DNA from: Actinomadura soli
Lineage (GTDB): Bacteria; Actinomycetota; Actinomycetes; Streptosporangiales; Streptosporangiaceae
Direction: 5' to 3'
NCBI RefSeq assembly: GCF_005889715.1
Contig: NZ_VCKW01000001.1
Location: forward strand, 62,001 to 126,000
DNA length: 64,000 nt
Below, piece after piece: positions 1 to 64,000 of this stretch. Position 1 is the first letter of the stretch. The number at the start of each line of letters is the position of its first letter. A program made the translations under genes and the position numbers. A model generated the notes under the pieces. It was not told the origin of the DNA. It saw only the letters and a list, made by a program, of their open reading frames with translations, and searched no databases.

Positions 1-539
1 GCGAGCAACTGCCCGTGTTCCGGCCGCCGCTGAACATGCAGGCCCTGTTCGGCGAACCCGAACTCGGCGACACGGGGGAGCTGGGGCTGACCGTCCGGTA
101 CCTGACCCCGCACAACAAGTGGTCGATCCATTCGGAGTACCAGGACAACCTGTTCATGCTGTCGCTGGCGCGCGGCGGCCCGGCGATCTGGATGAGCGGC
201 GCCGACGCGGCGAAGATCGGCGTTCGCGACAACGACTGGATCGAGGCGGTGAACCGCAACGGCGTGGTCGTCGCCCGCGCGATCGTGTCCCACCGGATGC
301 CGGAGGGGACGGTGTACATGTACCACGCCCAGGACCGGCTGATCGACGTGCCGCGGGCCGAGACGTCCGGGCGCCGCGGCGGCATCCACAACTCCCTGAC
401 CCGGTTGCTGATCAAGCCGTCCCATCTGATCGGCGGGTACGCGCAGCTGTCGTTCGCGTTCAACTACCTCGGCCCGACCGGCAACCAGCGCGACGAGGTC
501 ACCGTGATCCGCCGCCGCTCACAGGAGGTGACCTACTAA
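1..539 (+). CDS. narG: Respiratory nitrate reductase alpha subunit, C-terminal part (partial)
   Basis: This is the last ~178 residues of the catalytic molybdenum subunit of the membrane-bound nitrate reductase, which reduces nitrate to nitrite with electrons arriving through NarH and NarI. The reading frame is open from the left edge, so the start, the 4Fe-4S site and most of the cofactor-binding domains lie outside the window. What is visible resembles the C-terminal molybdopterin dinucleotide-binding domain, with TPHNKWSIHSEY and WMSGADAAKIGVRDND, and ends in a TAA. The following narH, narJ and narI in standard order make the assignment secure. Confidence 0.95.
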   Translation, partial: EQLPVFRPPLNMQALFGEPELGDTGELGLTVRYLTPHNKWSIHSEYQDNLFMLSLARGGPAIWMSGADAAKIGVRDNDWIEAVNRNGVVVARAIVSHRMPEGTVYMYHAQDRLIDVPRAETSGRRGGIHNSLTRLLIKPSHLIGGYAQLSFAFNYLGPTGNQRDEVTVIRRRSQEVTY

Positions 540-553
540 TGCGCGAAGCGTTC

Positions 554-578
554 GGGGGGTCTGGGGGACCTTCCCCAG
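554..578 (+). repeat. G-rich hairpin repeat, copy 1 (narG-narH junction)
   Basis: A GGGGGGT leader is followed by an imperfect hairpin (CTGGGG at 561-566 and CCCCAG at 573-578). It belongs to the eight-copy family described in the findings. It sits between the narG stop and the Shine-Dalgarno sequence of narH, displacing the two genes that would otherwise overlap. Confidence 0.7.
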
Positions 579-589
579 GAGGGACACGG

Positions 590-2323
590 ATGCGGGTCAT
601 GGCGCAGATGGCGATGGTGATGAACCTCGACAAGTGCATCGGGTGCCACACCTGCTCGGTCACCTGCAAGCAGGCGTGGACCAACCGGTCCGGCGTGGAG
701 TACGTGTGGTTCAACAACGTCGAGACGCGTCCCGGGCAGGGCTACCCCCGCCGCTACGAGGACCAGGAACGCTGGCGCGGCGGCTGGACGCTCAACCGGC
801 GCGGGCGCCTCGCGCTCAAGGGCGGCGGCAGGCTCCGCAAGCTGCTGACCATCTTCGCCAACCCGAAGCTGCCGGGCATCGCCGACTACTACGAGCCCTG
901 GACCTACGACTACGAAACCCTCACCAACGCCCCGCTGCAGGAGCACACCCCGGTCGCCCGCCCAAAGTCGCTGCTGTCGGGCAAGGACATGAAGATCTCC
1001 TGGTCGGCGAACTGGGACGATGACCTGGGCGGCTCGACCGAGCACGGTGACCAGGACGTGGTGCTGGCGCGGATCTCCGACAAGGTGAAGCTGGAGTTCG
1101 ACCAGACCTTCATGTTCTACCTGCCGCGGATCTGCGAGCACTGCCTCAACCCGTCGTGCGCGGCGTCGTGCCCGTCCGGGGCGATCTACAAGCGGACCGA
1201 GGACGGCATCGTGCTCGTCGACCAGGACCGCTGCCGGGGCTGGCGGATGTGCGTGTCCGGCTGCCCGTACAAGAAGATGTACTTCAACCACCGCACCGGC
1301 AAGGCGGAGAAGTGCACGTTCTGCTTCCCGCGCGTCGAGGTCGGCATCCCCACCGTCTGCTCGGAGACCTGCGTGGGACGGCTGCGCTACATCGGCCTCG
1401 TCCTCTACGACGCCGACAAGGTGCTGGAAGCCGCGTCCACCCCCGATGACACCGGCCTGTACGAGGCGCAGCGCGAGGTGTTCCTCGACCCGAACGACCC
1501 GCGGGTCGTGGCCGCGGCCGAACGCGAGGGCATCCCCGGCGACTGGATCGAGGCGGCGCAGCGCTCCCCGGTGTACGCACTCATCAACACCTACAAGGTC
1601 GCGCTGCCGCTGCATCCCGAGTACCGGACGATGCCGATGGTCTGGTACATCCCGCCGCTGTCACCGGTGGTGGACGTCGTCCGCGACACCGGCCACGACG
1701 CCGAGAGCGCCGGGAACCTGTTCGCCGCGATCGACGCGCTGCGCATCCCCATCGAGTACCTGGCCGAACTGTTCACCGCCGGGGACACCGCGCCGGTCGA
1801 CGCCGTCCTGCACCGCCTGGCCGCGATGCGCGCCTACATGCGCGACCTCAACCTCGGCCGCGACCCCGACGAGGCCATCCCCGCCCGCGTCGGGATGACC
1901 GGCGAGGCGATGTACGACATGTACCGGCTGCTGGCGCTCGCCAAGTACGACGAGCGGTACGTCATCCCCACCGCGCACGCCGAACAGGCCCACAACCTCG
2001 AAGAACTCGCCACCGACTGCGCGCTGAACTACGAGGGCGGGCCCGGCATGGGCGGCGCGGGCTCCGGCGGCGGGTCGGGGCCGTTCGGCGAGGCGTCCGG
2101 CGGCGCCAATCCGATCGCGGTGGAGAACTTCCACATGCTGCGCCAGCGGCAGACCGCCGACCATCCCGCAGACCCCGCCGACAAGCGGCACCGCGTCAAC
2201 CTCCTCAACTGGGACGGCAAAGGCGCCCCCGCCGGACTCTTCCCCGCGCGGACCAAGGACGACGGCCCCGAAGGGAACCCGCCCGCCGACTCCGGCGACG
2301 CCGGAACGGAGCCGAAACCGTGA
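590..2323 (+). CDS. narH: Respiratory nitrate reductase beta (iron-sulfur) subunit
   Basis: NarH passes electrons from the NarI haems to NarG through four iron-sulfur clusters on the cytoplasmic face. The 577-residue product has the expected cysteine groups: CIGCHTCSVTC at residues 16-26, CEHC...C...C near 182-194, and CRGWRMCVSGC at 215-225. Trp218 stands where a cysteine would be in a 4Fe-4S site, the hallmark of the NarH 3Fe-4S centre. The start at 590 is chosen because AGGAGGG lies just upstream and the N-terminus then matches NarH proteins (MVMNLDKCIGCHTC). An in-frame ATG at 539 overlapping the narG stop would add 17 low-complexity residues encoded by a repeat element. The C-terminal ~90 residues are a Gly/Pro-rich extension. 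Confidence 0.95.
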   Translation: MRVMAQMAMVMNLDKCIGCHTCSVTCKQAWTNRSGVEYVWFNNVETRPGQGYPRRYEDQERWRGGWTLNRRGRLALKGGGRLRKLLTIFANPKLPGIADYYEPWTYDYETLTNAPLQEHTPVARPKSLLSGKDMKISWSANWDDDLGGSTEHGDQDVVLARISDKVKLEFDQTFMFYLPRICEHCLNPSCAASCPSGAIYKRTEDGIVLVDQDRCRGWRMCVSGCPYKKMYFNHRTGKAEKCTFCFPRVEVGIPTVCSETCVGRLRYIGLVLYDADKVLEAASTPDDTGLYEAQREVFLDPNDPRVVAAAEREGIPGDWIEAAQRSPVYALINTYKVALPLHPEYRTMPMVWYIPPLSPVVDVVRDTGHDAESAGNLFAAIDALRIPIEYLAELFTAGDTAPVDAVLHRLAAMRAYMRDLNLGRDPDEAIPARVGMTGEAMYDMYRLLALAKYDERYVIPTAHAEQAHNLEELATDCALNYEGGPGMGGAGSGGGSGPFGEASGGANPIAVENFHMLRQRQTADHPADPADKRHRVNLLNWDGKGAPAGLFPARTKDDGPEGNPPADSGDAGTEPKP

Positions 2324-3006
2324 GGATCAGACCCGCGAGCAAGCCGGGCTTCACCGACGCCCAGCTCGCCACGGCGTGGCAGGCCGCGTCACTGCTGCTC
2401 GGCTACCCCGACGAGGAACTGCTCGGACGGCGCCCCCTGCTCCGCCGCGCCGCCATCGCGCTGCCCGCACCGGCCGGGACACCGCTGACCCGCTTCCTCG
2501 ACCACCTGGACGCCACACCGCCGCCCGACCTGGCAGCCGACTACGTCGCCACGTTCGACCACCGCAAGCGCTGCTGCCTCTACCTCACCTACTACGCCTA
2601 CGGCGACACCCGGAAACGTGGAATGGCGCTGCTGCGATTCAAGCAGGCGTACCAGGCGGCCGGGCTCGTCCTGGACGACACCGAACTTCCCGACCACCTC
2701 GCCGTGGTGCTGGAGTTCGCCGCGACCGGCGACCTCGCGGAAGGACGGCGCCTCCTCCTCGAATACCGCGCCGGACTCGAACTGCTGTGCCTCGCCCTCA
2801 CCGAGTCCGCCTCGCCGTGGACGGCCGTCCTGGACGCCGTCGCCGCGACCCTCCCACCGCTCACCGGCCGCACCGAGGACGCCGTCGCCCGCCTCATCGC
2901 CGAAGGCCCGCCCGAAGAGCAGGTCGGCCTGGCACCCTATGGGCCCGGCGCCGCGGACTCCGGCCCCGTCCTCCTGCCCGACCCGGTCTTCGGAGGCCGC
3001 TCATGA
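2320..3006 (+). CDS. narJ: Nitrate reductase molybdenum cofactor assembly chaperone
   Basis: NarJ is the dedicated cytoplasmic chaperone that binds apo-NarGH and allows molybdenum cofactor insertion before the complex docks on NarI. The 228-residue product has the TorD/NarJ-like helical character with YVATFDHRKRCCLYLTYYAY, a stretch typical of the family. It starts with GTG inside the narH stop (GTGA overlap) and ends in an ATGA overlap with narI, so translation is likely coupled through the operon. Confidence 0.93.
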   Translation: MRIRPASKPGFTDAQLATAWQAASLLLGYPDEELLGRRPLLRRAAIALPAPAGTPLTRFLDHLDATPPPDLAADYVATFDHRKRCCLYLTYYAYGDTRKRGMALLRFKQAYQAAGLVLDDTELPDHLAVVLEFAATGDLAEGRRLLLEYRAGLELLCLALTESASPWTAVLDAVAATLPPLTGRTEDAVARLIAEGPPEEQVGLAPYGPGAADSGPVLLPDPVFGGRS

Positions 3007-3722
3007 CAACCCTGCTCTGGGTCGCGCTGCCCTACGTCACCATCGCGGTGTTCGTCCTCGGGCACATCTGGCGGTACCGGTACGACAAGTTCGGCTGGAC
3101 GACCCGCTCGTCCCAGCTCTACGAGAGCCGCCTGCTGCGCGTCGGCAGCCCGCTGTTCCACTTCGGCATCCTGGTCGTCCTGCTCGGCCACATCGGAGGA
3201 CTGATCATCCCGGACCGCTGGACGGACGCCGTGGGAATCAGCGAGCACATGTACCACGTCATCGCGGTGACCCTCGGCACCATCGCGGGCTTCTGCACTC
3301 TGGCCGGCCTGGCCATCCTCATCTACCGGCGGCGCACCGTCGGCCCGGTCTTCTCCGCGACGACCCGCAACGACAAGCTCATGTACGCGGTGCTGACGCT
3401 GACCATCCTGCTCGGGCTGTCCGCCACCGTCGCCGCCAACCTCGTCGACGGCGGATACAACTACCGCGAGACGGTCTCACCCTGGTTCCGGTCGATCTTC
3501 TACTTCCAGCCCGACCCCGACCTCATGACCGGCGTCCCGATCCTGTTCCAGCTCCACGCCCTCAGTGCGCTCGCGCTGTTCTGCGTCTGGCCGTTCACAC
3601 GCCTCGTGCACATGCTCACCGCCCCGGTCGGCTACCTCACCCGCCCTTACATCGTCTACCGCAGCCGCGACGAGCAACTCGGCATGCACCGCACCCCACG
3701 GGGATGGGAACGGATCAGCTGA
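3003..3722 (+). CDS. narI: Respiratory nitrate reductase gamma subunit (cytochrome b)
   Basis: NarI is the di-haem membrane anchor that oxidises quinol and feeds electrons to NarH. The product is 239 residues, close to the usual ~225-240, and shows about five hydrophobic segments. His residues suitable as haem ligands occur in the first helix (GHIWRY), in LFHFGILVVLLGHIGG, and in the last helices (FQLHALSALALF, RLVHML). It is the last gene of the visible nar operon. No nitrate transporter or regulator follows. Confidence 0.95.
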   Translation: MTTLLWVALPYVTIAVFVLGHIWRYRYDKFGWTTRSSQLYESRLLRVGSPLFHFGILVVLLGHIGGLIIPDRWTDAVGISEHMYHVIAVTLGTIAGFCTLAGLAILIYRRRTVGPVFSATTRNDKLMYAVLTLTILLGLSATVAANLVDGGYNYRETVSPWFRSIFYFQPDPDLMTGVPILFQLHALSALALFCVWPFTRLVHMLTAPVGYLTRPYIVYRSRDEQLGMHRTPRGWERIS

Positions 3723-3735
3723 CTGGCCAGGCCAG
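3723..3735. terminator. Short palindrome directly after narI
   Basis: CTGGCC-A-GGCCAG begins at the base after the narI stop codon. It is a perfect 13-bp palindrome that could form a small hairpin at the operon end. There is no U-tract, so a role in termination is only suggested by position. Confidence 0.3.
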
Positions 3736-3824
3736 GGGTGGTGCGGGATCCGGCGGGAGCGGGCGATAACGTCCCGTCGACCGGTTCCGATCACCCGTCC
3801 CGTCCTGTTGCCCGGAGGCCACTC

Positions 3825-4214
3825 GTGCTCGCCGTCACCGCCGCCGACGTCCGGATCTTCCTTCACGTGCTCGCCGCGACGATCTGGGTCGGCGGGCAGA
3901 TCACGCTCGGCGCGCTCGTCCCGGCGCTGCGCGGCTACGAGGGCGTCACCAAGGTCGCCGCGCGCCGCTTCAGCACGATCGCCTGGCCCGCGTTCGGTGT
4001 CCTCGTGCTCACCGGCGTCTGGAACCTCACCGAGGGCAACCTGGGCGACGCCGCGCGGCCGACCCTGGAGGTGAAGCTGGTGTTCGTGCTGCTGTCCGGG
4101 TCCGCCGCGTTCCTGCACGCCCGCGCCACGTCCAAGGCCGGCCTCGCCGCCTGGGGCGCGCTCGGCGCGGTGGGCGCGCTCGCGGCGCTGTTCTTCGGCG
4201 TCCAGCTCGGCTGA
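3825..4214 (+). CDS. CopD-like small integral membrane protein
   Basis: A 129-residue membrane protein with about four hydrophobic helices. The first helix carries FLHVLAATIWVGGQI, a His plus WVGG pattern typical of CopD-like and related DUF families. Function is not established; members are linked to copper or haem handling but many are uncharacterised. The GTG at 3825 is chosen because GGAGG ends 6 nt upstream; an in-frame GTG at 3738 would add a polar Pro/Arg-rich leader. It stands between nar and the sugar cluster, 59 nt before the next gene, and may be independent of both. Confidence 0.65.
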   Translation: MLAVTAADVRIFLHVLAATIWVGGQITLGALVPALRGYEGVTKVAARRFSTIAWPAFGVLVLTGVWNLTEGNLGDAARPTLEVKLVFVLLSGSAAFLHARATSKAGLAAWGALGAVGALAALFFGVQLG

Positions 4215-4260
4215 TCCGCGGCCGGGAGGTCCGGCGCACCGGCCGGGCGCGTAGATCGTC

Positions 4261-4266
4261 TAGGTT
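4261..4266 (+). promoter_or_regulatory. Predicted leaderless -10 (TAGGTT, 7 nt before ATG)
   Basis: TAGGTT ends exactly 7 nt before the ATG of the downstream oxidoreductase, which has no Shine-Dalgarno sequence. This spacing places transcription initiation at the start codon, as is common for actinobacterial leaderless genes. Confidence 0.55.
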
Positions 4267-4273
4267 TGGCCCC

Positions 4274-5152
4274 ATGAGCGACTCTGTGGCGGTGGGGCTG
4301 GTCGGCGCAGGGCCCTGGGCCCGGATGGTGCACGCGCCCGTGCTGGCGGCGGGGCCGTCCACGCGGCTGGCGGGCGTGTGGGCGCGGCGGCCCGAGGCGT
4401 CCGCCGAGCTGGCCGGCGAGCACGGCGCGCCCTCGTTCGCCCGGATCGAGGAGCTGTTCGACGCGTGCGAGGCCGTCGCGTTCTGCGTCCCGCCGGACGT
4501 GCAGGCCGACCTCGCCGCCCGGGCCGTCCGCGCGGGCAAGGCCGTCCTGCTGGAGAAGCCCCTCGCCATGGACCTGGACGGCGCCCGCCGCCTCGCGGAC
4601 GCCGTCGCCGAGGCGGGCGCCGTCTCGCAGATGGTGTTCAGCATCCGCTACTCGCGCGCCGCCCGCGCCTTCGTCGAGCGGGCGCGCGACCTGGAGCCGT
4701 TCGGCGGCCTCGGCACGTTCATCGCGTCGGCGCTGAGGGGCGGGCCGTTCGCCACCCCGTGGCGGCTGGAGAAGGGCCCGCTGCTCGACTACGGCCCGCA
4801 CATCATCGACCTCCTGGACGCCTCGCTCGGACGGGTCACCGCCGTCCACGCGCACGGTGACCGGCTGGCCTGGGTGGCGCTGACGCTGGAGCACGAGGGC
4901 GGCGCGACCAGCCAGGTGGCCCTGTCGATGGCGCGGGCGGACGACGACCCCGCCCCGCCCTGTGTCGAGGTCTACGGGCGGAAGGGGAACGCGCGGATCG
5001 ACTGGAGCGAACTGGACGACGACGCGTTCCCGGCGATGGCCGCCGAGTTCGCCGCCGCCGTGCGCGGCGGGCCCCGGTCCCCGCTCGACGCCGCGCACGG
5101 CCTGCGCATCCAGGAGACACTCGCCGCGGCGGAGGTGCGGTTCACCAGCTGA
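4274..5152 (+). CDS. Gfo/Idh/MocA family NAD(P)-dependent oxidoreductase
   Basis: A 292-residue dehydrogenase of the Gfo/Idh/MocA family, which oxidises or reduces sugars, inositols or their derivatives. The N-terminal Rossmann motif is VGLVGAGPWARM (residues 7-18), and the family EKP signature (LLEKPLAMD) lies near residues 92-100. The following HIIDLLD carries a histidine in the position used for catalysis in relatives. At 292 residues it is short compared with the usual 330-390. It heads a tightly packed run with a rhodanese, two FGGY kinases, a phosphatase and a hydroxyacid dehydrogenase, suggesting carbohydrate catabolism; the substrate cannot be read from sequence. Confidence 0.85.
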   Translation: MSDSVAVGLVGAGPWARMVHAPVLAAGPSTRLAGVWARRPEASAELAGEHGAPSFARIEELFDACEAVAFCVPPDVQADLAARAVRAGKAVLLEKPLAMDLDGARRLADAVAEAGAVSQMVFSIRYSRAARAFVERARDLEPFGGLGTFIASALRGGPFATPWRLEKGPLLDYGPHIIDLLDASLGRVTAVHAHGDRLAWVALTLEHEGGATSQVALSMARADDDPAPPCVEVYGRKGNARIDWSELDDDAFPAMAAEFAAAVRGGPRSPLDAAHGLRIQETLAAAEVRFTS

Positions 5153-5167
5153 GACCCGCCGGGATGC

Positions 5168-5173
5168 CATGCT
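5168..5173 (+). promoter_or_regulatory. Predicted leaderless -10 (CATGCT, 7 nt before ATG)
   Basis: CATGCT is separated by 7 nt from the ATG at 5181, which supports that ATG rather than the one at 5169 and suggests an internal promoter inside the sugar cluster. Confidence 0.45.
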
Positions 5174-5180
5174 GGACCCC

Positions 5181-5576
5181 ATGGCTCGCACCATTGATGA
5201 GGTCCTCGCCGGCGCACGCGAACGGCTCGAACGCCTCGACCCGGCCCAGGCCCACGCGGAATCGCTCGACGGCGCGGTGCTGGTCGACATCCGCCCCGCC
5301 GCCCAGCGGGCGGACGAGGGCGAGGTGCCCGGCGCGCTGGTCGTGGAACGCAACGTCCTCGAATGGCGGTTCGACCCCACGTCCAGCGCCCGGCTGCCCC
5401 AGGCGACCGGGCACGGCCTGCGCGTCATCGTGCTGTGCTCCGAGGGCTACACCTCCAGCCTGGCGGCCGCGTCGCTGCACGACCTCGGGCTGACCCGCGC
5501 CACCGACGTCGTCGGCGGCTTCCGCGCGTGGCGCGCCGCCGGACTCCCGACGACCGCCGCCGGCCCGGCGGGCTGA
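5181..5576 (+). CDS. Rhodanese-like domain protein
   Basis: A 131-residue single-domain rhodanese-like protein. It shows the conserved VLVDIRP near residue 35 and an active-site loop CSEGYTSS (about residues 88-95), with the catalytic Cys as first residue, then GGFRAWRAAGLP at the end of the fold. Rhodaneses carry persulfide sulfur or act as sulfur transferases; the physiological partner here is unknown. The start at 5181 is favoured by the leaderless -10 and by homology-like appearance of MARTIDEVL. Its TGA overlaps the ATG of the next kinase, so it belongs to the cluster in spite of its different chemistry. Confidence 0.8.
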   Translation: MARTIDEVLAGARERLERLDPAQAHAESLDGAVLVDIRPAAQRADEGEVPGALVVERNVLEWRFDPTSSARLPQATGHGLRVIVLCSEGYTSSLAAASLHDLGLTRATDVVGGFRAWRAAGLPTTAAGPAG

Positions 5577-7069
5577 TGGCGGTCGTCTGCGTCGACGCCG
5601 GCACCACGATGATCAAGGCGGTGGGCTACGCCCCCGACGGCGCCGAGCTGGCCGTCGTCCGGCGGGCCACCGAGGTGGCACGGCCCGAGCCCGGCCACGC
5701 CGAGCAGGACATGGCGTCGGTCTGGCACGCCGTGGCGGACGCGGTCCGCGCGGTCACCGCGGAGATCGGCGGCGGCGTCGACCTGGTGGCGCTCACCGCG
5801 CAGGGCGACGGCGCCTGGCTGGTTGACGGCGACGGCGCCCCCACCGGCCCGGCGATCCTGTGGAACGACGGCCGCGCCGCCCCGATCGTGGCGGGCTGGG
5901 CGGCGTCCGGCGTGCTGGAGGAGGCGTTCCGCGTCAACGGGTCGCTGACCTTCGCGGGACTGCCGAACGCGATCCTGACCTGGCTCCGCGAGCACGACCC
6001 GGACCGGCTCGCCCGGTCGGCCGCGTCCCTGACCTGCGGCGGCTGGATCTTCTCCCGCCTCACCGGGGAGATCGCCGCGGACGGCTCGGACGCGTCCGCC
6101 CCCTTCACCGACATCGCCCGGCGCCGCTACTCCGACGCACTGCTCGGCCTCTACGGCATGGAATGGGCGCGGCGGCTCCTGCCCGAGCAGCGCGGCGACG
6201 ACCGGCGCGCCGCCCCGCTGACCGCGCCCGCCGCGGACGGGCTCGGCCTCCCGCCCGGGATCCCCGTCGTGCTCGCCCCGTACGACATCGCGTCCACCGC
6301 GATCGGTGTCGGCGCCGTCGACACGGGCCAGTCCTGCACGATCCTCGGCACGACGCTGTGCACGGAGACGGTCGTGGACGCCCCGCGCCTCACCGGCGAA
6401 CCGTCCGGCCTGACGGTCGCGATGGGGCTGCCGGGCCGCTACCTGCGGGCGTTCCCGACGCTCGCCGGCGGCCAGGTCGTCGACTGGGCCTGCCGCCTGC
6501 TCGGCCTCTTCATCCCCGCCGACCTCGCCGAACTCGCCGCCCGGGCCCCGGTGGGCGCCGACGGCCTGGTGTTCCTGCCCTACCTGTCGCCCGCCGGTGA
6601 GCGGGCCCCGTTCCTCGACCCGCACGCGCGCGGCGCGTTCCACGGCCTGACCGTCGACCACGAGCGCGAGCACATCGCCCGCGCCGTCCTCGAAGGGCTC
6701 AGCCTGGTCGTCCGCGACTGCCTGAGCGCGGCGGAGGCCCGTCCGACCGAGCTGCGCGTGAGCGGCGGCGGTTCGGCGAGCCCTGTGTGGCTGCGCATGC
6801 TGGCCGACGTCATCGGCGTCCCCGTCGTCCGGTCGGCGGACTCCGAGGCCGGGGCGCGGGGCGCGTTCATCGCCGGCCTGCTCGCCACCGGACGCGCCGG
6901 CGACGCGCGCGAGGCCGCCGACGCCTACGTCCGTCCGGGCGACACCTACGAGCCCGACCCTGGACGCGCCGCCCACTACGCGGAGGCTTACCAGGACTTC
7001 CTGGCCGTTCGCACCGCGACGGCGTCCGCGTGGCCCACCCTCGCTGACCTCCGCGCTCGCGGGGCGTGA
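5576..7069 (+). CDS. FGGY-family carbohydrate kinase (first of two)
   Basis: A 497-residue sugar kinase of the FGGY family, which phosphorylates pentoses, polyols, glycerol and similar substrates with ATP. The N-terminal VCVDAGTTMIKAVGY is the phosphate-binding loop of the actin-like fold, LILWND-type sequence appears as GPAILWNDGRAAP, and the C-terminal domain has LRVSGGGSASPVWLRMLADV, the family ATP-site signature. Start ATG overlaps the rhodanese stop (TGATG). The second FGGY kinase starts within its stop codon. Two non-identical kinases in tandem suggest two successive or parallel phosphorylations; substrate unknown. Confidence 0.9.
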   Translation: MAVVCVDAGTTMIKAVGYAPDGAELAVVRRATEVARPEPGHAEQDMASVWHAVADAVRAVTAEIGGGVDLVALTAQGDGAWLVDGDGAPTGPAILWNDGRAAPIVAGWAASGVLEEAFRVNGSLTFAGLPNAILTWLREHDPDRLARSAASLTCGGWIFSRLTGEIAADGSDASAPFTDIARRRYSDALLGLYGMEWARRLLPEQRGDDRRAAPLTAPAADGLGLPPGIPVVLAPYDIASTAIGVGAVDTGQSCTILGTTLCTETVVDAPRLTGEPSGLTVAMGLPGRYLRAFPTLAGGQVVDWACRLLGLFIPADLAELAARAPVGADGLVFLPYLSPAGERAPFLDPHARGAFHGLTVDHEREHIARAVLEGLSLVVRDCLSAAEARPTELRVSGGGSASPVWLRMLADVIGVPVVRSADSEAGARGAFIAGLLATGRAGDAREAADAYVRPGDTYEPDPGRAAHYAEAYQDFLAVRTATASAWPTLADLRARGA

Positions 7070-8547
7070 GAGTCGTGCCCGGTGCGGAGGCCGTGTGGGT
7101 CGGGGTCGATCTCGGGACGCAGGGCGCCCGCGCGCTGGTGGTGACCGCGTCCGGCGACGTCGTCGGGTCCGGCGCCCGGAAGCTGACCGGGCGGCGGGAC
7201 GGGCACCGCCACGAGCAGGACCCGGAGCACTGGTGGACGGCCGCGTCCGCCTCCTGCCGCCAGGCGCTCGTGGACGTCCCGGCCGAGGCGGTTCGGGCCG
7301 TCGCGGTCGACGGGACGTCCGGGACCGTCCTGCTCACCGACGACCGCGGGCATCCGCTGACCCCGGCGCTCATGTACGACGACACGCGCGCCGCCGGGCA
7401 CGTCGACCGGGTGAACGACGCGGGCGGCGAGCTGTGGCGGCGGCTCGGCTACCAGCGCATGCAACCGTCCTGGGCGCTGCCGAAACTGCTGTGGCTGCTG
7501 GACCACCACACGGGCGGCGGCGCCCGGCTGGCGCACCAGGCCGACTTCGTGAACCGGCGGCTGACCGGCCACCCGGTGGCGGCGGATCTCAGCAACGCGC
7601 TGAAGACCGGCGCCGACCTCATCGCCGAGGCGTGGCCCGACGACGTCCTCGACGCGCTGGGCGTCCCCGCCGGACTGCTCCCTCCGCTTGAGCGGTCCGG
7701 CACGAGGCTGGGCGCGGTCTGCGCGCGCGCCGCCGAGGCGACCGGCATTCCCGAAGGAACCCCTGTCATCGCCGGGGCCACCGACGGATGCGCCGCCCAG
7801 CTCGGCGCGGGCCGGCTCGCCCCCGGCTCCTGGAACTCCGTCCTGGGCACGACGCTGGTCCTCAAGGGGGTCAGCGACGACCTCGTCCACGACCCGTTCG
7901 GCGTCGTCTACTCGCACAAGGCACCGGACGGGCGGTGGCTGCCCGGCGGCGCGTCCAGCACGGGCGCGGGCGCCATCGCCCGCGACTTCCCGGGTCGGGA
8001 CCTCACCGACCTCGACCGCCGCGCCGCCGCGCACGAACCGTCCGCCGCGCTCACCTACCCGCTGGTCTCGGCGGGGGAACGGTTCCCGTTCCTCGCGCCC
8101 GGCGCCCGCGGGTTCCGGCTGGACGGCACGGACGATGAGGCCGACGACTTCGCGTCCGTCCTCCAGGGCGTCGGCTACCTCGAACGGCTCTGCTTCGACC
8201 ACCTCGACCTGCTCGGCGCCCCCACCGGCGGGGACCTGACGCTCACCGGCGGGGCGGCGCGGAGCGAGTACTGGTGCCGGTTGCGCGCCGACATCCTCGG
8301 CCGCCCGGTCGTCGTGCCGAGACGGGCCGAGCCCGCGCTCGGCGCCGCCGTGCTCGCCGCGTCGCCCGGACGCGACGTCGCCGAGGTCGCGGCCCGGATG
8401 GTCGCGGTCAGGACGGTGATCGACCCGCGTCCGGAGAAGACCGGCCTGTTCGACGCCCCCTACCTGCGCCTGGTCGGCGAGGTGGAACGTCGCGGCTGGC
8501 TGCCCGCGGAGACCGCCGCGCACGCACGCGAGAGGACCCGCGCGTGA
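7066..8547 (+). CDS. FGGY-family carbohydrate kinase (second of two; xylulokinase-like)
   Basis: A 493-residue FGGY kinase, clearly diverged from its neighbour. It has VWVGVDLGTQGARALVV near residue 10, AVDGTSGTVLL, ALMYDDTRA in the sugar-binding region, and LTLTGGAARSEYWCRLRADI as ATP-domain signature. The DGTSGT and MYDDTR patterns recall xylulokinase-type members. It begins with GTG in a GTGA overlap with the previous kinase (a GTG 9 nt later is an alternative). The 16-nt gap to the phosphatase implies one transcript. Confidence 0.88.
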   Translation: MRVVPGAEAVWVGVDLGTQGARALVVTASGDVVGSGARKLTGRRDGHRHEQDPEHWWTAASASCRQALVDVPAEAVRAVAVDGTSGTVLLTDDRGHPLTPALMYDDTRAAGHVDRVNDAGGELWRRLGYQRMQPSWALPKLLWLLDHHTGGGARLAHQADFVNRRLTGHPVAADLSNALKTGADLIAEAWPDDVLDALGVPAGLLPPLERSGTRLGAVCARAAEATGIPEGTPVIAGATDGCAAQLGAGRLAPGSWNSVLGTTLVLKGVSDDLVHDPFGVVYSHKAPDGRWLPGGASSTGAGAIARDFPGRDLTDLDRRAAAHEPSAALTYPLVSAGERFPFLAPGARGFRLDGTDDEADDFASVLQGVGYLERLCFDHLDLLGAPTGGDLTLTGGAARSEYWCRLRADILGRPVVVPRRAEPALGAAVLAASPGRDVAEVAARMVAVRTVIDPRPEKTGLFDAPYLRLVGEVERRGWLPAETAAHARERTRA

Positions 8548-8563
8548 AAGGCGGAACCCTCCG

Positions 8564-9178
8564 ATGACGCGTCTCGTCCTCGTCCGGCACGGGGAGACCG
8601 AATGGCACGCCGAGAACCGGTACGCCGGGACCAGCGACGTCGCGCTGACCCCGCGCGGGCTCGGCCAGGCCCGCGCGCTCGCCGCCTGGGCGCGGACGGC
8701 CCGGCCCGACGCGGTGTGGTGCTCGGACCTGACGCGCGCCCGGGAGACCGCGGCCCCGTCCGCCGCCGCGATCGGCGCGGAACCGCACGTCGACGGACGC
8801 CTCCGCGAACTCGACTTCGGCCAGGGCGAAGGACTCACGCGCGCCGACATGGAACGCAGGTTCCCCGACGCGCTGCGCGCCTTCCTGGCCGATCCCGTCG
8901 CCTGCCACCTGCCCGGCGGCGAGGACCCGAACGCGGCGGTGCGCCGCCACATCGCCTGCCTGGACGACATCGCCGCACGGCATCCCGGCGGCCGCGTCCT
9001 CGTCGTCGCGCATTCGACCGCGATCCGGCTCGTCCTGTGCGGGCTGCTGGGGATCCCGCTCCGGGACTACCGGCGGCGGTTCCCGACGCTCGGCAACTGC
9101 GCGCTGACCGAGATCCGGCTCCGCGACGGCGACGCCGCCCTGCTGGAGTTCAACACCCCGCTGGGGAGCCCTGAATGA
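8564..9178 (+). CDS. Histidine phosphatase family protein (phosphoglycerate mutase-like)
   Basis: A 204-residue member of the histidine phosphatase superfamily. The catalytic RHGE motif is at residues 8-11 (LVLVRHGETEWH). The second histidine lies in VVAHSTAIRLVLCGLLG near residue 148, and ELDFGQGEG carries the acid residue. Such proteins dephosphorylate sugar phosphates or other small phosphorylated metabolites. Placed between a sugar kinase and a hydroxyacid dehydrogenase, with an ATGA overlap to the latter, it probably removes a phosphate from a pathway intermediate or acts as a safety phosphatase. Confidence 0.88.
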   Translation: MTRLVLVRHGETEWHAENRYAGTSDVALTPRGLGQARALAAWARTARPDAVWCSDLTRARETAAPSAAAIGAEPHVDGRLRELDFGQGEGLTRADMERRFPDALRAFLADPVACHLPGGEDPNAAVRRHIACLDDIAARHPGGRVLVVAHSTAIRLVLCGLLGIPLRDYRRRFPTLGNCALTEIRLRDGDAALLEFNTPLGSPE

Positions 9179-10233
9179 CGACCCGCGTCCTCGCGGCGGG
9201 CGACCATTTCGTCCGCAACGACCTGCTCATCGCCGCCCTGCGCGCGGAGGCGCCGGACGGCCTCGCGTTCACGGAGATCACGCTGCCGTGGCCGGTGGAG
9301 CCGTTCGGGCGCGTCGCCGAGGTGGACGAGGCGTCCGGCACCGAGGACGAGCTGATCGGGGCGCTGCGCGGCGCCGCGATCTGCGTCACCCAGATGGCAC
9401 CCCTGACCAGGCGGATCCTGGACGCGTCCCCCGATCTGCGGCTGTTCGGCATCGGTCGCGGCGGCCCCGTCAACGCCAACCTGGACGCGGCGACCGAGCA
9501 CGGCGTCGCCGTCTGCTACGCGCCCGGACGCAACGCGGGCGCGACCGCCGAGCACACCCTCGGGCTGATCCTCGCGGCGGCGCGGCGCATCCCGCAGACG
9601 CACGCCGACCTGCGCGCCGGGCACTGGGGCGGCGACCACTACCGCTACGGCGACGTCGGCATCGAGCTGTCCGGCAGCACGGCCGGCCTGGTCGGCTGCG
9701 GCGCGGTCGGCCGCCGCGTCGCCCGGATGCTCGCCGCGCTCGGCGCCCGCGTCCTCGTCCACGACCCGTACCTGGACGACCTCGGCGACTTGGGCGATCT
9801 CGCGGGCATCGTCGAGCCGGTGCCGCTGGACGAACTGCTCGCGCGGGCGCGGATCGTCTCGCTGCACGCCCGCGCCACGCCGGAGACCGCCGGGATGATC
9901 GGCGCCGCGCAGATCGCCGCGATGCCGCCCGGGTCGATCATCGTCAACTGCGCCCGCGGCTCGCTGCTGGACTACGAGGCGGTCTGCGACGCGGCCGAGT
10001 CCGGGCACCTGTCCGGCGCGGCCTTCGACGTCTTCCCCGAGGAGCCGGTCCCGCCGGGCTCACGGCTGCTGACCGTCCCGAACATCGTCGTCACCCCGCA
10101 CCTGGCCGGTGCCAGCAAGCAGACCGCCGCCAACGCCGCCCGGATCATCGCCCGTGACGTCGGCCGCCACCTGCGCGGCGAGCCGCTCGTCCACTGCGCC
10201 AACCCGGAGGCGGCGGTGCGGGGGCCGGTGTAG
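9175..10233 (+). CDS. D-isomer-specific 2-hydroxyacid dehydrogenase (SerA-like)
   Basis: A 352-residue NAD-dependent 2-hydroxyacid dehydrogenase. The Rossmann motif is LVGCGAVGRR near residue 170, the central signature reads IIVNCARGSLLDYEAV near 260, and the catalytic His is in VVTPHLAG near 306. NAGATAEHTLGLIL is also typical of the family. It lacks the ACT/ASB domains of biosynthetic 3-phosphoglycerate dehydrogenase. As last gene of the run it most likely handles a hydroxyacid or its phosphate made from the kinased sugar. Confidence 0.9.
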   Translation: MTTRVLAAGDHFVRNDLLIAALRAEAPDGLAFTEITLPWPVEPFGRVAEVDEASGTEDELIGALRGAAICVTQMAPLTRRILDASPDLRLFGIGRGGPVNANLDAATEHGVAVCYAPGRNAGATAEHTLGLILAAARRIPQTHADLRAGHWGGDHYRYGDVGIELSGSTAGLVGCGAVGRRVARMLAALGARVLVHDPYLDDLGDLGDLAGIVEPVPLDELLARARIVSLHARATPETAGMIGAAQIAAMPPGSIIVNCARGSLLDYEAVCDAAESGHLSGAAFDVFPEEPVPPGSRLLTVPNIVVTPHLAGASKQTAANAARIIARDVGRHLRGEPLVHCANPEAAVRGPV

Positions 10234-10536
10234 GCGCGCGGGAGCGGCCGGGTCCCGGGGCCGGTGCAAGGGAGTGGTATCCACCTCGGGACCCGGTCGT
10301 CCCACTGCCCTCGCGGTGCTGGGTCGCCGTGTCGGAACGGCCGGGGGCGTACGGCCGGGAATCCTCCTGGACGAAACGCGAGGAATTCCGAGCCTAACTC
10401 CGGCCGTCAGCGCTTCGTAATGACAGGGTGCTTACAGTTGTTTCCCACTGGTGTATAGGGCGCGCCGTGGCAAAATCACCCGTCGGAATCGTTTCCAGCG
10501 GGCGATGGGGCCGACGCCCAGACCACAATGGGACAC
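10234..10536. other. Intergenic region between hydroxyacid dehydrogenase and phosphoesterase
   Basis: No gene is seen in these ~300 bases. TTACAG (10432-10437) and TATAGG (10454-10459) separated by 16 nt could be a vegetative promoter reading rightward, but a long leader would result. A CACAAT at 10524 gives the better candidate for the next gene. Confidence 0.35.
10524..10529 (+). promoter_or_regulatory. Predicted leaderless -10 (CACAAT, 7 nt before ATG)
   Basis: CACAAT followed by 7 nt and the ATG at 10537. The same hexamer and spacing occur before the gene at 47769. Confidence 0.4.
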
Positions 10537-11028
10537 ATGAGAGCCGTGGTCGTCTCCGACACCCACGCGCCCCGGCGCTGGAAGTCGTGCCCGCCGCGGG
10601 TGGCCGGGCACCTGCGCGGCGCCGACGTGATCCTGCACGCGGGCGACGTGTGCACGGCGTCCGTCCTGGACGAGCTCGCGGAGTACGCGCCCGTCCACGC
10701 CGTCCTCGGCAACAACGACGGGCCGGACGTCGCCGAATGGGGCGCCCCCGAACGCCTCGAACTCGACCTGGACGGCCTCGCGGTCGCGATGGTCCACGAC
10801 AGCGGCCAGGCCAGCGGCCGCACGGCCCGGATGCGCCGCTGGTTCCCCGGCGCCGACCTCGTCGTGTTCGGGCACTCGCACATCCCGCTGGACGAGACCG
10901 GCGACGGCGTCCGCGTCTTCAACCCCGGATCGCCCACCGACCGGCGCCGCCAGCCCCACGGCACCATCGGCCTCCTCGACATCCGCGCCGGCCGCCTCAC
11001 CGCCGCGAGAATCGTCGCCGTCACCTGA
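10537..11028 (+). CDS. YfcE/MJ0936-type metallophosphoesterase
   Basis: A 163-residue phosphoesterase of the calcineurin-like YfcE family, hydrolysing phosphodiesters in vitro in characterised relatives. All metal motifs are present in order: VSDTH near the N-terminus, HAGDV, LGNND, a VHD, and FGHSH near residue 115. The ATG at 10537 is preferred over the one at 10528 because of the leaderless -10 and because MRAVVVSDTH then begins directly with the first strand. No operon partner; the next genes are on the other strand. Physiological substrate unknown. Confidence 0.85.
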   Translation: MRAVVVSDTHAPRRWKSCPPRVAGHLRGADVILHAGDVCTASVLDELAEYAPVHAVLGNNDGPDVAEWGAPERLELDLDGLAVAMVHDSGQASGRTARMRRWFPGADLVVFGHSHIPLDETGDGVRVFNPGSPTDRRRQPHGTIGLLDIRAGRLTAARIVAVT

Positions 11029-11039
11029 CCCCGGCCGGG

Positions 11040-11513
11040 TCACGCGGCGAGGAACGAACCGAACGGCAGATTGCGCACCAGCCAGAACAGCAGAATGGTC
11101 CCGAGAAGCGTCCAGATAAGCGCGGGATGGGACGCCTTCGTCCGGGTGGGGCGGTCCTGAGCCCGCGCCAGCGCCCACCGGACCCAGAAGAACGCCAGGA
11201 GCGGGACCGCCGCCACCGTGAGGACGTTCAGCCCGAGGGCGTCGTCGATCCGGGCATGGGCGAGGGCGTGGACGGTCCGCATCGAGCCGCAGCCCGGGCA
11301 CTGCAGCCCGGTCACCGAGAGGAACGGGCAGGTCGGGTAGTGGCCGTCCTCGTTCGGGTCGACCGCGGCGACGTACGCGACGGCCGTGACGGCGGCGGCC
11401 AGGACGGCGCCCGGCCGCAGCAGGCGGAGCGCCCCCGCGACCGCGGCGCGGTCGCGGGGCTCCCCCCGGGCCCCGCCCGGGCGTGGCGGGGCCGCCCGGC
11501 GGTCGGGCGCCAT
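11040..11513 (-). CDS. DUF2752 membrane protein
   Basis: A 157-residue membrane protein with the DUF2752 signature: DPNEDGHYPTCPFL followed by TGLQCPGCGSMR and HAL. Three hydrophobic helices are visible. The conserved cysteines (CPxCGxxR) suggest a redox or metal role, but none is proven. The ATG at 11513 lies 2 nt after the stop of the upstream CD225 gene, so the two are surely co-translated. Confidence 0.8.
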   Translation of the reverse strand: MAPDRRAAPPRPGGARGEPRDRAAVAGALRLLRPGAVLAAAVTAVAYVAAVDPNEDGHYPTCPFLSVTGLQCPGCGSMRTVHALAHARIDDALGLNVLTVAAVPLLAFFWVRWALARAQDRPTRTKASHPALIWTLLGTILLFWLVRNLPFGSFLAA

Positions 11514-11515
11514 CG

Positions 11516-11800
11516 TCAGCTGCCGCTTGAGAGGGTGTAGAAGAACGACAGGACGCCGGCGAGCAGGCCCAGGACGACGGTCACGATGATCCACGTCTTG
11601 GCGTTGCTGGACGCCTTGTACGCGCCGGCCTGGTCACCGGCGGCCCACTTGGAGTTGACCTGCGAGGAGAAGACGATCGACACGATCCCGACGGGAATGC
11701 AGCACAGGATCGTCGCCAGGATCGACCAGACCAGGTAGTTCGGGGGCGGGCTGCCCGCGCCGTACTCGGGGCCGGTGGGCGGCGGCGGTGGGTAGGACAT
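11516..11800 (-). CDS. CD225/dispanin family small membrane protein
   Basis: A 94-residue protein with a Pro-rich, Tyr-containing N-terminus (MSYPPPPPTGPEYG) and two hydrophobic segments around NYLVWSILATILCCIPVGIVS and KTWIIVTVVLGLLAG. The pattern IPVGIVSIVFSSQVNSKWAAGD matches the CD225 family, whose eukaryotic members are IFITM proteins; bacterial roles are unknown. GGAGG lies 7-11 nt upstream of the ATG. It is first in a two-gene operon with DUF2752. Confidence 0.82.
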   Translation of the reverse strand: MSYPPPPPTGPEYGAGSPPPNYLVWSILATILCCIPVGIVSIVFSSQVNSKWAAGDQAGAYKASSNAKTWIIVTVVLGLLAGVLSFFYTLSSGS

Positions 11801-12220
11801 CGATGAACCTCCGTGCGTGGGCTGGGTAATCCAAGTAGGTAGATGGTCGCCGCGGACGTCAAGTTCCCGGCAAGACGCGGGAATCCGTCCGGCATGGCCG
11901 GGCCGGGGGATCGATTTGACGCGGCGCCCCGGGAGAGCGTAGCTTGACCGGCCGCGTCCGATCACCTCGCGATGCTGGAAAAAGGCCCCGCCTTGACAAT
12001 CGGGCCGGATCTGATGGAATGGCGGGTCGGCTGTATTCGGCGGGAATGGACGCCGAAAGCGCTGTGCGGAAGCCTTCCGCGAGATGATTTTTTCGCACCC
12101 TTTTCACTAATCGCCGTGACGAACGGGCCGTGTCGATTTCGGGCCGCCGTCGGCGCATGTCGTGGAGCCGCAAAGTAGGCTGCAGGGGTTGCAAGGATCC
12201 ACGAACCATCTTCGAGAACA
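11801..12220. other. Divergent intergenic region, locally AT-richer
   Basis: This 420-bp stretch separates the leftward CD225 gene from the rightward TPR gene and should hold both promoters. Relatively AT-rich patches occur near 12085-12115. A TTGACA is at 11993-11998 with a weak TGGAAT 16 nt further on, too far upstream of the gene to be convincing. A short open frame at 11972-12178 has no coding-like third-position bias and is not called. Confidence 0.4.
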
Positions 12221-14059
12221 GTGACGGACGTGATGAGCGCGGAAGAGGACGCCCGCGGCGGCGATGACCGTGAGCGGCGGGGCGATGACGGGAGGCGGAA
12301 ACCGCCCGCCCGTCGTGGGGGAGACGCCCGTGGCGGGCCGGGTGGCCCCGGCTCCCGCAAGGGCGGCGGTCCTCGGGGAAGCGCCCCCCGCGCAGGCGGG
12401 CCCCGCGCCGGCGGCCCGAAAGCGGGCGCACCCCGTGCGGGCGGCCCCAAAGCGGGCGGGCCTCGCGCCGGCGGTCCGAAGGGGGGCGGGCCCCGTGCGG
12501 GCGGCCCCAAGACGGGCGGGCCTCGCGCCGGCGCCCCGAAGGCGGGCGGGTCCCGCCCGGCCGGGCCGAAGGGCGACCGCGGTCGCCCGAGCGGCGGCGG
12601 CCGTCCGAGCGGCGGCGGCCGTCCGAGCGGCGGCGGCCGTCCGAGCGGCGGCGGCTGGAAGGACCGGGAGGCGCGCGGCAAGCGCGACGACCGCACGCCC
12701 GGCCGTCCGTTCAAGCGCTCCGACGACCGGCGCGGCGATGCACGCGAAGGACGCTCCGACGACCGCCGTGAGAGCCGTCCCGGCGGTCCGCGCGGTGAGC
12801 GGCGGGAAGGACGCCCCTCCGGCCCCCGCGGCCCTCGCACCGGCCAGGGCCAGGGGCGATGGCAGGGCGGCGGCGGTCAGCGTCCGAGCGGCGGCGGGCC
12901 GCGTCGCGACGGGCGTCCGGGCGGTTCCCGGACGGGTGGCGGCGGCCAGGGCGAGCGCCGGTACGAGGGACGTCCGCAGGGCCGCCGGTTCCAGGACCGC
13001 GACGAGCGCGGCGGCCGCGACGAGCGCCGTCCCGGCAGCGGCGGCGGGCGCCGGTTCGAGGGCAGGCGCGAAGGGCGCCCGGGAGACCGCGACCGGCGCG
13101 GCGGCGGACGCCCCTACGGCCCGCCCCGCGACCGCGACGACCGCCGGACGCGTTCCGACGAGCGGGAACGTCCGGCGCCGAAGCACGACGACCCGCTCCT
13201 GCCGGACGACGTCACCGGCGAGGAACTGGACACCGACGCCCGCGTCGAGCTGCGCACGCTCCCGAAGGACCTGGCCACGAAGGTCGCCCGGCACCTGGTG
13301 ATGGCGGGAAGGCTCGCCGACGAGGAGCCCGAGCAGGCCTACAAGCACGCCCGGGCCGCGCGGCGGCTCGCGTCGCGGGTCGGGGTCGTCCGGGAGGCGG
13401 CGGGCATCGCGGCCTACCACGCGGGCGAATGGGCGGAGGCGCTCGCGGAGCTGCGGGCCGCGCGGCGGCTGAGCACCGGCGACGACGCGTACCTTCCGCT
13501 GATGGCCGACTGCGAGCGCGGCCTCGGCCGTCCCGAACGCGCCCTGGACCTGATCAAGTCGCCGGAGGCCGCGAAGCTCGACGCGATGGGACGCGTCGAG
13601 CTGCGCATCGTGGAGTCCGGCGTGCGCCGCGACCTCGGGCAGCATGACGCGGCCGTCGTGACGCTGCAGATCCCCGAGCTCCGCGACCGCCGGCTCCGGC
13701 CGTGGTCGACGCGCCTGTTCTACGCCTACGCGGACGCGCTTGCGGAGGCCGGTCGCGACGTCGAGGCGGCCGACTGGTTCGCCCGGGCCGCCGCGGCCGA
13801 CCGGGACGGCGAGACCGACGCCGCCGAACGCTACGCCGAACTCGACGGCCTCCACATCGTCGACACCGAAGATGCCGAAGATGCCGAGGAGGCCGAAGAA
13901 ACCGGGGAAGAAGCCGAGGACGCGTCGCCGGTCGACATCGAGTTCAGGCCCCCCGAGCCCGAGACGGAGGAGGCGCCGGACGAGGCGGCCCCCGAGGCGC
14001 CGGTGCTGTTCCTGGAGCCGAAACCGGAAGGCGAGGAGCACCCTCCGCAGGGGGAGTGA
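12221..14059 (+). CDS. Arg/Gly-rich repeat protein with C-terminal TPR-like domain
   Basis: A 612-residue protein of two unlike halves. Residues ~10-330 are low complexity, rich in Arg, Gly, Pro and Asp, and contain six decapeptide repeats (PRAGGPKxGG, residues 51-110) and four RPSGGG hexapeptides (122-145); such RGG-like tails often bind RNA. Residues ~340-560 form a helical, TPR-like domain (LATKVARHLVMAGRLADEEPE and on), ending in an acidic tail of Glu and Pro. Related proteins with this layout lie near tyrS-tlyA in other actinomycetes. Function unknown; RNA or ribosome association is inference. The GTG at 12221 or an ATG at 12233 may be the start; neither has a strong ribosome site. Confidence 0.75.
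   Translation: MTDVMSAEEDARGGDDRERRGDDGRRKPPARRGGDARGGPGGPGSRKGGGPRGSAPRAGGPRAGGPKAGAPRAGGPKAGGPRAGGPKGGGPRAGGPKTGGPRAGAPKAGGSRPAGPKGDRGRPSGGGRPSGGGRPSGGGRPSGGGWKDREARGKRDDRTPGRPFKRSDDRRGDAREGRSDDRRESRPGGPRGERREGRPSGPRGPRTGQGQGRWQGGGGQRPSGGGPRRDGRPGGSRTGGGGQGERRYEGRPQGRRFQDRDERGGRDERRPGSGGGRRFEGRREGRPGDRDRRGGGRPYGPPRDRDDRRTRSDERERPAPKHDDPLLPDDVTGEELDTDARVELRTLPKDLATKVARHLVMAGRLADEEPEQAYKHARAARRLASRVGVVREAAGIAAYHAGEWAEALAELRAARRLSTGDDAYLPLMADCERGLGRPERALDLIKSPEAAKLDAMGRVELRIVESGVRRDLGQHDAAVVTLQIPELRDRRLRPWSTRLFYAYADALAEAGRDVEAADWFARAAAADRDGETDAAERYAELDGLHIVDTEDAEDAEEAEETGEEAEDASPVDIEFRPPEPETEEAPDEAAPEAPVLFLEPKPEGEEHPPQGE
12371..12550 (+). repeat. Six tandem 30-bp repeats encoding PRAGGPKxGG
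   Basis: Six imperfect 30-bp units in frame inside the Arg/Gly-rich gene, encoding decapeptides such as PRAGGPKAGG, PRAGGPKGGG and PRAGGPKTGG. The first unit (PRGSAPRAGG) is the most diverged. Confidence 0.85.
12584..12655 (+). repeat. Four tandem 18-bp repeats encoding RPSGGG
   Basis: Four units of 18 bp (cgtccgagcggcggcggc, the first with cgc for cgt), nearly identical at DNA level. This suggests recent slippage expansion, and copy number may vary between strains. Confidence 0.9.
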
Positions 14060-14066
14060 CGCGCCG

Positions 14067-15005
14067 TCAGGCGTGCCTGTTCAGGGCGTGCATGATGCCC
14101 GCGACGTTGCTCTCGGCGCTGTTCAGCACCTCGTACTTGGCGGCCAGTTCCGGGTCGGCGCCGTCGCTCGTGATGGCGTAGCGGTCCTTGGTGCGGTCCA
14201 CGACCATCGCAACGGCGTGGTCGAGGTCGAGGCCCCGGTCCCTGGCGTCCCGGACGGTGTCGACCCAGATCCGCAGCTCCTCCGCGGACCGCTCCAGCGT
14301 CTCGCCGACCTCCCGCACGGGCCCGTAGTGCGCGAACAGCAGCCGCTGCGGGCCCAGCGCCCGGAACCGGCCGAGCGACGCGAGGGCGGCGCCGAGGTCG
14401 AAGTCCGGCGGCGGCGTCGCGGGGCGCACGTCCGCGGTCTCGGGGATGTAGATCCCGGCGGCGTCGCCGACGTACAGGTCGCCGGTCCGCGAGTCCATCA
14501 GGCCGACGTGGTGCTTGGCGTGGCCGGGGGAGTAGTGCGACTCCAGGCGCCGTCCGCCGCCGAGATCGACGGCGCCGGTGTCCTCGACGGCCCGGATCCG
14601 CGCCGCGTCCGTCGGCTTCAGCTCGCCGAACAGCGTGTCGAGGCTGTCGCCGTACACCATCCGGGCGCTGCGCATGAGCCGCTCCGGGTCCACCAGGTGC
14701 CGGGCGCCCTTCTCGTGGACGACGACCTCCGCGCGCGGGTACATCCGGGCGATGTCCCCGACGCCGCCCGCGTGGTCGAGATGGATGTGGGTCACCACGA
14801 CGGACGCCAGATCGTCCGGCCCGACGCCCAGCTCCCGCAGCGCCCGCCGCACGACCGGGGCCGAGCCGGACGTGCCGGGCTCCACCAGGCACGGCCGGTC
14901 GGACAGGATCAGGTATCCGGCGGTGATCCCGGTGTAGCCCGCCATCCGCGTGTCGATCTCGTAGACGTCCCCGCCGAGCGGTGTGATCGTGGTCGTGGTG
15001 TCCAT
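14067..15005 (-). CDS. MBL-fold metallo-hydrolase
   Basis: A 312-residue metallo-beta-lactamase-fold hydrolase with the full metal-binding motif THIHLDHAGG near residue 72 and further ligands in SPGHAKHHVGL and VGDAAG. The class includes lactonases, glyoxalase II and RNA-processing enzymes; the 312-residue length and C-terminal helices fit a general MBL hydrolase. Convergent with the TPR gene, 7 nt between stops. Substrate unknown. Confidence 0.85.
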   Translation of the reverse strand: MDTTTTITPLGGDVYEIDTRMAGYTGITAGYLILSDRPCLVEPGTSGSAPVVRRALRELGVGPDDLASVVVTHIHLDHAGGVGDIARMYPRAEVVVHEKGARHLVDPERLMRSARMVYGDSLDTLFGELKPTDAARIRAVEDTGAVDLGGGRRLESHYSPGHAKHHVGLMDSRTGDLYVGDAAGIYIPETADVRPATPPPDFDLGAALASLGRFRALGPQRLLFAHYGPVREVGETLERSAEELRIWVDTVRDARDRGLDLDHAVAMVVDRTKDRYAITSDGADPELAAKYEVLNSAESNVAGIMHALNRHA

Positions 15006-15048
15006 CGTCCGATGATCGCCCCCACCCGGCCGGGCGGGCCACCCGCCC

Positions 15049-16386
15049 CTAGGTGTCGAGCAGGCGCAGGACGAGGCCGGTGCGGGGCTTCGGGCCGAAC
15101 GAGGTGGACTTGCGGGGCACGCGTTCGCCCTCGCCCGCGACGGCGAGGACGTCCTCGACCCTCAGCGGGTTCAGGATGACGGCCGTCCCGCCGGTGCGCC
15201 GCGCGCGGTCGATGGCGGCGGACGCGTCGTGGTGCACGATGTCGATCGCGTTCTCGTTCTCCGGGACGTTCCAGACGTTCCCGATGAGGAGATGGTCGAG
15301 GACGGCCGTGTCGAGCCCGCGCCAGCGCGGCGAATGCTCGGACGGCATGGAACGGCCCAGCGCGTCGGGATCAGGCTCGGTGAGCAGATACAGGGAGTCG
15401 CCGCCGCCGATCAGGAATGCGGGACGCGGCGCCCCGGCGAGCGCCTCCAGCGCTGCGGCCTCGTCCGGGAAGGCGGTGACGCGGAAGACCTCGCGGGCGC
15501 GTTCCACGGCCCGGTCGGGACAGAGGCCGGGCAGGACGCGGTGGATCGCGTCCAGATTCGGCGGAAAGCGCGTGGAGTCGACGAGCATGGCCAGGCCCGC
15601 GTCCCAGGGCCCGGCGCCGTCGCCGCCGGAGCGGCGCCGGGCCTGCAGCGCGCGGTAGGTGGCGTACCTGTGGTGGCCGTCGGCGATGAGCGCCTGCTTG
15701 TCGCGCAGGTCTGCGGCGACACGCGCGTGCAGGGCGGGGTCGTCGATGCGCCACAGCCGGTGGGAGAGCCCGTCGTCCGCGAAGAACTCCATCAGCGGCG
15801 TCCCGGCGGTCGCGTCGTCGACGATCCGCGCCGCGTCGCCGCCGCCCTCGTACACCAGGAAGATCGGCTCCAGGTTGGCGTTCGCGGCGGTCATCAGCGC
15901 GAGCCGGTCGCGGACGGGACCGGGGAAGACGTTCTCGTGCGGCAGGACGACCCCGTCCGACTCCGCGCGCAGCCCCAGGGCGCCGATCAGGCCGCGCTGC
16001 AGGACCGTGCCGCCGTCGGCCGCCTCGTAGACGTACAGGGCCGGGTCGGCGTCGATGGTGAGCGCGCCCTCGTCCAGCCACCGGCGCAGCCGCCGCCCCG
16101 CCGTGGCGTAGCTCTCCCCGGCCGCGCGCGGCAGGTTCAGCCGGACGATGTTGTGCCCGCCGCCCGCCAGCAGCCGCGTCGCCGCCGCGTCGTCGATCAG
16201 GTCGTACGGGGGCATGGTCACCGCCGCCAGGTCACCGGCGACCTCGGGGACGAACCGGACGCCGCGGAACGGGGCCAGCTCCAGCCCCCCGCCCGTCCGC
16301 GGCCCGGACGTCCCGAAGACGCGGGCGCTGAACTCCTCCGGGTCGAGCCCGTCCGGGTCGAGTTCGGAGGGGAGGTCATCGTCCAT
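15049..16386 (-). CDS. DUF1015 family protein
   Basis: A 445-residue DUF1015 protein. Recognisable family stretches include LAPFRGVRFVPEVAGDLAAV, PPYDLI near residue 65, NIVRLNLP, and ADGHHRYATYRALQ near residue 245, the strongest family mark. Function of DUF1015 is not firmly known. The start at 16386 is chosen because TAGCAT lies exactly 7 nt upstream on this strand; an ATG 9 nt further upstream falls inside that hexamer. Divergent from the small TPR gene at 16459. Confidence 0.85.
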   Translation of the reverse strand: MDDDLPSELDPDGLDPEEFSARVFGTSGPRTGGGLELAPFRGVRFVPEVAGDLAAVTMPPYDLIDDAAATRLLAGGGHNIVRLNLPRAAGESYATAGRRLRRWLDEGALTIDADPALYVYEAADGGTVLQRGLIGALGLRAESDGVVLPHENVFPGPVRDRLALMTAANANLEPIFLVYEGGGDAARIVDDATAGTPLMEFFADDGLSHRLWRIDDPALHARVAADLRDKQALIADGHHRYATYRALQARRRSGGDGAGPWDAGLAMLVDSTRFPPNLDAIHRVLPGLCPDRAVERAREVFRVTAFPDEAAALEALAGAPRPAFLIGGGDSLYLLTEPDPDALGRSMPSEHSPRWRGLDTAVLDHLLIGNVWNVPENENAIDIVHHDASAAIDRARRTGGTAVILNPLRVEDVLAVAGEGERVPRKSTSFGPKPRTGLVLRLLDT

Positions 16387-16393
16387 CCTGGGC

Positions 16394-16399
16394 ATGCTA
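16394..16399 (-). promoter_or_regulatory. Predicted leaderless -10 (TAGCAT, 7 nt before ATG)
   Basis: On the minus strand TAGCAT is followed by GCCCAGG and the ATG at 16386. It decides the start of the DUF1015 gene. Confidence 0.5.
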
Positions 16400-16458
16400 A
16401 TGGTCGGAGGGCGTCCGGGGGCTTGGCGGGTACGGTCGAATTCCGAGGGGAGGTCCAC

Positions 16459-16902
16459 ATGAATCATCAAGGGCCCGAAAGGCCGGAGGATTCCCTGCGG
16501 GACGACCCCGGCGAGCATCCCGACCCGCCCGCGGGCGGCGTCTACGAGTGGTACACCCGCGGGCTTGAGCTGCTCAGGGCCGGCAGCGCGGCGGCGGCGC
16601 TGCAGCTGCTGACCAGGGCCGCCGACGCCGAGCCCCGGTCGCACAGCATCCGCGAGGCGCTCGCCCGCGCCCAGTTCGGGGTGCGGCAGTTCGGCGCGGC
16701 GGCGGAGAGCTTCCGGTGGATCGTCGAGGAGGAGCCCGCCGAGGACTACGCCCGGTTCGGGCTCGGCCTCGCCCTCAGCCGGATGGGCGACTTCGAGGGC
16801 GCGGTGGAGCATCTGGCGCTCGCCGCGGCGATGCGTCCCGAGAACCGCGACTACGCGAAGGCGCTCCAGCACGCCAGGGCCACCCTCAAGTTCCGGCGCT
16901 GA
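16459..16902 (+). CDS. Small TPR-repeat protein
   Basis: A 147-residue, all-helical protein with tetratricopeptide-like motifs: WYTRGLELLRAGSAAAALQLL, ALARAQFGVRQFGAAAESF and FGLGLALSRMGDFEGAVEH. TPRs mediate protein-protein contacts; partner unknown. A strong GGGGAGG stands just before the ATG. It lies 20 nt before the HAD phosphatase, matching the small TPR gene seen upstream of the tlyA cluster in other actinomycetes. Confidence 0.82.
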   Translation: MNHQGPERPEDSLRDDPGEHPDPPAGGVYEWYTRGLELLRAGSAAAALQLLTRAADAEPRSHSIREALARAQFGVRQFGAAAESFRWIVEEEPAEDYARFGLGLALSRMGDFEGAVEHLALAAAMRPENRDYAKALQHARATLKFRR

Positions 16903-16922
16903 ACGTGGAGGTCAGGAGCTTC

Positions 16923-17924
16923 ATGAAAGGCAGCGACCGGCCCCTGTGCGAGGCGTACGACGTCGCCCTGCTCGACCTCGACGGGGTCGTCTACATCGGC
17001 CGCAGGCCCGTCCCGGCGGCGGCCGAGTCGCTCGCCAAGGCCCGCGCGGCGGGGCAGCGGCTGGCGTTCGTGACCAACAACGCCTCGCGGACCCCGTCCG
17101 CCGTGGCCGAACTGCTGACCCACGTGGGCGTCCCGGCTGACGCGAAGGACGTGGTGACCTCCGCCCAGGCCGCGGCCCGGCTGCTCGCCGAGCGGCTGCC
17201 CGCCGGGTCCGAGGTGCTCGTGGTCGGCGGCATGGGCCTGCGGCACGCCCTGTACGCGCAGGGCCTGCGCCCGGTGTCGACCGCGGCCGGACGGCCCGCC
17301 GCCGTCGTCCAGGGCTTCCACCCGGACATCGGGTACGGGCTGCTGTCCGAGGGCGCGCAGGCCGTCAGCGGAGGCGCGCTGTTCGTCGGCTCCAACGGCG
17401 ACCTGACCATCCCCGGCGGCGACGGGCCCCCGCATCCGGGGAACGGCTCCCTGCTCCGCGTGATCAGCTCCGCGACCGGCGTCGAGCCGATCGTCACCGG
17501 CAAGCCCGAACGGCCGCTGCACCAGGAGTCGGTCCTGCGCACCGGCGCGCGGCGCCCGCTCGTGGTCGGCGACCGCCTCGACACCGACATCGAGGGCGCC
17601 CGCAACGGCGACGCCGACAGCCTCCTGGTGTTCACCGGCGTCACCGACCCGATGCAGGCCCTCACCGCCCCGCCGAACCGGCGGCCCGCGTACCTGGCCC
17701 CCGACCTGACGGGCCTCCTCGTCCCGCACCCGGAGATCGTCCGGGAGGCCGACGCCCACCACTGCCACGGCTGGACGGCCGGTCGCGACGGCGAATCCTT
17801 CACAATCGAAGGCTCAGGCGACCCCTACGACGGCCTCCGCGCCCTGGCCTCCGCCGCCTGGGAATCAGAAACACCCCCGCCGGCGAAGGCCCTCAAGAGC
17901 GCCCTGGAGCGCCTCGGCCTGTGA
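16923..17924 (+). CDS. HAD-superfamily phosphatase (NagD-like; glycerol-3-phosphate phosphatase candidate)
   Basis: A 333-residue HAD hydrolase of the NagD/PGP class. Motif I is LLDLDGVVYIG near residue 17, motif II FVTNNASR near 50, the motif III Lys is in TGKPERPL near 198, and motif IV is VVGDRLDTDIEGARN near 218. The mycobacterial gene in the same position (Rv1692) is a glycerol-3-phosphate phosphatase, so a similar role in recycling lipid head groups is plausible. AGGAG lies 4 nt before the ATG. The extra ~70 C-terminal residues after the core are typical of this actinobacterial version. Confidence 0.87.
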   Translation: MKGSDRPLCEAYDVALLDLDGVVYIGRRPVPAAAESLAKARAAGQRLAFVTNNASRTPSAVAELLTHVGVPADAKDVVTSAQAAARLLAERLPAGSEVLVVGGMGLRHALYAQGLRPVSTAAGRPAAVVQGFHPDIGYGLLSEGAQAVSGGALFVGSNGDLTIPGGDGPPHPGNGSLLRVISSATGVEPIVTGKPERPLHQESVLRTGARRPLVVGDRLDTDIEGARNGDADSLLVFTGVTDPMQALTAPPNRRPAYLAPDLTGLLVPHPEIVREADAHHCHGWTAGRDGESFTIEGSGDPYDGLRALASAAWESETPPPAKALKSALERLGL

Positions 17925-18107
17925 CGACCTGAGCCACCGCAGAACCACGCAACGACCTCAACGCCTGCGATCGCGACCGAAGGCAGGTTTCGAGCCTGCG
18001 AGAAACCTGATCGCGCAGCGAGCCGCCAGGCGAGCCGGAGCGACGCAGCGATCGCGCCACGTTTTTCGACGATGGAGGGCCGCCAGGCCCGAAGGAGGAG
18101 AAGAATG
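17925..18107. other. Convergent intergenic region with inverted repeats
   Basis: Between the HAD and SCP2 stops lies a repeat-rich stretch. AGGTTTC (17985-17991) and GAAACCT (18002-18008) form a 7-bp stem with a 10-nt loop. GGGCC/GGCCC arms are at 18077-18090. GATCGCG and CGATCGCG words recur around 17970, 18010 and 18052. The stems could act as a bidirectional terminator, though no U-tract is seen. Confidence 0.45.
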
Positions 18108-18449
18108 CTAAAGCAGCTTGCGGAGGCGGAGGAGGTCGAAGATGCTCGCCTCGATCTTGAGCCTGCCCTCGGCCCACGCCCTGGTGGGGTGCAGCTCGTC
18201 GGCGGCCATGGCGACGAGGTCGTCGCTGTTCACCGTGAGGCGGACCTGCGCGTCCCCCGGGTCGCCGTCTAGCTCGAACGGGTCGAGACCGCCCGCGTGG
18301 AGCCGGGTGCGGTAGGCCAGCCCGAGGTCAGGGACGTGGCAGCTGATCGTCCGCTCGACCACGTGCTCGGCGAGCCGGTCGGCGTCCACCTCCGCCAGGC
18401 GGGCCGTGATGCGGCCGAGCGCCGCGCGGCACTCCTCCTCGTTCGCCAT
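18108..18449 (-). CDS. SCP2 sterol-binding-domain protein
   Basis: A 113-residue protein consisting of one SCP2-like lipid-binding fold: an N-terminal helix region, then VERTISCHVPDLGLAY, the strand DAQVRLTVNSDDLVAMAADEL, and AWAEGRLKIEASIFDLLRLRKLL at the end, the last being very typical. It probably binds a hydrophobic ligand; which one is unknown. An SCP2 gene at this place next to tlyA is common in actinomycetes. Leftward, opposite to its neighbours. Confidence 0.8.
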   Translation of the reverse strand: MANEEECRAALGRITARLAEVDADRLAEHVVERTISCHVPDLGLAYRTRLHAGGLDPFELDGDPGDAQVRLTVNSDDLVAMAADELHPTRAWAEGRLKIEASIFDLLRLRKLL

Positions 18450-18564
18450 GGTCAGGCCGTTCCCCGTTCCCTCGACAACGATGTCGTTCAGGGACGGTAG
18501 CGTTCAGGATGAGCCGGAAGCGACTCGCACGCGGGCGCGGAGGGACTACTGGGAGGTAAACGTG

Positions 18565-18918
18565 ATGTCCGACGAGGCCGCGGAGGAGCCGGTGGTCCCG
18601 GCCCTGGAGCGGGCACCGGAGCCGCGGCCCGCCCCGGAGGAGGCGGAGTTCCCGGCCGTCCCGCCGCCCGACCCGACCGGCGACCCGCGCGTGGACGCCG
18701 CCGTCGCCCGCCTCGGCGAGCTCGGCGCGCTGTCCGTTCCCGGGCACGTGGAGATCTACGAGGACGTCCACCAGCGGCTGCAGGAGCTCCTCGCCTCCGC
18801 CGACCAGGACGAGCCCCAGCCGCCGCAGCCCGCGCAGCCGCCGCAGCCCGCGCCATCGCCGCAGGTGCCGCGGCCGGCGCGGCCCGCCTTCCCCGACGCG
18901 CTGCGCCCGCGTCCATGA
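18565..18918 (+). CDS. Conserved small actinobacterial protein upstream of tlyA
   Basis: A 117-residue acidic, Pro-rich protein. The middle part, DPRVDAAVARLGELGALSVPG followed by HVEIYEDVHQRLQELL, is the conserved block seen in the gene preceding tlyA in many actinomycetes; both ends are low complexity (Glu/Pro N-terminus, Gln/Pro C-terminus). GGGAGG is 8 nt before the ATG; an adjacent GTG one codon earlier is an alternative. It ends 9 nt before tlyA. Function unknown. Confidence 0.75.
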   Translation: MSDEAAEEPVVPALERAPEPRPAPEEAEFPAVPPPDPTGDPRVDAAVARLGELGALSVPGHVEIYEDVHQRLQELLASADQDEPQPPQPAQPPQPAPSPQVPRPARPAFPDALRPRP

Positions 18919-18927
18919 GCCGGGCCG

Positions 18928-19731
18928 ATGAGCACTAGGCGCCGCCTGGACGCGGAGCTGGTCCGGCGCGGCCTGGCGCGGTCGCGGGAGCAGGCGGGCC
19001 GGCTGATCGATGACGGGCGGGTCCGGGTCGGCGGGCGGACGGCGGAGAAGGCGGCCACGCAGGTGGAGACCGGCGCCGCGATCGTCGTCGCGGACGCCGA
19101 CGAAGGCCCCGACTACGTCTCGCGCGGCGGGCACAAGCTCGCCGGCGCGCTCCAGGCGTTCGCGGGCCTGGACGCCAAGGGCCGTGTGTGCCTGGACGCG
19201 GGCGCGTCCACCGGCGGGTTCACTGACGTCCTGCTGCGGGCCGGAGCCGCGCACGTGTACGCGGTGGACGTCGGCTACGGGCAGATCGCCTGGTCCCTCC
19301 GCACGGACGAGCGCGTCACCGTCCTGGAGCGGACGAACATCCGCGACCTGCGCCCGGACATGCTCGGCGCCACCTCTCCTGACCTCGTCGTCGGCGACCT
19401 GTCGTTCATCTCGCTGAAGCTCGTCCTCGGGCCGGTGCGCGCGTGCGCGGCGCCCGGCGCCGACTTCGCGATGATGGTGAAGCCGCAGTTCGAGGTCGGC
19501 AAGGACCGGGTCGGCGCGGGCGGCGTCGTCCGCGACCCCGACCTGCGCGCCGACGCGGTGCGGGGCGTCGCCGAACACGCGCGCGCGCTCGGCCTCGGCG
19601 TCCGCGGGGTGACTGCGAGCCCGCTGCCCGGCCCGTCCGGGAACGTGGAGTACTTCCTGTGGCTGCACGCGGAGGCCCCGCCGCTGGACGAGGCCGACCT
19701 CGCCAAGGCCATCGCGGACGGCCCGCAATGA
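18928..19731 (+). CDS. tlyA: TlyA family rRNA 2'-O-methyltransferase
   Basis: TlyA methylates ribose 2'-hydroxyls in 16S and 23S rRNA (C1409 and C1920 in mycobacteria) and so determines capreomycin sensitivity. The 267-residue product begins with an S4 RNA-binding domain (RRLDAELVRRGLARSREQAG, residues ~4-60). An FtsJ-type methyltransferase domain follows, with the SAM loop DAGASTGGFTDVLL near residue 90 and catalytic-type residues in SRGGHKL, VVGDLSF, MVKPQFE and GNVEYF. It is followed by nadK and recN in the order conserved in actinomycetes. Confidence 0.93.
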   Translation: MSTRRRLDAELVRRGLARSREQAGRLIDDGRVRVGGRTAEKAATQVETGAAIVVADADEGPDYVSRGGHKLAGALQAFAGLDAKGRVCLDAGASTGGFTDVLLRAGAAHVYAVDVGYGQIAWSLRTDERVTVLERTNIRDLRPDMLGATSPDLVVGDLSFISLKLVLGPVRACAAPGADFAMMVKPQFEVGKDRVGAGGVVRDPDLRADAVRGVAEHARALGLGVRGVTASPLPGPSGNVEYFLWLHAEAPPLDEADLAKAIADGPQ

Positions 19732-19830
19732 TCGTCTTCGGGCCGCGGCGCGTACAGAAGGCGTCCGAACCGGGAACGTCCCTACGGGGGATGTTCGTCC
19801 AGACGTCGTATCCAGTGAGCGGAGCGAGGC

Positions 19831-19857
19831 GGGGGGTGTGGGGGGTCGCCTCCCACA
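19831..19857 (+). repeat. G-rich hairpin repeat, copy 2 (tlyA-nadK)
   Basis: GGGGGGTGTGGGGGGTCGCC followed by TCCCAC; TGTGGG and CCCACA form the stem. It lies in the 166-bp gap between tlyA and nadK. Confidence 0.75.
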
Positions 19858-19897
19858 GGGAAGCACGCGTGAACGCGGCGGGGAGTGGGGCGAGAGC

Positions 19898-20878
19898 ATG
19901 AGCAAGAGGTCGGTGCTGGTCGTCACGCACACCGGGCGGCCCGAGGCGGTCCGCAGCGCGCAGCTGGTCATCGAGCGGCTCAGCGAGGCCGGGATCTGCG
20001 TCCGGGTCCTGGACGGCGAGGCCGCCGCGATCGGCGCCACGGGCGTGGACGTCATGCCGAGCAACGCGGCGGCCGCCGAGGACGCCGAGGTCGTCATGGT
20101 CCTCGGCGGGGACGGGACGCTGCTGCGCGCCGCCGACCTGACCCGCTCCGCCGGGACCCCGCTGCTCGGCGTCAACCTCGGCCACGTCGGGTTCCTCGCG
20201 GAGGCGGAGCGCGACGACCTCGCCGCCACCGTCGACCGGGTCGTGACCCGCCGCTACGACGTCGAGGAGCGGATGACCGTCGACGTCACCGCCCGCCTCA
20301 ACGGCACCGTCATGGGCGCGACGTGGGCGCTGAACGAGGCGAGCATCGAGAAGGCCGAGCGGGAGCGGATGCTGGAGGTCGTCGCCGAGATCGACGGGCG
20401 CCCGTTGTCGAACTGGGGCTGCGACGGGGTGGTGTGCGCGACGCCGACCGGGTCGACCGCGTACGCGTTCTCCGCCGGTGGCCCCGTGGTGTGGCCGGAG
20501 GTCGAGGCGATGCTGGTCGTCCCGATCAGCGCGCACTCGCTGTTCGCGCGCCCGCTGGTGGTGTCGCCGCGCTCGCTGGTCGCGGTGGAGGTGCTGCCAG
20601 GCACGCCGCGGGCCGTCCTGTGGTGCGATGGGCGCCGCACGCTCGACCTGCCGCCCGGCGTCCGGGTCGAGGTCCGGCGCGGCGCCGAGCCGGTGCGGCT
20701 CGCCCGGCTGCACCTCACCCCGTTCACCGACCGGCTCGTGACGAAGTTCGGGCTGCCCGTGACGGGCTGGCGCGGCCGGGTCAGGCAGCCGGCGTATCCG
20801 TCGCCTCCGCTGGAGGACTCGCAAGTCTCCGACGCCCCGCCCATCGGCGGGGAGGCGTCCGGCGATCAGAGGGGATAA
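19898..20878 (+). CDS. nadK: NAD kinase
   Basis: NAD kinase phosphorylates NAD to NADP. The 326-residue product carries GGDGTLLRAADL near residue 69 with the catalytic Asp, LGVNLGHVGFLAE, the ALNEASIEK strand, and the Gly-rich GSTAYAFSAGGP near residue 188. All are diagnostic. The C-terminal ~30 residues after FGLPVTGWRGR are variable. The ATG at 19898 follows GGAGTGGGGCGAG and gives the usual N-terminus (RSVLVVTHTGRPEA). Part of the tlyA-nadK-recN cluster. Confidence 0.95.
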   Translation: MSKRSVLVVTHTGRPEAVRSAQLVIERLSEAGICVRVLDGEAAAIGATGVDVMPSNAAAAEDAEVVMVLGGDGTLLRAADLTRSAGTPLLGVNLGHVGFLAEAERDDLAATVDRVVTRRYDVEERMTVDVTARLNGTVMGATWALNEASIEKAERERMLEVVAEIDGRPLSNWGCDGVVCATPTGSTAYAFSAGGPVVWPEVEAMLVVPISAHSLFARPLVVSPRSLVAVEVLPGTPRAVLWCDGRRTLDLPPGVRVEVRRGAEPVRLARLHLTPFTDRLVTKFGLPVTGWRGRVRQPAYPSPPLEDSQVSDAPPIGGEASGDQRG

Positions 20879-20910
20879 TCTCCACTGGCACTAATCCGAC
20901 GAAGTCGCCC

Positions 20911-20935
20911 GGGGGGTGCTGGGGGACGGCCCCCT
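20911..20935 (+). repeat. G-rich hairpin repeat, copy 3 (nadK-recN)
   Basis: GGGGGGTGCTGGGGGACGG followed by CCCCC; stem GGGGG/CCCCC with loop ACGG. It fills much of the 95-bp gap between nadK and recN. Confidence 0.75.
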
Positions 20936-20973
20936 TCGGAAGACACCGATCCGGGATCTGTTTGCGGAGGGTT

Positions 20974-22698
20974 GTGACGCTGGTGCGTCCGATGGTCGAT
21001 GAGGTGCGGATCGAGGGCCTCGGGGTGATCGATGAGGCCGTGCTCGACCTGTCCCCGGGGTTCAACGTCGTGACCGGTGAGACCGGGGCGGGCAAGACCA
21101 TGGTGGTCACGAGCCTCGGGCTGATGTTCGGCGGGCGCGCCGACCCGCAGCGGGTCAGGCCCGGCGCGGACCGCGCCACCGTCGAGGGCCGGATCATCGT
21201 CGATCCCGGCGGGCGCGTGGTGGAGCGCGTGGAGGAGTCCGGCGGCGAGCTGGACGACGGCGCGCTGATCGTGACCCGGTCGGTGTCGGCGGAGGGCCGC
21301 TCCCGCGCGTTCCTCGGCGGCCGGTCCGTCCCGGTGAACGTGCTGATCAACCTGGCGGACGACCTGGTCGCCGTGCACGGGCAGTCCGACCAGCAGCGGC
21401 TGCTGCAGGCGTCCCGGCAGCGCGGCGCGCTCGACCGGTACGCGGGCGCCGCGCTGACCAAGCCGATGCGCGCCTACACGGCGGCGTACCAGCGGCACCG
21501 GCAGGTCACCGCGCTGCTGGACGAGCTGACCACCCGCGCCCGCGAGCGCGCCCAGGAGGCGGAGATGCTCCGCTTCGGCCTGGAGGAGATCGAGAAGGTC
21601 GACCCGAAGGAGGGCGAGGAGGCCGACCTCGCCGCCGAGGAGGAGCGGCTCGGGCACGCCGACGCGCTGCGCGGCGCCGCCGACACCGCGCACGAGGCGC
21701 TGCTCGGCGACCCGTCCGCCGCGATCGAGGCCGCGAACGTGACGAGCCTGCTCGGCCAGGCCCGCAACGCGCTGGACGCCGTCCGCGACCACGACGCGGA
21801 GCTGGCGGCGCTCGCCGACCGGCTCGCCGAAGCCGGCTACCTCGTCTCCGACGTCGGCACCGACCTCGCGTCCTACGCCGAGTCCGTGGACGCCGACCCG
21901 GCGCGGCTCGCCGTCGTCCAGGAGCGGCGGGCCGACGTGACCGCGCTGATCCGCAAGTACGGCGGGACGGACGCCACCGCCGCCGAGGTCCTGGAGTGGG
22001 CGCGGCGGTCGGCGGCGCGGCTCACCGAGCTGGAGGGCGACGACGACCGCATCGACGAGCTCCGCGCCGAGCACGCCGAGCTGGCCGAGCGGCTCGCCGC
22101 CGAGGCGGGCGAGCTGACCGAGGTCCGCACCCGCGCCGCCGAGCGGTTCTCGGGCGCCGTCACCGAGGAGCTGACCGCGCTGGCGATGCCGCACGCCCGC
22201 GTCAGCGTCACCGTCACCCCGACCGGCGAGTACGGCCCGCACGGCGTCGACGAGGTCGAGGTGCGGCTCGCGCCGCATCCCGGGGCCAAGCCGCTGCCGC
22301 TGCACAAGGGCGCGTCCGGCGGCGAGCTGTCGCGCGTGATGCTCGCGATCGAGGTCGTGTTCGCCGGCGCCGACCCGGTGCCGACGTTCGTGTTCGACGA
22401 GGTCGACGCCGGCGTCGGCGGCAAGGCCGCGGTGGAGATCGGCCGGCGGCTGGCGCGGCTGGCCCGCAACGCGCAAGTGATCGTCGTCACGCACCTGCCG
22501 CAGGTCGCCGCGTTCGCCGACCGGCACCTGCTGGTGGAGAAGTCCGACGACGGCACGGTCACCCGCAGCGGCGTCACCGCCCTCGACCAGGAGGGCCGCG
22601 TCCGGGAGCTGTCGCGGATGCTCGCCGGCCTGGAGGATTCCGAGCTCGGACGCGCCCACGCCGAAGAACTCCTCGCCATGGCCTCCGCCGAACGGTAA
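20974..22698 (+). CDS. recN: DNA repair protein RecN
   Basis: RecN is an SMC-like ATPase acting in double-strand break repair. The product of ~574 residues has Walker A GETGAGKT at residues 35-42, a central helical coiled-coil region (about 150-360) rich in Glu/Ala/Arg, and the C-terminal signature HKGASGGELSRVMLAIEVVF with Walker B VFDEVDAGVGG. The GTG at 20974 is called because GGAGG lies 3 nt upstream; GTG 20983 and ATG 20992 are in frame, and MVDEVRIEGLGVIDEA from 20992 matches other RecN N-termini best. Confidence 0.93.
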   Translation: MTLVRPMVDEVRIEGLGVIDEAVLDLSPGFNVVTGETGAGKTMVVTSLGLMFGGRADPQRVRPGADRATVEGRIIVDPGGRVVERVEESGGELDDGALIVTRSVSAEGRSRAFLGGRSVPVNVLINLADDLVAVHGQSDQQRLLQASRQRGALDRYAGAALTKPMRAYTAAYQRHRQVTALLDELTTRARERAQEAEMLRFGLEEIEKVDPKEGEEADLAAEEERLGHADALRGAADTAHEALLGDPSAAIEAANVTSLLGQARNALDAVRDHDAELAALADRLAEAGYLVSDVGTDLASYAESVDADPARLAVVQERRADVTALIRKYGGTDATAAEVLEWARRSAARLTELEGDDDRIDELRAEHAELAERLAAEAGELTEVRTRAAERFSGAVTEELTALAMPHARVSVTVTPTGEYGPHGVDEVEVRLAPHPGAKPLPLHKGASGGELSRVMLAIEVVFAGADPVPTFVFDEVDAGVGGKAAVEIGRRLARLARNAQVIVVTHLPQVAAFADRHLLVEKSDDGTVTRSGVTALDQEGRVRELSRMLAGLEDSELGRAHAEELLAMASAER

Positions 22699-22709
22699 CG
22701 AGTCATCGC

Positions 22710-22726
22710 GGGGGACGACCCCCCAC
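22710..22726 (-). repeat. G-rich hairpin repeat, copy 4 (after recN, inverted)
   Basis: GGGGG-ACGA-CCCCCC directly after the recN stop. Read on the minus strand it gives the family consensus GTGGGGGGTCGTCCCCC. It could serve as the recN transcript terminator hairpin. Confidence 0.7.
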
Positions 22727-22823
22727 GGCCCTCCGGAAAAACTACAGAGGGTGAGCGAACGGACACGCCTGGACACTCGCCGTTTCCGGTACCGGGTCCC
22801 GTGCTCTGGCAGGATGGCAGGTG

Positions 22824-24062
22824 ATGAACGAGCCGTCACCCACCACAGAGCGGCGCGTCCGGCTGGCGCAACGGCTGCCGCGGCGCGTGCTCTCGCTCGG
22901 CCTGGCCCGCGACGACGGCCGGCCCGGGGTCAGCGCCGCGGTGCGGCTCGACCGCCGCACCAAGGACCTCACCAAGCGCCTGCAGCCCGGCGAGATCGCG
23001 GTGATCGACCACGTCGACCTCGACCGCGTCAGCGCCGAGGCGCTGGTGGCGTGCGAGGTCGGCGCGGTCGTGAACGTCGCGCCGAGCATCTCGGGCCGCT
23101 ACCCGAACCTCGGCCCGCAGATCCTGCTGGACGCCGACATCCCGCTGGTGGACGACGTCGGCCCCGAGATCTTCACCAAGCTGCACGAGGGCGACCAGGT
23201 CCGCGTCGAGGGCGCCGTCGTGCACAAGGGCGAGGACGTCGTCGCCAAGGGCACCGAGCAGACGCCCGAGAGCGTCCTGACGGCGCTGACCGAGGCGAAG
23301 GCGGGGCTCGCGACGCAGCTGGAGGCGTTCGTCGCCAACACGATGGAGTACGTCAAGCGCGAGCGCGACCTGCTCATCGACGGCGTCGGCGTCCCCGAGG
23401 TCACCACGAAGCTCGCCGGGCGGCACGCGCTGATCGTCGTCCGCGGCTACCACTACCGCGAGGACATCGCGACCCTGCGGCCCTACATCCGCGAGTACCG
23501 TCCCGTGCTGATCGGCGTGGACGGCGGCGCCGACGCGCTGCTGGAGGCCGGGTACCGCCCCGACATGATCGTCGGGGACATGGACTCGGTGTCCGACGAC
23601 GCGCTGACCTGCGGCGCCGAGATCGTCGTGCACGCCTACCGCGACGGCCGGGCCCCCGGGCTGAAGCGCGTCCACGAGCTGGGCCAGGAGGCGGTGACGT
23701 TCCCCGCCACCGCCACCAGCGAGGACATCGCGATGCTGCTCGCCGACGACAAGGGCGCCACGCTCATCGTCGCGGTCGGCACGCACGCCAACATGGTGGA
23801 GTTCCTCGACAAGGGCCGCGCCGGCATGGCCAGCACGTTCCTCACCCGCCTGCGGGTCGGCAGCAAGCTGGTGGACGCCAAGGGCGTCAGCCGGCTCTAC
23901 CGCAGCCGGATCTCGACCTGGTCGCTGCTGTTCCTCGTCCTCGGCGCGTTCATCGCCATCGTCACCGCCGTCGCCATGTCCCCGGCGGGGGACGTCATCA
24001 GTCCCCTGCTCGCCGACCGCTGGCACGCCTTCGTCTTCTGGCTGACCGGACTCTTCACGTGA
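22824..24062 (+). CDS. steA: SteA-like cell division protein (thiamine pyrophosphokinase-like fold)
   Basis: A 412-residue protein matching the SteA family, characterised in Corynebacterium as a septal partner of SteB needed for cell separation. The N-terminal part (KDLTKRLQPGEIAVIDHVDLDR) and the central thiamine pyrophosphokinase-like segment (GVDGGADALLEAGYRPDMIVGDMDS) are the family marks. One transmembrane helix (WSLLFLVLGAFIAIVTAVAM) lies near the C-terminus. The ATG at 22824 has AGGA 9 nt upstream; a GTG one codon earlier is also possible. Its stop overlaps the start of the next gene by GTGA, as expected for the SteA-SteB pair. Confidence 0.85.
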   Translation: MNEPSPTTERRVRLAQRLPRRVLSLGLARDDGRPGVSAAVRLDRRTKDLTKRLQPGEIAVIDHVDLDRVSAEALVACEVGAVVNVAPSISGRYPNLGPQILLDADIPLVDDVGPEIFTKLHEGDQVRVEGAVVHKGEDVVAKGTEQTPESVLTALTEAKAGLATQLEAFVANTMEYVKRERDLLIDGVGVPEVTTKLAGRHALIVVRGYHYREDIATLRPYIREYRPVLIGVDGGADALLEAGYRPDMIVGDMDSVSDDALTCGAEIVVHAYRDGRAPGLKRVHELGQEAVTFPATATSEDIAMLLADDKGATLIVAVGTHANMVEFLDKGRAGMASTFLTRLRVGSKLVDAKGVSRLYRSRISTWSLLFLVLGAFIAIVTAVAMSPAGDVISPLLADRWHAFVFWLTGLFT

Positions 24063-25012
24063 TCGATTTCCGCTACCACCTCGTCTCCATCGTCGCGATC
24101 TTCCTCGCGCTGGCGCTCGGCATCGTGCTCGGCTCCACCACGCTGTCGGACTCGGTGAGCGAGACGCTGCGCCAGCAGGCGAACGCCGCCGCCAAGACCG
24201 CCCAGCAGGCCCGTAACCAGCAGCGGCAGCTGCAGCACCAGGTGAACGGGCAGGAGCAGTTCTCCCAGGTGCTGTCGTCGCAGATCGTCGCCGAGCGGCT
24301 CAAGGGCCAGTCGCTGGTGCTGGTCGAGACGCCCGGCGCGGGCGACGACAGCATCGAGCGCGTCGGGGAACTCGCCAAGAAGGCGGGCGCCGCCGTCACG
24401 GGGCGCGTCACCGTCCAGAAGAAGTTCCTGGACGACGACCAGCGCACCACGGTGGAGGAACTGTCCACCCAGTTGAAGCCCGACGGCGTCGAGTTCCCCG
24501 GCAACGCGACCGCCTACGACAAGGCGGGCACGGTGCTGGCGGCCGCGCTCGTCACCAGCGACGCCGCCAAGTCGGGCCGGGAGGACGCCTCCGGCGGCGC
24601 CGTCCTGAACGCCTTCAAGCAGGCCGGGTACATCACCGAGAGCGGCAAGCCCGGGCAGCACGCGACGCTCGCCGTCATGGTCGGGCCCGCCACCCCGTAC
24701 GCCTACGACGGCGGCGGCGACGACAACAAGGCGCTGATCTCGCTGGCCGCCGCACTCGACGGCGCCGGGCGCGGTACCGTCGTCGGTGGCCCGCCGACCT
24801 CCGCGCAGGAGGGCGGGCTGATCGCGGCGCTGCGTGACTCCGACGCCGAGGACGCGGTCTCCACCGTCGACGTGGTGGACACCGCCTCCGGGCAGGTCGT
24901 GACGATCCTGGCGCTGCAGAACGAGATGAGCGGCAAGTCCGGGCAGTACGGCACGGGCGCCGGTGCCGGCGGCTACCTGCCGTCGCCCGCGCCGGCGGGG
25001 AAGAACGGGTGA
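24059..25012 (+). CDS. steB: SteB/MctB-like membrane-anchored coiled-coil protein
   Basis: A 317-residue protein starting with the conserved IDFRYHLVSIVAIFLALALGIVLG, a single N-terminal transmembrane anchor. A Gln/Ala-rich coiled coil follows (LRQQANAAAKTAQQARNQQ, about residues 35-80), then a globular extracytoplasmic domain. Homologues are described both as SteB, which works with SteA in cytokinesis, and as MctB, linked to copper handling in mycobacteria. The operon overlap with steA favours the division role here; that is inference. It ends in a low-complexity Gly/Ala tail. Confidence 0.83.
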   Translation: MIDFRYHLVSIVAIFLALALGIVLGSTTLSDSVSETLRQQANAAAKTAQQARNQQRQLQHQVNGQEQFSQVLSSQIVAERLKGQSLVLVETPGAGDDSIERVGELAKKAGAAVTGRVTVQKKFLDDDQRTTVEELSTQLKPDGVEFPGNATAYDKAGTVLAAALVTSDAAKSGREDASGGAVLNAFKQAGYITESGKPGQHATLAVMVGPATPYAYDGGGDDNKALISLAAALDGAGRGTVVGGPPTSAQEGGLIAALRDSDAEDAVSTVDVVDTASGQVVTILALQNEMSGKSGQYGTGAGAGGYLPSPAPAGKNG

Positions 25013-25016
25013 CCTC

Positions 25017-25982
25017 ATGAAGCGACGCAGCACCTCCGGCGCGGCGAGAACGGCGCGGCTGCTGGCGGGGGCGGGCCTCGGCGCCGTCGCCGCGCGAGCC
25101 GCCTACGCCGCGCTGACGCGGCGCCCCCCCGGCCTGAACGGGCTGCCTGGCGACGAGGTGTGGGGCCGCACCAACCACCGAGGCGAGCCGGTCACGCTGC
25201 TGGAGGGGCCCGCTGTCGTTGCCGGCGCCACCGCCGCCGGGCTCCTCGCGCCCGGCGTCGCGGGCCGCATGCGCGCGGCCGCGCTGCTCGCGGGAACCGG
25301 GTCCGCGCTGCTCGGCGGGTACGACGACATCGCGGGGTCCGCCTCGTCCCGCGGCTTCAAGGGTCATCTCGCCGCCCTCGCGCGCGGCGAGGTCACCAGC
25401 GGCGCCGTCAAGATCCTCGGCATCGGCGCGACCGGCCTCGCCGCCGCCGCGATCGCCGGGTCGCCCGCCCCGTCCCGGACGGGACGCGCCTTCGACGCCC
25501 TCCTCAACGGCGCGATCATCGCCGGGGCCGCGAACCTGATGAACCTGTTCGACCTGCGTCCCGGGCGCGCCGTCAAGGTCGGCCTGATCACCGGCGCGCC
25601 GCTGGCGCTGACCAAGTCCGGGTCGGCGGTCGTGGCGGCGCCGCTCGGCGCCGCCGCCGCGCTCCTGCCCGAGGACCTCGGCGAGCGCGCGATGCTCGGC
25701 GACACCGGCGCCAACGCGCTCGGCGCGCTGCTCGGCCTGTCGGCCACCCGGCTCGGGCGCGGGCCCCGTCTCGCCGTCCTGGCCGGGCTCGCCGGGCTGA
25801 ACGCGGCCAGCGAGTTCGTCAGCTTCACCAAGGTCATCGCGGGCAACCCGGTGCTGAACCGCATCGACATGCTCGGCCGCCGGCCTGCCGCCGCGCACGT
25901 CCCGCCCCCCGCCGGGGAGGCGGAGAAGCCGGACGACGCGTTCCGCCCGGCGGGTGACGGCGTCGCCGCCGACCCCGCGTAG
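25017..25982 (+). CDS. Distant MraY/WecA-like polyprenyl-phosphate glycosyl-1-phosphate transferase homologue
   Basis: A 321-residue membrane protein with many Ala/Gly-rich helices. Three motifs recall the MraY/WecA superfamily: GGYDDIAGS near residue 100 (the DD pair), ANLMNLFDLRPGRAVKV near residue 177 (equivalent to the NxxNxxDGLDGL loop, but diverged), and MLGDTGANALGALLG near residue 225. The true enzymes move a sugar-1-phosphate onto undecaprenyl phosphate. The altered loop means the substrate, or even activity, is uncertain. It follows steB by 4 nt and precedes a MurJ-like flippase and a glycosyltransferase. Confidence 0.65.
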   Translation: MKRRSTSGAARTARLLAGAGLGAVAARAAYAALTRRPPGLNGLPGDEVWGRTNHRGEPVTLLEGPAVVAGATAAGLLAPGVAGRMRAAALLAGTGSALLGGYDDIAGSASSRGFKGHLAALARGEVTSGAVKILGIGATGLAAAAIAGSPAPSRTGRAFDALLNGAIIAGAANLMNLFDLRPGRAVKVGLITGAPLALTKSGSAVVAAPLGAAAALLPEDLGERAMLGDTGANALGALLGLSATRLGRGPRLAVLAGLAGLNAASEFVSFTKVIAGNPVLNRIDMLGRRPAAAHVPPPAGEAEKPDDAFRPAGDGVAADPA

Positions 25983-26024
25983 CCGTGCCGCCCCCCGACC
26001 CCGACGAGTGAGCCACCGACGACC

Positions 26025-27653
26025 GTGTCCCCTGTGCTGCGCCGCCTGACCGGCGGCCTCGCCGGAGCGGCCGTGGTCATCGCGGTCATCACCGTCCTGG
26101 CCCGGCTCGCCGGGTTCGGGCGCACCTACGCCTTCTCGCAGACGGTCACCACGTCGTGCCTCAGCCAGGCGTACTTCACCTCGACGCAGTTCCCCAGCAT
26201 CGTCTACGAGATCGTCGCGGGCGGCGCGCTCGCCAGCATGGTCGTGCCGGTCCTGGCGGGCCCGGCCGAGCGCGGCGACCGCGAGGAGGTCCGCCGGATC
26301 GGGTCGGCGCTGCTGACCTGGATCGTCGTGCTGATGGTGCCGCTGTCGGCGCTGATGGCGCTCGGCTCCCGTCCGATCATGGAGCTGCTGGTCGGCGGCG
26401 ACCTGAAGGGCTGCTCCCGGAACCAGATCGTGGACGTCGGGTCCACCATGCTCGCGATCATGTCGGCGCAGATGGTGATGTACGGGATGGCGGTCGTCCT
26501 GTACGGGCTGCTGCAGTCGCACCGCCGGTTCGTCGCGCCCGCGCTGGCGCCGCTGATGTCGAGCCTCGTGGTGATCGCCGCGTACGCCGTGTACGCGCCG
26601 CTCGGCCGCGGCCACGAGAACGACCTGGCGGGCCTGCCGCTGGACGCGGAGCTGACCCTGTCGATCGGGACGGCGCTCGGCGGCGTCGCGATGGCCGTCA
26701 CCGCCGGGATCGCGGCGTGGCGGCTGAGACTCCGGCTGCGCCCGACGCTGCGCTTCCCGGACGGCGTCGCGCGGCGCGTGCGGCGGCTCGCGCTCGCCGG
26801 GCTCGCGACCGTCGCGGCGCAGCAGCTCTCGGCGCTGCTGGTCGTCCGGCTCAGCTACGAGGGGACGGGCGGCGCGCTCGCCAACTACCAGTACGCGTGG
26901 GCGATCTACCTGCTGCCGTGGGCGATCCTCGCCGTGCCGATCGCGACCAGCGCGTTCCCGATGCTGTCCGCGCGGATGAGCGCCGCGGAGCAGGAGAGGT
27001 TCGACCAGGTCACCGCGTCCACCACCCGCGCGGTGATCCTGGTGTCGTGCGCCGGGGCGGCGGCGCTGGCCGCCGTCGCCGTGCCGATCGGCGCGGTGTT
27101 CAACCCCGGCCACCCCGACCAGCAGGACGTGCTCTCCCGCGCGGTGCTCGCGTTCGCGCCTGGACTGCTCGGCTACGGCCTCGTCGCGCATCTCGGGCGC
27201 GTGCTGTTCGCCTGCCACCGGGGCCGGATGGGCGCGGCGGCGGTCGTCACGGGCTGGCTGGTGGTGATGGTCGCGGACGTCGCGCTCGTCCTGTCGGCCG
27301 ACCGGCACTGGGTGGTGGCGGCCCTCGGCGCCGGCAACGCGGCCGGGATGACCGTCGCGGGCGCGCTGCTGCTGGGAGCGCTCCTGCGCGTCCGGGGGGC
27401 CGCGTCCGTCGCGGGGATACCCCGTGCGCTCGCGGCCGGGCTGGCGGGCGGCGCCGCGGGCGGCGCGGCCGGCTACGCGGTCGCCGCGCTGCTCGGTACG
27501 GGCGGGACCGGCGCGGGCGGCGAGCTCCGCAACGCCGGGACCGGTATGCTCGCCGCGCTCGCCGCCGCCGCCGTCTTCCTGATCGTCGCATTCGTGGTCG
27601 ACGGCCGTGATCTGCGGGCCGTCCTGAGCCGGAGGATCACGCGTCATGGCTGA
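26025..27653 (+). CDS. MurJ/MviN-like lipid flippase
   Basis: A 542-residue polytopic protein, about 14 hydrophobic segments, of the MurJ/MviN branch of the MOP exporter superfamily. VLARLAGFGRTYAFSQTV near the N-terminus and TSTQFPSIVYEIVAGGALASM are typical. Such proteins flip lipid II or other undecaprenyl-linked sugars to the outer face. Whether this is the main lipid II flippase is unclear: actinomycete murJ usually lies near trxA/parAB, so this copy may serve another lipid-linked glycan. Start is GTG; its end overlaps the glycosyltransferase start by 8 nt. Confidence 0.8.
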   Translation: MSPVLRRLTGGLAGAAVVIAVITVLARLAGFGRTYAFSQTVTTSCLSQAYFTSTQFPSIVYEIVAGGALASMVVPVLAGPAERGDREEVRRIGSALLTWIVVLMVPLSALMALGSRPIMELLVGGDLKGCSRNQIVDVGSTMLAIMSAQMVMYGMAVVLYGLLQSHRRFVAPALAPLMSSLVVIAAYAVYAPLGRGHENDLAGLPLDAELTLSIGTALGGVAMAVTAGIAAWRLRLRLRPTLRFPDGVARRVRRLALAGLATVAAQQLSALLVVRLSYEGTGGALANYQYAWAIYLLPWAILAVPIATSAFPMLSARMSAAEQERFDQVTASTTRAVILVSCAGAAALAAVAVPIGAVFNPGHPDQQDVLSRAVLAFAPGLLGYGLVAHLGRVLFACHRGRMGAAAVVTGWLVVMVADVALVLSADRHWVVAALGAGNAAGMTVAGALLLGALLRVRGAASVAGIPRALAAGLAGGAAGGAAGYAVAALLGTGGTGAGGELRNAGTGMLAALAAAAVFLIVAFVVDGRDLRAVLSRRITRHG

Positions 27654-28854
27654 CACGAGGGAACTGGACGGGCTGCGCGTCGCGATCGTCCTCGGGACCG
27701 TCGCGGGCGGTGTCGGCAAGCACGCCCGGTCCGTCGCGCGGCGCCTCGCCGGGCGCGGCGCCCGCGTCCTGGTGTGCGGGCCCGCGTCGACCGAGGAGCT
27801 GTTCGGGTTCGCGGGCGACGGCGTCCGCTTCACCGAGGTCGACATCGCGGACCGGCCGCGTCCGCTGAGCGACGCGAGGGCGGTGGCGCGGCTGCGGACG
27901 CTGCTGCGCGACGCCGACGTCGTCCACGCGCACGGGCTGCGGGCCGGCGCCCTGGCGGTGACGGCGTGCGCGCGCATCGCGCCGGGGCCGATGCGGTTCT
28001 CTCGCGGCGGCCCGCCGCTGGTCGTCACGTTGCACAACGCCGTCATCGCCGGCGGGCGGACGGCCGCCGTCTACGGGGCGCTGGAACGCCTCGTGGCGCG
28101 CGGCGCGACCCGCGTCCTCGGGGTGTCGCCCGACCTGGAGGAGCGGATGCGGTCGCTGGGCGCCCGGTCGGTGGGGCACGCGATCGTCCCCGCGCCCGCG
28201 CCGCAGGCGCCGCCCGGCCCGGCCGTCCGCGCCGACCTGCGCGTGGAGCTGGACGTGGGGGAGCGGCCGCTGATCGTCACGGTGGGCCGGCTCGCCGAGC
28301 AGAAGGGCCTGCCGACGCTGCTGGACGCGTCGCGCGCCTGGGCCGGCCGCACCCCGCCGCCGCTCGTCGCGATCGTCGGGGACGGCCCGCTGGAGGACGA
28401 GCTGCGCGCCCGCGTCGAGGCCGAGGACCTGCCCGTCCGGCTGCTCGGCCGCCGCTCGGACGTCCCCGGCCTGCTCGCCGCGTCCGACGTGGCGGTCGTC
28501 CCGAGCGTGTGGGAGGGGCAGCCGCTGGTCGTCCAGGAGATCCTGCGGGCGGGACGGCCGCTCGTCGCGACCCGGGTCGGCGGCATCCCCGGCATGGTCG
28601 GCGCGGGCGGGCGTCCCGCGAACGACCCCGGCGGCCCGCTGCTGCACGGCCCCGAGAGCGAGGCGGCGCTGCTCGTCCCGCCGGGCGACGCGGACGCGCT
28701 GGAACGCGCGGTGAGCCGCGTCCTGGACGACCCCGCCCTCGCCGCCCGGCTCGCCTCGGCCGCCGCGCGGCGCTCGGCCCTGCTGCCCGGCGAGGACGAC
28801 GCCGTCGACCAGCTCGCCGCCCTCTACCTGGACCTTGCGGACGTCCGAATCTGA
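27646..28854 (+). CDS. GT4-family glycosyltransferase
   Basis: A 402-residue GT-B fold glycosyltransferase of family 4. It has VLGTVAGGVGKHARSVARRL at the N-terminus, VVHAHGLRAG, the nucleotide-sugar strand LIVTVGRLAEQKGLPTLLDA near residue 210, and the EX7E-type region VPSVWEGQPLVVQEILRAG near 287. GT4 enzymes transfer sugars to lipids, glycans or small molecules. The overlap with the flippase gene and the MraY-like gene before it suggests work on a lipid-linked intermediate. Confidence 0.85.
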   Translation: MADTRELDGLRVAIVLGTVAGGVGKHARSVARRLAGRGARVLVCGPASTEELFGFAGDGVRFTEVDIADRPRPLSDARAVARLRTLLRDADVVHAHGLRAGALAVTACARIAPGPMRFSRGGPPLVVTLHNAVIAGGRTAAVYGALERLVARGATRVLGVSPDLEERMRSLGARSVGHAIVPAPAPQAPPGPAVRADLRVELDVGERPLIVTVGRLAEQKGLPTLLDASRAWAGRTPPPLVAIVGDGPLEDELRARVEAEDLPVRLLGRRSDVPGLLAASDVAVVPSVWEGQPLVVQEILRAGRPLVATRVGGIPGMVGAGGRPANDPGGPLLHGPESEAALLVPPGDADALERAVSRVLDDPALAARLASAAARRSALLPGEDDAVDQLAALYLDLADVRI

Positions 28855-28908
28855 CGAATCCGCCAGGACGGGAACTCCGGCCGACAAGATCGCGTTATAG
28901 GGGGCAGT

Positions 28909-29022
28909 GGAGGGGAGTATCCCCGCGCACGGTTCCCGTCAATACGGCCGGTCCATACCGGCCCGGGTTCCGCGGCCCGGTGGACGGCCAGGTTGCTCGT
29001 CCAGGGCGGGAGAGACCTCCGG
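28909..29022 (+). promoter_or_regulatory. yybP-ykoY family (Mn2+) riboswitch upstream of terC
   Basis: The leader starts with GGGGAGTATCCCC, continues through CGTCAATACGGCCGGTCC and a GC-rich helix (GGCCCGGG.../...CGCGGCCCGG), and ends in GGGCGGGAGAGACCTCC. The GGGGAGTA element and the GAGAGACCTCC 3' strand are hallmarks of the yybP-ykoY aptamer, which senses Mn2+ and typically controls TerC, MntP or P-type ATPase genes. The translated gene downstream is indeed a TerC protein. A TTATAG at 28895-28900 could be its -10. Control is probably at translation, since the start follows only 30 nt later and no terminator is seen. Confidence 0.82.
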
Positions 29023-29054
29023 CGCTCGTTCATGTCCGCTGGAGGTGTTCGTCT

Positions 29055-30053
29055 TTGTCCGTCTCACCCTTGGTGTGGGGTCTCACCATCGCGGGGATCC
29101 TCGCCGTCATCGCCGTCGACCTGTTCCTGATCCACCGCAATGACACCCGGGAGTTCACCACCCGGCGCGCCGCGTTCTGGTCGGCGATCTACATCGGCCT
29201 CGCCGTGCTGTTCGGCATCGGCGTCTGGATGTTCTCCGGCGGGCGGTACGCGGCGGAGTACTACGGCGGGTTCGTCACCGAGAAGAGCCTCAGCGTCGAC
29301 AACCTCTTCGTGTTCATGGTGATCCTCACCCGGTTCGCGGTGCCGAAGCACGCCCAGCACACCGTGCTGATGGCGGGAATCGTGATCGCGCTGGTGCTGC
29401 GCGGCCTGTTCATCGCGGTCGGCGCCGCGGCGATCTCCACGTTCACCTGGGTGTTCTTCATCTTCGGCGCGTTCCTGCTCTGGACGGCGATCGGGATGGT
29501 CCGCGGCGGCGACGAGGACGAGGTCAAGGAGAACGCGCTGCTGCGGTGGGCGAAGCGGGTCATCCCGACGTCCGACGACTACGACGGCTCCCGGTTCGTC
29601 ACCCGGCAGGGCGGCCGCCGGCTCATCACCCCGATGGCCATCGTCATGATCGCGATCGGCTCCACCGACGTGCTGTTCGCGGTGGACTCCATTCCCGCGA
29701 TCTTCGGGCTGACGACCGAGCCGTACCTGGTGTTCACCGCCAACGCGTTCGCGCTGATGGGGCTCGTCCAGCTGTACTTCCTGCTCGGCGGGCTCACCGA
29801 CCGGCTCGTCTACCTCGGGCACGGGCTGGCGTTCATCCTCGGCTTCATCGGCGTGAAGCTGATCTTCCACGCCATGCACGAGTACGGCGTGTCCTGGGCG
29901 CCGGAGATCCCGATCTGGCTGTCCCTCGCCGTGATCGCCGGGACGCTCGCCGCCACGACCGTCGCCAGCCTCGCCGCCGGGCCCAAGCCGTCCGAGAAGG
30001 AGGCGGCGGCGCCGGTCCCGTTGGACGAAGCGGACGCGACACGCGACGCCTAG
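29055..30053 (+). CDS. TerC/Alx family integral membrane protein (likely Mn2+ exporter)
   Basis: A 332-residue TerC family membrane protein with about nine helices. The acidic intramembrane motifs are present: IAVDLFLIHRN, EKSLSVDNLFVFMVI near residue 78, and STDVLFAVDSIPAIFGLT near 203. TerC/Alx proteins export Mn2+ in Bacillus and E. coli, and the upstream Mn2+ riboswitch supports that role. The TTG at 29055 is called as start because GGAGG lies 9 nt upstream; no ATG or GTG with better placement exists. Confidence 0.9.
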   Translation: MSVSPLVWGLTIAGILAVIAVDLFLIHRNDTREFTTRRAAFWSAIYIGLAVLFGIGVWMFSGGRYAAEYYGGFVTEKSLSVDNLFVFMVILTRFAVPKHAQHTVLMAGIVIALVLRGLFIAVGAAAISTFTWVFFIFGAFLLWTAIGMVRGGDEDEVKENALLRWAKRVIPTSDDYDGSRFVTRQGGRRLITPMAIVMIAIGSTDVLFAVDSIPAIFGLTTEPYLVFTANAFALMGLVQLYFLLGGLTDRLVYLGHGLAFILGFIGVKLIFHAMHEYGVSWAPEIPIWLSLAVIAGTLAATTVASLAAGPKPSEKEAAAPVPLDEADATRDA

Positions 30054-30089
30054 GCCCGGCCGCACCCCCCACTCGACCGAACCCTGTTC

Positions 30090-30095
30090 TAGAAT
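30090..30095 (+). promoter_or_regulatory. Candidate -10 of the acyl-CoA dehydrogenase gene
   Basis: TAGAAT lies within TTCTAGAA (30087-30094), an 8-bp palindrome that may double as an operator core. The predicted leader is ~30 nt and contains GGAGAGAGG before the ATG at 30131. Confidence 0.4.
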
Positions 30096-30130
30096 AAGAA
30101 TCAACAGTGGTCGGAGAGAGGGTTCGAGGC

Positions 30131-32317
30131 ATGGGCATCGGGCTGACCGAGGAGCACGAGGCGCTCGCCGATTCGGTGCGCGGCTTCGCCGAGCGCAACA
30201 TCCCGGCCGCGGCGGTCCGGGCCGCGCTGGACGCCGAGGAGGAGACCAGGCCCGGGTTCTGGCGGTCCCTGGCCGACCAGGGCCTGCTCGGCCTGCATCT
30301 CGACGAGGAGCACGGCGGCCAGGGCTACGGGCTCCTGGAGCTGGCGGTCGTCCTGGAGGAGCTGGGCCGCGCCGCCGCGCCCGGGCCGTTCCTGCCGACC
30401 GTCCTGGCGAGCGCCGCGATCGACGCGTCCGGCAACGCCAAGGCGCGCGCCGAGCTGCTGCCCGCCCTCGCCAACGGGACCAGGACCGGCGCCGTCGCGC
30501 TGGACGGCGCCCTGACCGGCCGCCGCGACGGCGACTCGCTCGTCGTGTCCGGGACGTTCGGAACGGTCCTGGGCGCCGCGCTCGCCGACGTGCTCGTCCT
30601 CCCCGTGGACGGCGGCACGTGGGTGGCCGTCGACGCGGCCAACGCCACGGTCACGCCCGTCGCCAGCCTCGACCGGACCCGCCGCGTCGCCGCCGTCGAG
30701 GTCAACGGCGTCACCGTCGCCCCCGACCGCGTGCTGGACGGCGTCACCACGGCCCGCGTCAGGGATCTCGCCGCGGCCCTGTTCGGCGCCGAGGCCGCGG
30801 GCCTCGCCGGCCGGCTGGTGAGCACCGCCGCCGAGTACGCGAAGGTCCGCGAGCAGTTCGGCCGCCCGATCGGGCAGTTCCAGGGCGTCAAGCACAAGGC
30901 CGCCCGCAGCCTGATCTCCCTGGAGCAGGCCCGCGCCGCCGCCTGGGACGCCGCCCGCGCCCTGGACGAGGACGCCCCGGACGCCGGGTTCGCCGCCGCG
31001 GTCGCCGCCGTCATCGCCGCCGACGCGGGTGTGCGGACGGCCCGCGACGCCATCCAGATCCTCGGCGGCATCGGCTTCACCTGGGAGCACGACGCGCACA
31101 TCTACCTGCGCCGCGTCTCCACGCTGCGGGCGCTGCTCGGCCCGTCCAAGGAGTGGGCCGCCAAGGTCGCGGCGCTCGCGCTGGACGGCGGCCGCCGCGA
31201 GGTCGTCCTCGAACTCGACGAGGACGCCCGGCCGCTCCGCGAACGCATCCGCGCCGAGATCGCGGAACTGGCCGCCATCACCGGCAAGGACGAGCTGTAC
31301 CGCAGGCTCGGCGACGAGGGCTGGACCGCTCCGCACCTTCCCGGGCCCTGGGGCCGCGCGGCCGGTCCGGTCGAGCAGATCCTCATCCAGCAGGAGCTGA
31401 AGGCCGCCAAGGTCAAGGGCCCGAACATCGGGATCGGGGCCTGGCTGGTGCCGTCCATCGTCCGGTACGGGACCGACGAGCAGAAGGAGCGCTTCCTCCG
31501 CCCGACGCTGCAGGGCCGGATCGTGTGGTGCCAGCTGTTCTCCGAGCCCGGCGCCGGCTCCGACCTGGCGTCGCTGTCGATGAAGGCCGAGCGCGTCGAG
31601 GGCGGCTGGCGGCTCACCGGCCAGAAGATCTGGACGTCGCTCGCCCAGCACGCCGAATGGGGCTTCTGCGTCGCCCGCACCGACCCCGGCGCGCCCAAGC
31701 ACGACGGCATCACCTACTTCCTCGTGGACATGCGGTCCGAGGGCGTGGACGTCCGTCCGCTGCGCGAGCTGACCGGCGACGCCCTCTTCAACGAGGTGTT
31801 CCTCGACGGCGTGTTCGTCCCCGACGACCGCGTCGTCGGCGAGGTGAACCAGGGCTGGCAGGTCGCGCGGAACACGCTGTCCAACGAGCGCGTGTCGCTG
31901 TCGACCGGCGGCGGCCTCGGCATGGGCGTCCCCGAGCTGCTGGCGTTCCTCCGCGGCCGGGACGTCGGCCCGGTCGCCGCCCCGGAGGTCGGCGCGCTCG
32001 TCGCGCAGGGCCAGTCGATCGACCTGCTCGGCCTGCGCACCACCCTCAAGCAGCTGAACGGCGTGGAGCCGGGCGCGGAGGCAAGCGTCCGCAAGCTCCT
32101 CGGCGTCCAGTTCAACCAGGACGTCGCCGACTACTGCTGGGCCGCGCAGGGCGCCGCCGCCGCCACCGAGGTGCCCTTGGCGGAGAGCGGCATCATGGCC
32201 CGCGCCATGCTGTTCTCCCGCGCGATGACGATCTACGGCGGCACCACGGAAGTCCAGCTCAACATCATCGGCGAACGCCTCCTCGGCCTCCCCCGAGACC
32301 CCGAACCAGGCAAATAA
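30131..32317 (+). CDS. Fused two-domain acyl-CoA dehydrogenase (FadE34-like)
   Basis: A 728-residue protein made of two acyl-CoA dehydrogenase units in tandem (about 1-365 and 375-728). The first ends in IQILGGIGFTWEHDAHIYLRR. The second has the classical signature CQLFSEPGAGSDLA near residues 467-480 and YGGTTEVQLNIIGERLLGL near the end. Normal members are ~380 residues and form homotetramers. Mycobacterial FadE34, a similar fusion, oxidises a steroid side-chain CoA thioester, so a bulky substrate is plausible here. The ATG at 30131 is preceded by GGAGAGAGGG; a GTG at 30107 is in frame. No other fatty-acid or steroid genes are nearby. Confidence 0.88.
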   Translation: MGIGLTEEHEALADSVRGFAERNIPAAAVRAALDAEEETRPGFWRSLADQGLLGLHLDEEHGGQGYGLLELAVVLEELGRAAAPGPFLPTVLASAAIDASGNAKARAELLPALANGTRTGAVALDGALTGRRDGDSLVVSGTFGTVLGAALADVLVLPVDGGTWVAVDAANATVTPVASLDRTRRVAAVEVNGVTVAPDRVLDGVTTARVRDLAAALFGAEAAGLAGRLVSTAAEYAKVREQFGRPIGQFQGVKHKAARSLISLEQARAAAWDAARALDEDAPDAGFAAAVAAVIAADAGVRTARDAIQILGGIGFTWEHDAHIYLRRVSTLRALLGPSKEWAAKVAALALDGGRREVVLELDEDARPLRERIRAEIAELAAITGKDELYRRLGDEGWTAPHLPGPWGRAAGPVEQILIQQELKAAKVKGPNIGIGAWLVPSIVRYGTDEQKERFLRPTLQGRIVWCQLFSEPGAGSDLASLSMKAERVEGGWRLTGQKIWTSLAQHAEWGFCVARTDPGAPKHDGITYFLVDMRSEGVDVRPLRELTGDALFNEVFLDGVFVPDDRVVGEVNQGWQVARNTLSNERVSLSTGGGLGMGVPELLAFLRGRDVGPVAAPEVGALVAQGQSIDLLGLRTTLKQLNGVEPGAEASVRKLLGVQFNQDVADYCWAAQGAAAATEVPLAESGIMARAMLFSRAMTIYGGTTEVQLNIIGERLLGLPRDPEPGK

Positions 32318-32475
32318 CGCATGAACCCAAGCCGGGGTCACGGGTCGTGCGGCCGGAGGCGCCCCGCGCCGGAGGCCGCACGACCCGACGAGCCGGGCGA
32401 CCGCAGCGCTACGGTCGCCAAGCCGCACGGTCACGAAGACCCGCACCGTGGCGTGAGGATCGACCGGCTCGCAAC

Positions 32476-32502
32476 GGGGGTTCCAGGGGGTCGCCCCCCT
32501 GG
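32476..32502 (+). repeat. G-rich hairpin repeat, copy 5
   Basis: GGGGG leader, then CCAGGGGG-TCGC-CCCCCTGG, a perfect 8-bp stem. It ends one base before the stop of the leftward gene at 32504, and could be the terminator for that gene and for the convergent acyl-CoA dehydrogenase. Confidence 0.75.
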
Positions 32503-32503
32503 G

Positions 32504-32857
32504 CTAACGGGGCCGGAAGGTGTAGGTGACGTTGATCAGGACGATCGCGGCCAGGGCGAACATCAGGCCGGGGAGGCCGGCGTTGATGGCCGAGATGGCG
32601 CTCAGCGGGATCGCGGCCGCCAGCGACAGCACCGCCATGGCCAGGCTGTGATCGCGGTCGCCGCGGAGCCGCTCCGCCGCCGGACGGAGCCGTGGCCCGG
32701 ACCTGGATTTCGCGGTGGTGTCCGGGGGCGCGTCGAGGGCCTGCTCGATGCGGTCCACGACCGTCTCGATGAAGGCGTCGTCGTAGTCGGGGCCCAGCTC
32801 GCGCCGGGCCGCCATCGCCGCCGTCAGGTCGTCGCGGGGCAGTCGTGGCATCGTCAT
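32504..32857 (-). CDS. Conserved actinobacterial membrane protein, function unknown
   Basis: A 117-residue protein. The N-terminal half is polar (DLTAAMAARRELGPDYDDAFIE and VVDRIEQALD). The C-terminal half has two hydrophobic helices (LAMAVLSLAAAIPLSAI, GLPGLMFALAAIVLINVTY). Small proteins of this type with an ARRELGPEYE-like motif are common in actinomycetes; no role is known. Two ATGs (32857, 32851) are possible starts. Confidence 0.7.
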   Translation of the reverse strand: MTMPRLPRDDLTAAMAARRELGPDYDDAFIETVVDRIEQALDAPPDTTAKSRSGPRLRPAAERLRGDRDHSLAMAVLSLAAAIPLSAISAINAGLPGLMFALAAIVLINVTYTFRPR

Positions 32858-32955
32858 GATTCGGTTATAGGCAAGGACGGGCCCGCGCTGCGTCACCCCC
32901 CGGACCGAATCACCGGCTACCTCGCAGGTAGCAAGCATCCGCTGGAGGGCAAGGG

Positions 32956-33821
<866 letters not shown>

Positions 33822-33822
<1 letters not shown>

Positions 33823-35219
33823 TGGCGTCGCTCATCGACCGGCACACCGGGTTCGTCGCGGAGCTGCGGCGGGCCGGGCTGCCGGTGTCGGTCGCCGAGG
33901 GCCTGGACGCCGTCCGCGCCATGCGGGCCGTCGACCTGCTCGACCGCGAGGCGCTGCGCGCCGCCTACGCCGCGACGGTCGTCAAGCGGCCGCAGCACCG
34001 TCCGGCGTTCGACGCGCTGTTCGACCTGTGGTTCCCCGCCGCGGTCGGGGACGGCGCCGGGGGAGCACCGGACCCCGGCCGCCCGGCGAGGACGCTCGAC
34101 GACAAGGGACGGCCCGTCCCGCCGCCGCTCGACCCGCGGGTCCAGGAACGCCGCGACGAGCTGGCCGACCTCCTGCTGTCCGGCGACGACGCCGGGCTGC
34201 GGCGGTTCGCCCGCCGCGCCGTCGCCGAGTACGGGCGGACACCGGGCCAGGAGTCGTGGTTCTCGTCCGGAGTGCTGCGCGCCCTGTCGCCGGAGACGCT
34301 GATGGCGCGGCTGCTCAACGCCGTCCTCGCGGGGCGGGAGCGGGGCGGCATGGCCGAGCGGGTCGCCCGCCGGACGTTCCGCGACCGCATCGCCCGGTTC
34401 GAGGACCTCGTCGCGGGCGAGGCCCGGCGCCGCATCGCCGAGGACACCGGTGTCGAACGCACCGCGCGCCTCGCCGTCCGGCCGCCGCTGGAACGGCTCG
34501 ACTTCGCCGCCGCCCGCCGCGACGAGCTGGCCGCGCTCCGCCGCGAGGTGCACCCGCTGGCGCGCAGGCTCGCGGCGCGGCTCGTCCAGAAGCAGCGGCA
34601 CGGCAGGCGCGGGCGGCTGGACTTCCGCCGGACGGTCCGCGCGTCGCTGGCCAGCGGGGGAGTGCCGCTCAACACGCACCACCGGCCACGCCGCCCGCAC
34701 CGGCCGGAGCTGGTCGTGCTGTGCGACGCCAGCGACTCGGTGTCGGCGTTCGCGCATTTCACGCTGCTGCTGACGTTCGCGCTGCGGGAGCAGTTCAGCA
34801 GGGTCCGCGCGTTCGCGTTCATCGACGCCACCGACGAGATCACCCGGTTCTTCGCGCCGGGCACGGACGTCGCGGACGCGATGACCCGGCTGGCCGCCGA
34901 GGCCGACCTCGTCTGGATCACCGGCCGCTCCAACTACGGCCACGCCATCACGGTGTTCGACGAGAAGTACCGCGACGCGATCACGCCCAAGACGTCCCTG
35001 CTGATCCTCGGCGACGCCCGCTCCAACTACGGCGACCTGGCGCTGCCGGTCCTGCGTTCCATAGTGGGCCGCGCCCGGCACGCCTACTGGCTCAATCCCG
35101 AGCCGCGCGGCCAGTGGGACACGGGCGACTCGGCCGCGTCGCGCTACGGCGAGCTCGTGCCCATGTACGAATGCCGCAACCTCACCCAGCTCGCCGCGTT
35201 CATCGAGGAACTCGCCTGA
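33822..35219 (+). CDS. CoxE-like von Willebrand factor A domain protein
   Basis: A 465-residue protein whose C-terminal half is a VWA domain with an intact MIDAS motif (CDASDSVS: Asp302, Ser304, Ser306). RSNYGHAITVF and ILGDARSNYGD give the other metal-site loops. The N-terminal half is helical and Arg-rich. CoxE proteins work with a MoxR ATPase to mature metalloenzymes. Its last 20 bp overlap the convergent MFS gene. Confidence 0.87.
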
Positions 35220-36585
35220 TCGTCACCGCGAGAGCCGCGCCCGCGAGCGCGACGACGGCGGACACGAGCAGCGCGACGTTCGTGCCGTGGGCCAGGTCGG
35301 ACGCCCCGGTGCCCGAGCCGGTCGCGATCGCTCCGACGATCGCCACGCCCACGGACGCGCCGACGTAGCGGGCGGTGTTGTTGGCCCCGGTCCCCATGCT
35401 CGCCCGGCCGGCCGGGACGCTCTCCACGGCGAGCCGGGCGAGCATCGCGTTGGCGAGGCCGCTGCCGATCCCGGCCACGGCCAGGCCGGGGACGAGCCGC
35501 CACCAGTGGCCGTCCGGGGCCAGCCCCAGCATCGCGAGCTCGCCCGCCGCGCTGAGCGCGAGCCCGGCGCCGAGCAGGCGCCCGGCGGGCAGGCGGGACG
35601 GGAGCCGCCGGGCCTGCAGCGCGGCGGCGAACGACAGCCCCGACCAGATCGCCAGCACCAGCGCCGCCGCGACCGTGGACAGCCCCAGCACCAGCGCCAT
35701 GATCGTCGCCAGGTAGCTCATCACCCCGATCACGGCGAGCCCGGTGACGAGCGCCCCGACGATCGACAGCAGGAACGCGGGGCGCCGGAACAGCCCCAGG
35801 TCGAGCATCGGCTCCCGCCGCCGCGCCTCGATCGCGGTGAACGCCGACAGCGACACGGCCGCCGCCGCGAACAGCGCCAGGACGGCCGGACGCGTCCAGC
35901 CCGCCCGCCCCCAGGTGATCGCCGCGACGAGCGCGCCCACGCCCAGGCACAGGGTGGCCAGGCCGGGCAGGTCCAGGCCGCGCGGCTTCGCGGCGCGGGA
36001 CTCGGGCAGGACGAGCGCCGACGCGCCGAGCAGCACCGACGCCAGCGCCGCCGTCCAGTACCACAGCCGCCAGCCGCCCGCCCCCGCCAGCCCGGCGGAG
36101 GCGATCGGGCCGAGCGCGATGCCGAGCCCCAGCATCGCGCCCCAGACCCCGGTGGCGTGCGCCCGGCGCGGTCCCGGCTCGAACGACGCGGCGACGATCC
36201 CGAGCCCGGTCGCCAGCAGCGCCGCGCTCGCCGCGCCCTGGACGATCCGTCCCGCGACGAAGACGCCCGCGTCCGGCGCCACGGCGCAGACGACGCTGGA
36301 CGCCGCGAGCACCCCGGCGCCGATCAGGAACACGCGCTTCCGGCCGTGGTCGTCGGCCAGGCTCCCCACGGCAAGCAGCGCCGCCGCGAGCCCGAGGCTG
36401 ATCGAGCTCATCAGCCAGATCTGGGCCGTCGCGCCCGCGTGGAGCCCGCGCGCCGTGTCGGCGAGGACGGCCATCGGCGCCGTGTAGTTCATCAGGGCCA
36501 GCAGCGTCGCGGCGGCGGGCACGGCCAGCGCGGCGGTGAAACCGGGCGCGCGGTGCGCGGACCGCGGCGTCGCCAGTGTCGTCAT
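35200..36585 (-). CDS. MFS drug/metabolite exporter (DHA2-like, 14 helices)
   Basis: A 461-residue major facilitator with about 14 hydrophobic segments. The loop GSLADDHGRKRVFLIGAG near residue 75 is the MFS motif A and GLGIALGPIASAGLAG recalls motif C of exporters. Its divergent partner encodes an HxlR regulator with two matching operator palindromes between them, so export is probably induced by a ligand of that regulator. The substrate is unknown. The 3' end overlaps the CoxE-like gene on the other strand. Confidence 0.87.
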   Translation of the reverse strand: MTTLATPRSAHRAPGFTAALAVPAAATLLALMNYTAPMAVLADTARGLHAGATAQIWLMSSISLGLAAALLAVGSLADDHGRKRVFLIGAGVLAASSVVCAVAPDAGVFVAGRIVQGAASAALLATGLGIVAASFEPGPRRAHATGVWGAMLGLGIALGPIASAGLAGAGGWRLWYWTAALASVLLGASALVLPESRAAKPRGLDLPGLATLCLGVGALVAAITWGRAGWTRPAVLALFAAAAVSLSAFTAIEARRREPMLDLGLFRRPAFLLSIVGALVTGLAVIGVMSYLATIMALVLGLSTVAAALVLAIWSGLSFAAALQARRLPSRLPAGRLLGAGLALSAAGELAMLGLAPDGHWWRLVPGLAVAGIGSGLANAMLARLAVESVPAGRASMGTGANNTARYVGASVGVAIVGAIATGSGTGASDLAHGTNVALLVSAVVALAGAALAVTIRRVPR

Positions 36586-36598
36586 CCCATCCCCAGAA

Positions 36599-36613
36599 GT
36601 TCAGTGATTGAAC
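36599..36613. promoter_or_regulatory. Operator palindrome 1 (MFS-proximal)
   Basis: GTTCA-GTGAT-TGAAC, a 15-bp perfect-arm palindrome 13 bp upstream of the MFS start. It matches a second site centred 42 bp away. Confidence 0.7.
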
Positions 36614-36641
36614 CAGTCGGGTTTGACCGTAGCACGGCTCG

Positions 36642-36656
36642 GTTCGGTCACTGAAC
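36642..36656. promoter_or_regulatory. Operator palindrome 2 (HxlR-proximal)
   Basis: GTTCG-GTCAC-TGAAC, same arms as site 1 with one mismatch. It covers the expected -35 region of the regulator gene (-10 at 36668), consistent with autorepression. Confidence 0.7.
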
Positions 36657-36667
36657 CACGAGGGCGG

Positions 36668-36673
36668 TAGTGT
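36668..36673 (+). promoter_or_regulatory. Predicted leaderless -10 (TAGTGT, 7 nt before ATG)
   Basis: TAGTGT is exactly 7 nt before the ATG at 36681, which favours this start over the GTG at 36672 that lies inside the hexamer. Confidence 0.5.
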
Positions 36674-36680
36674 GGTGCGC

Positions 36681-37175
36681 ATGGCACTCGGCAAGGACTA
36701 CGCGGCGCAGGACTGCTCCCTCGCCCGCGCCCTCGAGGTCGTGGGCGAGCGCTGGACGCTGCTGATCGTCCGGGACGCCTTCTACGGCGTGCGCCGGTTC
36801 AGCGACTTCCACGTCCATCTGGACGTCCCGCGCGCCGTCCTGTCCGCGCGCCTGCAGTCACTCGTCGAGACCGGCCTGCTCGCCAAGGACGGCCACGACT
36901 ACGTCCTGACGGACATGGGCCGCGACCTGTGGCCCGTCGTCCACTCGCTCGCCCGCTGGGCCGAGAACCATCTGTCGTCCGAGCCGACCCGCTTCTTCGT
37001 CCACATCGCGTGCGGCACCCGCGTCGGACCGGACGGGACGTGCGCGTCCTGCGAGCGCTACGTCCCCCCGGAAGACCTGGAAGTGCACGCCGGGCCCGGC
37101 GTACGGCGCCGCACCGACCCGGTCAGCGTGATCCTGCGCTCCCCCCACCGGCTCCTCGACCCGATCCGCACCTGA
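36681..37175 (+). CDS. HxlR-family winged-helix regulator
   Basis: A 164-residue regulator with the HxlR DNA-binding domain: CSLARALEVVGERWTLLIVRDA near residues 11-32, RRFSDFHVHLDVPRAVLSARL (recognition helix region), and the wing GHDYVLTDMGRDLWPVV. The extra C-terminal part has three cysteines (CGTRVGPDGTCASC) that might bind a metal or sense redox state. Divergent from the MFS exporter with two shared palindromes between; most likely it represses both genes. Confidence 0.88.
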   Translation: MALGKDYAAQDCSLARALEVVGERWTLLIVRDAFYGVRRFSDFHVHLDVPRAVLSARLQSLVETGLLAKDGHDYVLTDMGRDLWPVVHSLARWAENHLSSEPTRFFVHIACGTRVGPDGTCASCERYVPPEDLEVHAGPGVRRRTDPVSVILRSPHRLLDPIRT

Positions 37176-37198
37176 CCGACCCGATCCGCAGCGGCGCG

Positions 37199-37768
37199 CT
37201 AGGTGCCGAGGGCGCGGGCGATCAGCTCGGCGACGGCGTCGGGGTCGATGTGCTGGCCGGTGAGCCCGGCGAGGTTCTCCTGGTAGATCAGCACGGCGGT
37301 GAACGTCGCGGCGGCCGCCTCCAGGCGGGCCTGGTCGCCGCGGGCGCCGGGATGCGCCAGCTCCAGCGCGCGGCGCGCCCGCAGGAACACCTCGGAGTTG
37401 AGCCGCCCGAGCCGCTCCCGGACGGACTTGTGCGTGTCGGCCTCGCGGAACAGGATGCGGCGCATCGCGGGGGAGGCGTGCAGCGGCAGGCGCCGGGCCA
37501 GCCGCGACAGCGTGCCGGCCGGGTCTCCGGGGACGGCCTCGACCGCGGCTCCCGACCCGTCCGGCAGCTCCTCGACGAACGTCCGCTCGTCGACCAGCGC
37601 CACCAGGACGTCGATCTTCTGCGGGAAGTAGTGGAACACCAGGCCCTTCGGGACGTTCGCGTGCCCGGCGATCCGCGCGGTGGAGCTGGCCTCGTAGCCG
37701 CGGTCGGCGAACAGCGCCTCTGCGGCGTCGAGGATGCGGGTGCGGGAATCGGCCGTCGGCTGGTTCAT
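37199..37768 (-). CDS. TetR-family regulator
   Basis: A 189-residue TetR regulator. The N-terminal HTH spans SRTRILDAAEALFADRGYEA and TARIAGHANVPKGLVFHYF (residues 8-50), which is standard. The ligand domain is helical and diverged, so the inducer cannot be guessed. It is the second gene of a leftward operon after an SPW membrane protein, 43 nt downstream of it. A palindrome with the typical TetR operator shape stands at the operon promoter, pointing to autoregulation. Confidence 0.88.
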   Translation of the reverse strand: MNQPTADSRTRILDAAEALFADRGYEASSTARIAGHANVPKGLVFHYFPQKIDVLVALVDERTFVEELPDGSGAAVEAVPGDPAGTLSRLARRLPLHASPAMRRILFREADTHKSVRERLGRLNSEVFLRARRALELAHPGARGDQARLEAAAATFTAVLIYQENLAGLTGQHIDPDAVAELIARALGT

Positions 37769-37811
37769 CGGCACCGTCCCCCCGCACGCCCGAGCGGTCC
37801 CGGAGTCTCGA

Positions 37812-38147
37812 TCAGGCCGCGGCCTCGCCGCCGCGCGCCTGGGTGGCTCCCCATACGCCGACGATAGTAGCGACACCGCCCGTGATCCACGCCGTCCAGG
37901 CGGCGGCGTCCGACCCGTCGAAGCCGAACGCCCACGGCGAGACGAAGATCAGCAGTGCGAACGCGGTCGCCGTCCAGGCCGTCGGGCCCGCGCTGCCGAG
38001 CAGCGCGTAGAGGCCCGCCATGGCGAGCAGCGCGCCGAGGACCATGAGCGGCTGCTGACCTGCGTTGTCGCCCCACAGCTCCGGGGCCAGGAGCGCGACG
38101 AGGCCGGCCAGGAAGGCCACCCCGTCCTGCCACGCGAACTTCTGCAT
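37812..38147 (-). CDS. SPW-repeat membrane protein
   Basis: A 111-residue, four-helix membrane protein of the SPW family, named after the SPW tripeptide seen here in FVSPWAFGFDGSD. The equivalent position in the first repeat reads LAPELWGDN. Function unknown. GGAGG is well placed before the ATG at 38147. First gene of the operon with the TetR regulator. Confidence 0.78.
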   Translation of the reverse strand: MQKFAWQDGVAFLAGLVALLAPELWGDNAGQQPLMVLGALLAMAGLYALLGSAGPTAWTATAFALLIFVSPWAFGFDGSDAAAWTAWITGGVATIVGVWGATQARGGEAAA

Positions 38148-38204
38148 TCGGCCACCTCCGCTGGGTCGGGCTCGGTTCCCTTTCGGAATGGATCGTTCCC
38201 TGAC

Positions 38205-38218
38205 TGACCGACCGGTCA
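38205..38218. promoter_or_regulatory. TetR-type operator upstream of SPW-tetR
   Basis: TGACCG-AC-CGGTCA, a perfect palindrome 58 bp upstream of the SPW start. On the minus strand it contains TTGACC, a likely -35, so binding would block the promoter. Confidence 0.6.
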
Positions 38219-38288
38219 ATCTAGCGTGACGGCCTGACCAGACCCTCCCCGAGGTGACGGCGTCGGGACCGCGGGATAGAGCGGCCGG

Positions 38289-38918
38289 TCAGTGGCCCCG
38301 GGCGATCCATTCGTCCAGGTGCGGGGCCTCCGCGCCGATGGTGGTGGAGTCGCCGTGGCCCGTCCGCACCTCGGTGCCGGCGGGCAGGGTCAGGAGGCGC
38401 TCGCGGATCGACTCGATGATCGTCGGGAAGTCGGAGAACGAGCGGCCCGTCGCGCCCGGGCCGCCGTTGAACAGCGTGTCGCCGGAGAAGACCGTCCCCA
38501 GCGCGGGCGCGTGCAGGCATACCGCGCCGGGGCTGTGGCCGGGCGTGTGCAGGACGGTCAGGTCCGTGCCCGCGACCGAGATGACCTGGCCGTCGGACAG
38601 GTCGCCGTCGGGAGACGCGTCCGGATGCTTCTGCTTCCACAGCATCAGGTCGTCCGGGTGCAGCAGGACGGGCGCGCCGGTGAGGGCCCTCAGCGCGGGC
38701 GCCGCGTCGATGTGGTCGTCGTGGCCGTGTGTGGACACGATCGCCACGAGCCGCCGCCCGCCGAGCGCCGCCGCGATCGCGTCGGCGTCGTGCGCGGCGT
38801 CGATCACGATCGCCTCGCTGTCGTCGCCGACGATCCAGACGTTGTTGTCGACGTCCCAGGTGCCGCCGTCCAGCGAGAACGTCCCGGACGTGACGACGTG
38901 GCCGACGCGGGCCGGCAT
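38289..38918 (-). CDS. MBL-fold hydrolase, partner of MscR (S-formylmycothiol hydrolase candidate)
   Basis: A 209-residue metallo-beta-lactamase-fold hydrolase. The metal motif STHGHDDHIDA near residue 62 is intact, with further ligands in LHTPGHSPGAVCL, VFSGDTLF and RTGHG. Its ATG overlaps the stop of mscR, as in mycobacteria and other actinomycetes. The likely job is hydrolysis of S-formylmycothiol to formate and mycothiol, the second step of formaldehyde detoxification; that assignment is from context. Confidence 0.85.
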   Translation of the reverse strand: MPARVGHVVTSGTFSLDGGTWDVDNNVWIVGDDSEAIVIDAAHDADAIAAALGGRRLVAIVSTHGHDDHIDAAPALRALTGAPVLLHPDDLMLWKQKHPDASPDGDLSDGQVISVAGTDLTVLHTPGHSPGAVCLHAPALGTVFSGDTLFNGGPGATGRSFSDFPTIIESIRERLLTLPAGTEVRTGHGDSTTIGAEAPHLDEWIARGH

Positions 38919-40003
38919 CAGAGCGCCACCACCGAGCGCAGCACGTCGCCGTGGTGCATCTTCTCGAACGCGCCCTCGACGGCGTCCAGGTGGATCGTCT
39001 CGGACACGAACGCGTCCAGGTCGAGGCGTCCCTGCAGGTAGAGGTCGATGAGCATGGGGAAGTCGCGCGAGGGCAGGCAGTCGCCGTACCAGGACGACTT
39101 CAGCGAGCCGCCGCGTCCGAACACGTCCAGGAGGGGCAGGTCCAGCCGCATCTCCGGTGTCGGGACGCCCACGAGCACGACCGTCCCGGCGAGGTCGCGG
39201 GCGTAGAACGCCTGCTCGTAGGTCTCCGGGCGGCCGACCGCGTCGATGACGACGTCCGCGCCGTACCCGCCGGTCAGCTCCCGGACCGCCTCGACGACGT
39301 CCGCGTCCTTGCCGTTGACGGTGTGCGTCGCGCCGAGCGCGGACGCGGTGGTGAGCTTCCGCTCGTCCAGGTCGACCGCGATGATCGTCGCGGCGCCCGC
39401 CAGCCGCGCGCCGAGCACGGCCGCCGCGCCGACGCCGCCGCACCCGATGACCGCGACCGAGTCGCCCCGCCCGACCCCGCCGGTGTTGATCGCCGCGCCG
39501 AGCCCCGCCATCACGCCACACCCGAGCAGCCCGGCCACCTCCGCCTTCGCCGCCGGGTCGACCTTCGTGCACTGCCCGGCGGCGACGAGGGTCTTGTCGG
39601 CGAACGCGCCGATGCCGAGCGCTGGGGACAGCTCGGTGCCGTCCTGCAGCGTCATCTTCTGCGCGGCGTTGTGCGTGTTGAAGCAGTACCAGGGACGTCC
39701 GCGCAGGCAGGCCCGGCACTGGCCGCACACCGCCCGCCAGTTCAGGACCACGAAGTCGCCGGGCGCGACCTCGGTCACGCCGTCGCCGACGGACTCGACC
39801 ACGCCGGCGGCCTCATGCCCGAGCAGGAACGGGAACTCGTCGTTGATCCCGCCCTCGCGGTAGTGCAGGTCGGTGTGGCAGACCCCGCACGCCCGCACCG
39901 CGACGACCGCCTCCCCGGGCCCGGGGTCCGGGACGTTGATCGTCTCGATCCGCACCGGCTGCCCCTTGCCCGGCGCGACGACCCCGCGTACCTGCTGCGC
40001 CAT
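38918..40003 (-). CDS. mscR: S-(hydroxymethyl)mycothiol dehydrogenase
   Basis: MscR oxidises the mycothiol-formaldehyde adduct and also acts as an S-nitrosomycothiol reductase. The 361-residue zinc alcohol dehydrogenase shows catalytic zinc ligands in [10 protein letters not shown] and LLGHEAAG, the structural zinc cluster [15 protein letters not shown], and the NAD Rossmann motif [12 protein letters not shown] near residue 190. Length equals known MscR. A strong GGGAGG precedes the ATG at 40003. It forms a coupled operon with the MBL hydrolase. Confidence 0.92.
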
Positions 40004-40103
40004 GCTCCCGCCTCCCGTCGACTCGGTGTCCAACGACACTATCCGGGAGGTCGCCGGGCGGATCGGCCGAGTGGGGCCGCGCCGCCGGGCCCGGCAGGGC
40101 GCG

Positions 40104-40736
40104 TCAGATGAAGTGGATGGTCTTGAGCCGGTCGGCGGCGTCGCGGTCGAGGACGGTGACGCCCGCCGCGGGCGGCATCGGGTCGCCGCCGCGGGCGCGG
40201 TCGACCAGCGGGTACCAGCGGCGGCAGTGGCGCGCGAAGGTGGCGGCGGTGACGACGCGGCCCCGGGCCACCTGCCCGGCGCGGGCGGTGTGGGGGTCGA
40301 CGTCGAGGAGGATGAGGTGCAGCCGGTGGCCGCGCCGGCGGGCCAGCCACGCGAAGAGATGCAGGATGTGCGGCCACGTGCCGCGCGTGTGCGCGACGAC
40401 GCCGTGGCCGGCGAGGATCGCGCGCCCGATCCGCCACACGTGGGTGGCCTGGATGAGCGGGGTCCGCAGCCGGGCGGGCAGGGGGCGCAGGAACCGCGCC
40501 CACCAGTTGCGCGCCTGGCGGGAGTCGATCACGCGGACGTCGCCCGCGGGGACGGGGGCCGTCTCGTCCCCGCGCAGGCCGTACAGGCGGTCGAGCAGGG
40601 TCGTCTTGCCGGCCCCTGGCAGGCCGGCCACGAGGACCAGGGAGCCCGCCGGGTAGCACAGGACGGATCCCGGGTCCACCGCTTGGAGTTCGTGGATGGT
40701 CGTCTCCCGTGTCGGCCCGAGGTGTGGTTGGAGCAA
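40104..40736 (-). CDS. P-loop kinase-like protein (AAA_33 type)
   Basis: A protein of up to 210 residues with one clear Walker A motif, [37 protein letters not shown] and [19 protein letters not shown] follow, like the small predicted kinases of the AAA_33 family. The substrate is unknown; uridine/zeta-toxin type kinases are distant relatives. The start is uncertain: the only candidates are a TTG at 40736 and a GTG at 40679, neither with a ribosome site. Isolated gene. Confidence 0.7.
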
Positions 40737-40774
40737 CGAACGCCCACGAGCGCTTGTTCCGCCCGGGACGCGGG

Positions 40775-40800
40775 GATCAGCGGTGCCGATCAGCGGTGCC
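40775..40800. repeat. 13-bp tandem direct repeat
   Basis: GATCAGCGGTGCC occurs twice in tandem, and a third partial copy (GATCA) contains the stop of the MBL gene at 40803. It looks like a small duplication at the 3' end of that gene. Confidence 0.85.
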
Positions 40801-40802
40801 GA

Positions 40803-41468
40803 TCACCAGCCCCGGGAGCGCCACTCGGGCAGTGAGGGGCGCTCGCGGCCGAGCGTCGAGTCCTTGCCGTGGCCGGGGTAGAACCAGGTGGCGTCCGGGA
40901 GCCGGTCGAAGACGCGCTCCTCGACGTCGGAGAGCAGCTGCTTGAAGCGCGTCGGGTCGCCCCAGGTGTTGCCGACGCCGCCGGGGAACAGGCTGTCGCC
41001 GGTGAACAGGTGCGGGCGGGCGGCCAGCTCGCCGCCGGCGTCGTACAGCAGCGCGATCGAGCCGGGCGTGTGGCCGCGCAGGTGGATGACGTCGAGGCTC
41101 GCGTGTCCCACCCGGACGGTGTCGCCCTGCTCGACGGGCTCGGCGACGGGCTCGGGCAGCGGCTCGGCGTCGCGGGGATGCGCGACGACGGGGGCGCTCG
41201 TGGCGCGCACCACCTCGCTCAGCGCCATCCAGTGGTCCTGGTGGCGGTGCGTGGTGACGATCCGCGCGAGGGGCCCGTCGCCGATCAGCTCCAGCAGCCG
41301 GGACGCCTCGTTGGCCGCGTCGATGAGCAGCTGCTCGCCGGTGGCGGTGCAGCGGAGGATGTAGGCGTTGTTGTCGTACGGGCCGACCGCCACCTTCGTG
41401 ACCGTCAGCCCGGGCAGCTCCCGCACGTCGGGCCGGCCGCCGACGTCGACGTTCCCGGTGTAGGTCAT
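40803..41468 (-). CDS. MBL-fold hydrolase (glyoxalase II-like)
   Basis: A 221-residue metallo-beta-lactamase-fold protein with VTTHRHQDHWMA near residue 75, LRGHTPGSIALLY, FTGDSLFPGGVGNT and FYPGHGKDST, the arrangement seen in glyoxalase II-like enzymes. VGPYDNNAYILRC at the start is also typical of that subgroup. In mycothiol-using bacteria such proteins may hydrolyse mycothiol thioesters; not proven here. GGAAGGA precedes the ATG at 41468. Confidence 0.85.
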   Translation of the reverse strand: MTYTGNVDVGGRPDVRELPGLTVTKVAVGPYDNNAYILRCTATGEQLLIDAANEASRLLELIGDGPLARIVTTHRHQDHWMALSEVVRATSAPVVAHPRDAEPLPEPVAEPVEQGDTVRVGHASLDVIHLRGHTPGSIALLYDAGGELAARPHLFTGDSLFPGGVGNTWGDPTRFKQLLSDVEERVFDRLPDATWFYPGHGKDSTLGRERPSLPEWRSRGW

Positions 41469-41619
41469 GGGGGTCCTTCCCGTCGGTGGATGCGTGACCA
41501 TCTTCCATCATCGGCCGCCGGGATCTCCTGGACCCCGCCCGGGATGCCAATGAGTCGCCAGACGCAGCCGAACCGTGCGTTCCCGGACGGACGTTTCCGA
41601 CTTGTGGCCGCATGATGGT

Positions 41620-41641
41620 CAGTGGAAGATCGTGTCCACTG
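41620..41641. promoter_or_regulatory. 22-bp inverted repeat upstream of the membrane/Crp-STAND module
   Basis: CAGTGGA, 8-nt spacer, TCCACTG: perfect 7-bp arms ending 16 bp before the start of the three-helix membrane protein gene. Total length 22 bp equals a Crp-type dimer site, though the sequence is not the TGTGA consensus. It may be bound by one of the two Crp-type proteins encoded downstream. Confidence 0.55.
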
Positions 41642-41657
41642 GTGAGGACGGTGAAGG

Positions 41658-42149
41658 TTGGTTACCGCATTCCGTCCCGGACCGGACAAGGAGACGCCCG
41701 AGGACCTCCTCGGGCACGCCTGTACGCTGGTCCGGCTCTGCGGCCGGGACTCCGCCGTCGCGGCGGTGTTCCTCGCCCTGGTGCTCGCGGGGACCATGTC
41801 CCGGCTGGCGGCCGGCCCGCCCGGGCCCGTGGCGCTCGCGCTGCTCCCGGTGCTGGCCGCGTCGTTCACGGTCTCGGCCTCGTACGCGATCCGGTCGCGG
41901 CGGACACTGGTGTCGGTGCTCGCCGGGGTCCGCGGCCGCACCGGCTCGCCGGTCGACCCCGGCGTACCGTGGACGCCGTTCGGGTCGGCGGCCGCGCTGG
42001 ACGACCGGGTCCGCGACACGGAGCTGCGGCGGCTGCTGTCGGCGGCGCACCGGTGCGGCGAGATGTCCTGGCAGGCCGTCGCGTGGGCGGCGGCGACCTC
42101 GGTGCTGTTCCTGTTCTGGACGATGGCGGCGGCGATGACGGGAGGGTGA
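41658..42149 (+). CDS. Three-helix membrane protein upstream of Crp-STAND gene (Pycsar-effector-like topology)
   Basis: A 163-residue protein. Two hydrophobic helices (about residues 34-51, AVFLALVLAGTMSRLA, and 57-77, VALALLPVLAASFTVSASYA) are followed by a ~60-residue cytoplasmic stretch and a third helix near the C-terminus (AVAWAAATSVLFLFWTMAAAM). This topology, with a charged RD just before helix 1 and an amphipathic segment before helix 3, resembles the DUF5706/PycTM effector family of Pycsar systems; sequence identity cannot be judged here, so that link is weak. The TTG at 41658 has GAGG 10 nt upstream. It ends 4 nt before the giant gene and is surely co-transcribed. Confidence 0.55.
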   Translation: MVTAFRPGPDKETPEDLLGHACTLVRLCGRDSAVAAVFLALVLAGTMSRLAAGPPGPVALALLPVLAASFTVSASYAIRSRRTLVSVLAGVRGRTGSPVDPGVPWTPFGSAAALDDRVRDTELRRLLSAAHRCGEMSWQAVAWAAATSVLFLFWTMAAAMTGG

Positions 42150-42153
42150 CCGG

Positions 42154-45100
42154 GTGACCGACGACGTTCCCGCCGGGGGGACCGCCCCGCGGACCGATGC
42201 CTTCGCCGGGGGGACGCCCTCCGCTCCCCGCTTCAGCCTGGACGTCCGTCCGGGCAGCTTCTGGGAGCGGCTGGCCCCGACCGACCGGCAGGCCCTGCGC
42301 GCCATGGGCCGCCGCACCGACATCCCGCCCGGCGGCATGCTGTGCCACCAGGGGTCGGTCGCGCCCGCCGTGTACGTGGTGTTCAAGGCGTCGCCCCGCG
42401 CCGCCAGCAACGCCGTCGCCAAGGAGTTCGTGGACTCCAGCGACGGCGACGAGTCGATCATCGACCTGTTCGGCGCCGGGGACCTGGTCGGCGTCCTCGG
42501 CCCGTGGGGTCATCCGCAGCGCGGGACGGTCGCCGCGCTCGACCACGTCGCGGCCCTGCGGGTGGACCGCCGCAAGTTCCGCAGCCTGCTGGCCGCCAGC
42601 CCGCAGGTCGCCGAGGCGATGATGCACGCGATCTCCGAGAGCGTCACGTTCGGCGGGCGGCGGCACGCGGTGCGGGCGGCCGACCATCCGCAGCGGCTCG
42701 CCTACCACCTGCTGGAGCTGGCCCACCGGTTCGGCGAGCCCGCCCCCGGGCAGGGGACGCGGATCCCGCTGAAGCTCAGCCAGGCGGAGCTGGCGAACTG
42801 GGCGGGGATCTCGCGCGAGACGCTGGTGCGGTGGTTCCGGCTGTGGCGGGCCCGGGGGATCCTCGACCGCAGGCCGCGGCCGCTGACCGTCCTCGACACC
42901 GAGCGCCTGCGCCGCGCCGCGAGCCCCTGGGGGGACGAGTGGCCCGCCGTCGAACGCGAGCCCGCGCGGGAGCCCGAGACCGAGGCCGCCGCCGGGATCG
43001 CCGCCCGCGAGCCGGTGCGCCTGGCGGGCGGCGGGGCGCCGCAGGTCCTGCTGCCCGCCGACAACCCGTTCTTCGCGGGCCGCGCGATCAGCCTCGGGAA
43101 GCTGGACCTGCTGGTCGGCCAGTCGGAGTGGCCGCGCGCCGTGATCGTGCAGGGGATGGCCGGGGTCGGCAAGACCACGCTCGCGCTGCACTGGGCGCAC
43201 CGCGTCGTCGACCGGTTCCCCGACGGCGTCCTGTTCGCCGACCTGCGCGGCACGCGGCGCAGCCCCGTCACACCGGCCGAGGCGATGGGGCAGGTTCTGC
43301 GCGCGGCGGGCGTGCCCGGCGACCAGCTCCCGCGGACGGAGGCGGAGCTGGCGGCGCAGTGCCGCTCGCTGCTGGCCGACCGGCGGATGCTGCTGATCCT
43401 CGACAACGCGTCGCGGCCCGAGCAGATCAGGCCGCTTCTGGCCGCGGCGACGTCCGGGCTGGTCGTCGTGACGAGCCGGCGGCGGCTGCCCGACCTGCTC
43501 GAAGGCGCCGACATCCGGACGCTGGAGCTGCGCGAGATGGCGACGCAGGAGGCCGTCGACCTGATCTCCAACGTCCTCGGCCCGGGGGACGCCCGCGTCC
43601 GGGACGAGCACAAGGCGGTCGTGCGGCTCGCCCGCGAATGCGGGCACCTGCCGCTGGCGCTCGGCGTCATGGCGGGGCGGCTGGCGGAGAACCCCGGCGA
43701 GTCCATCGCCGCGACCGTCCGGCAGCTGGCCGAGCGGGACGCGCAGGACGCGCCGGGCCTGACGGGGGCCGGGCTGAGCGAGGGCGCCTCGCACGGCGCG
43801 TCCGGGCCGGGGCTGCAGGCCGTGCTCAGCCCCACCTTCGACGTCGCCTACCGCAGCCTGCGGGGCGACCAGCGGGAGGCGTTCCGCAGGCTCGGCCTCA
43901 TCACCGGCCCCGACTTCACCCCCGCCGCGCTCGCCGCCCTGCAGGACCGGACGGTCGACGAGGCCCGCGAATGCCTGGAGGGGCTCCGGCAGGCGTACCT
44001 CGTCCACGACGTCCGGCCGGGCCGCTACCGGATGCACGACCTGCTGCGCGAGTTCGCCCGCGAACGCGGCCTGCGGGAGGACTCCGACGGCGAGCTGATG
44101 GCGGCGCAGCGGCGGCTCCTTGCCGGATACCTCGCCGAGGCGCGCGGGGCGGGCGCGGCGCTGGCGATGCGGACCCGTCCGGCCGTGCACCGCGGGGAGG
44201 CGCGGAGCCGTTCGTCCACCGCCGCCGAGCGCGGGGCCGGGCTCGCCTGGTTCGAGTCCGAGCGGCGCAACCTCGTCGCCGCCGTGCACCAGGCCGCCCG
44301 GCTCGGCCTGCACCGGACGTGCTGGGAGCTCGCCGACGCGCTCTTCGACTTCCAGGAGTTCCGGCGCTACACCGAGGACAACATCGCCGTCCACCAGGCG
44401 GGCCTGCACGCGGCCCGCACCGAGGAGGACTGGGCGGCCGCGGCCGTCATGCTGCACAACCTCGCGATGGCGCACTTCGAGCTGGGCGGGTCCGTCCAGG
44501 CCATCGGGTACGGGGAGGACGCCCGGCGCGGGTTCCGGGCCGTCGACCCGCCCGACCGGTACGGGGAGGCGGTCACCCTCGCCACCCTCGCCGACGTGCA
44601 CGTGGCGCTCGGCCGCTACCTGACGGCCATCGAGCACGCCCGCCGCTCGCTGAGCATCCACGAGAAACTGCGCGACGAGGGCGGAGACCTGGGGGACGGG
44701 GGAGTCGCCAAGGGCCACGACACGCTCGCCCGCGCCCACCTGGGCCTCGGTGACTACGAGAAGGCCCTCGACCACGCCGCCAAGGCCCTGGGCGTGCGGC
44801 GCCGCGTCGACGACCAGCCGGGCGTGGCGGAGACGCTGCTCACCGTCGCGCAGGTCCACCGGCGGCAGGGGAACGTCCACGAGGCGGTGTCGCACGCGCT
44901 GGAAGCCCTCTACATCCGGCAGGAACTCGCCGACATGTACGGCGCCGCGCAGGCCCTGACGGAACTGGCGCGCATGAACGCCGCGCTCGGGCTGCGCGAC
45001 ATGGCGCAGCAGGACGCTGAACAGGCCCTGCGCACCTACCGGGCCCTGGGCGCACGCCACGGCGAGGCACGCACGCTGACCACGCTCGGCATGCTCATGT

Positions 45101-46035
45101 GCGACGCCACCCGGTTCGCGGAGGCGTTCACCTACTGCGGGCAGGCGCTGCGCCTGCACCGCGACACCAGCGACCGGCACGGCGAGGCGGAGGCGCTCGC
45201 GCAGATCGGGATCGTCCACTGGCGGCTCGGCCGGTACCGGGAGGCGCGCGAGCACCTGCTGCGCGCCGTGGAGATCCGCCGCGAGATCGGCGACCAGCAC
45301 GGCGAGGCCCACGACCTGGAGCACCTGTCGGTGGTCATGCGCCGCCTCAGCCGCCACCAGGAGGCGTTCGTCCTCGGCCTGGAGGCCCTCGACCTGTGGC
45401 ACCAGCTCGGCGCGCAGGGCGGGCTGGCCGGGACGCTCGGCAGCCTGGCCCGCACGTACTCCCACCTGGGCCTGCCCGAGGACGCCGAGCGCGCCGCGCG
45501 GCAGGCGCTGAAGATCCGCGAGGACGGCGGCGACTGGTACGGCCTCGGCGTCGGCAAGGACACCCTCGCCGCCGTGCTCCGCCGCGCCGGACGTCCCGAG
45601 GAGGCCCTGGAACGGGAGCTGGAGGCGGTGCAGTACCTCAGCGAGGTCGGCGACCGGCACTCCGAGGGCACCGCGCTCGTCCACCTCGCCGTGATCCACC
45701 TCGACCTGGGCCACGCCGACCAGGCCCTGGAGACCGGGCGGCGTGCCCTCGACCTGGCGACCGAGCTCGGCGACACCCGCGAGCAGGCGTACGCGCTGCA
45801 CACCATGGCCCGCGCCTCGCAGCTGCTCGGCAAGCACGCCCGCGCCGCCGAGCACGTGAACGCCGAGATCGTCATCCGCCGCGACATGGACGACCAGCGG
45901 GGCCTGCGGCGGGCGCTGGAACTGCTGCGCGACTCCCATCTCGCGCTCGGCGACCGGGCCGCGGCGGACGACTGCGTCCGCCGCGTCCGCGCCCTCGACA
46001 GCTGGCTCGAATCCGATCGGTCACTCGACGTGTGA
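42154..46035 (+). CDS. Crp-type sensor/HTH fused to NB-ARC STAND NTPase and TPR array
   Basis: A 1293-residue protein with an unusual order. Residues ~40-165 are a cyclic-nucleotide-binding-like domain and ~205-240 a Crp-type HTH (LSQAELANWAGISRETLVRW). After a linker (~265-300), an NB-ARC NTPase has Walker A GMAGVGKTT at 334-342 and Walker B RMLLILDNAS near 412. Next come a winged-helix-like region with MHDLLREFARERG near 627 and about twelve TPRs from ~745 to the end. The layout is that of SARP/AfsR-like STAND regulators, but with Crp in place of SARP. In the phosphate-binding cassette the usual Glu is Val114 (GDLVGVLGPW), so canonical cAMP binding is doubtful. GGGAGGG lies 7 nt before the GTG. 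No target operon is obvious. Confidence 0.88.
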   Translation: MTDDVPAGGTAPRTDAFAGGTPSAPRFSLDVRPGSFWERLAPTDRQALRAMGRRTDIPPGGMLCHQGSVAPAVYVVFKASPRAASNAVAKEFVDSSDGDESIIDLFGAGDLVGVLGPWGHPQRGTVAALDHVAALRVDRRKFRSLLAASPQVAEAMMHAISESVTFGGRRHAVRAADHPQRLAYHLLELAHRFGEPAPGQGTRIPLKLSQAELANWAGISRETLVRWFRLWRARGILDRRPRPLTVLDTERLRRAASPWGDEWPAVEREPAREPETEAAAGIAAREPVRLAGGGAPQVLLPADNPFFAGRAISLGKLDLLVGQSEWPRAVIVQGMAGVGKTTLALHWAHRVVDRFPDGVLFADLRGTRRSPVTPAEAMGQVLRAAGVPGDQLPRTEAELAAQCRSLLADRRMLLILDNASRPEQIRPLLAAATSGLVVVTSRRRLPDLLEGADIRTLELREMATQEAVDLISNVLGPGDARVRDEHKAVVRLARECGHLPLALGVMAGRLAENPGESIAATVRQLAERDAQDAPGLTGAGLSEGASHGASGPGLQAVLSPTFDVAYRSLRGDQREAFRRLGLITGPDFTPAALAALQDRTVDEARECLEGLRQAYLVHDVRPGRYRMHDLLREFARERGLREDSDGELMAAQRRLLAGYLAEARGAGAALAMRTRPAVHRGEARSRSSTAAERGAGLAWFESERRNLVAAVHQAARLGLHRTCWELADALFDFQEFRRYTEDNIAVHQAGLHAARTEEDWAAAAVMLHNLAMAHFELGGSVQAIGYGEDARRGFRAVDPPDRYGEAVTLATLADVHVALGRYLTAIEHARRSLSIHEKLRDEGGDLGDGGVAKGHDTLARAHLGLGDYEKALDHAAKALGVRRRVDDQPGVAETLLTVAQVHRRQGNVHEAVSHALEALYIRQELADMYGAAQALTELARMNAALGLRDMAQQDAEQALRTYRALGARHGEARTLTTLGMLMCDATRFAEAFTYCGQALRLHRDTSDRHGEAEALAQIGIVHWRLGRYREAREHLLRAVEIRREIGDQHGEAHDLEHLSVVMRRLSRHQEAFVLGLEALDLWHQLGAQGGLAGTLGSLARTYSHLGLPEDAERAARQALKIREDGGDWYGLGVGKDTLAAVLRRAGRPEEALERELEAVQYLSEVGDRHSEGTALVHLAVIHLDLGHADQALETGRRALDLATELGDTREQAYALHTMARASQLLGKHARAAEHVNAEIVIRRDMDDQRGLRRALELLRDSHLALGDRAAADDCVRRVRALDSWLESDRSLDV

Positions 46036-46067
46036 CATAAGACCTGACGACGTGTGACATAAGACCT
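46026..46067 (+). repeat. Tandem 20-bp direct repeat spanning the Crp-STAND stop
   Basis: CGACGTGTGACATAAGACCT occurs at 46026-46045 and again, identical, at 46048-46067, a 22-bp period (two helix turns). The first copy supplies the last codons and TGA of the giant gene. Each copy holds TGTGA, the Crp half-site word. It stands 132 bp upstream of the second Crp gene. Confidence 0.85.
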
Positions 46068-46142
46068 ACTCCATCGGCGCAGCGCCGCGTTCACTGGACC
46101 GTGACGGACCGCGCGGGACCCTGTCCAGGACAGCTCTTGCCG

Positions 46143-46165
46143 GAGGGTGTGGGGGCCGCCCCACA
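46143..46165 (+). repeat. G-rich hairpin repeat, copy 6
   Basis: GGAGGG leader, then TGTGGGG-GCCG-CCCCACA, a perfect 7-bp stem, between the direct repeat and the start of the second Crp gene. Confidence 0.75.
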
Positions 46166-46198
46166 AGAGACAGGCCCGGGTTCGGCGGAGGAGGCGAG

Positions 46199-46945
46199 AT
46201 GGAGACCACCCGGTTCTGGGACGCGCTGCCCGCGCGCGCCCGGGAGGCGCTGCTGCGGGCCGGCGCCCCGGTGGTGATCAAGCCTGGCGCGTTCCTCATG
46301 CGCGAGCACACCCGCGCCTCCCAGGTCTTCGTGCTGCGCGCCGGCGCCGTGAAGGTGTGGGTGGACCGCGACGGCGACATGGCCATCCTCGACATCCTCG
46401 GCCCCGGTGACCTGGTCGGGGAGATGGAGGCGGTGGACGGCGGCGTCCGGCACGCCAACGTCGAGGCGGTGACCCGCGTCGAGGCGCTCGTGCTGCCCGC
46501 CGCACGGTTCCGCAACGTCCTCGACGCCCATCCCGGCTCGGTGTGGGCGGTCGCCGCCGTCCTGTCCGAGCGGCTGCGCGACTCCAACGACATGCGCGTC
46601 GCCCACTTCCCCGACGACCCCGAGCGGCGCCTCGCGACCCGGCTGCTGCGCCTGGTGTCGCGCTTCGGCTCCCCGGTCAAGGAGGAGCAGGAACGCGCGG
46701 ACGGCCCCGCGGGCCCCGGCGGCGCCCTCACCGAGCCGGACGCCGTGCTGGACGAGGGCGGCGTCCAGGTCAGGGTCCCCGTCTCCCAGCAGGACCTCGG
46801 CCGCTGGGCCGGGATGGGCCGCCGGAAGGTCGCGCAGATCCTCGCCGCGGAACCCGTCCGCGGCGGGCTCACCGTCGCCCGCAACTCGATCGTCGTCCGC
46901 TCCGTCGACGCCCTGCACCGGCTCGCGGGCCACGACACGGACTAG
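46199..46945 (+). CDS. Crp/Fnr-family regulator
   Basis: A 248-residue Crp-type regulator. The effector domain (about 1-115) contains ILGPGDLVGEMEAVDGG. Here Glu75 and Arg84 of the phosphate-binding cassette are kept, with spacing one shorter than in E. coli Crp and His instead of Ser after the Arg. The C-terminal HTH is VPVSQQDLGRWAGMGRRKVAQIL near residues 190-212. A Gly/Pro-rich insert (about 160-175) separates the two. GGAGGAGG is just upstream. It follows the Crp-STAND gene in the same direction and may act on the same targets. Confidence 0.88.
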   Translation: METTRFWDALPARAREALLRAGAPVVIKPGAFLMREHTRASQVFVLRAGAVKVWVDRDGDMAILDILGPGDLVGEMEAVDGGVRHANVEAVTRVEALVLPAARFRNVLDAHPGSVWAVAAVLSERLRDSNDMRVAHFPDDPERRLATRLLRLVSRFGSPVKEEQERADGPAGPGGALTEPDAVLDEGGVQVRVPVSQQDLGRWAGMGRRKVAQILAAEPVRGGLTVARNSIVVRSVDALHRLAGHDTD

Positions 46946-46948
46946 GAG

Positions 46949-47695
46949 CTAGAAACCCGCGGTCTCGTGCGGCCAGGGCGGCGGCACCGGCAGCCGCCCG
47001 TCCGGGCGGAGGCTGACGCCGACGCCGTCGGAACGGCCGCTCAGCCAGCCGAGCAGCGCCCGCCCTGACCCCGACGCCTCCGGCCCGCCGGGCGCCCAGC
47101 CCAGATCGGCGGACTCGCCGGAGTCGGTCGCGGTGATCCGGTGCCCGGCGAGCTCGCCGCGCAGCTTCGCGGGCAGCGCGGCCATGTCCGTCAGCGTCCT
47201 GCCGAGCGCCCACCGGACGTAGGGCTCCGGCCAGTCGGCGGGCCCGTACCCGGCGGCGAGGTCGACGTGGTGCGCCTCCACCTCGTGCCAGCGCCGGTAC
47301 AGCACGTACCAGGCCGGATGCGGCCAGCCCTGCATCGCCGTCACCTGCGCGTTCCACGCGTCCTCGGGCATCGTGCGCGCCTGCTCGGCGAACCGCGCCG
47401 CCGTCGCGCGGACGTCCTCGATCAGCTCGTCGCGCCCGCGTCCGGCGCCCGCGTCCAGATCGGCGTTGCGGGCCTCCAGGCTCGGGTACTGCGGGATCTT
47501 CACGCCCGTCCGCGCCCATTCGAGCAGGTTCCACAGCGAGTCGGCGTTGCGGGCGATATGGGCGGCGACATGGCCGCGGCTCCACCCCGGCAGCGCCGAC
47601 GGAGCCCGCAGATCCCGGTCGCTGAGCCCCGACAGCGTGCCGATGATCCGTTCCACGCCCGGATCCAGCTCGTCGATGACCTCGCGCCAAGCCAT
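46949..47695 (-). CDS. Maleylpyruvate isomerase family, mycothiol-dependent (DinB-like)
   Basis: A 248-residue protein of the DinB/MDMPI superfamily. The N-terminal helix bundle has LPGWSRGHVAAHIARNADSL near residues 46-65 with metal-binding His residues, and RRWHEVEAHHVDLAAGY near 145-161 with the other His ligands. The C-terminal half is the MDMPI-type domain. Such enzymes use mycothiol as thiol cofactor or transfer it to substrates. GAGGGAGGGG precedes the ATG at 47695. Convergent with the Crp gene; the stops are 3 nt apart. Confidence 0.82.
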   Translation of the reverse strand: MAWREVIDELDPGVERIIGTLSGLSDRDLRAPSALPGWSRGHVAAHIARNADSLWNLLEWARTGVKIPQYPSLEARNADLDAGAGRGRDELIEDVRATAARFAEQARTMPEDAWNAQVTAMQGWPHPAWYVLYRRWHEVEAHHVDLAAGYGPADWPEPYVRWALGRTLTDMAALPAKLRGELAGHRITATDSGESADLGWAPGGPEASGSGRALLGWLSGRSDGVGVSLRPDGRLPVPPPWPHETAGF

Positions 47696-47755
47696 GAGAC
47701 CCCTCCCTCGCCCAAAAAGAGCCTCCATCCTGTCGCACGCCTCCGCTCCGTGTCA

Positions 47756-47761
47756 CACAAT
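47756..47761 (+). promoter_or_regulatory. Predicted leaderless -10 (CACAAT, 7 nt before ATG)
   Basis: CACAAT then GGCGATC and the ATG at 47769, chosen over the ATG at 47760 that lies inside the hexamer. Confidence 0.4.
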
Positions 47762-47768
47762 GGCGATC

Positions 47769-48560
47769 ATGGAGCTTCCGATCTGCCTGACCTGCGGCGT
47801 CCAGTACGCCGGGCCCCGCCCCGACTGCCCGATCTGCGAGGACGAGCGCCAGTACGTCGGCTGGGACGGCCAGCGCTGGACGACCCTGGACGCGCTGCGC
47901 GCCGACCACCGCGGCCGGGTCGCCGAGGAGGGCCCGGACGTCGTCGGGATCGGCTGCGAGCCGTCCACCGCCATCGGCCAGCGGGCGCTGCTGCTGCGGG
48001 CGCCGTCGGGCAACGTCCTCTGGGACTCGATCACCTACCTCGACGAGGACCTGATCCGCCAGGTCGAGGACCTCGGCGGCATCTCCGCCATCGCGATCAG
48101 CCACCCGCACTTCTACGGCAGCATGATCGAGTGGGCGCACGCGTTCGACGCGCCCGTCTACATCCACGAGGCCGACCGCCGCTGGGTGGCCCGGCCCGAC
48201 GACGCCGTCGTCCACTGGACGGGCGACACCCACGAGCTGGCGGACGGCCTCACGCTCATCAACGCTGGCGTCCACTTCGACGGCGGCCAGGTCCTGCACT
48301 GGCGCGAGGCCCGCGCGGTGTTCTCCGGCGACATCCTCCAGGTCGTCAACGACCGCGACTGGGTCAGCTTCATGTACAGCTACCCGAACTACATCCCGGA
48401 GCGGCCCCGCACGGTCCGCCGTGCCCTGCGCCTTCTGGAGCCCTACGACTTCGACCGCGTCTACGGCGCCTGGTGGAAGAAAATCGTCTATACGGACGGC
48501 AAGCAGGCCGTCCGCCGCTCCGCCGACCGCTACCTCGATCACGCCCTCGACGACGAATAA
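47769..48560 (+). CDS. MBL-fold protein with N-terminal zinc ribbon and degenerate metal motif
   Basis: A 263-residue protein. The first ~25 residues hold two CxxC pairs (CLTCGVQYAGPRPDCPIC), a zinc ribbon. The remainder has the MBL fold, but the usual HxHxDH is ISHPHFYGSM: Asp and the third His are replaced by Tyr and Gly. Later positions VFSGDILQVVNDRDW and NAGVHFDGG are partly kept. Loss of the second metal ligands suggests altered or lost hydrolase activity. Divergent from the mycothiol-dependent enzyme with 73 bp between. Function unknown. Confidence 0.78.
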   Translation: MELPICLTCGVQYAGPRPDCPICEDERQYVGWDGQRWTTLDALRADHRGRVAEEGPDVVGIGCEPSTAIGQRALLLRAPSGNVLWDSITYLDEDLIRQVEDLGGISAIAISHPHFYGSMIEWAHAFDAPVYIHEADRRWVARPDDAVVHWTGDTHELADGLTLINAGVHFDGGQVLHWREARAVFSGDILQVVNDRDWVSFMYSYPNYIPERPRTVRRALRLLEPYDFDRVYGAWWKKIVYTDGKQAVRRSADRYLDHALDDE

Positions 48561-48604
48561 ATCACACGCGTGACCCGGACGGGCGTTCCGGTGGCGGGTG
48601 GTGT

Positions 48605-48620
48605 TCGAACACGTGTACGG
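48605..48620. promoter_or_regulatory. LexA/SOS-box candidate upstream of uvrA
   Basis: TCGAAC-ACGT-GTACGG matches the actinobacterial SOS box TCGAACNNNNGTTCGA in 10 of 12 defined positions. It is 159 bp upstream of uvrA, a gene commonly under LexA control. A hairpin CCGCCC-GGAC-GGGCGG follows at 48631-48646. Confidence 0.6.
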
Positions 48621-48778
48621 TGCGAGAGTGCCGCCCGGACGGGCGGGGAGCATCGTGAAATGCGGCGGCGACCGCCGCTGTTATGGCCTCGGGGGATTCT
48701 GTCGTACCCCCTGGCTAGCCTTGAGACCGACGTGTCTCTCCCCATCGCCGCGCCCAGAAGAGGAACCGGAAGAACGCC

Positions 48779-51616
<2,838 letters not shown>

Positions 51617-51955
51617 CCGGTTCGGCACCCGCCGGAAATTGCCCCCGGATTCGCTGAACCATCCGGGTGGGCGGAGCCGTGTTGTGGGTGAGGCGCCGAA
51701 AGGCGCGTCCTCGCCGCCGCGGACCGGGGGACCGCGGCGCGAGCGCCTTCCGAGGCGGGACCGGCCGGGCCGGCGGCGTGCGGGGACACCCCCGCGGGCA
51801 GGGACGCCGCGGGCCCGGTCCGCCGTTCCAGGCCCCTTCCGGTCAAGGGGGAGGGGCCTCCAGGGCATCGGCCGGAGGCTCCGCCCGTGTCCGAGTGAGC
51901 GCCCGTGGGCGGGTCGCCGCAGGTCCCGGGGCCGCCGTCCAGGATCATGGACCGC
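51617..51955. other. Intergenic region after uvrA with a strong hairpin
   Basis: No gene seen in 339 bp of very GC-rich sequence. A near-perfect hairpin of 11 pairs (one G-U) with an 8-nt loop spans 51830-51859, with outer arms AGGCCCCT and AGGGGCCT. Lacking a U-tract, it may be a terminator of the actinomycete I-shaped type or part of the leader of the Rieske gene. Confidence 0.5.
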
Positions 51956-52357
51956 ATGACAGACGCAGAGGGGATCGGCCGCCGCACGGTGCTGTGCGGC
52001 GCCGGAGTCGTCGGCGCCGCCGCCCTGGCCGGGTGCGGCGGCGGGGAGAAGTCGGCCGAGGAGCTCAAGGGCAAGGAGGTCGCGAAGGCCGCCGACGTCC
52101 CGGTCGGCGGCGGGAAGATCAACGCGACGGAGAAGATCGTGGTGACGCAGCCGGCGCAGGGCGTCTTCAAGGCGTTCACGGCGGTGTGCACGCACCAGGG
52201 CTGCACCGTGGGCGGGGTGTCCAACGGCGTGATCACGTGCGACTGCCACGGCAGCGAGTTCGCGGTCGCGGACGGGGCGGTGCGGCGCGGCCCGGCGGAC
52301 AAGCCGCTGAAGGAGTATCCGGTGCAGGTCAGGGGCGGCGGGATCGTCGTCACCTGA
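51956..52357 (+). CDS. Tat-exported Rieske [2Fe-2S] lipoprotein (first of two)
   Basis: A 133-residue Rieske protein. The N-terminus has a twin-arginine signal (GRRTVLCGAGVVGAAALAGC) ending in a lipobox, LAGC, so it should be exported folded and lipid-anchored. The cluster-binding motifs are CTHQGC and CDCHGS, both complete. It is too short for the cytochrome bc1 Rieske subunit and its redox partner is unknown. An in-frame ATG at 51947 is an alternative start. Followed by a paralogue 102 bp downstream. Confidence 0.85.
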   Translation: MTDAEGIGRRTVLCGAGVVGAAALAGCGGGEKSAEELKGKEVAKAADVPVGGGKINATEKIVVTQPAQGVFKAFTAVCTHQGCTVGGVSNGVITCDCHGSEFAVADGAVRRGPADKPLKEYPVQVRGGGIVVT

Positions 52358-52459
52358 CCGTCCGGCGCCCGCCGAACTGGTTCGGAATTGAACCATCGCG
52401 GTCGCGCGTACGTGCTTCCTGGTGACGTACGGGAATCGAGATGTCACCGGAGGGCGAGC

Positions 52460-52975
52460 ATGCCAGAGGGGTCCGAGACGCGACTGGACGGGGCGGAGCA
52501 GGCGCCGGGGGGCACGGCGGCCGGGGGCGGCACCCGCAGAGGACTGCTCATCGGAGCGGGCCTCGCGGGCGTCGCCGGGCTGGCGGCGGCCTGCGGCGGT
52601 TCCGGCGACGACGACGCGGGCGGCTCGGCGGACACCGGCACGGGCGGCGGCTCCGGCGGGGGCCAGGAGACCGGCGGCTCCGGCGGGGGCACGGCGCTGG
52701 CCGCGGCCGCCGACATCCCGGTCGGCGGCGGCAAGGTCTTCAAGGACGCCAAGGTCGTGGTGTGCCAGCCGTCGCAGGGCGAGTTCAAGGCGTTCTCGGC
52801 CGCCTGCACGCACCGTGGCTGCGCCGTCGGCTCGGTGTCCGGCGGCACGATCAACTGCCACTGCCACGGCAGCAAGTTCAAGATCACCGACGGTTCGGTG
52901 GCGAACCCGCCCGCGGACGAGCCGCTGGAGGAGAAGAAGATCAACGTTCAGGGCGGGCAGATCATGCTCGCCTGA
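52460..52975 (+). CDS. Tat-exported Rieske [2Fe-2S] lipoprotein (second of two)
   Basis: A 171-residue paralogue of the preceding gene: Tat signal [21 protein letters not shown] with lipobox, then a ~40-residue Gly/Ser/Asp linker that the first copy lacks. The Rieske domain has CTHRGC and CHCHGS. The shared block [16 protein letters not shown] shows common origin. GGAGG is 6 nt before the ATG. The 3' end overlaps the convergent channel gene by 14 bp. Confidence 0.87.
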
Positions 52976-54209
52976 CCGTCCTCGCGTGCGCCGGGCCGTC
53001 CCCACCGGGGCCGGCCCGGCCGTCGTCGGAGACCGCGCGGCCGTCCTCGGGCGCGGTCCGGGGGCCGCCGGGCGCCGTGCGGGGTCCGCCGGGCCCGGCG
53101 TGAGCGCCGCCGGGGGCGGTCCGGGCGGTCCCGTCGCCGTCGGGCGCGGCACGGCCGCCGTCGCCCTGGCCGTCGAGGGCGGGCTCCTGCGGTTCGACGC
53201 GGAAGCGGGGGAGCGCCTCGGGATAGCGGTCGCGGATGTGGGAGATGAGATGCTCGCGCACGTCGCAGCGCAGGTCCCAGGTGCTCGCCGAGTCGGCCGC
53301 GCTCATCATCGCGCGGATCGTGACCAGCCCGTTCGGCTGGACGCCCACCGCCTGCAGGATCCACTCGCGCCGGTCCCACAGCGGGTTGTCGCGGAGCGCC
53401 GAGTACAGCTCGGCGCGCAGCTCCTCGATCGGGACCGACCAGTCGACGTGCAGGTCCACCGAGCCGAGCAGCCGGGACGAGTGCCGGGTCCAGTTCTCGA
53501 ACGGCTGCTCGGTGAAGTACGACACCGGGAAGATCATCCGGCGGTCGTCCCAGAGCCGCAGCGCCACATAGGACAGGGTCAGCTCCTCGACCCGTCCCCA
53601 CTCGCCCTGCACGACGACGACGTCGTCCAGCCGCAGCGCGTCGCTGAACGCCAGCTGCAGCCCGGCGAGCAGGTTGCCCAGGGTCGGCCGCGCGGCGATC
53701 CCGACGACCAGCCCGGCGACGCCCGCCGACGCCAGCACCCCGGCGCCGACCGCGCGCACCCCCGGGAAGGTGAACAGCGCGGCGCCGAGCGCCAGCACCA
53801 CGATCAGCACGGCGGCGATGCGACGCAGCAGCAGCATCTGCGTGCGGGCCTTCCTGGCCCGCCGGTTGCGGTCGCCCTCGATCCGCATCAGCCGCTCCAG
53901 CGGCGGATCGCTCAGCGCGTAGCCGATCCGCAGCACCAGCCACGTCGTCGCGCCGATCGCCGCGATCCGCAGCACCTGCCGGACGGCGCTCTCCGCAGGG
54001 TCGGCGAGCAGCCGGTACGGCATCGCCGTGTTGCAGCCCACGACCGCGGCGAACGCGAACGCCGGCGCGGCGACCCGCCGGGCGGCGAGCCCGGCGCCCG
54101 GCCAGCGCGCCGACAGCCGTCCCGCCAGCAGCCGCCGCCCCGCCTCCACGATCGTCACGGACGCGGCGACCACAGCCGCCAGCACGATCCAGGCCCCGAA
54201 CGCGGACAC
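52962..54209 (-). CDS. MscS-family mechanosensitive channel
   Basis: A 415-residue protein with about four or five N-terminal helices and the MscS pore/beta-domain: [20 protein letters not shown] (pore helix, about residues 157-176), [20 protein letters not shown] and [19 protein letters not shown]. It should relieve osmotic down-shock. The C-terminal ~70 residues are Gly/Pro/Asp-rich low complexity. GTG start; GAGGAGG is 11 nt upstream. Confidence 0.88.
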
Positions 54210-54394
54210 GCTCGCACCGACCTCCTCACACCGGACTCGGAATCCCTATCCGACCTTCCCTTTCCCAGAGTTTTACGATCATGTGAACCGGACGGCGAGA
54301 TCTCCGTCACCCACGGTGTCGCAGATGGTCCCGATCGCGTCACGCACGGTGGCGGCCGGGACGCGCGGGAGCACGGCGTGTCGGTGCCGCCCAC

Positions 54395-54400
54395 TAGGCT
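54395..54400 (+). promoter_or_regulatory. Predicted leaderless -10 of uvrC (TAGGCT, 7 nt before GTG)
   Basis: TAGGCT, then TTTGAAC, then the GTG start of uvrC. No Shine-Dalgarno sequence is present. Confidence 0.55.
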
Positions 54401-54407
54401 TTTGAAC

Positions 54408-56456
54408 GTGGCAGACCCGGCGACCTACCGACCCGCACCCGGCTCCATCCCCGAGTCACCCGGGGTGTACCGGTTCCGCGACGAGCACGGCCGGGTCATC
54501 TACGTGGGCAAGGCCAAGAGCCTGCGCCAGCGCCTCAGCTCCTACTTCGCCGACTTCTCCGCGCTGCATCCGCGCACGCAGACCATGGTGCGGACGGCCG
54601 CCAAGGTCGACTGGACGGTCGTCGCCACCGAGGTCGAGGCCCTCCAGCTCGAATACTCCTGGATCAAGGAGTTCGATCCGCGGTTCAACGTCCGTTACCG
54701 CGATGACAAGTCGTATCCCTACCTCGCCGTCACCCTGAACGAGGAGTTCCCGAGGGTGATGGTGATGCGCGGTGCCAAGCGCAAGGGCGTGCGCTACTTC
54801 GGGCCGTACTCCCACGCGTGGGCGATCCGGGAGACGGTCGACCAGCTGCTGCGCGTGTTCCCCGTCCGGACGTGCAGCGCCGGCGTGTTCAAGCGGCAGC
54901 ACCAGCTCGACCGCCCCTGCCTGCTCGGCTACATCGGCAAATGCTCGGCGCCGTGCGTCGGCCGCGTCACGCCCGACGAGCACCGCCTCCTCGCCGAGGA
55001 CTTCTGCGACTTCATGGCCGGGCACACCACCCGGTTCACCAAGCGCCTCGAACGCGAAATGCGCGAGGCCGCCGCGTCCCAGGAGTACGAGCGCGCCGCC
55101 CGGCTCCGCGACGACGTCCGCGCCCTCGAACGGGCGCTGGAGAAGCAGGCCGTCGTCCTCGCCGACACCACCGACTGCGACATGATCGCGTTCGCGGAGG
55201 ACGAGCTGGAGGCGGCCGTCCAGGTCTTCTACGTCCGCGGCGGCCGGATCCGCGGGCAGCGCGGCTGGGTCGTCGACAAGGTCGAGGACGTCACCACCGC
55301 CGACCTCGTCGAGCACTTCCTCATCCAGATCTACAGCGAGAGCGAATCGGTGCCGCGGGAGGTGCTCGTCCCGGCCTTGCCGCCCGAGGAGGAGGCGATG
55401 ACCGAGCTGCTGTCCGAGCAGCGCGGCGGGCCCGTCCGGCTCCGCGTCCCGCAGCGCGGCGACAAGAAGTCCCTGCTGGAGACGGTCGCGCGCAACGCGC
55501 ACGAGGCGCTCAAGCAGCACAAGACGCGCCGCGCGTCCGACCTCACCACCCGCAGCCGCGCGCTCCAGGAGATCCAGGACGCGCTGGAGCTGGACGACGC
55601 GCCCCTGCGCATCGAGTGCTACGACGTGTCGAACCTGCAGGGCACCAACGTGGTCGCGTCGATGGTCGTGTTCGAGGACGGCCTGGCCCGCAAGAGCGAG
55701 TACCGCCGGTTCACGATCAAGGCCGTGGAGGGGCAGGACGACGTCCGCTCCATCCACGAGGTCATCACCCGCCGGTTCAAGCGGTACCTCGCCGAAAGCG
55801 AGAAGATGGGCGAGCTCGACCATCTGGGAGATCCTCCCGAATCGGTTGCCGGGGGGTCTGGGGGGTCGTCCCCCCAGAATGAAATCGAGGAGGGGGCGCA
55901 CCAGCCGATCGATCCGGAGACGGGCCGGCCGCGCAAGTTCGCCTACCCGCCGAACCTCGTCGTCGTCGACGGCGGCCCGCCGCAGGTCGCCGCCGCGCAG
56001 CGGGCGCTGGACGAGCTGGGCGTCGACGACATCGCCGTCTGCGGCATCGCCAAGCGGCTGGAGGAGATCTGGCTGCCCGGCGAAGGCGACCCGGTGATCC
56101 TGCCGCGCAACAGCGAGGGCATGTTCCTCGTCCAGCGGGTCCGCGACGAGGCGCACCGGTTCGCGATCACGTTCCATAGGCAGCGGCGGTCCAAGTCCAT
56201 GACGGTGAGCGAACTCGATAACGTTCCGGGTCTGGGCCCGGCGCGCCGCGCGGCGCTGCTGAAGCACTTCGGCTCGCTGAAGCGGCTGAGGGACGCGACG
56301 CCGGAGCAGGTCGCCGAGGTCCCGGGGATCGGCCGGCGCAGCGCCGAGGGCATCGTCGCGGCGCTGCACGGCGCCGCGGCCCCGCGCGGGGGCGGCGGGC
56401 CCGGCGGCGCCGCGACGGGCGGAAACGACGGGGAGCACACGGGGAGAGGGTCATGA
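54408..56456 (+). CDS. uvrC: UvrABC excinuclease subunit C
   Basis: UvrC makes both incisions around a lesion bound by UvrAB. The 682-residue product has the GIY-YIG nuclease domain ([20 protein letters not shown], residues ~13-95), a UVR helix ([18 protein letters not shown] near 225-242) and the RNase H-like domain ([20 protein letters not shown] near 404, [13 protein letters not shown] near 520). A tandem HhH region closes it ([18 protein letters not shown] near 607, [16 protein letters not shown] near 640). A G-rich repeat is inserted in frame at about residues 482-491 ([10 protein letters not shown]). GTG start from a leaderless promoter. Its end overlaps rapZ (ATGA). Confidence 0.96.
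55851..55878 (+). repeat. G-rich hairpin repeat, copy 7 (inside uvrC)
   Basis: GGGGGG leader then TCTGGGGGG-TCGT-CCCCCCAGA, a perfect 9-bp stem, the best of the family. It lies in frame in a linker of the UvrC catalytic half. Confidence 0.85.
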
Positions 56457-57331
56457 CCAGCGAGACGAAGATCCCGGACATCGTGATCGTCACCGGCATG
56501 TCCGGGGCGGGCCGCAGCACCGCGGCCAAGTCCCTGGAGGACCTCGACTGGTTCGTGGTCGACAACCTGCCGCCGGGCCTGCTGGCCACGATGGCCGACC
56601 TCGGCGGCCGGGTGAAGGACGCGGTGCCCCGCATCGCCGTGGTCGTCGACGTCCGCAGCCGCGCCTTCACCGAGGATCTGCACTCCTCCATCGCCGAGCT
56701 GGAGGCGCGCGGCGTCCACCCGCGCGTGGTGTTCCTGGAGGCGAACGACGCCGACCTGGTGCGCCGGTTCGAGAGCGTCCGCCGCCCGCACCCGCTGCAG
56801 GACGACGGCCGCCTCGTCGACGGCATCGCCCGCGAGCGGGAGCTGGTCCGCGAGGTCCGCGCCGAGGCCGACCTGGTGATCGACACCAGCGGCCTCAACG
56901 TGCACGAGCTGCGCAACAAGATCATCGGGTTCTTCGGCAACGACACCGGCGAGACCAGCCTCCGCGCGACCGTCGTGTCGTTCGGCTACAAGTACGGGCT
57001 GCCCGTCGACGCCGACCTCGTCGTCGACTGCCGGTTCCTGCCGAACCCGCACTGGGTGCCGGAGCTGCGGCCGAAGACGGGCCGCGACGCCGCCGTCCGC
57101 GACTACGTCCTCGGGCAGCGCGGCGCCAAGGAGTTCCTGTACGCCTACGCGGAGGTGCTGCGGCTCCTCGCCGACGGCTACGAGCGCGAGGGGAAGCACT
57201 ACGTGACCCTGGCCGTGGGCTGCACCGGCGGCAAACACCGTAGTGTGGCCATGGCGGAACAGATCGCCGCCCGGCTGCGGGACGAGGGCATCGAGGTGCA
57301 GGTGGCCCACCGCGACCTCGGCCGCGAGTAG
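56453..57331 (+). CDS. rapZ: RapZ/YvcJ-family nucleotide-binding protein
   Basis: A 292-residue P-loop protein of the RapZ family, an RNase adaptor in E. coli and a nucleotide-binding protein of uncertain role in Gram-positives. Walker A is [17 protein letters not shown] near residue 14, and the C-terminal RNA-binding-like domain has [23 protein letters not shown] and [14 protein letters not shown]. It stands in the conserved uvrC-rapZ-yvcK-whiA order with overlapping start. Confidence 0.93.
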
Positions 57332-57350
57332 AATTCCCGTCCGGTCCCTT

Positions 57351-57374
57351 GCGGGGGCCGACCCCCGCACCCCC
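57351..57374 (-). repeat. G-rich hairpin repeat, copy 8 (rapZ-yvcK, inverted)
   Basis: GCGGGGG-CCGA-CCCCCGC with a C-rich tail. On the minus strand it reads GGGGGTGCGGGGGTCGG, the family consensus. It lies in the 98-bp gap between rapZ and yvcK. Confidence 0.75.
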
Positions 57375-57429
57375 GGGTGAGGATCAGGCGCCCGGCGGTC
57401 CCGGACGAGGAGAGCAGGTCGACGGCACG

Positions 57430-58395
57430 GTGAAGCCCAACGGCCCGAAGGTCGTCGCGCTCGGCGGCGGCCACGGCCTCTACGCCTCGCTGTCGGCGCT
57501 GCGCCGCGTCACCGACCGGCTGACCGCGATCGTCACCGTCGCCGACGACGGCGGGTCCAGCGGGCGGCTCCGCCGCGAGCTGGGGGTGCTGCCGCCCGGC
57601 GACCTGCGCATGGCGCTCGCCGCGCTGTGCGGCGACGACGAGTGGGGCCAGACGTGGCGCGACGTCGTCCAGCACCGCTTCCGCAGCGAGGGCGACCTGC
57701 GGGGCCACGCGGTCGGGAACCTCCTCATCGTCGCGCTGTGGGAGCTGCTCGGCCAGGAGGGCGCGGTCGACGGGCTCGACTGGGTCGGGCGGCTGCTCGG
57801 CGCGCACGGCCGGGTCCTGCCGATGGCGGCCGTCCCGATGGACATCGTCGCGGAGGTCCGCGGCGCCGACCCGTCGAGGCCCGACGAGATCACCCACGTC
57901 AAGGGGCAGGTCGCGTGCGCGAAGACGCCCGGCAGCGTGCTCGGCGTCTCGCTCGTCCCGGCCGACCCGCCCGCCTGCCCCGAGGCGCTCGCCGCCGTCG
58001 ACGACGCCGACTGGATCGTGTTCGGGCCCGGGTCCTGGTTCACCAGCGTCCTGCCGCACCTGAAGGTCCCGGCGCTGGCCCGCGCCCTGGCCGGCTCCCG
58101 CGCCCGCCGCGCCGTCGCGCTGAACCTCGCGCCGCAGCCCGGCGAGACCGACGACTTCTCCCCGCAGACCCACCTGGAGGTCCTGCGGGCGCACGCACCC
58201 GACCTGAGCGTGGACGTCGTCCTCGCCGACCGCGGGGTGGTGGACGACCCGGCGGCGCTCGACAAGGCCGTCCAGGAGATCGGCGGGCGCCTCGTCCTCG
58301 CGGACGTCGCCGCCGATGATGCCGCCGAGGACGGGTCCCCGCGCCATGAACCCGCCCGTCTGGCCCAAGCCTTCGTACAGATATTCAGTGAGTGA
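57430..58395 (+). CDS. yvcK: YvcK/CofD-like gluconeogenesis factor
   Basis: A 321-residue member of the YvcK/CofD-like family. In Bacillus and mycobacteria YvcK (CuvA) links central metabolism with cell wall synthesis and shape, and binds UDP-sugars. Family marks are [18 protein letters not shown] at the N-terminus, [16 protein letters not shown] near residue 40, [10 protein letters not shown], and [15 protein letters not shown] near 197. The GTG at 57430 is the only suitable start; the Shine-Dalgarno-like AGGAGAG is 14 nt upstream. Confidence 0.92.
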
Positions 58396-58457
58396 CGCCC
58401 GGTGCCGCCGCGATCGGCGACACTGCTGGGAGTCCGATAGGGGGAGGGGTCCAACTC

Positions 58458-59438
58458 ATGGCGATGACCGGTGTGGTCAAGGACGAGCTGGGCAGGCTCA
58501 CGATCATGAAGCCGTGCTGCCGCAAGGCCGAGGTCTCGACGCTGCTGCGCTTCGCGGGCGGCCTGCACCTGGTCAGCGGGCGCATCGTGATCGAGGCCGA
58601 GATCGACACCGGAGTCGCGGCCCGGCGCCTGATCAAGGACATCGCGGAGGTGTTCGGGCACACCTCCGAGGTCGTCGTGCTCGCGCCGAGCGGGTTGCGT
58701 AAAGGCAACCGTTATGTCGTCCGCGTCTTCCGGGACGGCGAGTCGCTCGCCCGGCAGACCGGGCTGATCGACAACAACGGGCGGCCCGTGCGCGGCCTGC
58801 CGCGGCACGTCGTCGCGGGCGCGGCGTGCGACGCCGAGTCGGCGTGGCGGGGCGCGTTCCTCGCGCACGGCTCGCTGACCGAGCCGGGCCGGTCCATGTC
58901 GCTGGAGGTGACGTGCCCGGGCCCGGAGGCGGCGCTCGCGCTGGTCGGCGCGGCCCGCCGCCTGAAGATCCACGCGAAGGCCCGCGAGGTCCGCGGCGTC
59001 GACCGGGTCGTCGTCCGCGACGGCGACGCGATCAGCGCGCTGCTCACCCGGCTCGGCGCGCACGACAGCGTCCTCGCCTGGGAGGAGCGCCGGATGCGCC
59101 GCGAGGTCCGCGCCACCGCGAACCGGCTCGCGAACTTCGACGACGCGAACCTGCGGCGCTCCGCCCGCGCCGCCGTCGCCGCCGGTGCCCGCGTCGCCCG
59201 CGCGCTGGAGATCCTCGGTGACGAGGCGCCCGAGCACCTGGTCAAGGCCGGGCAGCTGCGGCTGGAGCACAAGCAGGCGTCGCTGGAGGAGCTCGGCCAG
59301 CTCGCCGACCCGCCGCTCACCAAGGACGCCATCGCCGGCCGCATCCGCCGCCTGCTCGCCATGGCCGACAAGCGCGCCGGGGACCAGGGCATCCCCGGCA
59401 CGGAGGCCAACCTGACCGCGGACATGCTCGCGCCCTGA
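58458..59438 (+). CDS. whiA: Sporulation/cell division regulator WhiA
   Basis: WhiA is a DNA-binding protein that, with WhiB, switches Streptomyces aerial hyphae to sporulation septation. It is conserved across Gram-positives. The 326-residue product has the LAGLIDADG-like N-terminal domain ([40 protein letters not shown]) and a C-terminal HTH ([21 protein letters not shown]). GGAGG lies 10 nt before the ATG. In most actinomycetes gap-pgk-tpi follows directly; here 4.3 kb of other genes intervene. Confidence 0.95.
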
Positions 59439-59441
59439 CCC

Positions 59442-60008
59442 TCAGCGGACGCGGTGGAGGCCGCCGTCGGGCCCGGCAACGAAGCCGAGCCGGTGACCGG
59501 AGAACGACGCGTCCACGCGGACACCGCCGCCGGGCAGCGGGCGGACGCGCACGCCCGGCCGTTCCGTGCCGCGGACGGGGGCGATCAGCGTCAGCGTCCG
59601 CACCCGCGACCCCCGCGCCGGGAGCGACACGACGGGCGCGGGCGCCTTCTTCCGGTGACCTCGCGCGACCCACCCCTGCAGGGGGTCCAGCGACCCGCGG
59701 ACGGTCCGGGCGGGCGACGCGGCCGTGCCCGGCAGCGGTATCCGCAGGAAGTGGACGCGGACCCGTCCGGCGGTGGCGACGGCGCCCGTCCCGCGCGGGA
59801 CGGCGGTGAACGCGGGCGGCAGGTGCCAGAGCTGCTCCACGGGGTGCGGGACGGGCGAGCGCACGTCGTCCAGCACCACGAGGGCGTCGGGGCCGGACGC
59901 GGCGAGCACCGACCGCGACCGGACGGTCCCCGTGAAGGCGGTGTCGGTGAACGAGAACGTGTCGGCGCCGCGCCGGAACCTGTGGCCGGTCAGCGCCGTC
60001 GCCGCGCG
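59442..60008 (-). pseudogene. C-terminal remnant of a heparinase II/III-like protein
   Basis: An open frame of 188 codons without a proper beginning: upstream (rightward) it hits an in-frame TGA at 60009-60011. The readable part, ALTGHRFRRGADTFSFTDTAF, then VLDDVRSPVPHPVEQLWHLPP and further beta-rich sequence, looks like the C-terminal domain of heparinase II/III-family polysaccharide lyases. The N-terminal (alpha/alpha) catalytic domain is missing in all frames. Third positions are GC-rich throughout, so decay must be recent or the fragment is still translated from a GTG at 59909. Confidence 0.7.
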
Positions 60009-60011
60009 TCA

Positions 60012-60367
60012 CGGGCGTCGGAGGACGGCTCGCCTGCCGGCCGTACGCCGCGTCCCCGGACGGCGCCCGGACGTACGCCGACTACGGCGGCGGGCGCGGC
60101 GCCGGAGAGGTCTCCTGGACCGGTATCGCGGCGGACGACGCCGTCGCCTTCGAGGCCCGCTACGCGGGCGGCGCCCGGATGCGGTTCGCGTGCGGCGACA
60201 CGGCAAGTTGTGTGCGCCGGACCACGCCCAAGGGCCCCGTCACGTTGTTCACCACGAGGCCGCGTGCGTACACCCCGCCCAAGACCGGAGCCCCCGTCCA
60301 CGGTGTTCTCACCGTCTTCGACGCCCGCGGGAGGATGCTCGAACGGCTGCCGTTCAGCGCGGGGTAG
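60012..60367 (+). pseudogene. C-terminal remnant of an unidentified protein
   Basis: On the plus strand a frame with strong GC third-position bias runs from about 60012 to the TAG at 60367 (GGRLACRPYAASPDGARTYA and on, with VSWTGIAADDAVAFEARYAG and VFDARGRMLERLPFSAG at the end). No start codon with a ribosome site lies at its left edge, and the bias is lost beyond ~60010, exactly where the opposite heparinase remnant also breaks off. No family recognised; it may have been a secreted protein. It overlaps the next, convergent gene by 14 bp. Confidence 0.5.
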
Positions 60368-61583
60368 CGTCCCCGCGCAGGACGCGGTGGACGAGGTCGT
60401 CGCGGAGCTGCCCGTAGCCGGTCTCCGCCCAGACGCTCTCCGCCGGGTCGGCCTCGTAGTAGGGGACGTCGCGGCCGTCCCGGCGGTCCATGAGGACGTC
60501 CGGTGCCTCCTTGCCGCGGACCGCGCGGGCGCACGGCCGGCAGGCCCGGACCCGGAGGCTCTTGCGGGAGCCGACAGGACGCCAGGCGATCCTGGTTGCG
60601 GCGTCCCCGTGGAGCGGGTTGAAGAAGCAGAGCGGGACCGGCGGGATCTCCGGGTCGCCGTTCGCGACCGCCTGTGCGGACGCGAAGGCGTCGCGCCCCT
60701 GGTCGAGCAGCACCAGGACCCCGGCCAGGTCGGGGACGCCCCGGGCGGCGTCGAGGGTCTTGCCGGCGGCCTGGTAGGCGTCCAGCGCGCCGGTCATCAG
60801 GGCGCGGGCCCGCTCGCCGGTGGTGGGCACGGTGGTCTCGTCGAGCAGCTCGCCGAACGCGATGACCTCGCGGGACGCCTGCTCGCGCAGCTGGTCCTCG
60901 TTGGCCCGCAGCGCGGTGGCGAACACCGTGCGGGGCATCAGCAGGCCGCCGCCCTCGCGGCGGACGGACGCCATCCGGCGCCGCCGCCAGAGCAGGAACC
61001 CGCCCACGCCCACGACCGCGAGACCCGCCGCGCCCGCGCCGAGGGGGAGGGCCAGGCCGCCGTCGTCGTCGTCCGCCCGGCCGGAACGGGGCTCGCCGGT
61101 GCGGCTCGCGGCCCCCTGCCGGGCTTTGTGGCGCCGGTCGATCTCGGCGGAGATCCGGTCGTACTCCTGCTTGCCGGTGCCCGAGATGATCAGGTCGGCG
61201 ACGCGGGACAGCCGGGCCGCGAGCGGGGTGTCGTCCATGGCGCGGTCCAGGCTGACCGCCCAGGCGGCGTCGCGCGCCTGGTGGTCGCCGCCCCATTCGC
61301 GGGCGGTCAGGTCCTCGCCGCCCTCGCGGAGGGTGATGAAGATCCCGTCGCGGCCCAGGCGGTCGTGCACGACGGAGGCGAGCTGGTCGGCGTCCGCCCA
61401 GGTGCCGCCCGTGACCAGCGGGACGAGGACCACGTAGACCGGCGCCGGCGCCTTGGCGAACCTGGCGGCGAGCCTGCGCCGCTCCGCGCCCGGCAGCGCG
61501 GACGCGATCGACGGATCGACGTAGATGGGCGAGCGGCGCAGCGCGGCGGCCAGCCGTTCGCCGGGGGACGGTTCACTCAACAC
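60354..61583 (-). CDS. Membrane protein with TPM-like domain, paralogue 3 of 3
   Basis: A 409-residue protein. The N-terminal ~130 residues (LAAALRRSPIYVDPSIASAL, then APVYVVLVPLV, VHDRLGRDGIFITL) are shared with the two genes upstream and recall TPM-type domains. A single helix follows near 175-195 (GAGAAGLAVVGVGGFLLWRRRR). The C-terminal cytoplasmic region contains CFFNPLHGDAATR and CRPCARAV, a possible metal site also seen in paralogue 2. Unlike its paralogues it has no visible signal peptide. GTG start overlaps the end of paralogue 2 by 11 bp. Function unknown. Confidence 0.75.
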   Translation of the reverse strand: MLSEPSPGERLAAALRRSPIYVDPSIASALPGAERRRLAARFAKAPAPVYVVLVPLVTGGTWADADQLASVVHDRLGRDGIFITLREGGEDLTAREWGGDHQARDAAWAVSLDRAMDDTPLAARLSRVADLIISGTGKQEYDRISAEIDRRHKARQGAASRTGEPRSGRADDDDGGLALPLGAGAAGLAVVGVGGFLLWRRRRMASVRREGGGLLMPRTVFATALRANEDQLREQASREVIAFGELLDETTVPTTGERARALMTGALDAYQAAGKTLDAARGVPDLAGVLVLLDQGRDAFASAQAVANGDPEIPPVPLCFFNPLHGDAATRIAWRPVGSRKSLRVRACRPCARAVRGKEAPDVLMDRRDGRDVPYYEADPAESVWAETGYGQLRDDLVHRVLRGDATPR

Positions 61584-62835
61584 CCAGGTACCTCATCACA
61601 CGAGGAAGGAATTTCTTGCCGCTGGCGCCCCACGCCGCATCACGCCACACGCCGGGGACCGCGGTGTGCGGACGGCCCCCGATCTCCATGAGGTGATGCC
61701 TCCGCAGCCCGTTCCGGCGCTCGCGCTGCTGGCAGGCGCCGCAGAGCGGGCACGGTTTCGGCAGGACGCCGTCGCCGTCCAGCTTCGGGACGTACGCGCG
61801 CCCGGCCGAGTCGCCGTGCAGCGGGTTCACCAGGCACGGGACGGGCGGGGAGGCGACGTTCCGCGTCAGCGCGACGCGCCCCCGCCGGGCCAGCACGATC
61901 ACGCCGACGAGGTCGATGGCGCGCTCCTCGTCGTCCTTGGCGTCGTCGTAGAGGATCTGCGCGGCGTCGTAGGCCGACACTGCGAAGGGGCGCCCGCGCT
62001 CCGCCTCGGCCGTGGCGAGCAGACCGCGGAGCCGCCCGAGTTCCTTGGACGCGTTGCGCCGCAGCCACCGCATCCCGGGCTTCCTGGGCGCCCAGGGATG
62101 CCTCTCGACCTCGCCCGGAACGGACCGCCTCCTGCGGACCAGGGCGAGGACGCCGATGCCCGCCCAGTACAGCAGCGCGGCCGTGAGCGGCCCGACGAGC
62201 AGGAGACCGGTGAGGAGCGGGCCCGAGACCTCGGCGTCGCGCGGCGTCAGCTTGTTCTCCTCCCCGAACGGATCGGGGCTGGAGTACAGCCTCGGCGTGG
62301 ACGGCGATGCCGTGGGTGCCACGGCGTAGCCGTTCAGCCGCTGGACGAGCCGGTCCGCGAGCCCCTCGAACGGGCGGTCGAAGTCGGCCGGACGCGAGGA
62401 GCCCGGCTCGTTCTCGTCCAGCGGCGAGTAGTCGTAGTCGCGCGGCACCTGGAACGCCTCGGACTCAAGGCGCCCGCGCGAATTGACCATCAGGTAGAGC
62501 CCGTCCCTGCGCGACCGGTCGTGCAGGGCGAACAGGAACGCGTCGTCGCGGCCCTGCGACTCCGAGTCGGCCGGGTTCGGGATCACGACGACGTAGACGG
62601 GGGTGCCGATCTGCCTCGCGGCCTTCAGGACGGCCTGGCGCACCCGTCCGCGCTCGGCCTCGTCGAGGGCGGCGCCGACGTCGGGGTCGACGAACAGCGG
62701 GTCCCTGGCCAGCGCGGCGGAGACCCGGTCGAGGCGCTGGTAGGCGTGCGGCGGATCGTCCGCGGCGGCCGCGACCGGCCCCACGCCCATGCCCAGGACG
62801 GCGAGCAGCGCCGCGACGCCGGCCGCCCGCCTCAT
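61573..62835 (-). CDS. Membrane protein with TPM-like domain, paralogue 2 of 3
   Basis: A 420-residue protein with a signal peptide (MRRAAGVAALLAVLGMGVGP, cleaved after VAAAA), the shared extracytoplasmic domain (VSAALARDPLFVDPDVGAAL, GTPVYVVVIPNP, RDGLYLMVNSRG), and a membrane helix near 215-240 (LLLVGPLTAALLYWAGIGVL). Its cytoplasmic domain carries CLVNPLHGDSAGR and CPLCGACQQ. The paired Cys motifs suggest a zinc site inside the cell. ATGA overlap with paralogue 1. Confidence 0.77.
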   Translation of the reverse strand: MRRAAGVAALLAVLGMGVGPVAAAADDPPHAYQRLDRVSAALARDPLFVDPDVGAALDEAERGRVRQAVLKAARQIGTPVYVVVIPNPADSESQGRDDAFLFALHDRSRRDGLYLMVNSRGRLESEAFQVPRDYDYSPLDENEPGSSRPADFDRPFEGLADRLVQRLNGYAVAPTASPSTPRLYSSPDPFGEENKLTPRDAEVSGPLLTGLLLVGPLTAALLYWAGIGVLALVRRRRSVPGEVERHPWAPRKPGMRWLRRNASKELGRLRGLLATAEAERGRPFAVSAYDAAQILYDDAKDDEERAIDLVGVIVLARRGRVALTRNVASPPVPCLVNPLHGDSAGRAYVPKLDGDGVLPKPCPLCGACQQRERRNGLRRHHLMEIGGRPHTAVPGVWRDAAWGASGKKFLPRVMRYLGVE

Positions 62836-63599
62836 GTCCGCCCCCTGCCGCGGCCCCGCTTGCCCTTGCGCCGGCCGCGTCCCTGGCTGCCGTTGCCCTG
62901 GCTTCTCTTCCCCCGGCGGACGCGTCGCACGACCAGCAGGCCGAGCAGCGGCAGCCCGCTCAGCGCGGCGCCACCGCCGAACGCGGCCATCTCGACATGG
63001 TCGGCCCGCCGATCCGCCTCGTCGTCGGCGTTCAGCGCCTTGCGGGTCGCGGACTCCGGCCTCGGACGCGGATGATCGCGCCGCTCCCTGGCCCGGCCGG
63101 ACAGGGCGACGTCCACGAACCGCCCGACCATGTCGGGGGCGCTCACGTCGTGGGGCAGCTCGAACTTCGCGGCCCACCAGGCGTCGTCCACGGGAAGGCG
63201 CCGGGAGCCGCCGAACTGCCGGGCCTCGCCGTGCCCGCCGGACGGGTCCACCACGATGTAGACCCCGTCCTTGCCCAGCCGGTCGCGGAGCAGCGCCGCG
63301 AGCGAGTCGGCCGGATTCTCCTCCCCGAGCCCGACGGTCGGCGTCACCGCCACATAGGCGGGCACGCCGAGCCGGGCGACGGACGCCCTGATCCGCGCGG
63401 CGGCGTCCGGCGGCAGCGACCGCGGCGCGTGGTCGGTGACGTACACCGGGTCGCGGCGCAGCGCCGCCGCGAGGTGATCGGCGCGGGACGGCTGATCGGC
63501 ACGTTCCAGCGGCGCCGCGGCGGCGGGCCCGGCCAGGCCCGTGAACATGCAGGTCAGGGCCCCGCTCAGGGCAAGGAGGAACAACCGGCCGGGGCGCAT
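62832..63599 (-). CDS. Membrane protein with TPM-like domain, paralogue 1 of 3
   Basis: A 255-residue protein, first of the leftward three-gene operon. Signal peptide (RPGRLFLLALSGALTCMFTG), shared domain (LAAALRRDPVYVTDHAPRSL, GVPAYVAVTPTV, RDRLGKDGVYIVVDPSGG), one membrane helix near 215-235, then a very basic tail (RGKRSQGNGSQGRGRRKGKR). It lacks the CxNPLHGD domain of the other two. The ATG at 63599 is preceded only by weak ribosome-site sequence. Function unknown. Confidence 0.75.
   Translation of the reverse strand: MRPGRLFLLALSGALTCMFTGLAGPAAAAPLERADQPSRADHLAAALRRDPVYVTDHAPRSLPPDAAARIRASVARLGVPAYVAVTPTVGLGEENPADSLAALLRDRLGKDGVYIVVDPSGGHGEARQFGGSRRLPVDDAWWAAKFELPHDVSAPDMVGRFVDVALSGRARERRDHPRPRPESATRKALNADDEADRRADHVEMAAFGGGAALSGLPLLGLLVVRRVRRGKRSQGNGSQGRGRRKGKRGRGRGRT

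Positions 63600-64000
<401 letters not shown>

Follow-up and report, generated by a model that had tools for sequence, protein, structure and literature searches.

Gene layout of the locus

The window, that is, the whole stretch of Actinomadura soli DNA that was analysed (64,000 nucleotides), contains six plus-strand genes that the initial annotation had described as a compact run with short gaps and overlaps. An open reading frame check and Pfam searches confirmed all six at the positions given there, with two starts refined, as well as their families:

4274..5152, + strand: Gfo/Idh/MocA oxidoreductase (Pfam PF01408, PF22725)
5181..5576, + strand: rhodanese-domain protein (Pfam PF00581), its stop overlapping the start of K1
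5576..7069, + strand: K1, FGGY kinase of the EryA-type branch (PF00370, PF02782; clade with EryA; QGDG-W motif)
7066..8547, + strand: K2, FGGY kinase of the RbtB / SePSK type (solved relatives; clade with RbtB)
8564..9178, + strand: histidine phosphatase (branch 1), His_Phos_1 (Pfam PF00300; pairing with K2; RHG motif)
9175..10233, + strand: HADH, D-2-hydroxyacid-dehydrogenase family, RbtA type (Pfam; S. meliloti comparison; conserved residues)
5556..5576, no strand: probable deletion scar (blastn blocks against three relatives, L193, L194 and L201)

In gene order, the spacing comprised a 28 nt gap, a 1 nt overlap (TGATG), a 4 nt overlap, a 16 nt gap and a 4 nt overlap. The upstream neighbour encodes a small protein whose match to CopD falls under the Pfam cut-off, nitrate reductase genes (identified from translations only) also lie upstream, and the downstream neighbour is a YfcE-type phosphodiesterase. 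No transporter or regulator gene adjoined the six genes in the flanks, as covered by the open reading frame list, Pfam and NCBIfam. A sigma-70 promoter scan yielded 0 sites (0.0 expected) and a terminator scan 1 (0.9 expected).

A conserved core and a missing regulator-importer block

Loci were fetched by their matches to K1, K2 or HADH, so that the presence of the core is partly selected; the removal of 11 duplicates from 119 loci left 108 unique ones, 87 of which, including the window, had K1, K2, the histidine phosphatase and HADH. These four genes (5576-10233) are a widely shared actinobacterial set, arranged as a K1-K2-phosphatase-HADH block in 45 of the 87 full-core loci. The K2 and phosphatase matches were at most 300 nt apart in 80/87 loci, and those of K1 and HADH in 39/87, distances being taken between match ends rather than gene ends; the neighbour genes at some loci were called with a simple codon-usage caller.

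The unselected figure for co-occurrence came from a genome sample scored per genome with five HADH and three K2 candidates. Among 394 class-wide genomes, K2 matched in 42 (E <= 1e-75, the window's genome counted) and HADH, at the same threshold, in 45, which include all 42; because every K2 genome carries HADH, the linkage of the last four genes is more than chance, although no probability was attached to it since the genomes are related. The proposed linked set of two different FGGY kinases, a phosphatase and a dehydrogenase was thus borne out. In a near sample of 59 genomes, HADH was present in 20 of the 23 K2 genomes, the exceptions being G011, G017 and G019. Matches to the oxidoreductase and the rhodanese were found near just 7/87 and 11/87 de-duplicated full-core loci, respectively; the view of the six genes as one cluster therefore holds for the last four, while the first two are probably flanking genes outside the pathway, and the rhodanese is indeed out of place, as had been suspected.

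HADH and K1 occurred without K2 in two genomes (G289 and G330; loci L177 and L178), and the K2-less loci L176-L178 shared a parallel layout in which HADH-K1 lies beside a HAD phosphatase, a DhaK-type kinase and RpiB. K2 occurred alone at L074 and L075, which were dropped as a clue to function, their neighbours resembling a siderophore-type uptake set (sequence starts only). L179, whose kinase shares 31-32% identity with K1 and K2, was likewise not counted as a core locus.

A DeoR match was found near 72 of the 87 full-core loci and a transporter-type or GH78-cluster marker, of differing kinds, near 74; both were missing at six, the window among them. The markers represent transporter kinds already seen at the loci and extend no further than about 10 kb to either side, and two loci scored as transporter-less (L154 and L156) have other ABC-type genes close by. 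The earlier observation that no transporter or regulator is present is accordingly true of the window's cluster and not an inherent trait of the gene set.

Three Actinomadura relatives carry about 4.4-4.5 kb of extra DNA between the rhodanese and K1. In blastn, window positions 4000-5556 aligned with 398-1947 of L194, and 5561-10210 with 6397-11027, with similar results for L193 and L201. The extra block encodes a DeoR regulator, a sugar-binding protein, an ABC ATPase and a permease (by markers in L193, L194 and L201; by Pfam/NCBIfam in L063). When the L063 proteins were used as queries, no ortholog of the block's regulator or binding protein was found in the window's assembly, the best matches being 33% and 40% identical. 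Since three relatives keep the block and no orthologs of its regulator or binding protein turned up elsewhere in the assembly, the absence reads as a local loss: the window lineage appears to have lost the regulator and the ABC importer, and the 5556-5576 junction is probably the scar of the deletion.

Protein families and the Sinorhizobium meliloti counterpart

The kinase tree included 20 of 65 clustered loci, 14 reference rows and the window; it was midpoint-rooted and had some long E. coli rows. K1, which carries the FGGY N and C domains, grouped with EryA (support 99/98) in a clade of 21 K1, three EryA (rows to which we gave that name) and a P. denitrificans FGGY protein, out of 53 rows, separate from E. 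coli XylB, LyxK, FucK, RhaB, LsrK, GlpK and AraB. The tree did not show the RhaB/FucK-side origin of EryA proposed in PMC3245297, where EryA and D-ribulokinase are reported, as of 2011, only from Alphaproteobacteria. The motif QGDG-W is common to K1 and EryA, as opposed to QMHGAT in XylB, QGKGLF in LyxK and QMHS in the gluconate kinase 3gbt, the second-best solved relative of K1. K2 grouped with S. meliloti RbtB (support 100/98), itself a long row; its best solved relatives were SePSK / AtXK-1 (154 bits, a moderate similarity). D15, T18, S85, K180 and D240 of K2 match SePSK D8, T11, S72, K163 and D221, so that the ligand positions are kept except for Ser222, replaced by Gly241; SePSK responds to D-ribulose, according to PMC4880283. 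On these similarities, K1 is predicted to be a polyol kinase and K2 a D-ribulose-type ketose kinase. Among NCBIfam labels, xylulokinase XylB (K1 249.3 and K2 201.6; cut-off 380.25) and, for K1, FGGY gluconokinase (155.2; cut-off 648.55) were rejected, and neither kinase came near the rhamnulokinase cut-off.

The histidine phosphatase conserves the RHG and later His motifs and is a predicted ketose-phosphate phosphatase paired with K2; the alpha-ribazole phosphatase CobC label was rejected (131.1; NCBIfam cut-off 162.9). HADH shares 42.6% identity with RbtA, the corresponding S. meliloti protein, and keeps R261, E290 and H309, which we take to be the catalytic residues of the 2-hydroxyacid dehydrogenase family. 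HADH and RbtA have in common three further arginines (R95, R119 and R233) that E. coli SerA, PdxB and GhrB lack; they would fit a substrate carrying a second negative charge. They belong to an RbtA-type signature defined in this analysis and unpublished (R95-GGPVN100, G118-R119-N120 and R233), each element of which was present in 95% or more of the 59 actinobacterial rows and also in the three alphaproteobacterial rows, the window being counted twice here and in the kinase conservation tables. Thr72-Gln73 takes the place of the Arg-Ser pair of SerA and PdxB, and the SerA (3-phosphoglycerate dehydrogenase) label was rejected (220.7 vs the NCBIfam cut-off of 454 bits). HADH is predicted to be the oxidoreductase that acts on the product of K1.

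Among genetically studied loci, the one that comes closest is the S. meliloti erythritol/adonitol/L-arabitol locus, which according to PMC3599248 comprises eryD, mptABCDE, eryA, rbtA, fucA1, eryB, lalA, rbtB, rbtC, eryC, eryR, tpiB and rpiB, with eryA serving all three substrates; the gene names on L186, our record of this locus, were assigned from gene content and order. In S. meliloti as in the window, an EryA-type kinase adjoins an RbtA-type HADH and an RbtB-type kinase adjoins a phosphatase. The initial annotation knew of no named pathway with this set and named orthologous clusters of an established pathway as the finding that would overturn it. A homologous set has been studied genetically in S. 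meliloti (PMC3599248), so this has come about in part, for homologs rather than proven orthologs (K1-EryA 32%, K2-RbtB 35% and HADH-RbtA 43% identical). S. meliloti RbtC is of the HAD-IIA type, unrelated to the histidine phosphatase that fills the same slot in actinobacteria, and the HAD-IIA piece used as query matched at 0/87 core loci. An EryB-like polyol-phosphate dehydrogenase was found near 1/87 core loci, and LalA, EryC and TpiB near none; the scarcity of EryB and LalA means that the actinobacterial route is no copy of the S. meliloti one. The transporters at actinobacterial loci also differ from those of S. meliloti, and none adjoins the window cluster. The idea that this S. meliloti locus is the D-galactosamine cluster of PMC4961836 (Smb21373/21374) was dropped, as the content of L186 appears to fit erythritol/adonitol/L-arabitol instead.

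According to PMC4437456, BLAST searches in P. freudenreichii that started from the L-arabitol proteins of S. meliloti returned no match that fitted the phenotypes. A search of the open-licence literature, judged on titles and the starts of abstracts, found no account of an actinobacterial version of the cluster. In Klebsiella, the operons for ribitol and arabitol combine two FGGY kinases with RbtT/DalT-type carriers; they differ in having a polyol dehydrogenase act first, and are not known to include a phosphatase or an HADH. The tetritol pathways of Mycobacterium use DhaK-type kinases and RpiB-type isomerases, genes for which lie beside HADH-K1 in some relatives and are absent from the window cluster.

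A putative pentitol module and its alternatives

We lean, somewhat more than evenly, towards reading 5576-10233 as an actinobacterial module for the catabolism of pentitols (ribitol or L-arabitol type), a counterpart of S. meliloti eryA-rbtB-rbtC-rbtA that came to abut the oxidoreductase-rhodanese pair through the loss of its own DeoR regulator and ABC importer. In the step order that we infer, K1 would phosphorylate an imported linear polyol, HADH would use NAD to oxidise the resulting polyol phosphate, yielding a ketose phosphate, and the histidine phosphatase would remove the phosphate, a step needed because it would sit at the wrong end of the ketose; K2 would then phosphorylate the opposite end of the free ketose, and the product, D-ribulose 5-phosphate or a related compound, would feed the pentose phosphate pathway. 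The earlier proposal of a route through a phosphorylated polyol or sugar acid is consistent with this, the polyol being favoured by the grouping of K1 with EryA and by the MFS carrier at L176, which falls in the RbtT/DalT/CsbX pentitol-carrier family (516.7; NCBIfam cut-off 375) and has similar proteins near 16/87 full-core loci. If correct, the pentitol reading would explain the adjacency of kinase and phosphatase, turn a shared, generically annotated module into a testable gene set for actinobacterial pentitol use, and suggest what substrate an orphan branch within a large dehydrogenase family acts on. Several points count against it: K1 and K2 share just 32-35% identity with EryA and RbtB, EryB and LalA are all but absent from the core loci, no HADH-family enzyme is known to us to oxidise polyol phosphates, three near-sample genomes lack HADH although K2 is present, and the CUT2 binding protein scored highest against the aldose binders XylF/ChvE. 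The different origin of EryA in PMC3245297 and the BLAST outcome in P. freudenreichii weigh the same way. The pentitol reading also leaves unpredicted a GDPD phosphodiesterase near 15/87 loci and a GH78 rhamnosidase near 5/87.

A wider claim, which we put forward as speculative and rather doubtful, is that the RbtA-type branch consists of NAD-dependent polyol-phosphate dehydrogenases, a new activity for the fold. They would act in a route that moves the phosphate by way of a kinase, a dehydrogenase, a phosphatase and another kinase, and that would have been assembled on three or more occasions, the phosphatases or second kinases being unrelated: HAD-IIA and RbtB in rhizobia, histidine phosphatase and K2 in actinobacteria, and HAD, a DhaK-type kinase and RpiB for four-carbon polyols.

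The HADH family otherwise acts on 2-hydroxy and 2-keto acids; this chemistry, together with the conserved Arg, Glu and His and the rank of 3gbt among the solved relatives of K1, would suit a sugar-acid pathway, in which HADH would form an aldonate by reducing a 2-keto-aldonate, an FGGY kinase would phosphorylate the aldonate, and a side product would be left to the phosphatase and the second kinase. The low gluconokinase score of K1, its EryA grouping and QGDG motif and the pentitol-type carrier at L176, the MFS neighbour tested, argue against this, and the families scanned, covering part of the neighbours, included no recognisable aldonate dehydratase; we regard this pathway as improbable. 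Two separate functions could instead share one operon, K2 and the phosphatase in the control or repair of ketoses or their phosphates, and K1 and HADH on another substrate. The two close-set pairs often travel as units, and HADH-K1 and K2 each occur without the other; against this, HADH accompanies K2 throughout the class-wide sample and the pairs are interleaved as one block in about half of the full-core loci, which makes the division quite unlikely, if slightly less so than the sugar-acid pathway. An L-rhamnose (6-deoxy-sugar) side route, suggested by alpha-L-rhamnosidases that have their own importer in some clusters (GH78 adjoining the module in L078-L082 and K2 in L084; GH106 in L080), is very improbable given the rarity of GH78, the rhamnulokinase scores of both kinases and the other kinds of transporters at other loci.

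Compatible with the pentitol module as such is the view that the window copy is a functionless remnant, left after the loss of the regulator and importer, for which its place among the six loci lacking both marker types and the distant assembly matches to the lost proteins speak. We consider this unlikely. All four genes are full length, and the window's own branch shows 73 amino-acid-changing and 137 silent codon changes (45 and 106 on the relative's branch), counts that cover the four core genes, with 137 codons differing three ways set aside and the oxidoreductase (closer outgroup) and rhodanese excluded; as part of the window branch may predate the loss, this argument is weak for the time after it. 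On the pentitol reading, the window copy would still act on a substrate that enters through another carrier, and the 40% identical binding-protein paralog may belong to an importer able to substitute for the lost one.

Gene content and conservation of the core module

The initial annotation had described a compact sugar-acid cluster with two FGGY kinases and no transporter at window positions 4274-10233; this observation was confirmed, and its six genes were all found at the same coordinates, two of the starts being adjusted by inspection of the sequence:

4274-5152, + strand, Gfo/Idh/MocA oxidoreductase (Pfam)
5181-5576, + strand, rhodanese (Pfam Rhodanese)
5576-7069, + strand, FGGY kinase K1 (Pfam FGGY)
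7066-8547, + strand, FGGY kinase K2 (Pfam FGGY)
8564-9178, + strand, histidine phosphatase (Pfam His_Phos_1)
9175-10233, + strand, 2-hydroxyacid-dehydrogenase-family protein, HADH (Pfam 2-Hacid_dh)

None of the six genes reached an NCBIfam cut-off. The rhodanese stop overlaps the start of K1, and Actinomadura supplies the nine nearest named HADH genes (84-89%). The source is a 9.04 Mb draft genome, in which the window sits within a 159 kb contig. Upstream (window 1-3722), translations alone indicate apparent nitrate reductase genes (iron-sulphur beta chain, assembly chaperone and cytochrome gamma chain).

Of the 59 genomes of the near sample, 23 had a K2 ortholog (at least 59% identity) and 20 of these also had HADH, which was missing from G011, G017 and G019. 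Across 394 class-wide genomes (E <= 1e-75), HADH was found in 45 and K2 in 42; comparing the lists by eye placed every K2 genome, including that of the window, in the HADH set. Neighbourhood markers were placed by tblastn on fetched loci, leaving 108 after 11 duplicates were taken out; all four core genes (K1, K2, phosphatase and HADH) were detected in 87. K2 and the phosphatase lay within 300 nt of each other in 80 of these full-core loci, K1 and HADH in 39, and a contiguous K1-K2-phosphatase-HADH block was observed in 45. Rhodanese and oxidoreductase matches occurred near only 11/87 and 7/87 loci, respectively, and both are therefore flanking genes. The initial interpretation was partly supported: it held for the linkage of two kinases, phosphatase and dehydrogenase and for the odd place of the rhodanese, and was incomplete on transporter and regulator, since a transporter or GH78-cluster marker was near 74/87 loci and a DeoR match near 72/87. 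One contig titled as a Proteobacteria MAG (L225) carries an actinobacterial-type DeoR-K1-K2-phosphatase-HADH block with a 59% identical HADH; either the contig is misbinned or the module was transferred.

Relationship to the Sinorhizobium meliloti polyol locus

A plasmid search recovered locus L186 of S. meliloti Ak57, annotated in the order sugar-binding transcriptional regulator, sugar permease, two ABC ATPases, FGGY kinase, 2-hydroxyacid dehydrogenase, class II aldolase, glycerol-3-phosphate-dehydrogenase-like protein, second class II aldolase, FGGY kinase, unannotated stretch, sugar-phosphate isomerase/epimerase, DeoR, triose-phosphate isomerase and RpiB. The published description lists eryD, mptABCDE, eryA, rbtA, eryB, lalA, rbtB, rbtC, eryC, eryR, tpiB, rpiB and fucA1, with lalA-rbtB-rbtC as a suboperon, eryA function extending to adonitol and L-arabitol, and lalA-rbtABC serving these two polyols and not erythritol (PMC3599248). 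The enzyme genes correspond ten to ten, and by elimination and adjacency we assigned the L186 HADH to RbtA, the second kinase to RbtB and the unannotated stretch to RbtC, whose frame is broken in the record and both pieces of which match HAD-IIA family TIGR01459. Identities were 42.6% for HADH to RbtA, 31.9% for K1 to EryA and 34.9% for K2 to RbtB. The window histidine phosphatase had no match in L186 at E 1e-5; in S. meliloti the phosphatase slot is filled by RbtC, which is unrelated to the actinobacterial enzyme. EryB of S. meliloti had a match near only 1/87 full-core loci (L170), where it adjoins K1, separate from HADH. The module looks like a relative of this studied locus, here a variant with apparent loss of importer and regulator.

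In a tree of 53 rows, K1 sequences clustered with EryA (support 99/98), a P. denitrificans FGGY kinase falling on the side of EryA. K2 clustered with RbtB (100/98), and both groups were separate from E. coli XylB, LyxK, GlpK, RhaB, FucK, AraB and LsrK. The reported derivation of EryA from RhaB (PMC3245297) was not recovered in this tree, which has few reference rows. K2 keeps SePSK positions D8, T11, S72, K163 and D221 and has Gly in place of S222; D-ribulose stimulates SePSK activity, with only a limited effect for AtXK-1 (PMC4880283). K1 and EryA share QGDG-W where XylB has QMHGAT and LyxK QGKGLF. HADH keeps the family's Arg, Glu and His, which we take to be the acting residues. Its R95, R119 and R233, present also in RbtA and in the P. 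denitrificans and Haladaptatus relatives and lacking in SerA, PdxB and GhrB, suggest a second negative charge on the substrate, e.g. phosphate; Thr-Gln occupies the place of the SerA/PdxB Arg-Ser pair.

A candidate pentitol route and its alternatives

In the proposed route of ribitol/L-arabitol type, the EryA-type kinase would act before an oxidoreductase to give a ketose phosphate, the kinase fixing which end is phosphorylated, and the phosphatase and second kinase would shift the phosphate to the opposite end. If so, a phosphatase adjoining the second kinase makes sense, because the phosphate needs moving. The idea would also account for the close association of K2 with the phosphatase, for the occupation of the corresponding S. 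meliloti slot by an unrelated phosphatase, and for the presence in L176-L178 of HAD, DhaK-type kinase and RpiB instead. In some loci HADH-K1 lies beside genes for HAD, a DhaK-type kinase and an RpiB/DerI-type isomerase. The boldest step is that HADH would be the oxidoreductase, the constant one left by the near absence of EryB from actinobacterial modules.

A sugar-acid route and two separate functions are less probable alternatives. The HADH family has known chemistry on acids, which a pentitol route leaves unexplained or which counts against it. The same applies to the GH78 and GDPD neighbours, the XylF-like binding protein, the low identities of K1 to EryA and K2 to RbtB, and the failed BLAST of P. 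freudenreichii with S. meliloti L-arabitol proteins (PMC4437456).

Importer and regulator in the window and its relatives

Loci of Actinomadura sp. WMMA1423 (L193), sp. K4S16 (L194) and A. mexicana (L201) match the window on either side of the rhodanese-K1 junction, where they hold about 4.4-4.5 kb of extra DNA (1947 to 6397 in L194) with DeoR, binding protein, ABC ATPase and permease markers. Searching the whole window genome with the regulator and binding protein of the related locus L063 gave top matches of just 33% and 40%, respectively. The absence looks like a lineage-specific loss, and the junction may also be a misassembly in the draft genome. With ambiguous codons excluded, the four core genes showed 73 codon changes that alter the amino acid and 137 silent ones on the window branch (45 and 106 on the relative's); given this excess of silent changes, selection seems to have been kept, with the reservation that some of the branch may be older than the loss. 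The interval between HADH and the phosphodiesterase gene (window 10233-10528) is longer in relatives, with a total of about 2.7 kb in L193, and in L063 it holds two small conserved genes, DNA missing from the window.

The kind of transporter varies between lineages. Many Actinomadura and relatives have a CUT2 ABC system by the module, with an XylF/ChvE-like binding protein and GguB-like permease in the tested example (L063). The MFS carrier of L176 is a member of the RbtT/DalT/CsbX family (516.7 bits vs cut-off 375), and similar carriers adjoin the module in named Streptomyces (e.g. L212-L219); Streptomyces sp. KN37 is annotated in the order MFS transporter, DeoR, K1, K2, phosphatase, HADH. 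A UgpB-type binding protein and a GDPD phosphodiesterase were found in 6/8 Kribbella and several Jiangella loci (families checked on L163 and L164). The GDPD domain of L163 begins at residue 8, so the enzyme is probably cytosolic, which suggests phosphodiester import. The phosphodiesterase, often with the UgpB-type protein, lies by the module in several of L159-L169 and in L227-L229, L231, L233, L234 and L243 (Kribbella, Jiangella and relatives).

A GH78 rhamnosidase adjoins the module in L078-L082, from same-genus genomes, the tested L080 having also GH106 and an SBP_bac_1 binding protein; in L084 it stands beside K2 and DeoR only, with no full module. On plasmid 1 of Paracoccus denitrificans PD1222 (L192), an RbtA-like HADH occurs with a FucA-like aldolase and an FGGY kinase, in a run that also holds CoA transferases, an acetolactate-synthase-like protein and a rhodanese.
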